This document shows, one piece after another, positions 1 to 64,000 of a stretch of DNA of 64,000 nucleotides; positions within the stretch are counted from its first letter, which is position 1; the number at the start of each line of letters is the position of its first letter. A model generated the notes under the pieces. It had not been told where the DNA came from, ran no database searches, and worked only from the letters and a program-made list of their open reading frames with translations. The DNA is from Coriolopsis trogii. Its lineage: Eukaryota > Basidiomycota > Agaricomycetes > Polyporales > Polyporaceae. The DNA lies in assembly GCA_020543525.1 (NCBI GenBank), contig JAHYIO010000039.1, positions 1,922,001-1,986,000 of the forward strand, read 5' to 3'. The position numbers and the translations under genes were made by a program.

Positions 1-776
1 TGCGAGCACGGAAACTCAAGGAGACGTGTCGCAGAGATAATGTGCATAGAACGTGTGTACGTACTGGAAATCGCTGTGAACGCCTTGAGTTCCCTCGGGC
101 ACTGAGGTCTGGGAGTGGTAATCGGGCGTTGCTTAGAGCTATCGAAGTTATCCTGCTCGTATGGGTTGGCAACAGTGGAGGTGGTCCCTGGTCAAGACGG
201 TGGTCAAGGCGCACCACCGTGGCGATAGAGCACGTGCGGCACAGCAATGAGGTCACTGTAGCAAGCTCAGCTGACGCCGTCGGCCATCGTGCGTCGGCAG
301 CGACTACGACGACCCCAGAATACTTACTGCGATGCATCTCTCTTTCTTCCGCTCACCACCCGCCCCATCTCTTCCGCCGTCAACGTTGCTTCATCCAGTC
401 TTCTTCACCCGCCGATAACGGACTGCTCAGCGAGCCTAGCTCTGCACCCTTGCGCTCCGAAGGAAGCACGTTCGTGGAGACAGCATATAGAGAAACTCTG
501 ATGGGGCTGTTTTCGACCTTGGGACTATTTTCGACGCTGTCCACGCAGATACTCACGAGGACGGGCATTGGTTTCTTCTCGGACAGAGAAGGTGAGTGGT
601 CCATCGTGCTCAGGTCGTCGCTGCTTCTCCCCGGCCATCATGTGAGGCTCTGATCACGGCAGCGCCGGCTTCGGGCGTGCGCGCGCCGCATGCGAGCACG
701 CTGATTGTCAATCCCAGCGCGGTGGTCTTCGAAGCGAAGCGGTTGAGCATCCGAACATCTGAATGAAGTCTTGAAA
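1..776. other. No recognisable gene
   Basis: Open frames exist here on both strands, the longest being 203 codons on the plus strand from position 42. None shows a recognisable domain, a plausible exon structure or a start context, so I read this as intergenic sequence or the tail of a gene outside the window. Confidence 0.4.
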
Positions 777-779
777 TGA

Positions 780-787
780 TATATAAG
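780..787 (+). promoter_or_regulatory. TATA box of the phosphatase-fold gene
   Basis: TATATAAG lies about 70 bp upstream of the ATG at 857, a usual spacing for fungal TATA-type promoters. Assigned by sequence and position only. Confidence 0.5.
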
Positions 788-856
788 ATGCCGCACCCGG
801 GTCTTTTGGCCCAGGTGACGGACGTCTTGCCCGCTACAACCCCCCGAGTCGCCGCC

Positions 857-2115
857 ATGTTGTCCCTCGCGTCCCTTTTGGGATTCCTGACTCTGTCGCT
901 GACGACTGGCGTAGTCTCTGCCGCTCAGACGATGCGTATCGCGACCTACAACCTCCGTTACGACTCCAAGCCGGATAGCATCAGCGTCCAGCAGACGTTG
1001 CAGAACCTCCCGGACCCGCTTCAAGCCCCCACATACTATGGTGCCAAGGGCGAGCAGCCATGGAGCACACGGCGCATCAAGGTCTTCCAGCACCTTGAGC
1101 AGGAGGGGGTTGTTCTTGCCGGTGAGTTCATTCGTGATGGCACAGTCGTAGCCACGTCTGAGGAACGTCGAAGGCTTCCAGGAGGCCTTGGTGCGTCAGG
1201 TCACAGATCTCGCGACGCTTTTCGGAGATGGTTGGGGATGGGTCGGTGTCGGCCGTGACGATGGTGTCGCTGCTGGAGAGTTTAGCCCCATATTCTACAA
1301 GAAGTATGTCTTGTCACGCAATTCCTCCGGCGATGGTCGTTTGACCAGTCTTTTACAGGTCAGCTGTGGAGCTTGTCTCAAACGACTCTTTCTGGCTTTC
1401 GTGAGTCCTGCCATCAGCTTCCGCTCGAGTTGCCTCACATACCCATGCGTCTCATCAATGATCAGAAACACGCCTTTCGAGCCGTCCAGGTTCCCAGGAG
1501 CGGGCTCCTTCCGTGTCTGCACTGCCACGAGCATGATCCTGAAAAGCAACCCAGGGGCACCTGTGCACTTCACGTACCTCAACACCCATTTGGATGATCA
1601 ATCAGATGACCAGCGTCGTCTCGCGGCCTCGATGATGCTCGTGCGAGCGCGCTACGAGGCTCACAAGACGGGCGGGCCCGTGATCGTCACTGGCGACTTC
1701 AACAGCCCCGCGACGGGGACTGATTCGGGGGCGTACCAAATCATCACCGGACAGATTCCTCCTGTCGCCGTTAACGCCACCTTTGCGGCCAAGTACGCGG
1801 TCCCGGAAGGCACGCTCCCCGACTTTACCATGGTCGATCTCAAGGGGCAGACGCCTCGCGAAGCAATTTCTGGCGAGTACGCGACCTACACTGGGTTCAA
1901 CGCGCCTGGAGACGCCTCTGTGTACACCCGTATCGACTTCGTGTACGGTGGTAGTAATGGCAAATGGTGAGTGACGCCAGTCTTGTGGCTGCAGTAGATC
2001 CTAAAGTCTCTTCCCTAGGACCGCGAGCCGATACCATGTTGGATCGTCTCTCAACGATGACGGTGTCCTTGCAAGCGACCACCGTCCTGTATTCGCGGAC
2101 ATTACATTGCATTGA
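857..2115 (+). CDS. Secreted endonuclease/exonuclease/phosphatase-fold protein
   Basis: The ATG in a GCCGCCATG context opens a hydrophobic signal peptide ending near VVSA, followed by MRIATYNLRYD, the first strand of the endonuclease/exonuclease/phosphatase fold. The frame then shifts through short introns: about 1121-1171 (rejoining as GFQEALVRQVTDL), from about 1305 with GTATGT, about 1400-1465 (rejoining at NTPFEPSRFPGAGSFR), and from 1968. Catalytic signatures are visible: LNTHLDDQS, VIVTGDFNSP and, in the last exon, the terminal SDHRPVFAD motif with the catalytic Asp-His pair. The protein is about 300 residues, normal for the secreted fungal members. The fold includes phosphodiesterases, phosphatases and nucleases, and the substrate cannot be told from this sequence. 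No disabling mutation was seen. The next gene is on the same strand about 0.5 kb downstream. Confidence 0.85.
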
Positions 2116-2631
2116 ATGGCGTGTATCGATGTTTCATGTGGGAACTTCCTAACACTGTACATGTAGAATATCTTGTTGTATCGCATCTCATGGAATGTTC
2201 AAGTTGAGGATGTGCTTACTATCGATGTAACAATGGAAACGTTAGCATGCCTTTTACACACTGCAGGTTGCTTCCCAACACTTGACTATCGCTACTTGAT
2301 CACCGTGGACATTGTTCCCTCCTCGTGAGCTATCTTCTGCATCTACTGTATGTGGTCCATGCGGTTGAGATGACAATGAGAAAAAGCCGAGGCCACGCAG
2401 ATGCCATGTGTTCCGTTCGAGTAAACGGTTGTTTATTGCTCCAAGTCCCAGTGAGCAGCGATACTTACAGAGTAAGAACGGACATAAGCCTGGGATAAGA
2501 TCGATGTTAGCGAAGTAGGGCCGGACAGCCGACCGCCTGCACCTGAGCCGCGGCTATATGAAGCACTCTCTGCTCTCTGCCCTCATGCCCTCTGACGACT
2601 CCTGCCCCGCTCATCTGCTGACGACCCAAAC
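2116..2631. other. Intergenic, promoter of the Yop1-like gene
   Basis: No coding signal was recognised. A TATA-like CTATATGAAG near 2553 lies about 80 bp before the ATG at 2632 and is the likely core promoter of the next gene. Confidence 0.4.
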
Positions 2632-3758
2632 ATGATCTTCTACCTCATATTCCGAATCATTAGGTGTGTCTGATGTCCGCTCTGCACACCTCAGGGGCTC
2701 AACGGCGACAAGCGCGACCACAGCATTCCTCTACCCAGGCTACGCGTCGTACAAGACACTCTCACAGCGACCAGCGTCGGAGGCAGAGCTCGAGCGATGG
2801 CTGATGTACTGGAGTGTGCTCGGATGCATCGTAGCCGTGGAATATGTCGCTGAATGGCTTGTCTCATGGTGCGTCCATACAAAGCCTCGTTGGTTTGCGT
2901 CAATGCTGAACGAATGACATACAAAGGCTACCGCTATACTACCCCCTCAAGACCATATTCCTCCTCTACCTCGCTCTTCCCCAGACGGCAGGCTCCGCCT
3001 GGCTCTACCAAACGCAGCTCCGGCCCTTCTTCGCCGCGCACGAGACGCAGATCGACTCGGCGCTCGCCCAGGCCAAAGTGTACCTCTACAACTACATCCA
3101 ACGCCTCCTCCGCCGCGGCTGGGAGCAGGTCTCCGGGGCCGCCCTCCAGATGCAGACGCAGCCCACCGGGCCGTCCCCGCTCGAGGAAGAGGCCGCGACG
3201 CACACGGGCGCTCCGCCGACGATGAACGACCCCGTCTCCGGCCCGGCGCACCTCGTCGCGGGCCTCTGGAGCACGTATGGCCCTGGCATCCTCGCTGGGG
3301 GCGCGGCGCTCCTCACGCAGGCGCAGGCATCCGCTGCGCGCGCGGCCGCGAACGCTGGGTCCTCCGCACCTGCGCCCGCGCGCTCTTCGAACACGCGGAA
3401 GGGGAGCAGCAGCAGCTTGGACGAGCGGCGGCGGCAGCTCGAGGCGGAGCTGGCTGCGCTTGAGCGGGAGCAGGGCCCGGCGGCGGGGTACGATGTGTCG
3501 TCTGTGACGTCGAGCCCGGCGTTCGAGACGGTGCCGATGCCGCCTGCAGATGCGGGGCGGTCGCGCGGGTCGTCGTCGAGCAGCGGGGGGAACGCGAACG
3601 CGAAGTCGACGTTTGAGGAGGTGGAGGTCCCGAGTGATATGGAGGGGGACTTGCCGGGGCACCCGATTGGGCAGAGGCCGGAGGAGGCGAGGAGGACGAG
3701 CTGGTTCGGGTGGGGCGGCGCTGGTGCCTCTGGGTACGAACGGGTGAAGGAGGATTGA
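2632..3758 (+). CDS. TB2/DP1/HVA22 family (Yop1/REEP-like) ER membrane-shaping protein
   Basis: A short first exon (MIFYLIFRIIR) is followed after an intron by FLYPGYASYKTLSQRP, ELERWLMYWSVLG and FEYVAEWL-type sequence, then a second intron and the segment YYPLKTIFLLYLALPQTAGS. This order of hydrophobic hairpins and the LPQTAGS turn is diagnostic of the TB2/DP1/HVA22 family, whose yeast member Yop1 bends tubular ER membrane by hairpin insertion. After the conserved domain (about residues 1-130) comes a long low-complexity, Ala/Ser-rich and charged C-terminal tail with a predicted coiled coil around DERRRQLEAELAALEREQ, ending SGYERVKED. The tail is longer than in yeast Yop1 and very GC-rich. 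A decayed copy of this gene's 3' end sits at about 9025-9180, so this gene took part in the local segmental duplication. Confidence 0.9.
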
Positions 3759-4157
3759 GGACTGGGGCGGGGAAGATTGGTGGTGAGTGTTAGGTACCGT
3801 TGTCGCCACCTCATCCTGGATTTGTTCACGGACACGCTCACAACGGTTTGGCTCTCGCTCGCATTCGCATCCTCGGCTCTCTGTATTTAGTGCGTGCTGT
3901 AATGCTATCGGGGAGTCCAGGTCGCACCGACACGCATTCTCGTCTGTTTATTACCCCTCTCTAGAACAAGTACATGTTCACGTAGACTCCAATCGTAATG
4001 TGTAAGTACGACTTGCCCGAGGAATCCTGGGCGACACATCAACTTCAAGGCATGGACGATATCCTATACATGGTGTACTATTCTGCAAGACCAGACCTTA
4101 TCCTATGCAGCCGTGTCCCCGTACTGCTCCAGGATATACATACATATTACGCGAAAG
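3759..4157. other. Convergent intergenic region
   Basis: This is the 3' flank shared by the plus-strand Yop1-like gene and the minus-strand F-box gene. The homology with the inverted copy B starts inside it, at about 4087. No gene was recognised. Confidence 0.4.
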
Positions 4158-7100
4158 CTAGCACGACTCTGCACCGGAAGCAAGCTCGGACTCAGCGGAC
4201 TGGATAACATCACGGAACCGGTAGAAACGCAATGTGTGAGAACTAACAGCGGCCATCGTCTCTCCGTCCTCAGAGAACACCACATTTCGGAAATGGAGGC
4301 CCGAAGGAGCCTTGAGCGTGGTTATGCACTTCCCATCCCCAGTCCGATAGATGTATATCCCTCCACGCCGGGTTAGAACGAGGTGTTCGCCCGAAGGCGA
4401 GAAGCGTCCGTCATAGACGTGATCTACAAGTTGTTGGAGCGGATCGCGGGCGCCGCCGAAACGCGAGGTTGGGATGAAGAATGCTCCCACCACTTCCGTG
4501 GGCCATATGTGGTTGTCGTCCCGCAATCCGACCGCAGCTAGGGTGCCGTGAGGAGAGATTGCCAGAAGATCCAGACTGCTGCTGCCCAAGGTGTGGGAAA
4601 ATGACTGGGCGTTGAGTAAGATGTGATGAGGCTCCACGGGCGCAGCGGAGTCGCCGGAGCTTCTGCGCGTGAGGTCCCAGAGATAAGCAGTCCGACATTG
4701 AGGGCAGAAACAAACAAGGCCGTCGCTATCGTCGATAAACTTCACGTTCGTGACTGGGAGGTGACATTGCGTATCACGCGACGGGCCTCCGCCTCTTTTG
4801 GATAGGTTTGCGCATGGGGTTCCTATCGTCGCGTGCCACCATTCGCTAGTAGAGGTGTTTAGAACATACAGCGTGTAGCTGTTCAATGCGCAAACCAGGA
4901 AATCTCTGTTGGGGGACACATGGAAGCCTCCCTTCGGGTGGAGTGCTAGTGCCAGTGACGCGAAGAAAGAATCTCGGAAGCCCCGCTGCCCAACAATCCG
5001 ATTGCAGACTGTATACGTGGTGGAGTTCCAGATAGTCATCACCCAATATCGCGCAGAGACAGTGACATGATAGATTTCGAAAAGAGCGATGGTTCCGCAG
5101 GATCCCCAGATTATGGTCATCACTCGGCCTTCTGTGAGAGTAGATGGCGCTGTCGTATCCACATCAAGTTGTATAGACTCACTGGCACCTATGTTAAGGG
5201 TGGCGACGTGCTGATCTTTCTCGGTGTCCCAGATGATGACACAACTTTGAGAGGACGCCCCCGTCACAGCTAACCGTGCGCATAGCCGGCCATCGGGAGA
5301 GAAGGGGAATGACGGCATGTAATCGGAACCGAAGTCAGCGAATCCTTTGTCCCATTGAGCCTTGGGAGTACCCGTCCGACAATCCCAATAGATTGTTGAG
5401 TAGCCACCAGAGCTTATTGCCCATCTCGCATCGGGTGATAGACAGGAGGTGGCGATCAGGTCGACGTGGTCATCCATCATATGCATGTCGTCTATCGAAG
5501 TCAACCATCAGAGCTTCGCAATGCAGAAACATATTGACTGGTTACATAGCACCACGTACCATCGGCATACTCTACAAAGAAGCTATTTGTCCTACGCAGT
5601 GTTGCGAACAAGGGTTGCAGTCGTAGCTTCCAGGTGCGCGTAGTATGTCGGTTGGCTGGAGGCAGCGAGAGGCTAAGTGATCGAAACGTGGAAACGCGGA
5701 GGAGGGCGTGTTCCAGGTCCTCACAAAGTCTCACAAACTCGTTGAAGTGGAGGTGTAGCAGATCGGTGAAGACAGTTGGCAATGACTGAGCTCGTCCCAT
5801 GCGAACGACTGCGAGATTTGGGAAGTAGTCGCTTTGGACACATTGCGTGATATAGCGTATCATCGAGCTGTAATCATCCCACTGGTTTGTCGTTTTGACC
5901 GATAGGGAGAAAGTGTGTAGAGAGTTGTAGAAGGCGGGATTTGGGAGCATTGGTAGTAGCCGCGACGAACCCGCTGTGACGGATCCGGAACACTCAATCC
6001 TCCAATCCCACATTGAACAATATCCATTAATTGCTTACTCGGTGCATCAATCAAAATCTGCTCCGGCGATTCCACGACCGTCAGAAACTCCAATGTGTTG
6101 TGGGTAGCCCGGATGAGATCATGGACCAATGACTCATCGCAGGATTCCTGACGATATCGGTTCAGCACTGGTTCCATGACGGGCCGTAGATACTCACCAC
6201 CTGCAATGATGACAGACGCAAAGTCGACGTTGACCTGATGCTCATAGGCATATACGGCCCTGATTCTAGGCTCACATCTTCCAGAATCAGGGATCGCAAA
6301 GAGGGAAGGCGGCAGAGAATTGCCACAGCTTGAGATGAAGAGTTGAAGCGGGCATTGCCAAGAGAGAGTGTGTGCATGAGTGTGTATAGGGGGAGACAAG
6401 ACCTGACTATCCTGCCTGCCAGTGTAACCGAGCCCACAGCAACCTTATAGAAATGCCATTCGCGCACATTTGGGAGCTGGTGCAGTAGGACTGTGAGGGC
6501 TGTCTGGGGTAGCCCCCTTGCATCCGACACCCTCACACCCTCGACCAGGGCACACAGCTCCGGTGACGATTGAAACACCGACAGCAAAGATAGTAGATCT
6601 GCCTGTGACGAGAGTAGCACAACGCGGAAGAGATGAAGGCGGCTTCGAGGGACCCATGTCCGGCAGACGAGTGAGCAGGCCAGGAGAGTGCGGCGATCGT
6701 GCCGGCTTTCGTCTATGACCTTCTCCGCGAGCTCGATGGGAACTCTAGGGTGTTCCATGACCAACGAGGTGGCAAAGGGCAGCGTCGAGGACGAGGACGA
6801 GGTAGGGGCAAATCCAAGGAGCCTCGTGGGATCTTCTTCAGGGCTGCCGCCAGATACTGACGAGCAGCGTCTCGACAAGCGCCGTGGTGAACTTTGTTGC
6901 CACTTGTACTGCAGGAACGCATTCGGACAAGCGACCTCTCGTGTACTACAAGTCACAAGCGCGAGTCTTCAGACACAGGCTGATACATCGATCTCTGCTG
7001 CGCCTTCCCCACCATACATTCCGGAAATGTATGCAGCCGTCACAAGGCCGAGCCGCGAAACACACACACATGGCTCCTCAAAATGAAGCGCGTTCCGAGT

Positions 7101-8356
7101 TCGCCATCCAGCTTCGAATCGGTGACAATCAAGTTGGATCGTGCTGAGATGGTTTGTCGCCAAGACGAGGCACCTTGCACAAGGATCGCAAGCAAGCGCA
7201 AGCGCACGGACCGCTGGTTTTGCATTATACGCGTAACAACGACATGAAAAATATTGATTAGCATACGGCTTTGCACATCGGGCTATATACAAGGAGGAAT
7301 CTACGGAGAACTCGCCAATTAGGGCCACCGCTGGCAGGGATAGCATATGCGTAGAAAGCCGAGCTGAACGTGAAGACCTATAAGTAAGCAGGACCCAGGA
7401 AGGCGGGTAGTGGGAGAGATGTTCATCAGAGGCGAGCAGTGCCAGTTCATATGTGTAGAAGAGCATAGACGTGATGACGCGAGGCTGCGAGAGGAATGTG
7501 TCAGAGGAGACATGAGCTGCTGCAGAGCAACGCAGACACGGCACTAGCGGCGACAGAGGGGAGTGTTAGCGTATCTGAGGAGCTTGCATGATAGCGAGGA
7601 GAGAAAGGCGAGATACGTACGAGCTTATTCTGCTGTCGTGCCGGAGAGTGAGAGTAGACGGTGTCCCGACTACGGAGCAACGGGCAAAACGCCATGAGGA
7701 TTTGCAGAGCACTAGACAAGGCGAGTGTCCATCGTTCCTCCCGTCCCGTGGGGGACACGGGCTAACTGAGATTGAGGTATGATCACAGATGAGACCGTGA
7801 GAGAGAATGAGAGGAGTCCCTGAAATGAGACGGAGAATCGCACCTCGCCAAGCTCTGGAGACCAATGTCCAAGCCTTCGTAATGTGCGTTTCACTTGAGC
7901 GCGTCCTGTAGATTTGTCTGATTCACGATTATATGTGGCTGAATTGCATGATCATATTTCTCGCTGAGCTCCTGATATAAGTAGCAAACTTGCGGGTGTA
8001 AAATTGCGAACACGTACCAGTACGAGGTAATCTGGAGGAGATATACTGGCAGACGCGTGACCCTTATTGTAGGTACTGCGTGGACTTGCGATGTGAGATA
8101 TGCCGCGGGCTGTACAAGACTGTACGGAGAAGCACTCCAGTGCGTCGCGTGGAGAGAGCCAGGTGCGCATAGCCGAAGACACAGCATGCAAAGCACGACA
8201 GCAAGAGCGGAAAAAACGAGCAGGAATATTAGAAGTTCGATATGCCATGATGCCAGTGCAAGAGCGTGAATGAGTGCGGGTCGAATGGTCTTGCGACAAG
8301 AAAGGTGGTGGTGGTCGAAGCCTAAGGACAGGACATGCGCCGGGTGCGCGCGCGCA
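4087..8356 (-). repeat. Arm A of a 4.2 kb inverted duplication
   Basis: Read on the minus strand, this block matches 20606-24724 on the plus strand almost base for base, including non-coding sequence upstream of the F-box gene. The homology ends near GGTCTGGTCTTG at the gene's 3' side and near a GCGCGCGC run with CGCATGTCCTG at the 5' side. Differences include an extra 150 bp or so in arm A near 7620-7770 that is absent from B, and about 40 bp in B (near 21785-21825) absent from A. The arms are separated by about 12.2 kb of single-copy genes. Confidence 0.9.
4158..6758 (-). CDS. F-box protein with C-terminal WD40-like propeller (copy A)
   Basis: The start MEHPRVPIELAEKVID is followed by LLACSLVCRTWVPRSRLHLFR, a typical basidiomycete F-box (about residues 3-45) expected to bind Skp1 in an SCF ubiquitin ligase. 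A leucine-rich middle region follows (about residues 50-200). After an intron with donor GTGAGTATC come a short exon containing SLVHDLIRATHNTLEFL and a third exon (about 5501-6013). The last exon (4158 to about 5500) encodes a beta-propeller with repeated units such as DLIATSCLSPDARWAI and STIYWDCRTGTPKAQWD, ending in FRDVIQSAESELASGAESC. Total length is about 830 residues and no internal stop was noticed. This is the family from which copies B, A2, C and D derive. The degradation target is unknown. Confidence 0.8.
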
Positions 8357-8400
8357 AGTAAACGCACGAAGGCCATTGCGCGAGCCGGAGCTCTCACACG
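6760..8400 (-). other. Upstream spacer of copy A, no recognised gene
   Basis: This is the non-coding-looking half of duplication arm A. A minus-strand open frame of 168 codons (7891-8397) contains a hydrophobic stretch (IELLIFLLVFSALAVVLCML) that is conserved in arm B at about 20714-20860, but the downstream frame differs between the arms and I recognise no domain. It may be a dead gene or a long leader of the F-box gene. Confidence 0.35.
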
Positions 8401-8406
8401 CTCCCT

Positions 8407-9022
8407 TCACTGCGACGACGACGACCGACTTTGTTGTTTTGTGCGCTCCTTGTCCGTGCTCGACAGGTTGTATTGGTACTGTGAGAAGTTGTCCACTTGA
8501 TATCAAGTTGGAGGAAGCTGATGTACATCCATTTGCACATACAGTACCTGTCCACAACATGATACTCGAGCCCGCGACGGATATTCTTGCTCGCGCGACC
8601 CCTCCATACGTCTACTGTGCTCGCGCATGCACTCAGCCCTGAAGGATCTAAGGAGAAAATACGGAGCACGGGTGCCGCGATGACCATTGGCATGCAGGTG
8701 AGTCTGAGGACAACGCTACGATCGTACACTCTCTCCGCGCAAGACTCGTGCCCCTGTACTATTCTCTTCTTGAGGTCTGGCTACGTTGTTAGAGTATTGT
8801 TCGAGGTGTTTGGGCCGCTCTATTCGTCAGGTCCCTACATGAAAACTCAGCTACTGTACAGAGGTGAGTTATCAACCCCTCCGACAACATACGGTGCCTG
8901 ACAACCACCTGGGACCCCATGTATCCCAGATATGCGAACTTCGGGCACGACGTATCGTTTGCGACGTCGAGCTCGCGCTGCGCGCGAGAATGTAGCGCTC
9001 CGATCGGCCGGGTTGGAGTGGA
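8407..9022. repeat. Segment X, about 0.6 kb, repeated inverted at 24770-25378
   Basis: The sequence from the GACGACGAC run at about 8415 to the CCGGCCGGGTTGG-like end near 9022 reappears as its reverse complement at 24770-25378. Relative to the F-box gene it lies upstream here but downstream in block B, so the two blocks are permuted versions of one another. A minus-strand open frame of about 110 codons is partly kept in both copies, but no function was recognised. Confidence 0.8.
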
Positions 9023-9024
9023 CG

Positions 9025-9180
9025 CGAATGCGAGTCAACTTTCGAGGAGGTATAAGCCCCGAACAATATGGAGGGCGACCTACGAGGACATCCGGTTGGG
9101 CGACGGACGGACGAGCCAGTTTGGTAGGTTGGGTGGGACGGCATAGCTAGCGCTGCTGGCTACGAGCCGGCTCTCATATC
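9025..9180 (+). pseudogene. Decayed 3' fragment of the Yop1-like gene
   Basis: This stretch aligns by eye with the last exon of the gene at 2632-3758. TTTCGAGGAGGTATAAG corresponds to the TTTGAGGAGGTGGAGG region, TATGGAGGGCGACCTACG to TATGGAGGGGGACTTGCC, and GGCTACGAGC to the terminal GGGTACGAAC. In-frame stops and indels show it is not coding. As with the intact pair, it is followed by a minus-strand F-box/propeller copy, so the ancestral duplicated unit contained the 3' end of the Yop1-like gene plus its convergent F-box neighbour. Confidence 0.75.
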
Positions 9181-9237
9181 GTGGACTCTTGCTACACTAC
9201 GCTGCATACGCTTAAAAGTGGTATGTACAGTCTGAAT

Positions 9238-9976
9238 CTATGCCGCAGAATCGGACGCGGACTCGGACTCAGCGGACTGGACAATCTCATGGAACGGGTA
9301 GAAATGGACCGATCCTCCATAAGTAGTCGCTGCCATCATCTCTCCATCTTCGGAAAACACGACCTGTAGGAAACCTTGATCCGCAGGGCATCCAAGCGTA
9401 GAAACGCGCTTCCCACCCTTCATCCGGTATATGTCCATCCCCCAGTTCTGGGTGACAACGCAATGTTCGCCAGAAGTCGAAAAGACGACCTTGTTTCCCT
9501 CAGCACAGATCGCAATGGGATCACGACGACAGTGTGGGTTGTCGGAGTCCGACACGGTGCCGGAGCGCGAGGGTGGCACGATGACTAACCCCCGTGGACC
9601 TCCAGTGTCCCACCACCTCAGACAGGCCATCATCCCGTCGGAGGAGATTGCAAGGAGTCTCTGGTATCTGATGGTTTCGGGAAAGAAGCACTTGTCGAGT
9701 AAGACGTGATGGAGGCTATACCCTTCCGGTGAATGTCCCCAATATGCACCCCATTCACAACAGCACGGAGCACAGGAGACGTCTCCAAGGCCGATAGCAG
9801 AGCTTGAAACTGCGCGTGACCGGTTATCTCTACGTTGCGGAAGAGGTGAAAGCGGCTTCGAGGAGTTCATGAACTTGAATGGCAGACCAGTGCACAGGCT
9901 AGGAGAGTACGGCGGGAGTCTGAGTTTGCGTCTATGATGTTCTCTGCAACCTCGATAGGGAGTCGAGCTTGTGCCA
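9238..9976 (-). pseudogene. F-box/propeller pseudogene A2 (internal deletion)
   Basis: The minus strand starts with MAQARLPIEVAENIIDANSD and RRTLLACALVCHSSS, a recognisable F-box, then meets a TGA where copy A has Trp. It continues as TPRSRFHLFRNVEI for about 50 more residues and jumps directly to the C-terminal propeller part (YSLHHVLLDKCFFPETIR through FHEIVQSAESESASDSAA). About 1.5 kb present in copies A, B and D (the middle exons and most propeller blades) is missing, and the two parts are in different frames. The propeller end is itself well kept, including STSGEHCVVTQNWGMDIYR. It lies next to the Yop1 fragment at 9025-9180, just as copy A lies next to the intact gene. Confidence 0.8.
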
Positions 9977-10397
9977 TAGTTGAAAGAGAGGACGAGTTGA
10001 ATACGAAGATCACTCACTATTGACTGGGAGCCTCGTGGGATCAGCACAAGGCCGACTACGGCCGAGCGCTAGGCAAGATTCACCACGGTCCACAAAGTTT
10101 GCCGTTGTCTCTATGAGAAGTATCGCAGTGGGGGGAAAGACAGGTTACATAATTTCCAAGTCGCACAACGTGTGTATGCGATATTAGAGTAGGATAATAG
10201 CGCAGGCCACCCAGCCGAAGTTAAATACAAGATTTGACTACGCGTACACTACTACTCAACTACTACTGCACTAGTACCGAACTACTAAATAAGAAACTGA
10301 AGAAAGACCTCCGTATATGGAGCGAGTGTAGGTGATAATGATACCAAATGAATGCAATTGTGCAATTATGAGCCCAATCATACCGGTGTGGGCAAAA
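9977..10397. other. Intergenic, AT-richer spacer
   Basis: No gene was recognised between the F-box pseudogene start and the 3' end of the peroxidase gene. A short run of CTACTACT-like repeats lies near 10250-10290. Confidence 0.4.
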
Positions 10398-11993
<1,596 letters not shown>

Positions 11994-12108
11994 TATGAAA
12001 TACCGAATGATAAGGATGGTACGTCTGCGAAGAGAATGCCCCTAAAGTCAACGAAGTAGAAAAAGAGGGCTGAGAGGGGCTGAGGGCAGCTTGCAACGCT
12101 ATAGCAGC

Positions 12109-12115
12109 TTTTATA
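12109..12115 (-). promoter_or_regulatory. TATA box of the manganese peroxidase gene
   Basis: TATAAAA on the minus strand lies about 117 bp upstream of the ATG at 11993. Position and sequence fit a core promoter. Metal- or stress-response elements further upstream were not assigned. Confidence 0.6.
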
Positions 12116-14092
12116 CCGCGTTTCTCTTGCTGGGCATGGGAGACGCCTGGGTCCTCTTCATCACGTCCTGAAAGCCAAGCTGGCAGAATGAGGCGTTCAA
12201 TGACAACAGTCGCGGACCTGTTCCGTGCTCCGTGAGCCAATTAAACACCCGACGTTGAGATACATCCCCACTGCTCGGACGCTACTGCGATGGTTCACAT
12301 ACCTTAGTATCGCATGGTACACTAGGACCAGTCACTCATTCGCACAGTGCGAGCCATTGGGACACAGCACATCGCTGCGGCGAGCGCGATCTGACACGTC
12401 CGCGGCTCATCAACGCCGCGCGGCCCTGGACGGCGCGTCGAGGAAGCTGAAGCCCTGGGCAGCCGAAACGTACACTGGCACGGAGTTGTGTAGTCAGGTT
12501 GCCGGTGACATGCTTGGGAAGAACCGGGCGAGGAGCGGCCGCGACGTGTGCGCATACCACCAAGGAATCGCCTCAAGTGCACAGCAGAACGGCGGAGCCT
12601 CCCCTTGCGCACAAAACGGAGCGCTGCTATGGCTGGGGGAGGGGGGTTGGGAGCGCGGTGCTGTTTCGGGGTGACTTGCGTGGAATGTCCGGTGCCCCTT
12701 TTGTCAGCGGAAGTTTGTGAGACTGTGCCTCAGTCTGAGCTGTGTATTGTCAATATGGCGTGGGACTGGAGGAGTATGTCTCGGGCCAAGCACTGTGGTC
12801 CGTGAGAGCCGACAGATGGATGCCATGGTTGACATGATGTAGTCGGCGGCACTGACTCGGAGTTGCATCCTTAATTTACGCCCATATTGTGGTGATTTGC
12901 CAAGCGGACTACTCAAAGTCTGTGTCAGGAGCAACAGAGCAAAAAAAATAGCCATAGGCACAGTTCAGCAAGTAGCAATCGCAGTGGGTCTAAACACGAG
13001 GAGTCAGAGGTGCACAGAGTGTGAGTGGCAACGGGTGAAAACTGCGGTCACAATGCTGTGCTGTCCTCAAACAGTTCCCGATTTGGAACCCTTGCAGTGT
13101 CACGGCCCACGGCTACCACCTCGAGCCTTGGCCCGTGGTATAGCCGCTGCGCATACGGAGTCGCACGGACTCGCGACAGAGCTACACAAGTACACCATCT
13201 ATGTCTCACAAACGCCTCATTCGCTGTCAAGAGGCACGCTGCCGGCGCGCGAACGCTACATCTTCTGTGTACTACTTCCCACAGTTAGCGCGAGATGTGT
13301 TCCTGAGTATATTGATGGCGTAGGATATGCGGGGAAAGCCTATCCAACACGTCATCTATGCAACACGTAGGTGCTCTCGGCATAGTGAATTGCATGCTAT
13401 ACTGTCAGTAAGAGGCTAAACATTGATCTCACAGCTCCTGTCAGCATGAGAACGCGCAACATCGAGACATCTTGATCCGAATCGGGGGTATACAGATGCG
13501 ACGGGCATCGGATTCGGGCTTCAGCCCTTAAAGATGTGGACGTTCTGGGGCTCTGGTCCTAGTATATCATGGGCCTCTGTGGCCGCTCCCGCTCGAGTGA
13601 GCATCGGCCCAACGTCTGGAATCAGGAGTAAGAATATTGAACCGTCCTATATAACGCCATATACAAGCATTTGGTCCTTTCAATCGCGTGGATGTGTAGA
13701 CAGCGCGCTCGCTTGGTAGATCATGGCGAAGCAATCTGCTCTAGCATGCAGAATGATACAGATATGGCAGCTCTCTGGCGCCGTCATTGACACCGCAGCG
13801 AGAGGCTCTTGCACGGTATATCGCAGTATCGCGGATAAAAAAACTGTAGCCCATACCTATAGTGCATCCCTTACAGTCAGTATGCAGTATATAAGAGAAA
13901 AGAGAACATGAAGATCAGAGGCAAGGATTCGTCACGCCAATGACATTCCCCAGGCGCCAGATATGCTTACGTATGATCGGTACCCTTTCTGTCCAAATTG
14001 GGTAGTTTTGATCATCGATATTTCATACACTGCCGCGTTCAGCTTGGGTGAAGACCACATCCTGCCATCTTCGCCACTACGACGAAAGCAAC
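12116..14092. other. About 2 kb without a recognised gene
   Basis: Divergent upstream region of the manganese peroxidase and the phosphorylase. Several open frames up to 157 codons occur on both strands (for example 12225-12674 and 12897-13370 plus), but none has a domain or a coherent exon pattern. TATATAAG at 13888-13895 may serve the downstream phosphorylase. A recently silenced gene cannot be excluded. Confidence 0.35.
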
Positions 14093-15380
14093 ATGCCTCT
14101 ACCGTCAGCTACTGATCCTGCCGAAACGCAATCACTACCTTTTGAGGAGACATTGGCGAAGATCAGGTCGCTCGTGCCTCAGAAACTTCGCAAACCTCAT
14201 GTCGGCATCGTCTGTGGCTCCGGTCTCTCCACTCTCGCCGCGGCGATTCGAGAAGTTGTGGAGGTGCCATATGCGTCGCTTCCTGGCTTTGGGAAGAGTA
14301 CTGGTACGTGCGATTCCCCACTTGCTATGGTTCGGAGCCTGACCAATCATTCAACGCCTATTTTATCATCCGATGTTACATTGCCAGTTCCGGGCCACAA
14401 GAGCACACTCGCGTTCGGGTTAATAGGACCCGGTGAGGGCGTCCCTGTAGTCGTCATGCTAGGACGCGTGAGCCTTCATCGCTCATCTCAAGTCAACTAC
14501 TGACATCGTCGCCCAGATAGCTTCATCCTTATGAAGGCCATGGACTCTCCACGGTCGTGTACCCTATCCGTGTTATGGCGCGGCTGGGCATCCGGCATCT
14601 GATTAGTGAGCGGCGCCGTGACCTTCTCTGACTTCACAAATGTTGATTCATTGCTGTAGTCACCAACGCCGCCGGCGCGTTGAACAGGGATATCGCCGTC
14701 GGAACCAGTGAGTATCCTACCCGTTACACGCTGTCGTACTGCGTTGCATGCTGAATCCACTCACCGGCCTTTGACTACAGTCGTCGTCATCCAGGACCAC
14801 ATTGCATTCCCCAACCTGACAGGGATGAACCCTTTGTTGGGGCCGCCCGTTGGTCCGAATTATCCTCGCTTCCTACCGCTATCTTCTGCGTACTCGACCT
14901 CTCTGCGGCGGTTAGCTTTCCTCGCGGCGCACAAGCTGGAACTGGGCCTCAATGCGCTTGCGGAGGGTGTCTATGCATGGGTCTCCGGCCCGACATACGA
15001 AACGCCAGCGGAAGGCCGTATGCTGCGCAATGCCGGCGCAGATGTTGTCGGAATGAGTACGATACCGGAGGTGCTCGCAGGCAAGGAGGAGGGCCTGGAG
15101 GTTCTTGTCCTCAGTCTCGTCACGAACATGGTCGTCATCCCGAACAAGTATCGAAGTATCAAGGAAGAGGTGGAGGCGGAGGTGCGTGGAACAGCTCTAC
15201 TGTCCGTTTCGAGATTTCATTTAGACTGATCACACGCGGAAGCTCGCTGGAAGACCGGTGGTACGGCAAGAGGAAGAGGTCGTGTCGCATGAGGAGGTGC
15301 TTTTGATTGGGAAGCAGAAAGCAGATGTGATGAAGGGGCTTGTCGAGAAGATTGTCGAGTTGATCCAGAGCGAGGCTTAG
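14093..15380 (+). CDS. Purine nucleoside phosphorylase
   Basis: The ATG (CAACATGCC) opens MPLPSATDPAETQSLPFEE. The first exon contains HVGIVCGSGLSTLA, the glycine-rich phosphate-binding start of trimeric PNPs. Later exons give VPGHKSTLAFG, FHPYEGHGLSTV-type sequence, VTNAAGALN, VVIQDHIAFPNLTGMNPL, GVYAWVSGPTYETPAE, and VVGMSTIPEVLAGKEEG followed by VLSLVTNMVV. The base-binding and GMST motifs identify the inosine/guanosine-preferring family that cleaves purine ribonucleosides with phosphate in purine salvage. In the fungal form an Asn in VTNMV takes part in 6-oxopurine recognition. At least five short introns interrupt it. The last exon ends VEKIVELIQSEA and the stop is TAG at 15378. The protein is about 320 residues and appears intact. 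Confidence 0.88.
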
Positions 15381-15429
15381 AGAGGGCTGACCCGCCTTGC
15401 CATATTAGGGCGTTGTGTATTACGTAAGC

Positions 15430-15897
15430 CTATATAGAGTAGTGAAACTCGGGGACGTCGTCGTCCTCGAGCTCTTCGCCGCCCGCCGCGACGACCACGC
15501 CCACTGTCCCATACACCCTCGACCCTCGGTGTCCTATAGGTGCGTCTTCATCATCTTCGACAATTGCAGGTCCAGGCTGACAATATGCTGCCACCTTGTC
15601 GTCGAAACGCTTTGTCCCGCCAAATGTACCTCGTCTCCCTGTCCTCATTGATGTCAACGACGTGCGCGCATCGTTGTGGATGGTCATACAATCATGCTCG
15701 TATGGTGCGCTTCCTATTCGTACAACACTGCGCTCGCTTGCCACCTCTATCTTCTCCACTCCGGTTCGCGGCACCCATACGACACCCTGATACACCACGA
15801 CGCATACGGCCCCTCTATCTTCAGATCTCTCCGGGCGTCGCGAATCTCCTAGAAACTGCCTCCTCTCTTTGATACCAGGTGCGTCATTCTGGGACAT
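15430..15897 (-). CDS. Hypothetical protein, possibly spliced
   Basis: A 155-codon open frame on the minus strand, convergent with the phosphorylase. The C-terminal half is acidic (AIVEDDEDAP, GEELEDDDVPEF). Candidate splice sites (GTACATTTGG, CAGCCTGG) suggest the true gene could have one or two introns. No known domain was recognised, and the opposite strand carries an overlapping frame of similar length, so it may not be a gene. Confidence 0.3.
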   Translation of the reverse strand: MSQNDAPGIKERRQFLGDSRRPERSEDRGAVCVVVYQGVVWVPRTGVEKIEVASERSVVRIGSAPYEHDCMTIHNDARTSLTSMRTGRRGTFGGTKRFDDKVAAYCQPGPAIVEDDEDAPIGHRGSRVYGTVGVVVAAGGEELEDDDVPEFHYSI

Positions 15898-15997
15898 TGA
15901 CGGATTGCTTTTGACGAGTCAATGAGAAGGGTATACCCGCTGCTCATCACCCCTCCACAGTCATTCATATCTACACTAATCTATCTAATTCACCACA

Positions 15998-18121
15998 ATG
16001 CGGATTCTCCTTGTGCCTACACCGCCGGGCGCGAACATCTCCTTCGTACATACCCTCCCGGATCCCAAGCACGACGAAGACAAGCGCTGTCCGACGTCAT
16101 GGGCTGCCCAGCAGCAAATGCTGGAAGCCTTTCAGGAGGAAGGCGTGGATCTGGAGTCGCCAGGTGACATACATGCATTCGACAAGGCCGCGTGGCATAC
16201 TGCGCTCTTAGTCGACGTGATTTTCAACCTCGGGGAGCGTTCTGTGACGTGCAAGTTCGTCGATGGATCCACCGCGACATGGTGTTTGTCTTCGACCGGC
16301 GCCCACGCTGCATGTATAGCGGAGCTGGAAAGCATCATCCAGGACGTCCAGGATGCGACGACGGAAGACCGTAACAGACTCGAGGGCCATACATCTTCGT
16401 TCCATACGGCTTCGAGCATTCCTAGCCCTCCGGCGTCCCCAGTGTCCGCGAGCCTGCACAAAGCACACAAACGTCAAAAGTCGCTCTTTTCGTCTATTGT
16501 GGCCGCGGTCAAAGGGGCTCTCTCTGACAACGCGAACCGCGGGCACACACTGCCGACCTCGCACCCACCGCTCAAGATCTCCACAGCAGTCCCGTCGCAC
16601 TCTCGCACCCCGTCGACGTTCTCGCGAACGCAGAGATCACCGCCCATGTCCCCGGCTATAGACGAGGAAGAGCCCTTTCCACCCCCGTTTCAGCTAGTCA
16701 TCCGACCTCGCGAACCGATTCCTCTACCGCCTCATGCGAGAGTACGAACGAGAAGTGAAATCTTGCGGCGTCGCGCACGTTCAGGGCTTGTGGATCTGTT
16801 CCGGCGGCATGTGGTCTCTATGTTCTCGTTGACAGGCTCGCCGTCCTTTGCCGAAGTCCAGAGTGCGCCAGACTGGTATGCGCAGACATTTGGGTTCCCT
16901 CCCGGCCTCTATCCTGCGTGGGCGGCGCGTAGCATGCTCCGCAAGGTCGAGGACCGGATGCGGAATCTTATTGGAGAAGCAAACGCGCGCGGACTCGGAC
17001 ATGCGCTCGAGTGTGCTCGCAACCACCGTCGGGTCACGTTGCCGTTGCGGGATCTGGACGACGAGGATGATGACAACTCCGCTACGACTGTTGCGAGCGC
17101 GAGCACGGAGACGGACGGCTCGTCCGTGCACACGCCGCTCGACTCGCCCGTTCGCTCGCCGTTTGCGCCTGCTATCGTCTCGTCGTCCGGCGGGATATCG
17201 CGCTTCTCATCCGAGCCGGAAAAGGCGGCACCTCAGGTTCCTCGGAGTCCTTCGCCACCCTCCCCCACGTACGACTTTGACATGTCCACATATCACCAGC
17301 TGACCTCGCGTCGCGGCCGCCTGCTTGCTATACTGACCAAGCTTGGCTCGTCCCCGCGGCAGATGATCTCTGGCCACCAACATAGCTCTGATCTGACTAT
17401 CCTCGAGATCAAGAGCCGGCGGCGAGCGTGGAGCGCGCGGGACTTTGTGGGTGGCGCACGCATGTCCCTTGTGGGTCTCGCGACGCCCTTCAGGCGCTCG
17501 CCTCTTGCGCGCTGCGAACCGGTCACGGCGGAGATGGTCTCCCACCTGGAGAGCCAGGAGGGCGAACGGAGCAGCCTGTCTGCGAGTCGGTCTCTGGTCG
17601 GCCTGAGCGACTTGAGCGCGGAGTTCGGCATCAAGCCGGTGACGAAGGAGATGGACGCGCGTCTGTTCCCGGTCTGTGAGGAGGACGAGGACGAGGAGCC
17701 GCGTGCTGTCGTGTACCAGTCCGGGTACGGGCTGGATGAGTATATCGAGGACGAGGGCTGGCGGAGCATGCACGAGTTCGACCTGGAAAGCGGCCTGATG
17801 GTGTTTCCCCGTCCGGAGTCCGCCGAGTCGTCGCAGAAAGCGCATAGTCCTATGCACCCGATGGTCCGGACGCGGACGCAAAGCATGCGGAAAGAGCATT
17901 CGCGCACGCCCTCGGACGTGCTATCGCACCAGCGTACTTCGCTCGCACGCGGAGAGGGTACGCTGTCATCGAACTCCTTGCTTTGTCAACCGCTCAAGGT
18001 CAGCGTGCCTGTCATGCTGGACGGCGAGGACTCGTTTCATGACGAGAAGCGTGGCGGAGAATTCACATTGGCCATGGATCTGCCGTCGCCACCGCGGGGA
18101 TGGGATAGGTCATGTCGGTGA
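15998..18121 (+). CDS. Unknown 707-residue protein with disordered centre
   Basis: A single uninterrupted frame of 707 codons starts at an ATG in a CACAATGCG context after a pyrimidine-rich leader. An N-terminal part of about 120 residues (MRILLVPTPPGANISFVHTL; ALLVDVIFNLGERSVTCKF) looks folded. Residues 130-260 are Ser/Pro-rich. There is a second ordered block around SFAEVQSAPDWYAQTFGFP (about residues 280-340), then further Ser/Pro-rich stretches with acidic runs (DLDDEDDDN, CEEDEDEEPR). I do not recognise a family. Its length, single-exon structure and codon-position GC bias make it a likely real gene. The many Ser-Pro sites suggest regulation by proline-directed kinases, but this is inference. 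The large antisense frames at 17207-17907 are shadows. Confidence 0.75.
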   Translation: MRILLVPTPPGANISFVHTLPDPKHDEDKRCPTSWAAQQQMLEAFQEEGVDLESPGDIHAFDKAAWHTALLVDVIFNLGERSVTCKFVDGSTATWCLSSTGAHAACIAELESIIQDVQDATTEDRNRLEGHTSSFHTASSIPSPPASPVSASLHKAHKRQKSLFSSIVAAVKGALSDNANRGHTLPTSHPPLKISTAVPSHSRTPSTFSRTQRSPPMSPAIDEEEPFPPPFQLVIRPREPIPLPPHARVRTRSEILRRRARSGLVDLFRRHVVSMFSLTGSPSFAEVQSAPDWYAQTFGFPPGLYPAWAARSMLRKVEDRMRNLIGEANARGLGHALECARNHRRVTLPLRDLDDEDDDNSATTVASASTETDGSSVHTPLDSPVRSPFAPAIVSSSGGISRFSSEPEKAAPQVPRSPSPPSPTYDFDMSTYHQLTSRRGRLLAILTKLGSSPRQMISGHQHSSDLTILEIKSRRRAWSARDFVGGARMSLVGLATPFRRSPLARCEPVTAEMVSHLESQEGERSSLSASRSLVGLSDLSAEFGIKPVTKEMDARLFPVCEEDEDEEPRAVVYQSGYGLDEYIEDEGWRSMHEFDLESGLMVFPRPESAESSQKAHSPMHPMVRTRTQSMRKEHSRTPSDVLSHQRTSLARGEGTLSSNSLLCQPLKVSVPVMLDGEDSFHDEKRGGEFTLAMDLPSPPRGWDRSCR

Positions 18122-19531
18122 CACCGGTCCTATGTCCTTGCCGCATTCCTCGCCCACACACCATCATCGATGCCTGTTCCCTTGCTGCACATCTCGCCCA
18201 ATCCGATGTACTGACGCATCCACTGGTCGTGGTCGATTGCCTGATCCAATGGCTTTCTCTCCCCAAGCGTTCCTCGCCTTTCATTCGACAAGCATAACCT
18301 CTCCTCAGTGAAACCGCCTTTGCGTCTCTGACAGAAGGTCAGACGCGTCTGATGCGCTTCGGCAGGGAGCGCATCAGTGCCTGCCTATAGTCTTCTCCCT
18401 GATCCTTGCATTGCTTCCATCTTCCGCCCATCTCTCCTGCTCATTCCCATTCATCCGACCCTTCACGAACCAACTCACGATTATAGCATCTGACTTTGGT
18501 ACCGTATAGTATTTTCTGGTAGTGTGTGTGGCATTTTTCATCATAGGCATCATGAACCATCAATCCCACATTCGTACATTCCCATCATCTCATATCTCCA
18601 TACTCATTGGCCATCTCGTTCGGTGTTCCCTTCATACTTGTTCATTGTCCATTGCTTTCGCACCTCGGCTCGCATCGCATAATTCATGATCTTGACCATC
18701 TTCGCTGTACATATATCATACCACACAGTGCCCCGTCTTCACCCCTTGACCCTTGCATCATCTCCCCCGCTCCCCCTGCATTCGGACCTCCTTCGTTTCG
18801 CGCATGCCGTCGGGTTCTCCGACAGGCGGCGAAGACGGTAGAGGCCGTGCGCGCTTCATCACTTGCATCTTTTCCCCTCACGTCTCCTCCACATTAATGA
18901 TCCCCTATTCGTGTATTATAGTGCTAGTACCTTCCTTTCATGGGTTCCCGCGCAGGGTGGTGTTTCGTCGCTGCCGCGTCGTTCGCGTACCGCTGCTGAT
19001 AGTAGACCTGGTAAATGAAGAAGTAGGAAGAAAACTCGTAGACGATTCCCTGTTCTTGCGAGGGTCTGAGGCGTGTGCGTCTCGTCATTCCTTCCTGTAG
19101 ACCGGGCTTGGGCCCAGGGTGTCAGCTGAGTGTTTCGTCGCGCTCCTCTTGTATCTGGATACATTGTAATGTGTGGATACTGACGCACCCGATCGTAGGA
19201 CACGCAGGGCGGGTGGGCGACCTGACATGGAGCGGTAATCTGAACCGTGTAGATTTTGGAGTGCTTCGAATAGCAAGAGATCGGCGTCTCGAAGAAGACA
19301 CTACCTACTCCCTCGTGGTGGTCAGATCGTTCCGAGTCGACGGACGGGCCATAAAGATATAGATCTGGTATGCTGGCGACATATGCCTTTGTCCGACGCC
19401 GAAAGGAGTGACCTTGTCCCCTTTGTGGCTCAGTAGTCACAATGCCTGAAGACCTTGCAAAGGACCGACCGCTCTCAATCTGTATATATTGGGCTTCCTC
19501 TCGTCCTCACGATCTTCTCGTTCGCCGCGCC
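18122..19531. other. Intergenic, pyrimidine-rich on the plus strand
   Basis: About 1.4 kb between the 707-residue gene and the MYND gene. Long C/T-rich tracts (18150-18900) resemble fungal 3' untranslated and promoter DNA. No coding unit was recognised. Confidence 0.4.
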
Positions 19532-20546
19532 ATGGAGCCACTCACCCAGTCGGAGCTACTTACGCTACTCAGATCCACAGGAGTCGACGTCCCAGCCTCG
19601 GCCAAGATCTCCTCCGACGCCCTCGACAAGTGCTTCCGGCGTGTCCTGGACGCTATTCAGTACAAAGACCGCCTCCCGGCAGTGCTTGACCTCAGCTCTC
19701 TCCCAGAGTGGCCTACGGGACAGCTCAACGACACCCGCTCGCTTTTCGACGCCGTCCGGAGAGGCAATCTGCGCGAGGCGAGGCTGAACATGGCAGCGGC
19801 CGCGCTGGGAATGGACCGTGCGCAGCCCGGCTTGTTCACGGATGCGTTCGAGGATCTGCGTCAGACAGTGATGGGTCTCGGGAAGTACCTAGACCATGAC
19901 GTGAAGTGGTGCGTATTGGATGACAGTAGCCGCCAGTACATGCTTTGCTTGAGGGTATGTTCTCCGCATTGCGCTCCAGAGGATTCAGAGTGCTGACCAA
20001 GCTGCGACGCTCTTCCGTACAGGTGACATCCGTGCTGGAGGTGAACCAGAAGACTCCCGCGATCGTGGTGTTGTATCGCGCCTTCTGCAATGAGGAAGCA
20101 TTCGAATACTGCCAGTGGATAACTGATCAGGTCGATCACAACCCGGCGAGCGTAGGTCGCGTGGTCCCGAAAGTCAAGGCAACGGTGCTGGAACAGAAGC
20201 TGCTTGCGCGACTCCTTGATCATAACGCACAGCTACTGCCGTCCGACTTTGTCGTCGACCGCCAACGGCTTGAGGGAAGCTTCCGAGTATCCGTGCTGCT
20301 CCCGGTGGGGCCACTCGAGTCCGACGCGCTGGCCAAGCTGAACAATCACCTCGGCTGTCAGGTTTGCGGCAAGAAGGCAGGCAATCGATGCTCCCGGTGT
20401 CAGGCGGTCTCCTACTGTGGGAAACGTAAGTCTTGGTGAGTCTGCTGAGGTTGGTCGATCTTGACTCACAAGTTCTTGCAGAATGTCAACGAGCCGACTG
20501 GGGGGAGCACAAGACGCTGTGCCGTTCTCTCATGAGCGGGAAATAG
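19532..20546 (+). CDS. MYND zinc-finger protein
   Basis: The start chosen is MEPLTQSELLTLLRSTGVDVP. An in-frame ATG at 19442 is less likely because a TATA-like TGTATATATT falls between the two. The N-terminal domain of about 230 residues (DRLPAVLDLSSLPEWP, DLRQTVMGLGKYLDHDVKWCVL) is a basidiomycete-specific module of unknown function. It is followed by an intron (about 19955-20022) and a C-terminal MYND finger. The finger reads CQVCGKKAGNRCSRCQAVSYCGK and, across the last intron (GTAAGT to CAG), CQRADWGEHKTLC, giving the complete C-C-C-C-C-C-H-C zinc ligand set. MYND fingers bind proline-rich peptides, so a scaffold or regulatory role is likely. A broken relative of the N-terminal module lies at 45690-46380 on the minus strand. 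The inverted block B begins about 60 bp after its stop. Confidence 0.82.
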
Positions 20547-20759
20547 TGCACCGTCCGTTTCAGATCGTGCGAGTCGGGCCACGACGTCGAATCGCTGGCG
20601 ACCTCACTTGCGCGCGCGCGGGGCGCATGTCCTGTCCTTAGGCTCCGACCACCACCTCCTTTCTTGTCGCAAGACCATTTGACCCGCACTCGTTCACGCT
20701 CTTGCACTGGCATCATGGCATATCAAACTTCTATTATTCCTGCTCGCTTTTTCCGCTCT

Positions 20760-22093
20760 TCCTGTCGTGCTTTGCATGCTGTGTCTTCGGCTATGCGCAC
20801 CTGGCTCTCTCCCCGCGACGCACTGGAGTACTTCTCCGTATAGTCTTGTACGACGCGGCATACTCAGATTACAAATGCAAGCAGTGTCGGCAATAAGGCT
20901 CACGCGTCTGCCAGTATATCTCCTCCCGGTTACCTCGTACTGGTACGTGTTCGCAATTACACCCACATTTGCTAGTTATATCGGGAGCTCAGCCTGCAAT
21001 ATGATCACGCAAGTCAGCCATGTATGTCTGTGAATCAGGCAGATCTACAGGACGCGCTTCAGTGAAATGCAGATTACAAAGGCTTGGGCATTGGTCTCCA
21101 GAGCTTGGCGAGGTGCGATTCTCCGTCTCATTTCAGGGACTCCTCTCATCCTCTCTCACGGTCTCATCTGTGATCATATCTCAATCTCAGTTAGCCAGTG
21201 ACCTTTCTCTCCTCGCTATCATGCAAACTCCTCAGATATGCTAACACTCCCTTCTGTCGCCGCTAGTGCCGTGTCTGCGTTGCTCTGCAGCAGCTTGCAG
21301 CAGCTCATGTCTCCTCTGACACATTCCTCTTGCGGTCTCGCGTCATCACGTCTACGCTCTTCTGCAGATATGAACTGGCACTGCTCGCTTTTGATGAACA
21401 TCTCTCCCACTACCCGCTTTCCTGGGTCTTGCTTACTTATAGGTCGTCACGCTCGCCTCGGCTTTTGCACGTGTATGCTGTCCCTGCAGCGGTGGCCCTA
21501 ATTGGCGAGTTCTCCGTAGATTCCTCCTTGTATATAGCCCGATGTGCAAAGCCGTATGCTAATCAATATTTTTCATGTCGTTGTTGTATAATGCAAAACC
21601 AGCGGTCCGTGCGCTTGCGCTTGCTTGCGATCCTTGTGCAAGGTGCCTCGTCTTGGCGACAAACCATCTCAGCACGATCCAACTTGATTGTCACCGATTT
21701 GAAGCTGGATGGCGAACTCGGAACGCGCTCCATTTTGAGGAGCCATGTGTGTATGTTTCGCGGCTCGGCCTTGTGACGGCCGTTGATGACCATTCACCGC
21801 TCACTACAAGGTCAACAATTGGCTGCATACATTCCCGGAATGTATGGTGGGGAAGGCGCAGCAGAGATCGATGTATCAGCCTGTGTCTGAAGACTCGCGC
21901 TTGTGACTTGTAGTACACGAAAGGTCGCTTGTCCGAATGCGTTCCTACAGTACAACTACAAAGTTCACCACGGCGCTTGTCGAGACGCTGCTCGTCAGTA
22001 TCTGGCGGCAGCGCTGAAGATCCCACGAGGCTCCTTGGATTTGCCCCTACCTCGTCCTCGTCCTCGACGCTGCCCTTTGCCACCTCGTTGGTC
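20760..22093 (+). other. Upstream spacer of copy B, no recognised gene
   Basis: Counterpart of the copy A spacer. The hydrophobic frame seen there is disrupted here and no domain is visible. An ORF of 148 codons (21330-21776) is partly shared with arm A but not convincingly coding. Confidence 0.35.
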
Positions 22094-24649
22094 ATGGAAC
22101 ACCCTAGAGTCCCCATTGAGCTCGCGGAGAAGGTCATAGACGAAAGCCGGCACGATCGCTGGACTCTCCTGGCCTGCTCACTCGTCTGCCGGACATGGGT
22201 CGCTCGAAGCCGCCTTCATCTCTTCCGCGTTGTGCTACTCTCGTCACAGGCAGATCTACTATCTTTGCTGTCGGGTTTTCAATCGTCTCCGGAGCTGTGT
22301 GCCCTGGTCGAGGGAGTGACGGTGTGGAATGCAGCACTGGGGCTACCCCAGACAGCCCTCACAGTCCTACTGCACCAGCTCCCAAATGTGCGCGAATGGC
22401 ATCTCTATGGAGGTACTATGGGCTCTTTTACACTGGCAGGCAGGATAGTCAGGTCTTGTCTCCCCCTATACACACTTATGCACACACTCTCTCTTGGCAA
22501 TGCCCGCTTCACCTCTTCATCTCAAGCTGTGGCATTTCTCTGCCGCCTTCCCTCTTTGCGATCCCTGATTCTGTATCGTGTGGAGCTACCAGAATCAGGG
22601 CCGTACACGCCGATGAGCATCAGGTCAACGTCAACTTTGCGTCTGTCATCATTGGAGGTGGTGAGTATCTACGGCCCGTCATGGAATTAGTGCTGAACCG
22701 ACATCATCAGGATCTATGCAATGAGTCATTGGTCCATGATCTCATGCGGGCTACCCATAACACATTGGAGGTCCTGACGGCAGCGGTATTACCGGAGCAG
22801 ATTTTGATTGATGCACCGAGTAAGCAATTAATGAGTATTGTTCAATGTGGGATTGGAGGATTGAGTGTTCCGGATCCGTCACAGGGGGTTCGTCGCGGCT
22901 ACTACCAATGCTCCCAAATCCCGCCTTCTACAACTCTCTACACACTTTCTCCCTATCGGTCAAAACAATACACCAGTGGGATGATTACATTTTGATAATA
23001 CCCTATATCACACAATGTGTCCAAAGCAACTACTTCCCGAATCTCGCAGTCGTTCGCATCCGACGAGATCCGACATTCCCAGATAGCTTCTCCGATCTGC
23101 TACACCGCCACTTCAACGAGTTTGTGAGACTTTGCGAGGACCTGGAACACGCCCTCCTCCGCGTTTCCACGTTTCGATCACTTAGCCTCTCACTACCTGA
23201 AGCCAACCGACATACTACGCACACCTTGAAGCTACGACTACAACCCTTGTTCGCAACACTGCGTCGGAGAAATAGCTTCTTTGTAGAGTATGCCGACGGT
23301 ACGTGGTGCTATGTGACCAGTCAATATGTTTCTGCATTGCGAAGCTCTGATGGTTGACTTCGATAGGCGACACGCATATGATGAATGACCACGTCGACGT
23401 GATCGTCGCCTCCTGTCTATCACCCGATGCGAGATGGGCAATAAGCTCTGACGACCACTCAACAATCTATTGGGATTGTCGGACGGGTACTCCCAAGGCT
23501 CAATGGGACAGACGATTCGATTACTCCGATTCCGATTACATGCCGTCATTCCCCTTCTCTCCCGATGGCCGGCTATGCGCACGGCCAGCTGTGACGGGGG
23601 CGTCCTCTCAAAGTTGCGTCATCATCTGGGACACCGAGAAAGATCAGCACGTCGCCACCCTTGACATAGGCGCCAGTGAATCTATGCGACTTCATATGGA
23701 TACGACAGCGCCATCTACTCCCAGAGTGATGACCATAATCTGGGGATCCAGCGGAACCATCGCTGTTTTCGAAACCTATCATGTCACCCTCTCTGCGCGA
23801 TCTTGGGTGATGACTATCTGGGACTCCACCGCGTATACAGTCTGCAATCGGATTATTTGGCAGGAAGAGGAGGACTTCCGAGTCCGACACAACCCGTACT
23901 GGAAGGGCTTAGACTTCCATGTGTCCCCCAACAGAGATTTCCTTGTTTATGGATCGAACAGCTACACGCTGTCTGTTCTAAACACCTCTACTAGCGAATG
24001 GTGGCACGTGACGATAGGAAACCCATGCGCAGACGTAGGCCCGTTGCGTGATACGCAATGCCATCTCCCAGTCTTGAACGTGGAGTTTATCGACGGTGGT
24101 GACGGCCTTGTCTGTTTCTGCCCTCAATGTCGGACTGCGTATCTCTGGGACCTCACTGCGCGCAGAAGCTCCGACTCCGCTGCGCCTGTGGAGCCTCATC
24201 ACATCTTACTCGACGCTCAGCCATGCCCCCACACCTTGGACAATCGCAAGCTGGAACTTCTCGCCATTTCCCCCGACGGGACACTGACTGCGTTCCTAGT
24301 ATGGCGGAACATGGAGATATTCTTCATTCCTACCTCACGCTTCAGCGGCGCCTGCGATCCGCTCCGACAACTTGTCGAGACAAATGACGTCAATGACGGA
24401 TGCTTCTCGCCTTCGGGCGAACACTTCGTTCTAACCCGGGATGGAGGGATAGACGTCTATCGGACGGGGGATGGGAAGTGCATAACCACGCTCAAGGCTC
24501 CTTGGGACCAAAATTACCAACATGTGGTGTTCTCCGAGGACGGAGAGACGATGGCCGCTGCTACTGAGAACTCAATGCATTTCTACCGGTTCCGTGATGT
24601 TATCCAGTCCGCTGAGTCCGAGCTTGCTTCCGGTACAGTGTCGTGCTAG
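22094..24649 (+). CDS. F-box protein with C-terminal WD40-like propeller (copy B)
   Basis: Same architecture as copy A: an F-box at MEHPRVPIELAEKVID with LLACSLVCRTWVARSR, a leucine-rich middle, then a short second exon (SLVHDLMRATHNTLEVL). The third exon spans about 22845-23300 (SDLLHRHFNEFVRLCEDL). The propeller exon starts after an intron that ends near 23367 and continues to 24649 (MNDHVDVIVASCLSPDARW, WDCRTGTPKAQWD, FRDVIQSAESELASGTVSC). Introns keep the same GT-AG positions as in copy A. The two proteins differ mostly by scattered substitutions and a few short indels in the propeller (for example IIWQEEEDFRVRHNPYW versus the corresponding loop in A). No stop was seen. Copies A and B are the intact members of this local family, presumably SCF substrate receptors. 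Confidence 0.8.
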
Positions 24650-24769
24650 CTTTCGCGTGCTATGTATGTATATCCTGGAGCAGTACGGGGGACGCGGCTG
24701 CATAGGATAAGGTCTGGTCTTGAAGATATACGGGTTCCTTCATGTATAGTGTAGTATGTCGTCCTGCTC

Positions 24770-25378
24770 TCCTCCAACCCGGCCGATCGGAGTGCTACAT
24801 TCTCGCGCGCAGCGCGAGCTCGACGTTGCAAACGATGCGTCGTGGCCGGAGTTCGCATATCCGGTATACATGGGGTCCCAGGTGGTTGTCAGGCATCGCA
24901 TGTCGGAGGTGTTGATAACGCACCTCTGTAAAGTAGCGGAGTCCTCATGTAGGAACCTGACAAATAGAGCGGCCCAAACACCTCGAACAGTACTCTAACA
25001 ACGTAGCCAGACCTCAGGAACAGTACAGGGGCACGAGTCTTGCGCGGAGAGAGTGCACGATCGTAGCGTTGTCTTCAGACTCACCTGCATGCCAATGGTC
25101 ATCGCGGCACCCGTACTCTGTATTGGCTCTCTGGATCTTCAGGCATGAGTGCATATACGAGCACAGCAGACGTATGGAGGGCTCGCGCGAGCAAGAATAT
25201 CCGTCGCGGGCTCGAGTACCACGTCGCGGACAGGTACTGTATGGGCAAATGTATGTACATCAGCTTCCTCCAACTTAATTTGAAGTGGACGACTTCTCAC
25301 AGTGTTAATACAACCTGTCGAGCACAGACAACGAGCGCACAAAACAACAAAGTCGGTCGTCGTCGTCGTCGCGGTGAA
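24770..25378. repeat. Segment X, inverted relative to 8407-9022
   Basis: Reverse complement of the 8407-9022 segment, starting at CCGGCCGATCGGAGTG and ending in a GTCGTCGTCG tract. It lies downstream of copy B, whereas its partner lies upstream of copy A, next to the Yop1 fragment. This fits an ancestral tandem array X-gene-X from which different halves were kept. Confidence 0.8.
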
Positions 25379-25384
25379 GCATCC

Positions 25385-25476
25385 GGTTGGGTGCGCCACA
25401 GAGGAGAAACACCCGAACTGTCCCCATTTCGCACTCCGCCATCACGTCCCGAACGACTGGTTCTCGAGTCTACTCC
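25385..25476 (+). pseudogene. 5' remnant of F-box/propeller copy C
   Basis: This short coding-like stretch reads HPNCPHFALRHHVPNDWFSS and joins in frame, across two transposon insertions, to MRYATQCLHDNAFPNIAVV at 35725. The intact relative in copy A reads MIRYITQCVQSDYFPNLAVV at the junction. The F-box half is missing and segment X stands in its place. The weaker similarity left of the first insertion makes the exact left edge uncertain. Confidence 0.5.
25468..25476. repeat. Left 9-bp target-site duplication of element 1
   Basis: GTCTACTCC immediately precedes the CAGGCTCC terminus of the element and is repeated exactly at 32854-32862 after the other terminus. Confidence 0.85.
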
Positions 25477-25704
25477 CAGGCTCCTTCCCACCGTGCGCTT
25501 CGGGTTGAGAGGAACGATATTCTAGAGCGAGGGCAAGGCTATGATAGAGTAGCGTACACAGGCTGGATAATACAAGCGCCAAACATCACGTGCCAAAGTT
25601 CTTCCTCTCAACCCTCAGCGACGGCTGGCACCAAACACGAGTAAATAACGGGCGACCGGCCCCGAGACGCCCAATCCGACCCCTTTTGGTAGAGACCCGC
25701 CCGC
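25477..25704 (+). repeat. Left terminal inverted repeat of element 1
   Basis: It matches the reverse complement of 32629-32853 with a handful of substitutions and small indels. The helicase start codon lies about 65 bp inside, so this repeat probably contains the promoter. Confidence 0.85.
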
Positions 25705-25769
25705 CTACATGATATTGATGCGCTTTTTGTGGGTGCGCTGAGAAGAGAGAGTTCCCTTTCCTGTCTATC

Positions 25770-28700
25770 ATGGCTGACCGCCCGCCTCCTGCTTCACCGT
25801 CTATTGCTGAGATCCGAACCAAGACTCTCGAAACCTTCAAATGTACCCCTTGTCTCTGGCAGTGTGAAGTCGCGCAGACCTTGCTCCGAGGTGACAAAGA
25901 TGTCATATGCATCTCCGGTACAGGCTCTGGCAAGACTCTCCCATTCTGGATCCCTCTCCTCTTCCGACCAGGCGGTATCCAGCTAGTTGTAACACCACTC
26001 AATATACTGGGAAGTCAGAACAAGCAGAAGCTGGAGGCTCTCGGCATCAGTGCCATAACAATCACTGGGGAGACTGCCACTCACCAGAACATCCAGGTGA
26101 GTGCATGTATGTGCTTCTAGTGCTGTATGCGACACTTAGTAGTATGTTATATACAAGGATATCCTTGCCTTCAAGTATCGTGTAATTGCCGTGAGCCCCG
26201 AGATGGCGTTTAAGCCGCATGGCGTATTCGAGCAAATCTGGAAGAGCAAGGCCTTCCTAGCGCGTCTCATCAGCGTCATATGGGACGAAGCGCACCTCCT
26301 CAAAGCCTGGCAGTCTTTCCGTCCGGAGATGGGAGAGGCGAGCCGTCTGCGTAACATGATCCCTATATCAATCCCATTCCTCCTTCCCTCTGCGACCATG
26401 CCCAATACCGTACTGTCTGATGTCATAGATACAGCTCGACTATGACGAGAGCATCTCAAGATTATCCGACGGTCAAATGACCGGCCAAATGTTTTTCTCA
26501 CTGTGCGGAAGATTCGGCATGCACTTACAAGTTTCAAAGACCTCGACTTCTTGATCCCCAATGACTGGACCCCTGCACGCCCACTTCCACGTTTCGTCGT
26601 GTTCTTCGACAACATCGACGAGTCTGTGAAGGCGGCAGACGTACTCCGGCTACGTATTCCAAAGGAGCACCGGACACGTATCACCTGGTTTAATGCAAAC
26701 AACACATCGGGGTTCCGAGAGAAGACGACCAACAGATTTCATGACCACAATCTGTATGGTCTACTATGCACGGACGCGTTCGGAATGGTGCGTGTTCATG
26801 CTCATCAGGAAAAATCTGACATACTCGCGAGCGCTCGCACGCCTCGCGAGTTCAGATATACCCCGAGTATAGTCCCCCTTTCCATAGCACCCGAGAGCTC
26901 AGCTGAGCGGCTCGCGAGAGCTCGCGAGCACCCATGAGCACACCATACGCCCCTCGAGGCACTCTCTAGCGCACACTTGTTCTTCTCAAGCTCACACATC
27001 ATATAGCACCGAAAACTAAATATATTTCAAATCAAACACTACATACATATCACAAATACTACAGTAGAAACTATAACTACACCGTCCTGGACAGGCAACA
27101 AACAACATGCAGAATCCTGCTCTATGGGCGGGACCTAGATAGCAAAGAGGGCAGGAGTGTGAGCATGAGAGCAGACCGCAGTTCAGAGGCCAGAGACTGA
27201 GCACCACAAGTAGAGTTTCAACAGCGAAGACCACAGAGTAGATACCAGAGGGCTGAGAGCATGAGTCCAGAAGCAGGTGTTGGTCAGTCCAAAGATCTGC
27301 GTGGGTATGCCATAGTAGGTGATGAGGTGGATCGTCAGTCATGGCTGGACAGAGTCAGCGGAGGCTGAGAGTGCTGGTGAGCATCGGACTTGCTGTTGGG
27401 ATCACCCATGGCGGCCAAGGGGAGCACAGAAAGGCAGACAGAGAGGGAGATAAGACAGTCTTGGTCATCAGGCAAGATTTTGAATGAGGCTTCGGCGCTG
27501 TTGTGCCCGTGGCCTGTGCAAAGACGTTGCCGGAGCCTAGCGGGGCAAGGGACACCGCAGAGACAAGCCTGTGCACAGAGAGGAGACAGTTCCCTGCTTG
27601 TTCATCAAGAGGCTAGAACGGCAACAAGCAGAGAGGCAAGAGGGAGGACGGAGTTGATGAGCGGATTTGCAGAGCTCGGTGGTGGATGGTGTCTCCGGTC
27701 GAAAGGCGAAGGATTGAAACATACAAGGTTTGTCTTGAGGTTGTGCATACTCCGTTCACCGCGCTTGTTACGGATACAAAAGCCTGGAACTATGGGAGAG
27801 GGAGACGCAATATCAGGTATACAGATAGGGAGGGTGGAGAGAGATGCGGAACGAAGGACTCTGCGTTGACTCTTGCCAGCGGGACAGCGTCTATGGTGTG
27901 ATGCGGTTGCTTGCCGAGTTTAGGGCAAGCGCTGCGCTACTCCAGCGATTTTTCTCTCAGCCAACTATGCAGAAATGTGACTGGTGATCGAATGAACGTA
28001 GTCGAAAGGCTGAAAAAACGTTACTCAAACATACTTAGGGCATGTAGCATCACTCCGCGGCAGCATAATACTAATTGTTACTACGAACCTCGGCGCTGCC
28101 GTTTACAGAGGCCTCTCGAGCGCTCTCGAGCCGTTACTATGTCTCTCCCGTCTCTCGAGCTGAACTGGACGCTCGGGTGCAAATGGGTTTTCCCTGATGC
28201 TGAACAACGGCGTGCTAGACTTACGAAAGAGATATAGGGAGTTGACATACCGGATATTGACATTGTTGTCCAGTGGCGTGCGTCCTGTGGCTTGGACACA
28301 CTGTGGCAGTGGTGGGGACGCGCTGCTAGAGGAGTGGGCCAGACGGGGGTCGCAATCCTTCTGGTTGAACCCAAGTACTTCGACGAGGAGAGACGGGCAG
28401 CCGCTGCGAGAGCTGAAAAGCGAAAGCTGGCAGAGGGAAGGCAAGTTGTCGAGAGAGAGAAGAAGAGGAGGAAGAGAACCGAAGGTCGTCCCGGTGCGCC
28501 CAAACGTCCTGGTGGGCGTCAAACGGCGGTCTCCGGAGAAGCAGTGGTGGGCAGCGTGCAGGACGGTGGTGCTGTCCCACCACTCCTCGACATAGACGAG
28601 CCCCTCGCGCCGCTGTCAATATATGAGGAGATCCGGATTGGGTTTGCACAAACGAGAGCAGGACAGCAGAAGGAGACAAAGGGCAAGACAGCAACACACC

Positions 28701-29800
28701 GACTCGGTGCAGAAGACTTACCGCCCGAGCTTGACAGCTTGATTAACGCGGCAACTCGGGCGTGGAAGTGTTACCGTAAGCCTATAGCCGCATTCTATGA
28801 GAATGATAGAATTGGTAAGTGTCGATTCATTGTCCATTGTCTTGCCGTTCTAATATGCTAGTGTTACATAATAGAGTCGGATCATCACCGCTGCAAGCCT
28901 GACGCCGCACAAGGTTGTCCACGCTGTCACCCCTCTGCCTCCTCTACCTGCTGCTCGCTGTGCACTCCAGACGACCCCGCCTTTGCCCTTCTCCCCCCTG
29001 CCAACACTCCTCTATCGAAAGAACCGACCGCACCTCGAGCGTCACGCGTCAGTTCAGTATACAAGATGACCGACGCTGACAAGGAGTTCTGACACGCTCT
29101 CCACCAATTCCGGCGGGAACAAACCGTGAAACTCTACAGCGTGGTCCACCTGCGTAACCTCGGGTATGGTGCTGTAATGGGGGATGAGATCTTCCAGCGG
29201 ATTATGGACTGCGCACGGGTGAGCAAAATCAGAACGATTGAGCAGCTCGAGCGCAAAACGAAGTGGAATCGCGCGCGGGAGCTTGGAGGGGGTGTACTAG
29301 CTCTAATTGACCGGTACGTCTCAACCCAAGTATATTCGCTCCGCTAATTGGACGTGAAACCTCGGATTCATGTTACTTATTTCAGGTTCTATCCACCCGA
29401 CGTCCCTCTGGCAGCAGCTGCGGGCGTAAATGCCCCAAGCAGCGTCATCTCAACCACTTCCCTGACTCTCCTTCGCCCTGTACCATCTGCACCTCCCACT
29501 GCTGGCTCGTCTTCACGGAGGTGCCAGGCGTGCGGTGCGATCGGGCACATCCGATCCAACAAGATATGTCCCAAGTATACGCCACGGGAAACGGCGGCGA
29601 CAACGTACTCCACGGGGGCACATAAGGAGAATCATGCCCCCACATCATCTGCTCACACCCCTGCCGATGTAGTCCCACAACCGGCAGGTACGCCGGCAGG
29701 GGAGGGGTACGCGCACTTCTGGTCAACTTTTGTTGATTCGCCCTCCTACCGTCGCCGTCCACAGTCAATGTCCATCATGGCAGGTGGTGCTGGTATGTAA
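25770..29800 (+). pseudogene. RecQ-like DEAH helicase with zinc knuckle, broken
   Basis: Exon 1 (MADRPPPASPSIAEIRTKTL) carries the Walker A motif GTGSGKT. After an intron (about 26096-26157) come YRVIAVSPEM, VIWDEAHLL (motif II, DEAH), LLPSATM (motif III) and SNDRPNVFLTVR. Then follow PRFVVFFDNIDESVKAA, GLLCTDAFGM and, after a 1450 bp intron (26788-28237), GVDIPDIDIVVQWR and WWGRAARG, which are motifs V and VI. The C-terminus, in a later exon, holds CQACGAIGHIRSNKICP, a zinc-knuckle-like motif. Two in-frame stops break it: TGA at about 26443 (between TARL and REHLKIIRR) and TGA near 29090 (DADKEF then HALHQFRR). The large intron contains a 1397 bp nested element. In related elements this helicase presumably assists transposition. 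Confidence 0.8.
26803..28199. mobile_element. Element N1: CATCAGG-ended insertion nested in helicase intron
   Basis: Left end CATCAGGAAAAATC, right end the inverted GGTTTTCCCTGATG. Both are flanked by CT (26801-26802 and 28200-28201), a 2-bp duplication. The same termini occur on the 1460 bp insertion in copy D (42311-43770). Subterminal regions hold clustered palindromes (CTCGCGAG, GAGCGCTC) on both sides. No transposase was recognised, so it looks non-autonomous. It enlarges a normal-sized helicase intron (GTGCGT donor at 26788, TAG acceptor at 28237). Confidence 0.6.
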
Positions 29801-29810
29801 TTGTTCTCTA

Positions 29811-32603
29811 TCATAGTACTCCATCAACGCTCAGATCGTCTGCTGTTAGGTCCGTCTCGCCTTCCTGCTCCTCATCTCCATTCAACTCCTTGTCCATCAC
29901 ATGATCCTCATCCGGAACGTTAGTTTCTTCTGCCTGTTTTGTACGGTGCGACTCGCTTTCGATTATTGCTGCCCCTCGGACGAGGACATTCGGTGTTTTG
30001 TATTTAGTGGCACGTCCCGCTTTGTACTCGTTAGGTTGCAATTTCTTGACGTGTTCGAGGATGCTTGTGAAGGTTGCGGTCATGTCTGGTTTGCTGTGTG
30101 CATGTGAGAGGCCAGACAGGTGGAAAATGTGTTCGAAGTCAGCGTGCGTGCTGCGGTATATGCTGATAAGAATGGACTCGAGGATGATGCGATCCTTGGT
30201 GTAGTTGGGGCCGTCACCCCCATATGTCACCTAAACACCAATTTTAGTCTGTGCATACGTGAACTTATACTTCAATAGCTTGATACCTTTGTATACAGGT
30301 TGAGGAGTTCCACAAGCCAGTCAACCGTGCGGAAGGCATTTGGTTTACCCGTCGGGTTCACAAGTATGTTATACCATATAGCGCGCCTGGATATATCATG
30401 AGGCACGAGTCTTTGTCTCTCCAGACATATATCATAAAGACACGTACCGTAATCCCTCTGGATACACAAAGTACAAAGAGTGCATGAAGCGGAGAGTTTG
30501 ATTGCCATACTTGTGTTTCCCGGTCGCACGGAAGATCTGGATCCATGGGACTAGGAGGGTCTCCACCCTGCCAATATCCCCAGCGTTCATGGCATAGCAG
30601 AGTTCCTCGTAAAGTAAAAGATGATGTTGCAAGCGCATGACGTTCTGTCGAACCTCGTCCTGCCCATCTTGATACTCGCCTTGAAAGTCAAACAGATCCT
30701 GCCCCTCCCCTTCGATGTAATCGAGCACCAGAGTGTCGGCGACGTCTTGGACCTCGGTTGCTGATGGTTTCGTTGCTGCCCATGCCTCGAGACTGTCATA
30801 TCCTGTCCTCTTCTGTACTTCGACACGCCATGCATCCAGAACCAGCAGACTGAGGACATGTCCAATTAGCTCGTGTTGTTGTCGGAACTTGGCGTTCGAA
30901 ACAAGGCGCGAGCTTTCCCGAGGGCGCAGCTTCCCTACGAGTTTGATGAAGCTCATCTCATCCATACGCGCATCGTCCGGAGTCACATGAATGCGCCAGA
31001 TAGCATCCGCCGCTGCCATCCGGAGGTGAAAGAGTCCAAGGGCGAAGACAACACCCTGAAGACGGTCGTATTCCGTCTCTTCAACAGAGCGATGGGTGAG
31101 GGCTGACAAAACACGTTCATATGTCCCCAGATCGCCAAAAACAATGGCTACAAACTCCCGAAAGTCGACCAGGTCATGAGGAGCATGCGCATGTTCTGGA
31201 TCACCGACACCGGCTTGCGCAAACATGTTGAGGAGCGCCTCGATGTTGCCCGAGACCTTTGACTGGTTGAGGTCCATTGTACGGAGCGGAAGATATTGTA
31301 GTCTTGTAACGGGAATCAATTCCACACTTTCCGGATCACGGAGTGAGTTAGAGAGAGAGCGGAAGCCAGGCGGGCCTGCAGTAGATAGGGTCCGCTGCAA
31401 GAACCATGACCGGTAGCGACCACGGCGACTGAGTTCTTGTTCCTTCGGCTCTGGTTCGGGGTGTAGGTCATAGATATATTGCATGGTCCGGTAAGGGTCA
31501 AAAGGACGAGGGTCGGAGGCGAGCGGGTTCAGCGCAGAGCGATCCCACAGCAGTTGTGAGCAGCGGAGGTCGTCGAGGGTCACACCGTGGTTGAGTCGAA
31601 ATAACAGACCCGAAGTGAGATGCACAAGACCGTCTCCTGGCTTGTCAATGGTGGGGATACCTGTGGTGAGCATGAACTCGAAGTTGTCATATGCGTATGC
31701 GGCAAGGAGTGTCTGCCCCAAGTCTCGGACATCGTCGCAGGCTTCTTCGGACAGCGAGGCCACGGCGCGGTGAATCGAGGTGAGCGAGATTGACACACCC
31801 ATTCTTGCGAGAACCTTGATGACCTTATCGGGGGTGTTGCATGAGTGTAAGAAAACACCAACAGCAGTCTGGAGCATGTTGCAGCACTGGTTCTGATTGT
31901 GCATGAGGACGGACATTATAACAACAATCTTCTGCTCCAGAGACAGGTCAATACTTATGAAGATTGATTGATCACTACATCAACCGCTACATACAATGCG
32001 AGTCACGACGCTGCGAGATATACGCGACCGACGGGCCTGTCTGCCTTGGGCTCTCTCAGATCCCTGTGGCTCCCGACCTCTATCGTCATCCAGCTCAGCC
32101 CAGTACTCTTCATCAGAGTCATCCAGGTCAATTGTACCATCTCCTGTCCCAGAAGAGGGTGTCGCACCACCCAGCAACGTCTCTAGCAAACTCCATACCA
32201 TCGGAGCGTGTGCCTCCATCGCAGACGCCATATGTTCGACTCGGAAGCCCTGCAACTGGGCCGGTGATGCGTGCGTAGCGGAGAAATGCCAGCCTTGCGA
32301 GGGAAGGGAGAGATCGTGAATGGAATTGCTGTAGAGAGTTCGCATAGCGTCATGAGCCCATGTCCGAGTCGCAGCGCCCATGTCCGGGTGGTAGTAGAAC
32401 GCGGATAGGATGGTTTTGGTATTGTCTATGAGATCATGGAAGAGGGGATGTGAAGGTTGATTTAGCTGCCTTGAGACCAGGATGAAACGCAGAAGCTCTG
32501 AGATGGTGACCCCGACAGTGTGCAGATACACGAGAGCTCCGTGCAGAACATGATAGCGAGACTCCATGTGAGTCGAGTGGATGCACGCAGAGAGGAGGCG
32601 CAC
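29811..32603 (-). CDS. DUF6589-domain protein, probable transposase of element 1
   Basis: The minus strand encodes four exons. Exon 1 is 207 codons (32603 to about 31980, MESRYHVLHGALVYLHTVGV as an alternative start). Exon 2 is about 500 codons from MSVLMHNQNQCCNMLQTAVG. A 25-codon exon contains NILVNPTGKPNAFR. The last exon begins VTYGGDGPNYTKDR and ends in an acidic tail (29811). The introns are 57-65 bp. The segments AYAYDNFEFML, VFGDLGTYERVLSAL, GLFHLRMAAADAIW and FRATGKHKYGNQ are the conserved landmarks of the fungal DUF6589 family. The invariant Asp residues in YDN and GDL are candidates for an RNase H-like active site. The gene starts just inside the right terminal repeat and converges on the helicase gene, leaving only 10 bp between them. 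No stop or frameshift was seen, so it may still be functional. The function is inferred from context, not proven. Confidence 0.8.
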
Positions 32604-32628
32604 GTCGCGCGTACCGAGTAGTAAATGA

Positions 32629-32853
32629 ACGGGTGGGTCTCTACCAAAAGGGGTGGGATTGGGCGTCTCGGGGCCGGTCGCCCGTTATTTACTCGTGTTT
32701 GGTGCCAGCCGTCACTGAGGGTTGAGAGGGAAAACTTTGGCACGTGATGTATGGCGCTTACATGTTAATGCCTGTGTTACGCTAAGATTGGTTTATTCTT
32801 TCGCTCTAGATATCGTCCCTCTCAACCCGAAGTGTGCGGTGGGAAGGAGCCTG
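32629..32853 (-). repeat. Right terminal inverted repeat of element 1
   Basis: Inverted partner of 25477-25704, ending GGTGGGAAGGAGCCTG. It probably contains the promoter of the DUF6589 gene. Confidence 0.85.
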
Positions 32854-32862
32854 GTCTACTCC
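32854..32862. repeat. Right 9-bp target-site duplication of element 1
   Basis: GTCTACTCC, identical to 25468-25476. Twelve bases further on comes the TA of the second insertion. Confidence 0.85.
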
Positions 32863-32875
32863 CCACTATGCGATA

Positions 32876-32903
32876 AGGTAGGCCCAAAGCAGATTCGACC
32901 ACT
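32876..32903 (+). repeat. Left 28-bp terminal inverted repeat of element 2
   Basis: It begins AGGTAGGCCCAAAGCAG and is the exact reverse complement of 35695-35722. The preceding TA (32874-32875) is the target duplication. Confidence 0.9.
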
Positions 32904-33096
32904 TCACGTGATTATCACGTGATGCAGACTGTCACTCTGAATATCACTTGTATTTCAATAGCGCTCGATATGTGTCAATAAGTGTAAATCAAGTAGCTAC
33001 TCAGTATGGAAATGTTATGTTCCATAGACAAGACGACTGCTCTCCCTGCTCCTGCTGTCTGCGCACACTCTGATCTCAGCCTCCGCTGTCCTGTCC

Positions 33097-35528
33097 ATGA
33101 GCTCTGGTCACAAACGGGGCCTCTCGCAGTTCTTTGCGGACATAAGGAACAACCTCCGGCGAAGAATCACCCAACTGCTCCCAAGCTTCGACAGGCATGA
33201 GATCTAGAACCCCGGAGGCTCGGGCTCCGAGGAGATCTCTCGGGCGGACAAGGAGAACATTGTGAGTTTGCTGCATTGAGCCGGCTAAGCATATTACTTA
33301 CTATTTGATTCAGCCTGAAGGTTCAGGTGTAGAGACTAGATTGAGGCGCACACCAACTCCAACGGAGCCAGGCTTTGCAGCACTTGTACAGCGCTGGTTC
33401 AGCAGCACATTTCAAGAGATTTCGACACCCACCTGGTCAGCACCTCCTTCTGATTCTCGAGGCTCTCCCACGTCCTGTCAAGATGTGTCAATTTCTGTTC
33501 CATCTCTCGGCCCTACACACGGTCCCATCCGGTCTGAGACAGCTTCCCGGCATGGCTGGCCTCAATCGGGTCCTGTCGCAAGGGTGCTGGGTACGGCTCC
33601 AACACCTGAAGACCTGTGGGTTCCTCCGCCAGACAGGGAGGTTGCGCGCACCGCGCTCCGTGATCTCAGAGCCCCTCTCGAGCCTCGCAACCCGTCCGGA
33701 AAGCGTCGTGTACCCTTTGCAGGGACGGATATGCTGCGCGAGCGGATGGAGATGATGAAGCTCTTCTTGTACCACTATGCCTCCTTTAGGTTGGAATGGA
33801 TAAAGACATCAGTGCTGGCAGCAGACATGAACGATCGCAGGGCTTACCTGGCCAAGCAACTCCGGAAATGGACTTGCAACTTCATTGCCGACCGACACGT
33901 TCTTCCCATTGCTATTCTGAACACATGGACCAAATCCCCGCTAGAAGACGAAGCGTTGGAGCAGGATATCTCGGCGCACCTGCAGAGTATTGGGAAGAAT
34001 GTCCGTGCTCTCGACATCGTTGAATTCCTATCAAGAGCGGATATTCAGGAGAAGCACGCGCTCACGGACACGGTCAGCCTTGCCACGGCCCAGGCATGGA
34101 TGCACGATCTTGGTTTCCGATGGAAGAAGGCTCCGAATGGTCAATTTGTCGATGGGCATGAGCGCGAGGACGTCGTTCGCTACCGACAGAATGTCTTCCT
34201 TCCCACCCTGGCTGCTCTCCGTCCGCGACTCCGTCAGTACACAGCAGAAGGCCATGAATACACACCTTCATTGCTCAGTCTCCCTCCTGCTCCGCTCTCT
34301 CCACCCATCTCCATTCCTTTCGAGCCCTCTGCCTGCAATTCACAAGCTCCTGCGGCCCCTGTGCAACGTGCTCGTATTCTGTGGCATGACGAATCAATCT
34401 TCTATGCCAATGATCGCCGGACCACCCGGTGGACCCACAAAAACGAGAAGGCAGTCCCCCGGGCAAAGGGCGAGGGTGTATCGATGATGATATCGGACTT
34501 CTTTAGTGCAGAGGATGGTTGGTTGAGGTCGGAGGACGGGAAAGAGGCTGCGCGGCGTCTGTTCCGTCCAGGAAAGAATCGAGATGGCTATTTTAACAGT
34601 GACGATGTCATTGAGCAATTCTGTCTCGCTGCACAGATCTCCCGAGCGCGCTGGCCCCATGAACACATCGTCTTTGTCGTTGACAACGCCCCGACTCACC
34701 AGAAGCGAGCTCCCAATGCGCTGTCTGCCCGCCAGATGCCGAAGAACCCATCGCGCAATTTCGGCATTGACGTTAGTGTTACGGACGAGAATGGCAAGCC
34801 TGTTCACAGCCCCGACAGCAAGGTGCAGAAGAAGCGCATCCGCATGACCGACACAACACTCGAGAATGGTGCCGTCCAGGCTCTCTATTTCCCTGACGAC
34901 CATCCCGACCCCAACCTCCGTGGTGCCTTCAAGGGAATGGCACATCTCCTCAAGGAGCGTGAATATTCAGGCATTGACCAGCTCCGTGTACAGTGCGACA
35001 AATTCCAATGCCCTACTCCCCCTGCTGGTGTCCTCCCTCTTGAGCATTACACACGTCATCCCTGCTGCTGTCGGCGACTTCTCTACGAACAGCCCGACTT
35101 CCGTAACGTCAAGTCTTTGCTTGAAATCAAGATGGAGGCGCTCGGCTGCCAAGTACTCTTTCTACCCAAGTTTCACTGCGAGCTCAACCCCATTGAGCAA
35201 TGCTGGGGCTACGCCAAGCGACTGTACCGCTTGAAGCCCCCGTCTTCAAAGGAGGCGGACCTGGAGAGAAATCTGGTGGATTCTATTGACGCTGTTCCTC
35301 TTGAGTGCATGCGCTGGTGAGTTATACTGGTTACTCCTGTTTAGTTGTACACCTCTCACAGTATATTGCTGCAGGTTCTATACACGTGCCCTCCGGTTTG
35401 CTGATGCATACATGAAGGGACTCAATGGCAAGCAGGCTGCGTGGGCGAGCAAGAAATACCGCGGATACCGTGTAATTCCTGAGAACATTTTCACGGAACT
35501 CACAGCTGCAGGACTAGCAGACATTTGA
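33097..35528 (+). CDS. DDE transposase of element 2, with a stop codon near its start
   Basis: The first exon starts MSSGHKRGLSQFFADIRNNL but has an in-frame TAG at codon 37 (33205), then continues open as SGSEEISRADKENI before an intron. The main exon (33316-35318) and a last exon after a 55 bp intron (FYTRALRFADAYMKGL through TAAGLADI) are open for about 730 residues. Catalytic landmarks are ILWHDESIFYAND (first Asp), VVDNAPTHQKR (second Asp) and LNPIEQCWGYAKRL (Glu). The last motif is the usual end of Tc1/mariner-like DDE_3 catalytic domains. The interval between second Asp and Glu is about 170 residues rather than 34-40, and holds Cys/His-rich sequence (CDKFQCP, HYTRHPCCCRRLLY). The early TAG may be bypassed by a later start, so activity is uncertain. 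Confidence 0.75.
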
Positions 35529-35694
35529 TCACACTTTCATTCAATTTGCCAGCCCCTCCTATGATGATTTTCACACATTCGTTACACTACTCTATGCCCT
35601 CTTGAAATACTCGCTCGCTTGGACCATTGTCGTACAATATTAAGACTTAATCGTATTAGACGCCATGTTATTGCGTGATGTCACGGTGTGACAT

Positions 35695-35722
35695 AGTGGT
35701 CGAATCTGCTTTGGGCCTACCT
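35695..35722 (-). repeat. Right 28-bp terminal inverted repeat of element 2
   Basis: Exact inverted match to 32876-32903, ending GGGCCTACCT, followed by the TA duplication at 35723-35724. Confidence 0.9.
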
Positions 35723-35724
35723 TA

Positions 35725-37121
35725 TGCTACGCAATGTCTCCATGACAACGCCTTCCCGAATATTGCAGTCGTCCGCATCAAATTTGCCCAAGAGAACTTT
35801 TCTAACCTGTTGTGCGGCCATCTCAATATCTTTCGGAGACTATGCGACGACCTGGAAGACGCCTGCCGCCGCACTTCCTCACTCCAGTCTCTTGTCTTCA
35901 TGTTGCCCAGAGGTAGTCGACATACCGTAGGATATTGGACAACTCACCTATCACCCTGCCTCTCAACTCTCCGCCGGAGAGACGTTTTTCGTCTAGAACA
36001 TGTGGATGGTACGTGAGCCATGTACAATCGGACAAAAAAGTCCCAAGGTTTATTAAACCTGGGACTTTTTTGTCCGATTGTAGAGCCTCTGGTACGTGTC
36101 TCATGAGCATGCATTCAAAATCTTGCTTTCCCCAGCATTTATGATGCACTCCGACAGATCATACACATTTGAAGAGCGAGCACACCGACGCCATTATATC
36201 GCTCTGTACGTCCCCGGACGGGAAGTGGGCGCTCAGCACTAGTCTGTCCGCAATAATCCTCTGGGATTGTGAAAGCGGTTGTGGCCGAGCTCAATGGGAT
36301 AGAGGAGTCCACTATCATGGGGTCTACATGGCATCCTTTGCGTTCTCTCCCGACAGTCATTTGTGCGCGCGGCCTACTAGTTTGGTGGAGGGATCCTCTT
36401 GCAGCTCTATCACCATTTGGAACCCCTACGCGGATGTACGCGTCGCTTCTCTTGACATGACTGGTCCTCACGATGCTGGTAATGCCACAACGCCACCCAC
36501 AATTCCCACTTCCACCCGAGTCACGACTGTCATATGGGGCATCAATGGTACTATCGCCGTTCTCAATACGCCATCACCACATCCCCCTCACTCTTCGCCA
36601 TGGGTGATGACCATCTGGGATTCCCTGACCCTGCTAGTGGCACAGTGCGCGGGGTGTCGCATACCGTCCTCCCTGACAGCGAGACCTTCCCAATCATGCA
36701 CGACGGCTGCGTCTCTCTCATGACCATCTCCCCCAACGCGGCATGGGCTGCTTTCTCATGGTCATCACACAATCATCGAAAATGGGGAATCTGCATCGTG
36801 CCAATGGTGGGCACTGGTGGCCGCGACGGCGAGCGCCCTCGTCCAGTTTATATCGCGTTGAGCAGCCCTCCTTCCTTCCTACGCGCGTTGGACGAAGACC
36901 TCATCATTACCGGGAACTTCACGCTAGAAATGTACCGGACGCAGGACGGGAAGCGCATTGCCTCGCTGGTCAGCCCTTCAGGCCGTATCATGCACCTCTC
37001 CGTCTCGGACGACCGAGAGACCATCGTGGCGGCTACTGAATCTGGATCAGTGCACGTCTACCGGCCCCGCGACATCGTACAGTCCGAATGTCGATCGTTC
37101 GAAGCAGACTCCGAGCCCTAA
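35725..37121 (+). pseudogene. F-box/propeller copy C, 3' part
   Basis: It continues the remnant at 25385-25476 after the two transposons. The third-exon region reads AVVRIKFAQENFSNLLCGHL and LCDDLEDACRRTSSLQSL, and an intron (carrying a 56 bp palindrome) separates it from the propeller (TDAIISLCTSPDGKWALS, SAIILWDCESGCGRAQWD). At about 36630-36660 roughly 110 codons present in copy D are missing and the frame shifts, from MTIWDSLTLLVAQC to VSHTVLPDSETFPIMHD. The end is well kept (RTQDGKRIASLVSPSGR, VYRPRDIVQSECRS). The F-box half is gone, so this cannot make the family protein. It is clearly closer to copy D than to A and B in places. Confidence 0.8.
36025..36080. mobile_element. 56-bp near-perfect palindrome with TA duplication (tiny MITE)
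   Basis: It begins CAATCGGACAAAAAAGTCCC and ends with the exact inverse, with a short AGGTTTA/TAAACCT centre, so the whole element folds into one hairpin. TA precedes (36023-36024) and follows (36081-36082). It sits in the last intron of copy C, and copies A, B and D lack it at the same place, which supports insertion. Confidence 0.75.
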
Positions 37122-37592
37122 ACAGATACAACGTTGTACGGTGTTAGAGTATTCTCAACATACCGACATGTACGGGGTCACTGTTGCCCATGGGAATAGC
37201 TTGCGCGGACTACATGTGTATACTCTAGAGTATAGTTTAGAACACCCGGGTCAGGCAGGTTCGTGACAGCCGTGTAGCCTCCATCCATGGTTGATTTTTG
37301 CAGTCTCCTAATCGTGTCGGTGACATTCGCATCATGTCTCAAAGTTATGAGCAACTCGCGAGAGTCGAGTCTCAGTACCTCGGGCGCGTCTGAACGACAA
37401 GCGAGGTGGGGCGCTACGGGTCAAGTTGGACGAATTGGCACAATATTGTCGTTGAAAGTGAAGTAAGACTATGAAATAGTGTACGCAATCATGACGGTCT
37501 GGTTCAGAACAGAGTGAAACACGCAAAAGATATACTATACTCGACGACGATCGGCCCATAGCCCTCCCATGACCACATATCCCTAACCTCGT
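37122..37592. other. Intergenic
   Basis: Only short frames and a small imperfect palindrome (GTATACTCTAGAGTATA near 37215-37232). No gene was recognised. Confidence 0.4.
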
Positions 37593-38641
37593 CTACGCAC
37601 CCGAGCTGAAGGGAAACTGCACAACCGCGAATCCGCTGAGCAAGTTAGCATCGCTCGGAGTCTGATCCTTGGTGGACACCGCAGCCGCATACACCGTCCC
37701 CGCCAACCCGTCAGGCACCGTCGTCTTTCCGTCCGAGCCGAGGACCGAGTACTGGACCGAAATGCCGTCCAGCCACACAATGAACACCTGCCCATTCGTG
37801 GCACCGGTCGGCGTGAAACTCGCTGAAATCTTCGCACCGTGTGCGGGGGACCCAGTCGATAGGGTGAGCGCAGGGAACGCCTTGACGGGCAGAGGTGGGT
37901 TCGTCGAGGGGCAGCTCTTGATGAACTGCGCGGCGAGCGAGAACACGCCGCTGGGGAGGAGCGGCGTGTCGAAGGCGCCGTTCCAGGGCTGGAGTTTCAG
38001 GACTGCGGAAGAGACCCAGGACGCATGGCGCGACTCGACCGCGAGGATGGACTGTGCAGCGATCAGCGACGATCTGAGCCTTGCGGCAGACGCAGCCACT
38101 ATCAACTCACCGCAGCAGCTGTCAATGTGTCCTTGTTGGAGAGGAAGGCCGCGGCGCCTTGGTATGCGGATCCGCCGACAGTCTCGAGTACCATCGAGAT
38201 GGCGAGGAAGGAGCGGGGATCGGTGTGCATGCTGCGAACGTCCGCGTCAGCCCAGCAGTTACGAGCACAATGGGACAGAATGACCCACAAGTTGTATTCG
38301 CAAGGCTTCGTCGCATTGGCACCCAGGGCTCCGCTCAAGAACTTGACGTGTTCTGCCTCGTGAGAGGCAATCTGGGCCACCCTCGCGCGGACGAAGGGTG
38401 GGAAGCCGGCTTTCTCAAATGCCTGTTCATTGTACTTGGCGAGCGCCTGGGAGTAGAAGGTGTTCTCGAGGTGCTCGAGGGTGAGCGCGAACTGGAGCAC
38501 ATCGGTGTCTGCAACGGTTCACAGTCAACATATGAACGACGTAGAGATCTATGCAGGTCACGAACCAGTCACTTGAGGGGTGGTGGGTGCACCCAAAGCC
38601 GTAGATGCGGCCAGGACAAGAAGAGCGAGCTTGCGGAACAT
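37593..38641 (-). CDS. Secreted ferritin-fold protein, Rds1-like
   Basis: The start [17 protein letters not shown] is a signal peptide cleaved near GAPTT. After an intron the domain reads [32 protein letters not shown] and [12 protein letters not shown], the four-helix ferritin-like core with Glu and His residues (LEHLE, HEAEH) in metal-binding positions. It continues with [37 protein letters not shown] and a C-terminal beta-rich part ([18 protein letters not shown]). This is the layout of fungal stress-response protein Rds1 and its relatives, whose biochemical role is unknown. It has about four exons and ends FPFSSGA. The plus strand carries overlapping shadow frames only. A TATA box lies 104 bp upstream. 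Confidence 0.82.
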
Positions 38642-38744
38642 GATTGAAGGAGTAACGAGCGAGAGAGTGGCACAGACAAAGGGAGGGGACGTTCACGACT
38701 CAAGGGGGCCCGAGACGATACTAATTCTCTTGCACCTTCGAGCC

Positions 38745-38750
38745 TTTATA
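38745..38750 (-). promoter_or_regulatory. TATA box of the Rds1-like gene
   Basis: TATAAA on the minus strand, about 104 bp before the ATG at 38641. Confidence 0.55.
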
Positions 38751-39350
38751 GGTCAGGCCAACCGCAGATCATGTCAGCACAGCGAAACCTTGAACATCCA
38801 GCTTTGTAGCTGTCAGTCCCCAACGAGAGCCGCAAGACGAAGCGAACGTTGAACGTATGTCTATGACGCCGCGGGCTCATCGGGTGAGCCGAGATGACCG
38901 AGCCTGCGCCATTGGTCGAGTCCGAGATGACCGAGAGGCCCCACGAAGTGACGCCGCGTCTGCTTGCAGCGGACATTGGTACGAAACGGTCAACATAGCC
39001 GCGCGGATGTCTGATCGTGCAGGGAAGAGGACACGAATAGCGGACGAGCAGCTCCATTCTCCACAGTTCCGATTGCTTGCGTCTGACAGAAGCGACGATG
39101 CCGGGCATTGCAGCGGCCGTCGGTCTGTCGGTCGGTCTGTCCATCGCGGACAGGAGTATATGTCGTAAGGAACACGTATGGGAGTACTGATAAAACATAG
39201 CATGAGTATACTGGACAGCGTTACTGCGTACGATGGTGGTCAGATAATAAATGTGAGATGACGAGCGAAAGATATACGATAGCAAGTCGTGGGATGCGAC
39301 GCGAACAACGCGCCTACCGCTTGATGTCCACGCTCAGCGCCCATGGCCAG
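38751..39350. other. Intergenic
   Basis: No gene was recognised. A short GGTCTGTCGGTC-type repeat occurs near 39118-39141. Confidence 0.4.
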
Positions 39351-39840
39351 TCACCCGTCCTCCTCGCCCACCGGTACATCTTCAGGCCACTCGCCCCCAG
39401 ACGCGCGTATCTGCCCGATACACTCGTCGTACATCTCGCGCGCGTCCTCTAGACAGAAGAACACCTCCTTGAACGACCGCTGCCAGTCGTAGACCAAGAT
39501 TTCCGGCCAATTCATAAAGTCCATTGGGCCCTGCATCTTCGTCGTGCACGTTCGCCCGCGGCGCGCTCTCCGACATTGCGGGCGGGCGCAGGCAGTTCGG
39601 GCCCAGCAGGGACGGCATGTAGTTCGTCAAGCGTGCGGTGAACCAGGAGGTTGGCCGGTCTTCCGACCCAGGGATCGTGATCGTTGCCCGGAAGGGGACG
39701 ACGCGTCACTGTCCACTCCTGAGCGAGCGGCTTATGTGGTACAACCAGTCTATCCAATGCCGGAAACTTGAGATCTTCAGCCACATCGAAACCACAGAGC
39801 CTTCGAGGAATGAAGAAGCATAGGTCAAAGAGCAAGAAAC
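39351..39840 (-). pseudogene. Fragment of an unknown basidiomycete gene
   Basis: The minus strand encodes MNWPEILVYDWQRSFKEVFF and CLEDAREMYDECIGQ, ending PEDVPVGEEDG. The same kind of C-terminal exon, SLGDAREYLRDVVHSLAEHS, appears at 45385-45560 next to a MYND-family remnant. Upstream frames (39512-39835) break and shift, so only the last exon is recognisable. The product is unknown. Confidence 0.35.
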
Positions 39841-40206
39841 AACGATATCGAGCAGGGGCAGACTCGGAGGCGGTCGGTCGAGTGCGTGTACGGACGACGC
39901 ACTGGGAGCGGAATCCTTGGCCCGACCGGGCCGCACAATAGCATGCTGAGTGATCGCATCTTGCTTGGACTCCTACACTGGTATATACCCATGCTGCATC
40001 TCACCGACTACCTGCGCATTCCGCGCACAGTTGTAACATGTATCTGGTCTCTTTGAGTGCCCATGTACGCCTTATGAAAGAACTTGGCATGCAGTAGCTC
40101 TCTACCCCGTTGCCGCAGCAATCCCAGGCTTCACCTACTGCCACGACACCCTCAACGGACGGAAAGCAATCGATCCTCTCTGTGACACCCTCTGAATAAC
40201 AACAGT
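39841..40206. other. Intergenic, 5' flank of the BTB pseudogene
   Basis: No gene was recognised. Short unrelated frames only. Confidence 0.4.
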
Positions 40207-41027
40207 ATGGAGACACAGTCTGCTCCAGCCTCACTAACCTGGGACACTAGTGCCTTGGTGTCGAGGGCATCTACCCCAGCTTTGCTTGCGCTAGCTTCGA
40301 GGAGGGACGAAGATTTCTATTGCCGGATGTCATCTTTCAAGTGAGGCCATCTCTCTTGGCCTTCTCTCTGCATTGCTAATATAAAGTATACCGCAGATTG
40401 AGGACTTTTTGTTCGAAGTCCTTCGCCGTCCATTCGAGACGGATTCCGATGTGTTCAAGGCAATGTTCTCCCTACCATCGGTTGAGTCGACCACTCTTCC
40501 GGACTCGAGGGCTCCACAGGCAAGTGAGCGTCCTATCTGCCTAGACCTACGTGGTACGAAGGGAGAGGAGTCACGTGCACTTCTCTGTGCTATTCTCTCC
40601 GTATGTTCCTCCCTCCGCTCCCTTCCTTCGAGCACCAATACCTCCGCTCCACACATCGCTAAAGCACCATCCATTGCTCACGTGCCACTCTGCCGCAGCT
40701 CATACGGTACTCCACGCACACTCTACTCTCGCTCGCGCAGCAAGATGTGCTGCAGACGCATGAGCTCGAGGAACTCGGGTAGGACATGGCCGCGAAACTG
40801 ATCAGAGTGCGCGAGAGCGTCACGGTGGTCCTCACGGGGCATTGCGTGTGCGGGGTATTGCACGGTGGCTCATGTGCCCGTGAGTACTTATTGGTTCTGC
40901 ATCTAATGCCTTGAATCTGGCTGGCTTTAGGCATGCTTCTATCGGCGCGGCGACGGTGCGCAAGGCATATGCTATCACGGAGAAGGTCAGAGAGCTATTT
41001 GCGACGGAGTTGCAAGTAGTGTACTAA
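40207..41027 (+). pseudogene. BTB/POZ-domain pseudogene
   Basis: It starts METQSAPASLTWDTSALVS and, after an intron, reads DFLFEVLRRPFETDSDVF and KAMFSLPSVES, the BTB fold start seen in the intact gene at 57624-58585. At about 40720 the sequence jumps from SYGTPRTL to LLSLAQQDVL (local reading), deleting about 55 codons that the intact relative keeps (SIDEWTHVLKLATMWDFE onward). A TAG replaces the Trp codon of LGWDMAAKL. Later sequence still matches through AAKLIRVRESV and the last exon, and the reading frame would end at TAA 41025. The two copies are in opposite orientation, about 17 kb apart. Confidence 0.8.
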
Positions 41028-41294
41028 TGACTAAATATCCAGGTGTCCGTAAACACCGCTGTGATGTTCAGATATCATATGTGTGCAAAATCACGATCGG
41101 AATCGAGCTGAGGGATATATGCGATAGGGGCATACGTAGTGTGTAGATAGGAGGTGAGCGCTCAGTTATAGTTGACTCTCACCAATACTGCGCATGCACT
41201 GCGGCTATATCGATCCCACGACGCTCCGCGGACCCCTTGCATCCTGCCACCAGTCGTCTCCGTCCTCAGGCCTTGTTCTCTACACTCTTCGACC

Positions 41295-44200
41295 ATGTCA
41301 CGACCTAGGGTGCCCATCGAGCTTGTCGAGAAGATCATAGATGCAAGCCGGGACGACCCTCGTACTCTCCTGGCCTGCTCCCTCATCTGCCGTCCATTGG
41401 TCTCTCGCAGCCGACTCAACCTCTACCGGAATGTGCGGATACGCAGACGGGCACAACTACAATCTCTGCTGGCAACGTTCCATTCCTCCCCGGAGCTGTG
41501 TGCTTTAGTGAAGCGAGTGGATGTTTATGAGATGTCTGCACCCTCGGGGCTGACTGAAACAGCCCTCGCTGTCCTTCTTCCTGAGCTCCCAAGGCTGGGC
41601 ATGTGGAATCTCCAAGGGGTTGCTGTTGGATCATCCTCGCTGGCAGGCAGGATAGCCAGGGCTTGCTTTCCTCAATATACGTCCATGCATACACTCTCCC
41701 TGTCTTACAACGATTCTTTCGCCTCTTCCTCCCAAGCCGTGGCATTTCTTTGCAGTCTCTCCTCTCTCCGGTCCCTGGTTCTAGTCGCTGTGCGCGTAAG
41801 AAAAAGAGGTATCTACGTGCCAAGGAATGTCAAGTCGAGTTTGCACCTGTCTTCTTTGGATGCGGTGAGTATCTGCTGTCCGTCGAGTACTTTGTGAAGA
41901 ATATGTCCCTCACTCAGGATGCACAGGACCATTGCGACCAACTGTTAGTCCATGATCTCGTCCAGGCCGCTTGCAGCACACTAGAGGTCATCGCGGTAGC
42001 TCACTCAAACGCTACAAATGGTGCAGGTAAGCATTGCGCGTTTTGCACGAAATTGACAACGATTGACTGTTCCGTCGTTTTTTCCACAGCGCATTCGTGG
42101 CTACTGCCGATGCCTTCAGATACTTCAGTTCATAGCAAGCTTCACACACTAACAATAGCGGAGAATCGTATATGGGGGCATGACAGCCAGCCCGTATTGC
42201 ACGATGTTATTCAGTGTCTCCGAGGCAACCACTTTCCGAACATCGCAGTCTTTCGCATTGAGTCGAGGTCCTCGAATGCACTCCACTTTTCCGATGTGTT
42301 CCACCGACACCATCAGGAAAAATCCAACTTCCTAATCAGAACTAAATTAGAGAGCCCTCCATATAATGCTGATAACGCCAACTAATGGTCACTAATTTTC
42401 CCCTTCGTTGTGTGAAACATCTCATTTGGCGTGAAAAACGCGGTGAAGCTCCCACATATACGAGAATACGTGTTTCAGAGAGAAAAAGCGAGGCGCGTCG
42501 GCCAAAATCGAGAGCGAACAAGATAACCGCTGTTCACAAGAGGACCGTAGAGTGCGCTGAATCCTGCCCTAAGCTAGGACGGCATCTTCCGATCGGTGTG
42601 CAACTGCGCGCCTTCCGATGTTCAACTTCACTCCTCCCTCCTCACTACTCTGAGGCTTGCTCTCGTGCTGCTAACACTCGTCTCGTGGACAATCTGAGGC
42701 TAGACTATTGAACTCGGGCTCGCTCTCTGGCGCGTGTATATCCTCTTCTGTCTGCTAGGACTTGGACAATGCTAGTCTGCTGGGACTAATGCTCGCTGTC
42801 AACTGGTGCCTAGCAACAACCCCGGAGCCGTCTGGAGTGAAACCTAGGGGCCGAACGTGGGGCATTGAAGGACATCATGGATATGGAGGAGCGTTCAGCA
42901 CGTATGGTGAGTAGCATGGCAACCCTACTAGCTGTATTCTTTGGGTGTGGGCGTTCGGTCCGGCGCGGGGACGGGGATCGTGCACGTATTTGCGCCGCGG
43001 TCGCAGTCGATCGTGTGGATGACCTCCTTGCCCGACAGCTGGCCGTCCCACGCGAACAGAATGCGACCTAGTGATACACTTGGTGTCACTGTGCGAGTAT
43101 GTATGTCATTGCGCTGCGGTACTATCTGTCACTGACTTGTTATACTGCAGCAAATTCTTCGCTTTCTACCGTGATCATCGATGTCGGGCGTAGTCTCATG
43201 GCGCCTAGTGATGGCATTGTGATGTTAGTAAGTACTTTGTCTGTGATCACCTCATAACATGCTGATGTTTCTGGCCGCATGGCTACGCTATAGGGCCGTC
43301 AAGACTGGGTATGTATGTGAGTAGCCCCCATGGTGCCTCAGGAAAGTTCAAATCGTGCGTTATGAGGCGGCCAAACGCGACGGAAACCCCACCACAACGC
43401 GGCAGGAGCGTGTCGCACAAGACCGACACCGAGACGACGCACAGTCAGATAGAGTGAGCAACGGGCAGCTTCACCACAAGGAGGACGATGTATGTTGTGG
43501 GCGCATGGGCTTGTGCATGTACAAGTATAATAGCTTCGTAGCTCAGATTGTGTATCTCCGTCCGCACCAATGCATTGTCTTTTACTGCACAACTGGACCC
43601 CAGATTATGCGTGAACTATGACGACGAAGGAGCTCTAATGGCATACTAATCGACCCTATTGTCTCATAATTAGTTGGGACCTAGCGAATGACCCTAATCG
43701 ATATAATGGCTCTAATCGGCTCTATTTAGAGGTAATTATGGTCAATTAGAGAATCGGATTTTTCCTGATGACGTCGACGAGTTTCGGCAGTTTTGCGAGG
43801 CCCTGGAACACACCCTGATCCGCATTCCCTCCTTTCGGTCACTTGCTTTCGCCCTGCCTCACGCCAACAGACATACTACACGGATATGGAAGGCTCAACT
43901 GCTATCTCTTTTCCCAAGTCTGCATCGGAGAGGAAGCTTTCAAGTGGATTTCAGCCAAGGTATGGCATACAGTCACATCTGTCTCTCCCGATCACACGTT
44001 GATGGTAAGCACCAACAGACTATTTGCACCTCAATGACCAACACACGGGTGCAATCATTGCCCTCTGTCTATCGCCAGACTCCAAGTGGGTGCTAAGCTC
44101 TGACTACTCCTCGACCATCCTTTGGGATTGTCACACGGGCCATGCAAGGACTCAGTGGGACCGAAATGCTGATTATGCTGGAGTCTACACACCGTCGTTT

Positions 44201-45340
44201 GCCTTCTCGCCAGATGGTCGGTTATGCGCGCGACCTGGTTTGGTAGGGCCTTCCTCGGTTGATCAATGTATCGTTATCTGGGATCTTGAAACCAACGAAG
44301 ACGTTACCACCCTCGACATTCCTGATTCTATCCATCCCAATGGAGACATGACAGCACTGCCAGTGCCTACTCCCACAAGCAACCGGGCCATGACGATCAT
44401 TTGGGGAACAAATGGTGTTATTGCTGTCTTCGACTTAGCAACAGATCATGATGAGTATCTACGCTCACCGTGGACGATGACCGCTTGGGATGCGACGACA
44501 TATGCGCTTCGCGCTCGAGTCATCGGGAAGGATTGCGACGCTATCTCACTCACAGTGGGCAACTCCGCCATCCCTACATTCAATGTATCCTCAGACACAC
44601 GTTGGCTAGTATGTCAGTGTAGTGACGGTTCACTGTTCCTGCTGGACACACTTACCGGCGAACCATACGTTGCTCCCCCTGACCAATGCTCCAATCCACT
44701 ACCAGGCTGCTCAGACAACCGTCATTCTCGCTCTATCTATGGTACGAAATTCGTCAATGGAGGGTGCAGCCTTGCCTCTCTGTGCCGTCGTTGCTCGACT
44801 CTGCACCTGTGGGACCTCACGTGCACGCACCCCGCCGTCTTCGGTGAACCACATCACATCCTGCTCGACAGCCATTCTATCCCGGATCCCAAGGAAGAGC
44901 TGCACCTCATCGGTATTTCTTCGAACGGGATGGTGGCTGCGTTCTGGTGGCCGTATCACAGAGATAGGGAGCGTGGGATATGCATCCTGCCGACGTCGCA
45001 CCCCGGCGCGGGTGTAGATACCCTCCACCGCCGCCCGATAACAATTCAGGCGACAGGCGATGGCGCCTTCCTGTCGACTTCAGGCGAACACTTGATCGTC
45101 AGCGGGGCTCAGGGGACGGATGTGTACCGAACGAAGGATGGGAAGTGCCTGGCGACGCTTGACACCCCTGGGCCAGGTGGTCATTACGTCTCGCGCGTTG
45201 ACTTTTCGGAGGACGGAGAGACGATGGTGGTGGGTACATCGTCTGGATCATTGCATGCATACCGGTTCCGCGAGATCATCCGATCTGGGGAGTCCGAGGA
45301 GTGCGAGGGTGAGTACGACAACGGGGCAGAGTCAACCTAG
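41295..45340 (+). pseudogene. F-box/propeller copy D, split by a 1.46 kb insertion
   Basis: The start is MSRPRVPIELVEKIIDASRD with LLACSLICRPLVSRSRLNLYR (F-box). The leucine-rich middle and second exon (LLVHDLVQAACSTLEVIAVA) follow with normal introns. Exon 3 begins HSWLLPMPSDTSVHSKLHTL and runs to FSDVFHRH, where the insertion starts. It resumes as VDEFRQFCEALEHTLIR at 43771. The propeller exon (44024-45340) is open and long: TGAIIALCLSPDSKWVLS, STILWDCHTGHARTQWD, HLWDLTCTH, TSGEHLIVSGAQGTDVYR. Taking out 1460 bp and keeping one AC gives FHRHVDEFR, the reading seen in copy B (LHRHFNEFV). So the gene was intact until this insertion and may be the most recently killed copy. It would be spared only if the insertion were spliced out. 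Confidence 0.8.
42311..43770. mobile_element. Element N2: 1460 bp CATCAGG-ended insertion in copy D
   Basis: Exact 15-bp inverted termini, CATCAGGAAAAATCC at 42311-42325 and its inverse at 43756-43770, flanked by AC on both sides (42309-42310 and 43771-43772). Subterminal DNA is AT-rich with repeated CTAAT/ATTAG motifs on both ends (for example 43640-43750). Internal frames of up to 108 codons show no transposase. It belongs with N1 by its termini and 2-bp duplications, but the interiors differ, as expected for non-autonomous relatives. Confidence 0.8.
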
Positions 45341-45384
45341 ACATTCGCACTGTTGGCGTGTATCGTGTGTGTATACTGTCGATC

Positions 45385-45560
45385 CCCCTTCGTTGTGATG
45401 CGATGTGCACATATGCAGTACCAATGCGTAGTCGTCCTCGCCCAGCATCGGCTCGCGAGCTTGACACATCTCGTCATCCTGCTTAAGCTCCTCCGTTGAC
45501 ATACTGGAGTGCTCTGCCAGTGAATGCACCACGTCCCGGAGATATTCTCTGGCGTCCCCG
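45385..45560 (-). pseudogene. C-terminal exon of an unknown gene family
   Basis: After an apparent AG acceptor the minus strand reads SLGDAREYLRDVVHSLAEHS followed by STEELKQDDEMCQAREPML. It resembles the last exon at 39351-39560 (CLEDAREMYDECIGQ). It may be the end of the broken gene at 45690-46380. Confidence 0.35.
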
Positions 45561-45689
45561 AGAGACCTATGTCAGATGAGTGATCGACGCTCGACGAAAG
45601 TCACGAACACACCTAGAGGTATCAGAACCGATACCTTGAACTTCTACTTGTGCACCCCTGGGCACTACTCAGGAGACAACATCTTCAAC

Positions 45690-46380
45690 TTCACAGATAG
45701 GAGTTTGTGGAGGAGCTTGAAATGCACGAACGACGCGTTAATCATCGTCGCGCCTCCAATCAAAGACACGGTAATCGGCGACGAGGACCGGCGTACTGGC
45801 GTCGATCTGGAGCATTGCAAAGAACTGTCCGCGATGCGTATTAGGACTGTAGTAGGCATGGTAAGGGTACATGGGTTGCGTTCATGTGAAGATAGCCCGA
45901 GAATAGCGCATCGAAAGAGCACGCGACGACTCGGAATGAAAGAGTGATAAACACATACCCTCGACACGAACTCACTTACCCCTCGGGATCCCGCACAACG
46001 CACCAACCGTGCCCAAAATCCAGCATCCGCCCCAAGCCCATCATAGTCTGCCTCAAGTCCCAGAACGGACCCTCGTTACAGCGGCCGCTCGTACTACTCT
46101 CCCGCGCGCCGCGCCCGTTCGGTTTCTGCCACCTCTTGAAATTTGCTTAGCTCAGCGCCTTGAAGTTCTCTTGAGACGGCCACAGGGGAACCTGGCGCGG
46201 ATCGATGACAGGCGGGAGATAACTCCTGTGTTGTGCATGGTTCAGAGCGTCGCACAATCGTTTGTCATGTTTGTCTTCTGGCAGTTTAGTGGTCTTGGGT
46301 AGCTCGACGCCCATGCAAGAGAGAACATCCGCTCGAGTAAGGCGATCCACGTGGAGGAAGAGGGTCAAACAGAACAACGT
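45690..46380 (-). pseudogene. Broken relative of the MYND protein N-terminal module
   Basis: The minus strand reads RLTRADVLSCMGVELPKTTK, LCDALNHAQHRSYLPPVID and PRQVPLWPSQENFKALS, then a TAA stop, ANFKRWQKPNG, and DLRQTMMGLGRMLDFGHGWC. The corresponding blocks in the MYND gene at 19532 are DRLPAVLDLSSLPEWP and DLRQTVMGLGKYLDHDVKWC. A later exon holds FFAMLQIDASTPVLVADYRVF, comparable to TSVLEVNQKTPAIVVLYRAF. The premature stop and lack of a MYND finger make this a pseudogene or fragment. Confidence 0.6.
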
Positions 46381-46667
46381 TCGGAGTCATTCCGGATTGG
46401 TTTCGGACCCGTTCGTTGACAACCCGGAGGGCGCTTAACCACATGTCTCCTATGTTTAGGATCTGAGATCTAGCCACGGTATTTCCTCTTTTGGAGCTGA
46501 GATAGCTACTCGCGTACGCTATGGCGCAATATGATTCCACCCAAACCGCAGACCGGAGGATAGCCTCCCTAATGGTAATGAATGGTCATGAGAGTGCAGT
46601 GTCGAGCTGTGTAGCATCGAACCGTAAGTCATAATGCTGTCAGGTGCTCGAACCCGTCCTTCCGCCC
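46381..46667. other. Intergenic
   Basis: A minus-strand frame of 84 codons (46286-46540) precedes the MYND-like remnant and could be its 5' exon. Nothing else was recognised. Confidence 0.3.
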
Positions 46668-48557
46668 TCAGTTGATCTCAGCGTATGTGTACTCCGTCCG
46701 GGCGAGGGCTGCGCGATTGTTTCCCACGTCATAGACCATGTAGAATCGCTCGAGGAACGACATGCCGTTGATGAAGTCCAATCCTTCGCCAGACGGCGAG
46801 CCGAAGTCGTTGACAATGAGGTAGATGGAGTCGGGACTCCCGCCGATCTCTGCGTTGAGCTGGGGGGAATCCGCGAGCGACTGAGTCCCTGTGGCACATA
46901 ATGTACAAAAGCACCAGCACTCACCGCCCGTGGCCATATCTGGGCATTCGGAGTCAACTCGTACACCACCTGACGGCGTTCCGTTAGGTATGACACTCTG
47001 CAGTTTGTTTACGTCACTTACACCACCAATGTGGAAGAACAGACTTTCCAGCCCCGCATACTGCGCGGGTGTGATACGGAGAAGACCGACATCCTCGTCG
47101 ACTACACCGCCCGTATACGTCTTGTAGTTCTCGAAGGCGTCTACAAACCTCAGTAAATTTACGCAACAAGGGGTTTGATCTGTGTCTCACCGGAGGCTAT
47201 CAAGATGAGCGTTGTGCCGGTGTCGAGGATCCCCGCCGCTTCATGTAAGACCGATTCCTTGCTACCGTAGATGATGGATTGATCTATTCCGACAAAATAT
47301 GAAGACGGTTCCGTCGTAGTCAATGGCCTATGCGATGGTGTTGAGTGTAATCGCGAAGTGTCCCGGGTAAAGTAAAACAACCAGCTGAGCTGTACGTACG
47401 TCCAATTCAGAGGTCCGGTAAACTTGGATTCGTCGATGCCACCGAAGGTCACTTCGCCATTCTTCTTGTTGACCGTGCTGGATGGCTGAAACGATATGCC
47501 AATCTCATAGGAATCGAGGAACCCAGCTTCCTCAGCGGAATCGGTGACAGTGGGAACACACTTGTCTGGTTTACCCACGAACGTTCCTGCAGTATACTCC
47601 TCAAATAAAGGCTTACTGTAGCAGACGTTCAGATCTGAAAGCGTACCGCAAGTCAGGTCTTGAGGTCCAATCCTAACAAACGAATCTTCAGCGAGTCAGA
47701 TGGATCATACGACTGAGAACGAACTGACCCCATGATCCCATCAACCCCACTGAACCCCTGAGAAAATATGGACGCTCCGATGGACTGATTGGGGAGCGTC
47801 AATCCCTCGGCGAGTTTGATGTTACCCATCAATTCTATGCCTGTATGCAAACGTATGAAGTATCTATTGACAGAAGGTTTTGGTATACAGACATACCCGT
47901 GACAGAGCCACTGCCGTAGGACACGTGCTAGGAGGAAGCAATCTGTGATGCGCGTTCAGAACGGTGGGAACAAAGCGACGCACGAAGTAATCGCCAGTGG
48001 CAAGGGTTGTGGAGGAGGGCTTCAATGGTTTTAAGGGGTCGGCGCCAGCCCACGTATTGGAACTTCCCGTGTCGATTAAGAGTTGGTCTGAGATGTGGCA
48101 GGATGAATTCAGAGAGGCCGGGATGTATTGAAGATAACTCACAAGATACGGGCGGGGTCCCAATTTCGACCTTATCGCGAGTGAGCCATGAGCCGCCATC
48201 CAGCGGTGATGAGGCACTCACTGTCACGACGTAGCTCACGACTTGCGAAGTGGCGTCAACGTCTATGAGACCGCTCCCGCTCCCATCGCCTGCAGATGGC
48301 GATGATTGGCCGGCCGACCCATGGCGCTTCAGTGCTTGAGCACGCGCTTGGTCGAATTTGAGCACCTTCGCGGAGCCAGTTGAGTTGAACCGACGTGCGA
48401 GAGACAGTGTCGCGGGACCGCCAGACGCCAACGAGGCCGGTTTTGCCATGTTGCTCATGAGTCCTGAGATCATTTCCATGGGGAGTGCTGCCGACGGGAG
48501 TGTTGTGGAAAAAAGAGCGTAGGATAGGGAGATTGTGGATAGGCTGAGTATATGCAT
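46668..48557 (-). CDS. Secreted pepsin-type aspartic protease (polyporopepsin-like, A1)
   Basis: The start MHILSLSTISLSYALFSTTL is a signal peptide, followed by a propeptide (about residues 25-100). The mature domain begins VSYVVTVSASSPLDG. Landmarks are LLIDTGSSNTWAGADPL (first catalytic Asp), the flap tyrosine in VSYGSGSVTG, GFSGVDGIMG, GEVTFGGIDESKFTGPLNW, SVLHEAAGILDTGTTLIL (second Asp) and the end GLDFINGMSFLERFYMVYD. The polypore-specific reading YELTPNAQIWPRA is also present. At least seven short introns are visible. Both DTG triads are intact and no frame break was found. Secreted acid protease acting on host-wood or fungal protein nitrogen sources is the usual role of this family. 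A TATA box lies at 48628. Confidence 0.9.
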
Positions 48558-48627
48558 GACGGGCGAGTAGGAAGGGGGGGGAGGCGGGAGAGAGACAAGG
48601 GATGAGGCGACTGGTAGCTCAACATGG

Positions 48628-48636
48628 TTTTATATA
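48628..48636 (-). promoter_or_regulatory. TATA box of the aspartic protease gene
   Basis: TATATAAAA on the minus strand, about 70 bp upstream of the ATG at 48557. Confidence 0.6.
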
Positions 48637-48876
48637 GTGTGATGAGTGTTTTGTTCGGTTCAAGGGTTTGTTTATCTTCACAAGTGGAGCCTTCACAATG
48701 CGTCTTCACGAAGTCGAGGTTGGGGAATTCGGCTTCTACAGCCAAAACAGCTGTGAGCGGACGGACATGTATGCGCGTCCATCAAGATTATGGCAAACAA
48801 CTATATTCAGCAACGGGTACAAGACGGACATGAGGAAATATCAGAAGTTCAGTCGCAGGGAGAATCGTGAACGTGA

Positions 48877-49939
48877 CTACAGTTCAAAGAAGGCCGGGAG
48901 CAACGTCCACAAGTTCTGCCTGTATGCGTTGATCTTCGACACGATCGCTCCGTGGCAATGCACGCACACCCCGTACTGCGCATACAGTGCGTTGATAGAC
49001 GCGATCATGTCGCGCCATTCCTCCAGCGGCTCGTGCGCCCGTATAAGACCGTTGCGCACCAGGAGCGTATGCACCACACTCGACCACAAATGCTGAGTCG
49101 GCGGGCCGCAGAAGTGTGGCGGGTTTGTTGGGATCATGTTGAACGCTGGGCAAGTAACGACAAGTGTAGCATGTCGATCGCGCAGTCGTTCGACCCCGAC
49201 GACGAACCGCTCGATGTCGGCTGCAGAGAGTGACACCAGATGGTGGCCGAGGCCCGGTCCGCCGAACTGCCAGGTCGTGCGACTCAATGCGTAGAAGAGA
49301 GGAAAAAGAATGTCGGCTTCGTTGTAGCCGCATTCGCGTAGGAGGGTGATGACACTCGCCGGATGAACGACCAGATCTTCGTGTACCTCGCCCTCACCTG
49401 GAGGCAATGCGCGAAGCTGGACTTGCCGGGCGTCGTGTTGAGGGAGTGTCGCAGGCCATTGAGCACGAATTTGAGCTATAATATCCGTACACGGACGCTC
49501 TATCTTGTATTTCGTGGCCATGCGTAGGATGGTTGCAAGGGTGGGGAAGGTCTCGACAGTAAGCTGCTGGATGTCGACGCGTCTGCGGAGAAATGCGTCT
49601 CTGACGCCTGTGCGACAAAGACGACTGCACTCACAATCCGTCGTATATGACGTTCAGCAGGCACTCTAGATCCTCTCTGCTCTCCTCCATGGTAACCTGT
49701 AGGAGGCCGCGAAAGCGATCGTGGTTGGGGCCTTGCTGGACGAGATCACGGAACACGGTCGAATGCTTGGAAATGACCGACTTGTGCACGCAGAAGAGCG
49801 TGCCTCCGGTACGAAGAATGATGTTGCCGTCATCGAAGTAGAGCGTCGGGTGGTTTAGGAACGGCTTCTGGTCCTCGTCGTCCGTTTCAGGTCTCGGACG
49901 CTTCCGCGCATGCTGAGAAGATGAACCAGGGTCATCCAT
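48877..49939 (-). CDS. BTB/POZ-domain protein
   Basis: Exon 1 (49939 to about 49631) begins MDDPGSSSQHARKRPRPETD and contains the BTB fold: TLYFDDGNIILRTGGTLFCV, HKSVISKHSTVFRDLVQQG and REDLECLLNVIYDG. Exon 2 continues from VDVQQLTVETFPTLATILRM after a short intron and gives the helical C-terminal region of fungal BTB proteins (LLRECGYNEADILFPLFYAL; WSSVVHTLLVRNGLIRAHEP), ending in a CVHCHGAIVSKINAYRQNLW motif with Cys/His residues, then LPAFFEL. Such proteins are candidate adaptors for Cullin-3 ubiquitin ligases. The family is greatly expanded in mushrooms and the specific target is unknown. It is unrelated in detail to the gene at 57624-58585 beyond sharing the fold. Confidence 0.85.
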
Positions 49940-49942
49940 GGG

Positions 49943-50310
49943 CAGACTGAAGACGAAGACGCGGAGAAGAATGATATAAGGTGATGCGATGCGTGTGGTT
50001 GGGAAGAAGAATGGATGTACAGTGCAGCATATGCGAGCCCAGATAAGTAGACAAAGGCTATAGTTATTCTACGTACGGATCAGTTCATTTTGCGGCAAAA
50101 GTTTCAGTCGCAACTCGCGAGTGGTCGGACGAGTGCCAATTGAAGACGAAGACGAAGATGCATAGAAGGATGATTAGGACGATGTGAGGCGTGCGGTTGG
50201 GAAGATGCTGGAGGTATACTACACTATGCAGTAGATGCGGGCCGACTGTGTACTTACGGATCAGTTCATTTTGCGGCAAAAGGTTTGATCGTGAGTCGTC
50301 GAACGATGGA
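49943..50310. repeat. Tandem duplication, about 181 bp unit
   Basis: Two diverged direct copies (about 49945-50125 and 50126-50310) share GAAGACGAAGACG, GGTTGGGAAGA and a 27-bp identical core that starts ACGGATCAGTTCATTTTGCG at 50075 and 50256. It lies in the 5' flank of the BTB gene at 48877-49939 and could carry its promoter elements. Confidence 0.75.
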
Positions 50311-50712
50311 TCTTGTCGTCGACAGAAGTGCATGAGAGGACGTGTATGTTGTCAAGCATGGGAAGACCTGTGAAGTCTTGCTCAAAGACTGAGCTTGAGG
50401 TAACAAGGCGCACGGCGGCATGTATCAGTGAGCAGAAGGCGTGAGTGTGAGGCTGAGCAGTTGTGACGTCGATGGGATCGAGATGCAGCCAAGTTAGGGA
50501 GGGGCTCCACCCCGGCTGAGCCCGGCTTCCCAGTATGGGCTGATTGGGAGTGAGTCTGGGAATGTGACAGTGACGCACGCAGGGCACGGCTTAGTAGGCT
50601 GGCCGTTCGCGCTCGCTGCGGCCATCGCTCCTTCACCGTACCCCCACATCGACCAGCCTTCCTCCCTCGTCGTTGCGCTCAGCAACGCGAGCCCACCTTC
50701 ACTTTCTGCGTC
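50311..50712. other. Glucan synthase promoter region
   Basis: Divergent 5' region between the BTB gene and the glucan synthase. No TATA box was found near the synthase ATG. Pyrimidine-rich tracts at about 50630-50700 lead into the start, typical of a TATA-less fungal promoter. Confidence 0.4.
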
Positions 50713-53700
50713 ATGGCCGCCCGCCCTGGTCCCAACAGCCAGGAAGGCATGTATGTCAGCTCGTCTCCCCCTTCCTCCGACCCCCACGACCCTTTCCACC
50801 AACCTGTACACATGCCCGACCCTCACCGCTATTACGACAACGACTCAGACAACCTTGACCGCTACGACCGCCAACGCGACACATACGGGTCTGATGGCAG
50901 CAACGCTGACGACGACCGGTACTACGAGCAGGGTGGAGGCTACGACTATCGTCAGTCCATTTTCCAACCGTCTTCTGCTTTCTCTCTGACTCTCCCCAGC
51001 CCAACCGGACACCGATTCCGACGTCGATGTCTATGGCCAGAAGTACATTCCCTCCCAGGAATCACTCGGCCCCCCTCGCATGGGCATCTCTGAGTCCTCA
51101 ACACCGACCTTCATCGACCATAACGGCGTCAGCGCCCGCGAGCCCTACCCTGCTTGGAGCTCGGAACGACAGATACCCTTGTCCAAGGAAGAGATTGAGG
51201 ACATCTTCCTCGACCTCACGCAGAAGTTCGGGTTTCAGAGGGACTCGATGAGAAACATGGTGCGTCTTTCCCTCCCACGTGCCAAGTCCGGCCAGCCGTG
51301 GCCTTGGCTTCCTTTTCATGGCGGCTACCGTTGCCCGTCCTCCTCGGCGACATGCAGTCTTGCGCCGAACGCCACACTGCCCCTGTGGTCTCCGCCGAGG
51401 CTCGTGCACGCCCGAAACCCTCGTCCGGCGAGACGCTCCCTTCCCCATAGTGAGAGGTCTATGTCCCCATACGACGTCTCTATCATTCCGCCCCGTTCGG
51501 GCACGGGCAGTCACTGATATGCAGTCATGATCGTCCCCTTGCGAATGGACGGGCAGTTGTGGCCGCGCCTCCCTGATGCACGCTAACGGTGGAATCTTTC
51601 AGTTCGACTTCGTGATGCAACTCCTCGACAGTCGTGCGTCTCGCATGTCGCCAAATCAGGCACTCCTTACCCTCCACGCTGATTACATCGGTGGTCAACA
51701 CGCGAATTATCGGAAGTGGTACTTTGCTGCACAGCTCGACCTCGATGATGCGATCGGCCACACCCAGAATCCAGGTCTACAGCGGCTGCGGTCCCAGAAG
51801 AGGAAATCTAAGGGTCACAAGGCCGCTGAGCGACAATTGCAGAGCGCTCTGGACCGGTGGAGGCAGGCGATGAACAACATGAGCCAGTACGACCGGATGC
51901 GTCAGCTAGCGCTGTACCTTCTCCTATGGGGTGAGGCAGCGCAGGTACGCTTTGTTCCGGAATGCCTTTGCTTCATATTCAAGTGCGCGGACGACTACTA
52001 CCGATCACCGGAATGTCAGAACCGCATAGACCCCGTACCCGAAGGACTCTACCTCCATGCCGTTGTCAAGCCTCTCTACCGGTTCATCCGTGACCAAGGT
52101 TACGAAGTCGTGGATGGGAAGTTCGTCAGGAAGGAGAAGGACCATGACGAGATCATCGGGTACGACGACGTCAATCAGCTATTCTGGTATCCCGAAGGTA
52201 TCGCGCGGATTGTCCTGAACGACAAGGTAGGCCGAAAACGAGGTCATTATATGCGCCTTTCGTAGATGCTTAAAGTCCCGCAGACCCGCCTTGTCGATCT
52301 TCCACCATCACAGCGGTTCATGAAGTTCGACCGTATCGACTGGAACCGCGTCTTCTTCAAGACGTACTACGAAAAGCGTTCCTTCGGTCACCTCCTGGTC
52401 AACTTCAACCGCATATGGGTCATTCACATTTCCATGTACTGGTACTACACGGCTTACAACTCTCCCACCATCTACAACGGGTTGAAATCTACCGCGATGC
52501 GTTGGTCTGCGACAGCCCTGGGCGGCGCTGTAGCAACAATCATCATGATAGCTGCCACACTCGCTGAGTTCTCGTACATCCCCACTACCTGGAACAACAC
52601 TTCGCACCTCACACGACGGTTAATCTTCCTGATCATTACGCTCGCTCTCACCGCTGGTCCTACTTTCTACATTGCGATCGCTGAGAGCAACAGTCCCGGT
52701 GGCTCTCTAGCGCTCATCCTTGGTATCGTCCAGTTCTTCATTTCGGCGGTCGCAACTCTGCTCTTCGCCATCCTTCCCTCGGGGCGAATGTTTGGGGATC
52801 GCGTTGCGGGCAAGTCTAGGAAGTACCTCGCAAGTCAGACGTTCACGGCCAGCTACCCGTCCCTGAAGTCGACTGCGCGTGCCGCTTCCATCATCCTTTG
52901 GATCCTCGTCTTTGGCTGCAAGCTGACGGAGTCGTACTTCTTCCTCACTCTGTCCTTCAAGAACCCGATCCTCGTCATGGTCGGTATGCAGATCCAAGGG
53001 TGTAATGACAAATACTTTGGAGACGCGCTTTGTCGGAACCAGGCTGCCTTCACTCTGACGATCATGTACATCATGGACCTTGTCTTGTACTTCCTTGACA
53101 CGTTCCTCTGGTGGATTATCTGGAACACGGTCTTCAGCATTGGTCGGTCGTTCGCCCTTGGCTTGTCCATTTGGACGCCTTGGAAGGACATTTACACTCG
53201 GCTGCCGAAGCGTATATACTCGAAGATCCTGGCTACCGCGGATATGGAGACGAAGTACAAGCCCAAGGTACGTCCCGCCTCATGGCTGCTTCCAACGTTC
53301 GCTGATGATTTGGCATAGGTACTCGTGTCGCAAATCTGGAACGCGATCATCATCTCGATGTATCGCGAGCACCTGCTGTCGATTGAGCATGTTCAGAAGT
53401 TGCTCTACCATCAGGTAGACGTCGGCCAGGACGGACGTCGCAGCCTCCGCGCGCCGGCCTTCTTCATCTCCCAGAGCGACAAGGGCTTCCGTGGACAGTT
53501 CTTCACACCCGGCAGTGAGGCCGAGCGCCGTATCTCTTTCTTCGCCCAATCGTTGACGACTGCGGTTCCGGAACCACTCCCTGTCGATGCCATGCCGACG
53601 TTCACTGTTTTGACACCGCACTACAGTGAGAAGGTAAGCGCGATAGGGCATACGTGATTGCGTACTTCGTTCGGCTGACACGATGCGCATAGATCTTGCT

Positions 53701-56700
53701 TTCCTTGAGGGAGATCATTCGCGAGGAGGATCAGAACACTCGCGTCACGCTCTTGGAGTACTTGAAGCAGTTGCACCCGATCGAGTGGGACAACTTCGTG
53801 AAAGACACCAAGATCCTTGCTGAGGAGTCCCAGATGTACAATGGATCAAATCCCTTTGGTATGGACGAGAAAGGCCAGTCCAAGGCCGACGATCTTCCGT
53901 TCTACTGCATCGGTTTCAAGTCGGCGGCTCCGGAGTTCACCTTGCGAACGCGTATCTGGGCGTCCCTCCGTGCTCAGACGCTATACCGCACTGTGTCCGG
54001 TATGATGAACTACTCGAAGGCCATCAAGCTTCTGTACCGCGTCGAGAACCCGGAGGTCGTCCAGCTCTTCGGAGGCAACACGGACAAACTCGAACGCGAA
54101 CTCGAGCGCATGTCGCGTCGCAAGTTTAAGTTCGTTGTCTCCATGCAACGGTACTCCAAGTTCAACCGTGAGGAGCAGGAGAACGCCGAGTTCCTTCTGC
54201 GTGCGTATCCCGATCTCCAGATTGCGTACCTTGAGGAGGAGCCTCCACGCAAGGAGGGTGGCGATCCACGCTTGTTCTCTGCGTTGATCGACGGTCACTC
54301 CGAGTTCATCCCCGAGACCGGTCGTCGTCGCCCGAAGTTCCGCATTGAGCTCCCTGGTAACCCGATTCTCGGCGACGGCAAGTCGGACAACCAGAACCAT
54401 GCCATCATCTTCTACCGCGGCGAATACCTTCAGCTCATCGATGCCAACCAGGACAACTATCTCGAGGAATGTCTCAAGATCCGGAACGTTCTCGCCGAGT
54501 TCGGGGAGTACTCTGTCTCGAGCCAGAGCCCGTACGCGCAGTGGGGTCACAAGGACTTCAAGAAGTCTCCTATCGCCATCGTTGGCGCGCGCGAGTACAT
54601 TTTCTCGGAGAACATTGGTATCCTCGGTGACCTTGCCGCCGGGAAGGAGCAGACGTTCGGTACCCTCACAGCGCGTTCACTAGCTTGGATTGGCGGAAAG
54701 CTTCACTACGGTCACCCGGATTTCCTCAACGCGCTGTTCATGACGACCCGCGGTGGTGTCTCGAAGGCGCAAAAGGGCCTCCACCTGAACGAGGATATCT
54801 ATGCGGGTATGAACGCCTTCGGTCGCGGTGGACGGATCAAGCACACGGAGTACTATCAGTGTGGCAAAGGTCGTGACCTTGGGTTCGGGACGATCTTGAA
54901 CTTCCAGACGAAGATCGGTACGGGTATGGGCGAGCAGATGCTCAGTCGGGAGTACTACTACCTCGGCACGCAGCTGCCGATCGACCGGTTCCTTACGTTC
55001 TATTATGGCCACCCCGGTTTCCACATCAACAACATGCTCGTCATCTTGTCGGTGCAGATCTTCGTCCTCACGAGTAAGCTCAATTTTTCTCCGGTTTGGG
55101 AATGTCGCTAATGGATGTGTGCGCAGTGGTCTTCTTGGGAACACTCAATGGCCAGGTTGCGGTTTGCAAGTATTCGTCGTCGGGTGCGCTCCTTGGACCG
55201 ACGGGCTGCTACAACCTCACGCCCGCATTCCAATGGATTGATCACTGTATCATCAGTATCTTCCTTGTGTTTATGATCGCCTATCTCCCGCTGTTCCTCC
55301 AAGGTGAGAACGGCGCGTTATGGCTGTATGTGCAGTGCTAATCCTCGTACAGAACTCGTTGAGCGTGGTACTGTGAAGGCCGTTCTGCGTCTGACCAAGC
55401 ATTTCTGCTCGCTGTCGCCCGCATTCGAGGTGTTTTCGACGCAGATCTCGTCGCACTCGATCATCACCAACTTGACCTTTGGTGGAGCTCGGTACATCGC
55501 CACCGGTCGTGGTTTCGCCACCACTCGTATCTCATTCGCCATCTTGTACTCGCGCTTCGCGGGACCGAGCATCTACCTCGGCATGCGCACGCTCATCATG
55601 CTGCTCTACGTGACGTTGACGATTTGGACGGGATGGGTGACGTATTTCTGGGTGTCCATCCTTGCGATGTGTGTGTCGCCATTCTTGTTCAACCCGCACC
55701 AGTTCTCTGCAGCCGACTTCATTATTGACTACCGGTATGTGCTCGGCTGACTTGTATCGCCCGCGTCCTTGGCTGACCTTGTCTCTTTGTCAATAGCGAG
55801 TTCCTCCGGTGGATGAACCGCGGCAACTCTCGCGCGCATGCGAACTCGTGGATCGGCTACTGTCGTCTCTCCCGTACGATGATCACTGGGTACAAGAAGA
55901 AGCGTTTAGGTCACCCCTCAGAGCGGTTGTCGGGAGACGTTCCGCGTGCCAAGTGGCGGGCGGTGATCATCCCCGAGGTCATTTTCCCGATCGTCATGGC
56001 CGTCGTGTTCATCATCGCGTACATGTTCGTCAAGTCGTTCCCCGACAAGGACCACAAGCAGCCTCCGAGTGGGCTCGTCCGTATCGCGGTTGTCTCCATT
56101 GGCCCGATCGTCTGGAACGCGGCGGTGTTGCTTGTGTTGTTCCTCTTCTCGCTGTTTTTGGGTCCGATGTTGGACACGCCGTTCCCGAAGTTCGGTTCGG
56201 TCATGGCGTTCCTTGGTCACTCGCTCGGCGTCATTGGAATGGTTGCGTTCTTCGAATTCTTCGTAAGTCCCACTGAGTCGTCTGCATCAGAGGCCCTTCA
56301 CTAACACTATATGCAGTGGTTCTTGGAGCTGTGGAACGTCGCGCACGCCGTCCTCGGTTTGATTGCCATCATCTTCATTCAACGTGCCATTCACAAGGTT
56401 CTCATCTCGGTCTTCCTGTCGCGTGAGTTCAAGCACGACGAGACGAACCGCGCGTGGTGGACGGGCAAATGGTACGGCCGTGGTCTCGGTGCTCACGCGA
56501 TGTCCCAGCCGGCGCGTGAGTTCATCGTGAAGATCATCGAGCTGTCGCTTTGGAGCTCGGACTTCCTCATGGGACACATCCTCCTCTTCATCTTGACGCC
56601 GCCCGTCCTTATCCCTTACTTCGACCGTCTGCACTCGATGATGCTCTGTAAGTCCGACGACCTCATGTGTTCTGGTACATATGCTGACGATTTGCCGTAC

Positions 56701-56958
56701 AGTCTGGTTGAGGCCATCGAAACAAATTCGCGCTCCGCTGTACTCCATCAAGCAGAAAAGACAGCGTCGCTGGATTGTGGTCAAGTACGGCATCGCCTAC
56801 GTCTTGGCCTTCGCCGTCTTCGCGGCGTTGCTCATCGTTCGTGAGTATCCTTTTCGTTCACCCTGCGTCGAGTGTTGTGCTGACCGCATCAATGCCTCAC
56901 AGCCCTCATATTCCGCGAGCACTTGACTATCAACTGCAGCATTTGCCAAGACATCTGA
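50713..56958 (+). CDS. FKS1: 1,3-beta-glucan synthase catalytic subunit (GT48)
   Basis: The start is [18 protein letters not shown] with an acidic, disordered N-terminus. Exons are joined at, for example, 51258-51601, 52227-52265, 53267-53318, 53634-53692, 55074-55125, 55302-55351, 55734-55797, 56263-56315, 56647-56701 and 56841-56901. Marker regions are [57 protein letters not shown] and [15 protein letters not shown]. Later come LDWNDAVKD-equivalent sequence ([18 protein letters not shown]), [39 protein letters not shown] and the C-terminal multi-spanning part to [11 protein letters not shown]. This plasma-membrane enzyme polymerises UDP-glucose into wall 1,3-beta-glucan and is the echinocandin target. 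The first resistance hot-spot region reads [13 protein letters not shown] and the second [12 protein letters not shown], typical of the less susceptible basidiomycete type. About 1,780 residues, no defect seen. Confidence 0.93.
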
Positions 56959-57623
56959 TGGACTATAGTTTACGAATCATCACCGCATAGATTAGGTACA
57001 TTGTATGCTCTCGACGACCCCATGAACACCTACTCCTGTACAAGCCGGACTCTACATAGCCTCTTCTCGCCACCGAGATGGACAATTTATAGCTGCACCT
57101 CTTTTAGTCATTAGTCCTTGATTCTCCTTGTGGCCTTGAGCCCTGTGCCCACCGTCTGACTGATGTCGAGTCTGCACGTATACTGTTCCATTAATGTCTA
57201 CCTCCGTCTTCGTCGATCGACCATGTGCCTGGACAGACCGTAACATACCACTCGGACCCTTGTTGTCTCCCGCTTTCTCTTGTCTCGTTGACGTACACGC
57301 TGAGACCGCTTTGATGTCTGTGATGCATTTCAATTGATCTACTGCAACGTACAGTGACGTCGACCGGCAACGCAGTATTGAAGTCAGATGACATGCACCG
57401 TCGTGCTGGATCCGTGGTATGTGGTGCCAGATCCTGTATACGACGAGCTCAGCTGGGCGTGTGCTTGGGAAGATGCTCTGAGTACTACACTAGTCGACGT
57501 CCACACAGTTCCGGTGACTCGTAAGGATTGAAACGCTGACAGAAAAGATGCCCTCAGCTCAACTCCAATTGTACAGCTGCACATATCATGATATCTGATT
57601 TCAATGACACCTCGATATAGCCA
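56959..57623. other. Convergent intergenic region
   Basis: The 3' flanks of the glucan synthase and the minus-strand BTB gene. Short antisense frames only. Confidence 0.4.
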
Positions 57624-58585
57624 TCAGTACATTACTTGGTAATCCGCCGCAAACAGCTCTCTGATCTTCTCCGTGAAGTCATATGTCTTGCGCATCGTCG
57701 CCGCGCTGATAGCAGCATGCCTCAACCCACCCAGGTGCAAAGCATTCGGTGCAGCACCTCCACTCACAGGCCCGTGAGCCACCGTGCAATAGTTGCATCC
57801 GCACCCGCAATGCCCCGTGAACACGACGCTCTCGCGCACTCTGATCAATTTCGCAGCCATGTCCCACCCGAGCTGCTCGAGCTCATGTATCTGCAGCACG
57901 TCTTGCTGCGCAAGCGAGAGCAGCGCAGGTTCCACCCATTCCGGGATGGAGAACGACCGGGCGAGGACGATGCGTGTGACGGGATCGCGGATGAGGCGGC
58001 CGAGTTCGGCGATCGCTTTGTCGCGGATGGACTCGAAATCCCACATTGTTGCGAGCTTGAGGACGTGCGTCCACTCGTCTATGCTGAGGGTGCGCGGAGC
58101 TCCATATGAGCTGCGGAAGAGCGGCACGTGAGCGATGTACGGTGCTGCGTGCGAGGCGGACGTAGTTGTGCTAGGAGGGAGGAGAGACTTACGGGCAAAA
58201 TAGCGCGCAGAGCAGAGCACGGAATTCGACTGCCTTGATGCCCCGCAAGTGAATGGGCCGCTCGTCTGTGGAACCCTCGATTCCAAATGGATGGTCGGGA
58301 GGCGGAAGAGAGAACATCGCCTTGAACGCATCGGAATCCGTCTCGAACGGGCGGCGAGGAACCTTGAACAAAACGTCCTCAACCTGACCGACGTGTAGAA
58401 AACTTGTGTCAGTGATCTCAAAAAAAATAGAATAATGGGCTCACCTGGAAGACAGCATCCTGTGAGTAGAACTCTTCGTCCCTCCTTGGAGCTGGTGACG
58501 AAACTGGTGTCGGGGAAGAGGCCCTAGTAGACACCAAGGTACTGGTATCCCAGGACGGGGAGGGTGGAACAGACTGTGTCTCCAT
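57624..58585 (-). CDS. BTB/POZ-domain protein
   Basis: The start METQSVPPSPSWDTSTLVST is shared with the pseudogene at 40207. Exon 1 ends at the GTGAGC donor near 58445. Exon 2 reads DVLFKVPRRPFETDSDAF, KAMFSLPPPDHPFG, IHLRGIKAVEFRALLCALF. The next exon begins with SSYGAPRTLSIDEWTHVLKL and continues ATMWDFESIRDKAIAELG, ARSFSIPEWVEPALLSLAQQ, IHELEQLGWDMAAKLIRVRE. The last part carries Cys/His residues (HCGCGCNYCTVAHG) and ends FTEKIRELFAADYQVMY. This arrangement (N-terminal BTB, a BACK-like helical part, a C-terminal CxCxxC cluster) is a mushroom-expanded family, possibly Cullin-3 adaptors. It is intact, unlike its relative at 40 kb, which it shows to have lost about 55 codons and one Trp. Confidence 0.85.
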
Positions 58586-60063
58586 CCTGTTGTCTCTCTG
58601 TGGGAGGGACAAAGAGGAGGGATTGCTTTGGGTCGGTTGAGGAGGGCGTCGCAGCAGCTGAAGCCTGAGACTGCTGCGGCAACGGGGAGAACAGCCTGCT
58701 GCATGCCGTGACCTCGTTCATGCGTGGTAGGTGAGGGCACAGGGCATACATAGACACTCAGGAGACCGACACTGGTGTGGTTATCTTAAGCGGGATGCCC
58801 AGTTGATTATCGCAATGGGATGCAGAACTTGCGAGGATGCGAGTGTATGAGTTCAGCAACTTGTCAAGATCGAGAGCGCGCGTTACACTAGTCGCTTGAT
58901 GTGCGGGCCGTTCGGACCGAGGGGACCGATGATTCCCACTGCGATGTGTTACCCCATTTCACGCTTTTTTTCGCGATTTATTCTGCCCCCCTGCTCGGTT
59001 TCGTCGTTCTGACTGGCCATAATAGCGAATTGCTCAATGAGCACCCTGGACAGCACTGCAACTTTGACGGGGCTGAAGCTCCCGACGTTGGACTCAGAGT
59101 CAAGGGTCTGAATTCAGTGAGCCTCACGAGACGTTCCTGAGTTGGACACCACGAAGCGTGCTAACATACGATATGTGATCTGCATGGAGGCATGGGAGAC
59201 GAAACACATGGTTTGCGCTGTGTAATTGTGGTTCACCGTAGCTATGTACTCATGCATATGCCTCTGAAGTCAGCGGCGACGTTTGGACGAATCACATAGA
59301 GCCGGGGTACGTGTCAACATTGTATATCTAGGAGTAGCGAAACCTCCAAACATAGGCTTATTGTCCAATTTGTGCAAGGGTCCAGCTTACTCCCGTTTGC
59401 CGTAGGTACGCGTCGTAACTCGCGGCGGACCAGAGAAATGATGATGCGAAGCCTGACCACACACCATTCCAAACTGACACAGAAAAACATACAGCGTGGA
59501 CCTCTCACAATGTCTACAGTCCAGGGTCGATTCATCAAACAGAAACCGATGGTCACGGGACAATGGAGGTAATGGGCAAGCATGTCTCGACTGACATCGC
59601 ACACTGAGTATCGCATGTTTGTTGTGCACAGGACATTTGCAATATGACCGGCAACGCTCTCAGACTCTTTATGTCCGTCGGGACGCTAGACTCGGGGTGC
59701 AAGGAACACCGGATTATTGGGTGGGTCTGTATTGTGTCCGTTCGTCGCGCTCTCACACTAAGCAATAGAGTGCGGTACCGGGTTTGACTGATGCATGCTC
59801 TCTAGACAGCTTGAAAGTCATCATCACGGAAGTCATAGGTACTTAGACTTATGCGTGTAGCATCAAGTCCATAAATCACTAAGCTCCGAGCATCCTGCCA
59901 CAGAAGGGCAGACCAGTGTCACTTACTCCCTACTTAGTACAACGATACTCACACCACCGCAAGTGCGTCTTGCCGACTCCGCAGTAGCTACTGTATAAAT
60001 GACTGACCGGTACGCCTTCAGAGTACCAACACCGACCGTCACCGACCCGCACTATCCACGGTC
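58586..60063. other. About 1.5 kb without a recognised gene
   Basis: 5' flanks of the BTB gene and of the phospholipase gene. Several short frames on both strands (for example 59314-59616 minus) have no domain. A TATA box at 59994 belongs to the phospholipase gene. Confidence 0.4.
59994..60000 (+). promoter_or_regulatory. TATA box of the sphingomyelinase D-like gene
   Basis: TATAAAT lies about 64 bp upstream of the ATG at 60064. Confidence 0.65.
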
Positions 60064-61053
60064 ATGATCCTCTGTCACACCATACTCCCGATTGTCCTCT
60101 CGCTGTTCCTCGGCTCGCTACACATTGTAGCCAGGGAGACCGACGTCCACGACGACGTGACTCAGATCGTCATGCAGTCCCCTCTCTCTGACACCACCGT
60201 CTCTTCCTCTACCAGTTCCGCTCACAACGCCACCTACGACACCGCCCAGCCATTCTACATGATCGCCCACCGAGTGCTCGTCATCCAGGGCGTGCGCGAC
60301 GCGCTCAAGAACGGCGCCAACGCGATCGAGATCGACATGTACGCCAAGGACGACGGCTGGTGGGCGGACCACGACGACACCATCGGCTCCCAGGGCGACA
60401 GCGCGCTCGACATGTTCAAGACGATCGCGCAGGCGCGCCAGAACGGCGGCACGGTCACCTTCGTCTGGCTCGACCTCAAGAACCCCGACGACTACGACCC
60501 GAACGACCCCGAGCGGCGGAAGTCTTCGATCGACGCGCTCCGCGACCTCGCGCGCGAGTGGCTCGAGCCGGCCGGGGTGCGCGTCCTGTATGGGTTTTAC
60601 GAAGCGAAGGGAAACGCGTACTTGTCGATCCGGGACAACCTCTCCGCGATGGAGGCGATCAACCTGAACGGCCAGGAGGACGAGGTCGAGCCACCGTTCG
60701 AGCAGGGCCCGAAGGAGCGCGCGAAGAAGGTCATGTCGTACGGGTACTTCAACTTTGGCGTGCAGTTTGGGAGCTGCCACGAGGATCGGTACTACACCTG
60801 CACGGAGCTGCGCATGGGCATGGAGTCGGGCAAGTTCGGAAAGGTCTTTGGGTGGACGGTCTCTGCCGGCCAGGGCGACTACGTCGAGAAGGTGATGAAC
60901 GAGGCGAACGTCGATGGGTTGATCTACGGGAGGATGTTCAAGCACTATGTGGATAACCAGAATACGAGGGACACGGCGGCGGACATCACCAACTGGGTCA
61001 AAGCCCATCCGTGGAGCCGATTCATGGCGACCAACGACAACCCGCCCTGGTGA
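60064..61053 (+). CDS. Secreted sphingomyelinase D / phospholipase D-like enzyme
   Basis: A single exon of 329 codons with a signal peptide (ILPIVLSLFLGSLHIV). The domain is a TIM barrel of the glycerophosphodiester phosphodiesterase-like type that includes fungal and arachnid sphingomyelinase D enzymes. Visible active-site elements are the first His in MIAHRVL, Glu and Asp in AIEIDMY, the second His in WWADHDD and Asp in VWLDLKN, so the Mg2+ and catalytic residues are all present. Two Cys-containing loops (SCHEDRYYTC) follow. The C-terminal tail reads ATNDNPPW, a variant of the family's tail motif. Members transphosphatidylate sphingomyelin or lysolipids. Fungal versions have unknown natural roles and this one should not be assumed toxic. 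Very GC-rich coding sequence produces a long antisense shadow frame at 60118-61008. The gene appears complete. Confidence 0.87.
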   Translation: MILCHTILPIVLSLFLGSLHIVARETDVHDDVTQIVMQSPLSDTTVSSSTSSAHNATYDTAQPFYMIAHRVLVIQGVRDALKNGANAIEIDMYAKDDGWWADHDDTIGSQGDSALDMFKTIAQARQNGGTVTFVWLDLKNPDDYDPNDPERRKSSIDALRDLAREWLEPAGVRVLYGFYEAKGNAYLSIRDNLSAMEAINLNGQEDEVEPPFEQGPKERAKKVMSYGYFNFGVQFGSCHEDRYYTCTELRMGMESGKFGKVFGWTVSAGQGDYVEKVMNEANVDGLIYGRMFKHYVDNQNTRDTAADITNWVKAHPWSRFMATNDNPPW

Positions 61054-61872
61054 AGCCGAACGTGATTCGGCGACATCTCTCCAGACGATAGGAGACGTTG
61101 CTTGTATGTAGTCCCTTGCATCTCAATGGTGCAATTGCTCACTGCGCTATATGTCAGGCCTATACTAGGATCATCATGTTCTCTTCATGGGGGTATTGCT
61201 TAACGATTCTGTCTCTCCGATAAAGCGCGTTGTCTGGTGTTATAATGTTACTGTTTTGCAGGGTATGGGTGTGTGTGTGTGTTAACAAGCTGCTGTACTA
61301 ATAGCTCCAGCGGTATACCAGCAGCAGGGTGGATAGGGAGGGCTATCCAGAACTCCCGACAAGGGGTACACACCTTGGTATGTTGCTCATCCACATTCAT
61401 CAAGACTAGGTCACGCTCCTGGGTTCCCCTTTGAGTGGACATACAACTCGGATGCCTTCGCTCAGTCCAGCCAGGCGTTCCGCCGCCGCCGGGAGGGGGG
61501 AATCTTGCAATGCATAAGAACCAGAATACTTGACGTCCATCTACGCAGCACCGTATGGTAGTCACCATATCGTAGCGAACGAACGTGCAACGCTCTAATC
61601 CGAGTCGCCTGTCAGAATTTCCATTGGGTGCGGAGATATCCACGGCGGGAGGAATACCGGGGCAAATTCCACGCTACCATCCCGTCAGTTTCTGACGCAT
61701 CGACGGCGAACGGTGATATATTTATTTCCGGGTGGATAGTGACGCCTAACTTGAACAGGGGTACTACAAGGTGGCAATTGGTGCCGTCATGAATGTTTGG
61801 TACAAGGGTAAGTGTGGTGACAGTGCGCGTGCACGGAGTTGTTCTTTTTGTGATTTTGATGAGTGCGCTCTC
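61054..61872. other. Intergenic with a short GT microsatellite
   Basis: A run of GT repeats occurs at about 61268-61283. No gene was recognised before the small open frame that follows. Confidence 0.4.
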
Positions 61873-62256
61873 ATGCCATCCACAACGCTCTCTTCTTCCA
61901 CTCCAACGCTGAGAGAGACACCCACGGAGCCTTCTCCTCCGTACCACGTGTTCCGCCGAGATGGGAACGCGCATCGCTTCCAGGCTTCCAAGCTTCGAAC
62001 CGTCACGCAAGGCCACGCAGCGCCTCTTCGTCTCCGTATTGCAGCCATTTTGTTGCTGGGTAAGTGGTTCCTTCTTCCTTTGATTGATACAACGTTACTG
62101 GCCCCCGCAGTGAGTGTGGCAGAACGCAGCATGGCAACCAAGTTGTTATATCCGCTTCATCTCGCCCGGTCACACGATATTCCCCTCGACCCGCGCGCGC
62201 TGGCAAAGGACCTCTGGAGCTCGCTCATAGTCCCTATCTTCCAACTCTTGCCCTGA
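61873..62256 (+). CDS. Small unknown protein with one hydrophobic segment
   Basis: From MPSTTLSSSTPTLRETPTEP, the frame continues through YHVFRRDGNAHRFQASKLRT and a hydrophobic stretch (RIAAILLLGKWFLLPLIDTT) to ALAKDLWSSLIVPIFQLLP. An alternative reading removes the stretch after LLLG as a 51 bp intron (GTAAGT at 62060 to CAG at 62110), giving LLLVSVAERSMATKL. Both readings stay in frame, so splicing would decide whether the segment after LLLG is kept. Upstream in-frame ATGs exist (61789). It ends 13 bp before the monooxygenase start, an unusually tight spacing for a fungus, hinting at shared control. No family was recognised. Confidence 0.5.
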   Translation: MPSTTLSSSTPTLRETPTEPSPPYHVFRRDGNAHRFQASKLRTVTQGHAAPLRLRIAAILLLGKWFLLPLIDTTLLAPAVSVAERSMATKLLYPLHLARSHDIPLDPRALAKDLWSSLIVPIFQLLP

Positions 62257-62269
62257 TATTGGTGAAGTC

Positions 62270-64000
62270 ATGAGCGGACGCCACGCTCAGCTCGCTCTCG
62301 AATTTGTGGTGGTCGGTGGAGGTGAGTGTTTGCGCAGTGCGGGCTTCTCGGTCGCCGAGGACAGTCCGTCTTGGAGGAAAACGACGAGCTGATGCGCTAA
62401 TGTGTAGGAGTCGGCGGTCTCGCGGTAGCGTATGTGCTCAGCTGTGCTGGGCACCGCGTACGGGTGCTCGAAAAGCGAGGTCCGGATGCGCCGAGCGCTG
62501 GGATCCGGATACCGCCCAACCTGAGCAAGATTCTACAGAGATGGGTGGGCTCGGAGGCCCTGCGGAAGGTGTCAACGCGTTGTGTCGGAACGCCCTTTAT
62601 GCGGTGTGAGTGTCCATTTGCTCCTTTACCCCGTTTGAGCTGAGCTTTGGGCTGCGATGCAGTACATACCGGAGAGAATGTCGGATACTTGCATTGGAGA
62701 CCGGCCATCATGGCGGAGACGGGAGGAGAATTCCTGCTCATGGCTGTAAGTCGAGATGAGGTATTCGCCACGTTCGGGACGACTCACATACTGCCACAGT
62801 ACAGGGACCTGAAACATATGTTGCATGGACTTGCAACCTCCGCCGGAGCTCGTGTCGAGTACAATACTGTCGTTGCATCTGTGCAGCCGGGCTCCCCAAA
62901 ACCTAACGTCGTGCTCTCGACTGGAGAGATCGTCACGGCGGACATCGTCATCGGGGCTGATGGATGTAACAGCATTGTGCGCGAGCTCGTACTGGAGGGG
63001 GAGGAGCCTTGTGTGCGCCCGGGTGGACTCACAGGCTATATCGGGATTGCGAGTACGCAGGACATGCTGAAAGATCCAGAGCTAGCCCAACTGGTCCAAT
63101 CTGAGGATGTGTGTGCATCGCTCTTGATATGTCGGCAAGTTACTGATGCTCTACAGTGGCCTCTCTGGATGGGAGATAATGCCTTTATGAGTGAGTACCC
63201 TTCTGGATCGTCGCTTCTACTGATCGTCCAACTGATGACCTCTTCAGGCAGCCATACTATGGTGAGCAGTGATGGCGAAACTATGAGACACTAGGACACC
63301 ATTGACGATATGGACGTCCATTCAGAGGGACGACACGGAGTACCATGTCGGTGTGTACGAATGGCACTGGTCTCCAGAGGTAGACAAAGAGCAGCAGGAG
63401 AGCTGGCAAGTGATGGTGCCTCCGGAATCTGTCCTGTCGGACAAACATGCGCCGATGTACGTCAAGCCAGCCTGAAATCGTCTACCTAAGGACATGCTCA
63501 CTCTATTCTGTGGCCAAGCAGGGTTCAGCGTCTGATCAGCCTGGTACCGCAGTTTGCTCGGGTGGAGTACTTGACGTGCGAAGACGGGGAGCATGAATGG
63601 ATAGACGAGAGCGGTCGTATCGTTCTTCTGGGCGACGCTGCCCATCCGTCTGTGGTGAGTCCCTTGACATCTATTCCAGCATGACCACTCAGAAGACTCG
63701 GCAATACAGGCAGGAGGTACACATACCGCAAGCATGGCCGTCGAGGACGCCGTAGTGCTAGGCGCACTCTTTTCGCGCCTGAAGTCTGCAGAACAGATAA
63801 CCCCACTCCTGAACGCATACCAGGAACTCCGCCAGCGACGAGCACATGTGGTGGGCCTAGGGGATAGCGGGAACTCGAAGATGATGGGTTGGCCCCCGGG
63901 TCCCGCTGCCGATGCACGAGATGCGAGTATGGGGCGCAAGCAGGACGAGTGGGACGAGGGCGCAATGAAAGGCGCCTTCGAGGAGATCGCGGAGATCTTC
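62270..64000 (+). CDS. FAD-dependent monooxygenase (salicylate hydroxylase-like), cut by the window end
   Basis: The start MSGRHAQLALEFVVVGG is split by an intron within the Rossmann fingerprint, which rejoins as VVVGGGVGGLAVAYVLSCAG (the FAD-binding GxGxxG). It then reads RVLEKRGPDAPSAGIRIPPN, GYLHWRPAIMAET, and the DG motif VTADIVIGADGCNSIVREL. The second FAD motif, IVLLGDAAHPSVAGGTHTAS, contains the GD signature. At least six short introns (62333, 62608, 63108, 63193 and others) interrupt it. The frame is open to the last base (EGAMKGAFEEIAEIF), so the C-terminus lies outside. Class A flavin monooxygenases of this type hydroxylate aromatic or secondary-metabolite substrates with NAD(P)H and O2. 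The particular substrate is unknown. Confidence 0.88.

What the first reader, a model, noticed from the sequence alone, without database searches (positions are those of the whole stretch)
25477..32853. 7.4 kb transposon pairing a RecQ-like helicase with a DUF6589 protein
Seen: 228 bp inverted repeats, a perfect 9-bp duplication, two convergent genes each starting just inside one terminal repeat, and nothing else recognisable as a transposase. The DUF6589 gene is open while the helicase has two stops. Known: DUF6589 proteins are abundant in mushroom genomes with no assigned function. Inference: DUF6589 is a DDE-like transposase and, with the helicase and its zinc knuckle, defines a transposon superfamily that may not have been described.
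Basis: partly seen in the sequence, partly recalled or inferred. Interest (0 to 1): 0.9.

Follow-up and report, generated by a model that had tools for sequence, protein, structure and literature searches.

The report
Helicase-carrying mushroom DNA transposon, likely AcademH
This is a real jumping gene from a mushroom-type fungus whose unnamed "DUF6589" protein looks like the enzyme that cuts and pastes it and which carries a RecQ-like helicase as partner; the type was probably already described in 2020 as AcademH, so the new part is mainly an identity for DUF6589.

Summary
A 7,377-bp element (25477-32853) has inverted repeats of about 227 bp (85.6% identical) and a perfect 9-bp target duplication. 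It carries two convergent genes: a RecQ-like helicase with a zinc knuckle (two TGA stops) and an open four-exon DUF6589 gene (858 aa).

That DUF6589 is a transposase is well supported, by prediction. AlphaFold models of two lineages (14% identical) match DDE transposases best (Hermes, Tn5, P element, ISCth4, RAG1), and two Asp and one Glu at RNase-H positions are near-invariant. In the host genome 11 of 12 DUF6589 loci have helicase sequence close by. Seven two-gene elements and three short derivatives have perfect 9-bp duplications.

"Possibly undescribed superfamily" is not supported. AcademH (Kojima 2020), helicase-encoding Academ transposons of animals and fungi with 9- or 10-bp duplications, fits. 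Apparently unreported, in the library searched, is that DUF6589 is the transposase domain, with two gene layouts and shared YAGRCTCS ends.

The parts
25468..25476 (.). target site duplication, left copy GTCTACTCC
   Evidence: exact 9/9 match to 32854-32862
25477..25703 (+). left terminal inverted repeat, begins CAGGCTCC
   Evidence: 227/224 bp aligned at 85.6% to the right repeat; 11 matches in the genome, own arms included
25770..26096 (+). helicase gene exon 1 (Walker A GTGSGKT); start codon inferred
   Evidence: Pfam DEAD E 1.9e-09
26143..26787 (+). helicase gene exon 2 (DEAH box); TGA stop at 26443-26445
   Evidence: Pfam DEAD E 1.9e-06
26803..28199 (.). 1,397-bp nested insertion inside helicase intron 2; ends CATCAGG..CCCTGATG, CT duplicated at 26801-26802 and 28200-28201; ends like PlavakaB
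   Evidence: absent from L043 and L044; boundaries; PlavakaB ends and 2- or 3-bp TSD from a passage of PMC12730594
28238..28814 (+). helicase gene exon 3 (helicase C-terminal domain, motif GRAARG)
   Evidence: Pfam Helicase_C E 3e-10 on the joined piece
28875..29313 (+). helicase gene exon 4 (Cys cluster); TGA stop at 29090-29092
   Evidence: region matched in copies
29386..29800 (+). helicase gene exon 5, CCHC zinc knuckle, stop codon 29798-29800
   Evidence: Pfam zf-CCHC_6 E 1.1e-07
29811..30230 (-). DUF6589 transposase gene exon 4 with stop codon
30287..30386 (-). DUF6589 transposase gene exon 3; proposed catalytic Glu712 at 30310-30308
30448..31931 (-). DUF6589 transposase gene exon 2; proposed catalytic Asp273 (31688-31686) and Asp458 (31133-31131)
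   Evidence: PF20231 E 4.8e-71
31995..32567 (-). DUF6589 transposase gene exon 1 (N-terminal region); start codon inferred
32630..32853 (-). right terminal inverted repeat, ends GGAGCCTG
32854..32862 (.). target site duplication, right copy GTCTACTCC
25380..25472 (.). left flank: internally deleted remnant of a lineage-B relative (ends ...TTCTCGAGTCTA), next to which this element inserted; outer left end not defined

Best explanation
It is a cut-and-paste DNA transposon, most likely of the AcademH lineage. The DUF6589 protein (858 aa) is its transposase: an RNase-H-fold DDE nuclease whose triad is proposed as D273, D458 and E712, with a helical insertion before the last acid. It would bind the about 200-bp inverted repeats that begin YAGRCTCS, cut the element out and join it to target strands staggered by 9 bp. 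The partner is a RecQ-like helicase with a Cys cluster and a CCHC knuckle; it probably opens the ends or the target, or helps process the 9-nt gaps. Shown here: ends, duplications, gene linkage in this genome, predicted fold match, conserved acids, purifying selection on both genes. Inferred: catalysis, the helicase's step, and AcademH membership. This copy can no longer make its own full helicase.
Confidence: 0.83

Rival explanations
1. A transposon superfamily separate from Academ that also pairs a DDE transposase (DUF6589) with a RecQ-like helicase and 9-bp duplications; the likeness to AcademH would be convergence.
For: No print mention of DUF6589 found in the library (0 papers); KolobokH shows that a RecQ helicase was acquired by at least one other superfamily (PMC9587614 passages).
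Against: Helicase, 9-bp duplication and basidiomycete host all match AcademH as cited.
Confidence: 0.12
2. A very divergent Mutator-like element (long inverted repeats and 9-11 bp duplications are Mutator features, recalled) that picked up a helicase.
Against: No MULE or Transposase_mut domain at E up to 1 in 13 DUF6589 proteins or pieces of them scanned against Pfam (3, 8, 2); Hermes scores higher than ISCth4 in both models.
Confidence: 0.03
3. DUF6589 is a host or passenger gene caught in the element, and the helicase alone (or a lost protein) moves it.
For: The helicase is the only part with a named enzyme family.
Against: DUF6589 is present in diverged elements with pN well below pS, has the predicted DDE fold and conserved acids, and no HUH or other recombinase domain was found in either protein by Pfam.
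Confidence: 0.02

Closest known systems
AcademH (Kojima 2020, Mob DNA 11:15)
   Same: DNA transposon encoding a helicase, found in fungi including Basidiomycota, 9- or 10-bp duplications (title from reference lists; passages)
   Different: No difference established; the paper and its sequences were not held, so transposase homology, gene layout and end motifs were not compared
AcademX
   Same: same superfamily by Kojima's account (passage)
   Different: 3- or 4-bp duplications and, by that passage, a nuclease where AcademH has a helicase
KolobokH
   Same: DDE transposase with RecQ helicase, found only from fungi (passage)
   Different: [quoted passage not shown] here 9 bp and opposite strands. 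The same passage names one other Kolobok (from a rhodophyte) with a RecQ helicase on the complementary strand, so layout alone does not decide
hAT (Hermes), P element, RAG1/Transib
   Same: best structural matches; helical insertion before the last acid
   Different: no sequence match (0 PDB hits at E up to 1); hAT and P make 8-bp duplications (recalled), and none carries a RecQ helicase as a rule (recalled)

Membership tests
[quoted passage not shown]
AcademH | encodes a helicase beside the transposase | tested here: met
AcademH | 9- or 10-bp target site duplication | tested here: met
   9 bp in the 10 elements with both ends defined, none extends to 10; L047 shows none
AcademH | transposase homologous to Academ transposases | not testable with these tools
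   no Academ reference sequence on hand; Kojima 2020 not held
KolobokH | TTAA 4-bp duplication | tested here: not met
   9-bp duplications of mixed sequence
[quoted passage not shown]
   helicase and DUF6589 genes lie on opposite strands; weak criterion, see the rhodophyte Kolobok
AcademX | 3- or 4-bp duplication | tested here: not met
   9 bp
Mutator-like (MULE) | MULE transposase domain | tested here: not met
   no Pfam match at E up to 1
Mutator-like (MULE) | 9-11 bp duplication, often long inverted repeats (recalled) | tested here: met
   9 bp, about 227 bp repeats
hAT | 8-bp duplication (recalled) and hAT sequence domain | tested here: not met
   9 bp; no hAT domain in Pfam scans
Helitron | HUH Rep plus helicase (passage), no target duplication (recalled) | tested here: not met
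   9-bp duplications and inverted repeats, no HUH domain
DDE/RNase H transposases | RNase H fold with Asp, Asp, Glu triad | tested here: met
   by prediction and conservation only:

The most novel reading that the evidence does not exclude
DUF6589 defines a superfamily of its own, separate from Academ, with at least three deep lineages in mushrooms, two gene layouts (convergent and divergent), shared YAGRCTCS ends, and its own RecQ-like helicase as an obligatory second transposition factor.
Probability: 0.12. Interest if true: 0.7.

Novelty: new member of a known kind. Interest (0 to 1): 0.45.

Why it matters
DUF6589 proteins are common in mushroom genomes and carry no function: the three searches reported 451, 207 and 140 matches (overlaps unchecked; in the first two only the candidates sharing most words were scored), and the 120 rows listed in each carry PF20231. 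Showing that they are transposases lets annotators mask them as transposon genes, stops misnaming (two are labelled RNA helicases in Ganoderma boninense records), and makes a testable two-part system for asking why a cut-and-paste transposon should need a helicase.

Tried and rejected
Undescribed superfamily: weakened once AcademH was found in print. KolobokH: excluded by the duplication length; gene layout also differs but is weak evidence. Empty site: the joined flanks of the window element gave no hit spanning the junction among 30 matches; both flanks are repeats. L044 is a truncated copy and L048 has a second CAGGCTCC; the chance pairs there had no duplication and were dropped. L047 (349-bp repeats), L051 and L052 showed no duplication with defined ends. 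L054-L056 have a left end of the CAGGCTCC type but no complete right end. DUF6589 has no sequence match in the PDB. The four papers listed for PF20231 have unrelated titles and were not opened.

Linkage outside this genome was not tested: no other fungal genome was on hand. I noticed no animal source among the rows listed (120 rows each, many without a source name), which does not exclude animal relatives.

Papers: passages were seen of PMC10045372, PMC10799480, PMC12210899, PMC8290104, PMC12730594, PMC9587614 and PMC10294476; of Kojima 2020 only the reference entry; of all others only search listings.

Full report
What is there. The element spans 25477-32853 (7,377 bp), with ends CAGGCTCC...GGAGCCTG, inverted repeats of 227/224 bp at 85.6% identity and the 9-bp duplication GTCTACTCC. 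Gene models with GT-AG introns, start codons inferred, give a DUF6589 protein of 858 aa without stops on the minus strand (exons 32567-31995, 31931-30448, 30386-30287, 30230-29811) and an 800-codon helicase on the plus strand (25770-26096, 26143-26787, 28238-28814, 28875-29313, 29386-29800) with two TGA codons. The genes are tail to tail, their stop codons 10 bp apart.

Nested insertion. Compared with the near-identical copies L043 (C34, 98% over both aligned parts) and L044 (99%, truncated), the window copy carries an extra 1,397 bp at 26803-28199. It sits inside helicase intron 2, starts CATCAGG, ends CCCTGATG and duplicates CT. PlavakaB elements are described with ends CATCA..TGATG and 2- or 3-bp duplications (passage of PMC12730594), so it is probably a non-autonomous PlavakaB. 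It explains why this copy is 7.4 kb and not 6.0 kb.

Copies in the genome. The assembly G000 has 38.8 Mb in 39 contigs. PF20231 gives 21 matches, which I group into 12 loci. Helicase exon 2 gives 10 matches, all within 5 kb of a DUF6589 match. An eleventh DUF6589 locus, on C7, has helicase C-terminal sequence beside it. The twelfth (C3:1146739, L053) lies in a 1,677-bp internally deleted derivative with no helicase match. A longer helicase query gives 27 matches: the same ten loci plus three places with no DUF6589 match nearby, all in its N-terminal part (C28:1330840, 60% over 50 residues; C3:187897, 40%; C3:2445391, 30%, E 6e-4). The tool scores only the best candidates, so copy counts are lower bounds.

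Ends and duplications. Five lineage-A elements (window, L043, L045, L046, L048) share CAGGCTCC ends and have perfect 9-bp duplications. Lineage-B elements L049 and L050 have ends TAGRCTCG and perfect 9-bp duplications, as do the short derivatives L053, L066 and L067. The ends of A and B agree as YAGRCTCS. Random pairs of positions match over 9 bases in 2 of 184,084 trials. For L049, L050 and L053 the ends came from a scan that itself asked for a duplication. In A and in the single lineage-C locus L051 the genes converge; in B they diverge. L047 (99% identical 349-bp repeats), L051 and L052 gave no duplication, L044 is truncated, and L054-L056 have incomplete ends.

Acids. Lineage A: D249 74/76, D429 74/76, E683 52/52 rows with a residue there; 24 of the 76 rows have a gap at that place. 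Lineage B: D184 74/74, D342 75/75, E618 72/72, from 75 of the 120 listed proteins (those of 800 aa or more). Lineage C: D219 85/86 and D390 87/87, from 86 of the 120 listed proteins plus one ORF; the Glu was not counted there, but the profile consensus keeps a QEHN motif. In the window these are D273, D458 and E712. Pfam's DUF6589 model starts after the first Asp, so it covers only part of the catalytic core. Other residues are as conserved (for example H271, H464, H515, K634 of P0006), so conservation alone does not name the triad; the fold does.

Helicase. The best PDB matches of the L043 helicase are WRN, RecQ, RECQ1 and BLM (E 1.7e-17 and weaker). The window gene has DEAD and Helicase_C domains and a CCHC knuckle. 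Between diverged lineage-A elements pN is 0.18-0.47 while pS is 0.71-0.84 in both genes; between the window and L043 pN/pS are 0.008/0.023 for DUF6589 and 0.014/0.040 for the helicase. Both genes have thus been under selection while the elements spread, although many present copies are damaged: DUF6589 exon 2 has stops in L045, L046 and L047, and the L043 helicase has a stop in its knuckle. I did not establish any copy with both genes intact.

Place among known things. [quoted passage not shown] the paper itself was not held. Kojima writes that AcademH generates 9- or 10-bp duplications and AcademX 3- or 4-bp ones and links the difference to the helicase and the nuclease (passage of PMC10045372). 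Another paper says that AcademH occurs at low copy in Basidiomycota, Ascomycota and Mucoromycota (passage of PMC10799480). Three of the four features I list for AcademH are met here; transposase homology could not be tested. KolobokH fails on the TTAA duplication (passages). I therefore file this as a probable AcademH member. The word DUF6589 was in no paper of the library, so the link between this Pfam family and a transposase seems not to be in print there; the library lacks most subscription papers.

Mechanism. Most likely the transposase pairs the two ends, frees them and joins them to a target with a 9-bp stagger, and host repair fills the gaps. The helicase's step is a guess: unwinding at ends or target, or gap processing. 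The window copy still encodes an open transposase but a broken helicase, so it would depend on another copy for that partner.

Noticed in passing
window 26803-28199: 1,397-bp insertion in the helicase intron with CATCA..TGATG ends and a CT duplication, probably a non-autonomous PlavakaB.
   Followed up: partly
window 25380-25472: Remnant of a lineage-B relative directly beside the element; the element's duplication includes the last five bases of that remnant.
   Followed up: partly
L066 1504-2002, L067 860-1554: Short lineage-B derivatives (499 and 695 bp) whose ends contain a palindrome-like pair (CCAGTCGTTCGGG...CCCGAACGACTGG).
   Followed up: no
G000 C28:1330840-1330992, C3:187897-188220: Helicase N-terminal fragments (60% and 40% identical) away from any DUF6589 match; remnants or genes with a captured helicase piece.
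   Followed up: no
P0020, P0138, P0329 (Ganoderma boninense): DUF6589 proteins named as RNA helicases or as a transcriptional regulator in source records although their precomputed Pfam domain is DUF6589 only.
   Followed up: no
window 25253-25368 and 8413-8528: Inverted 116-bp repeat at 92% within the window, not part of the element.
   Followed up: no
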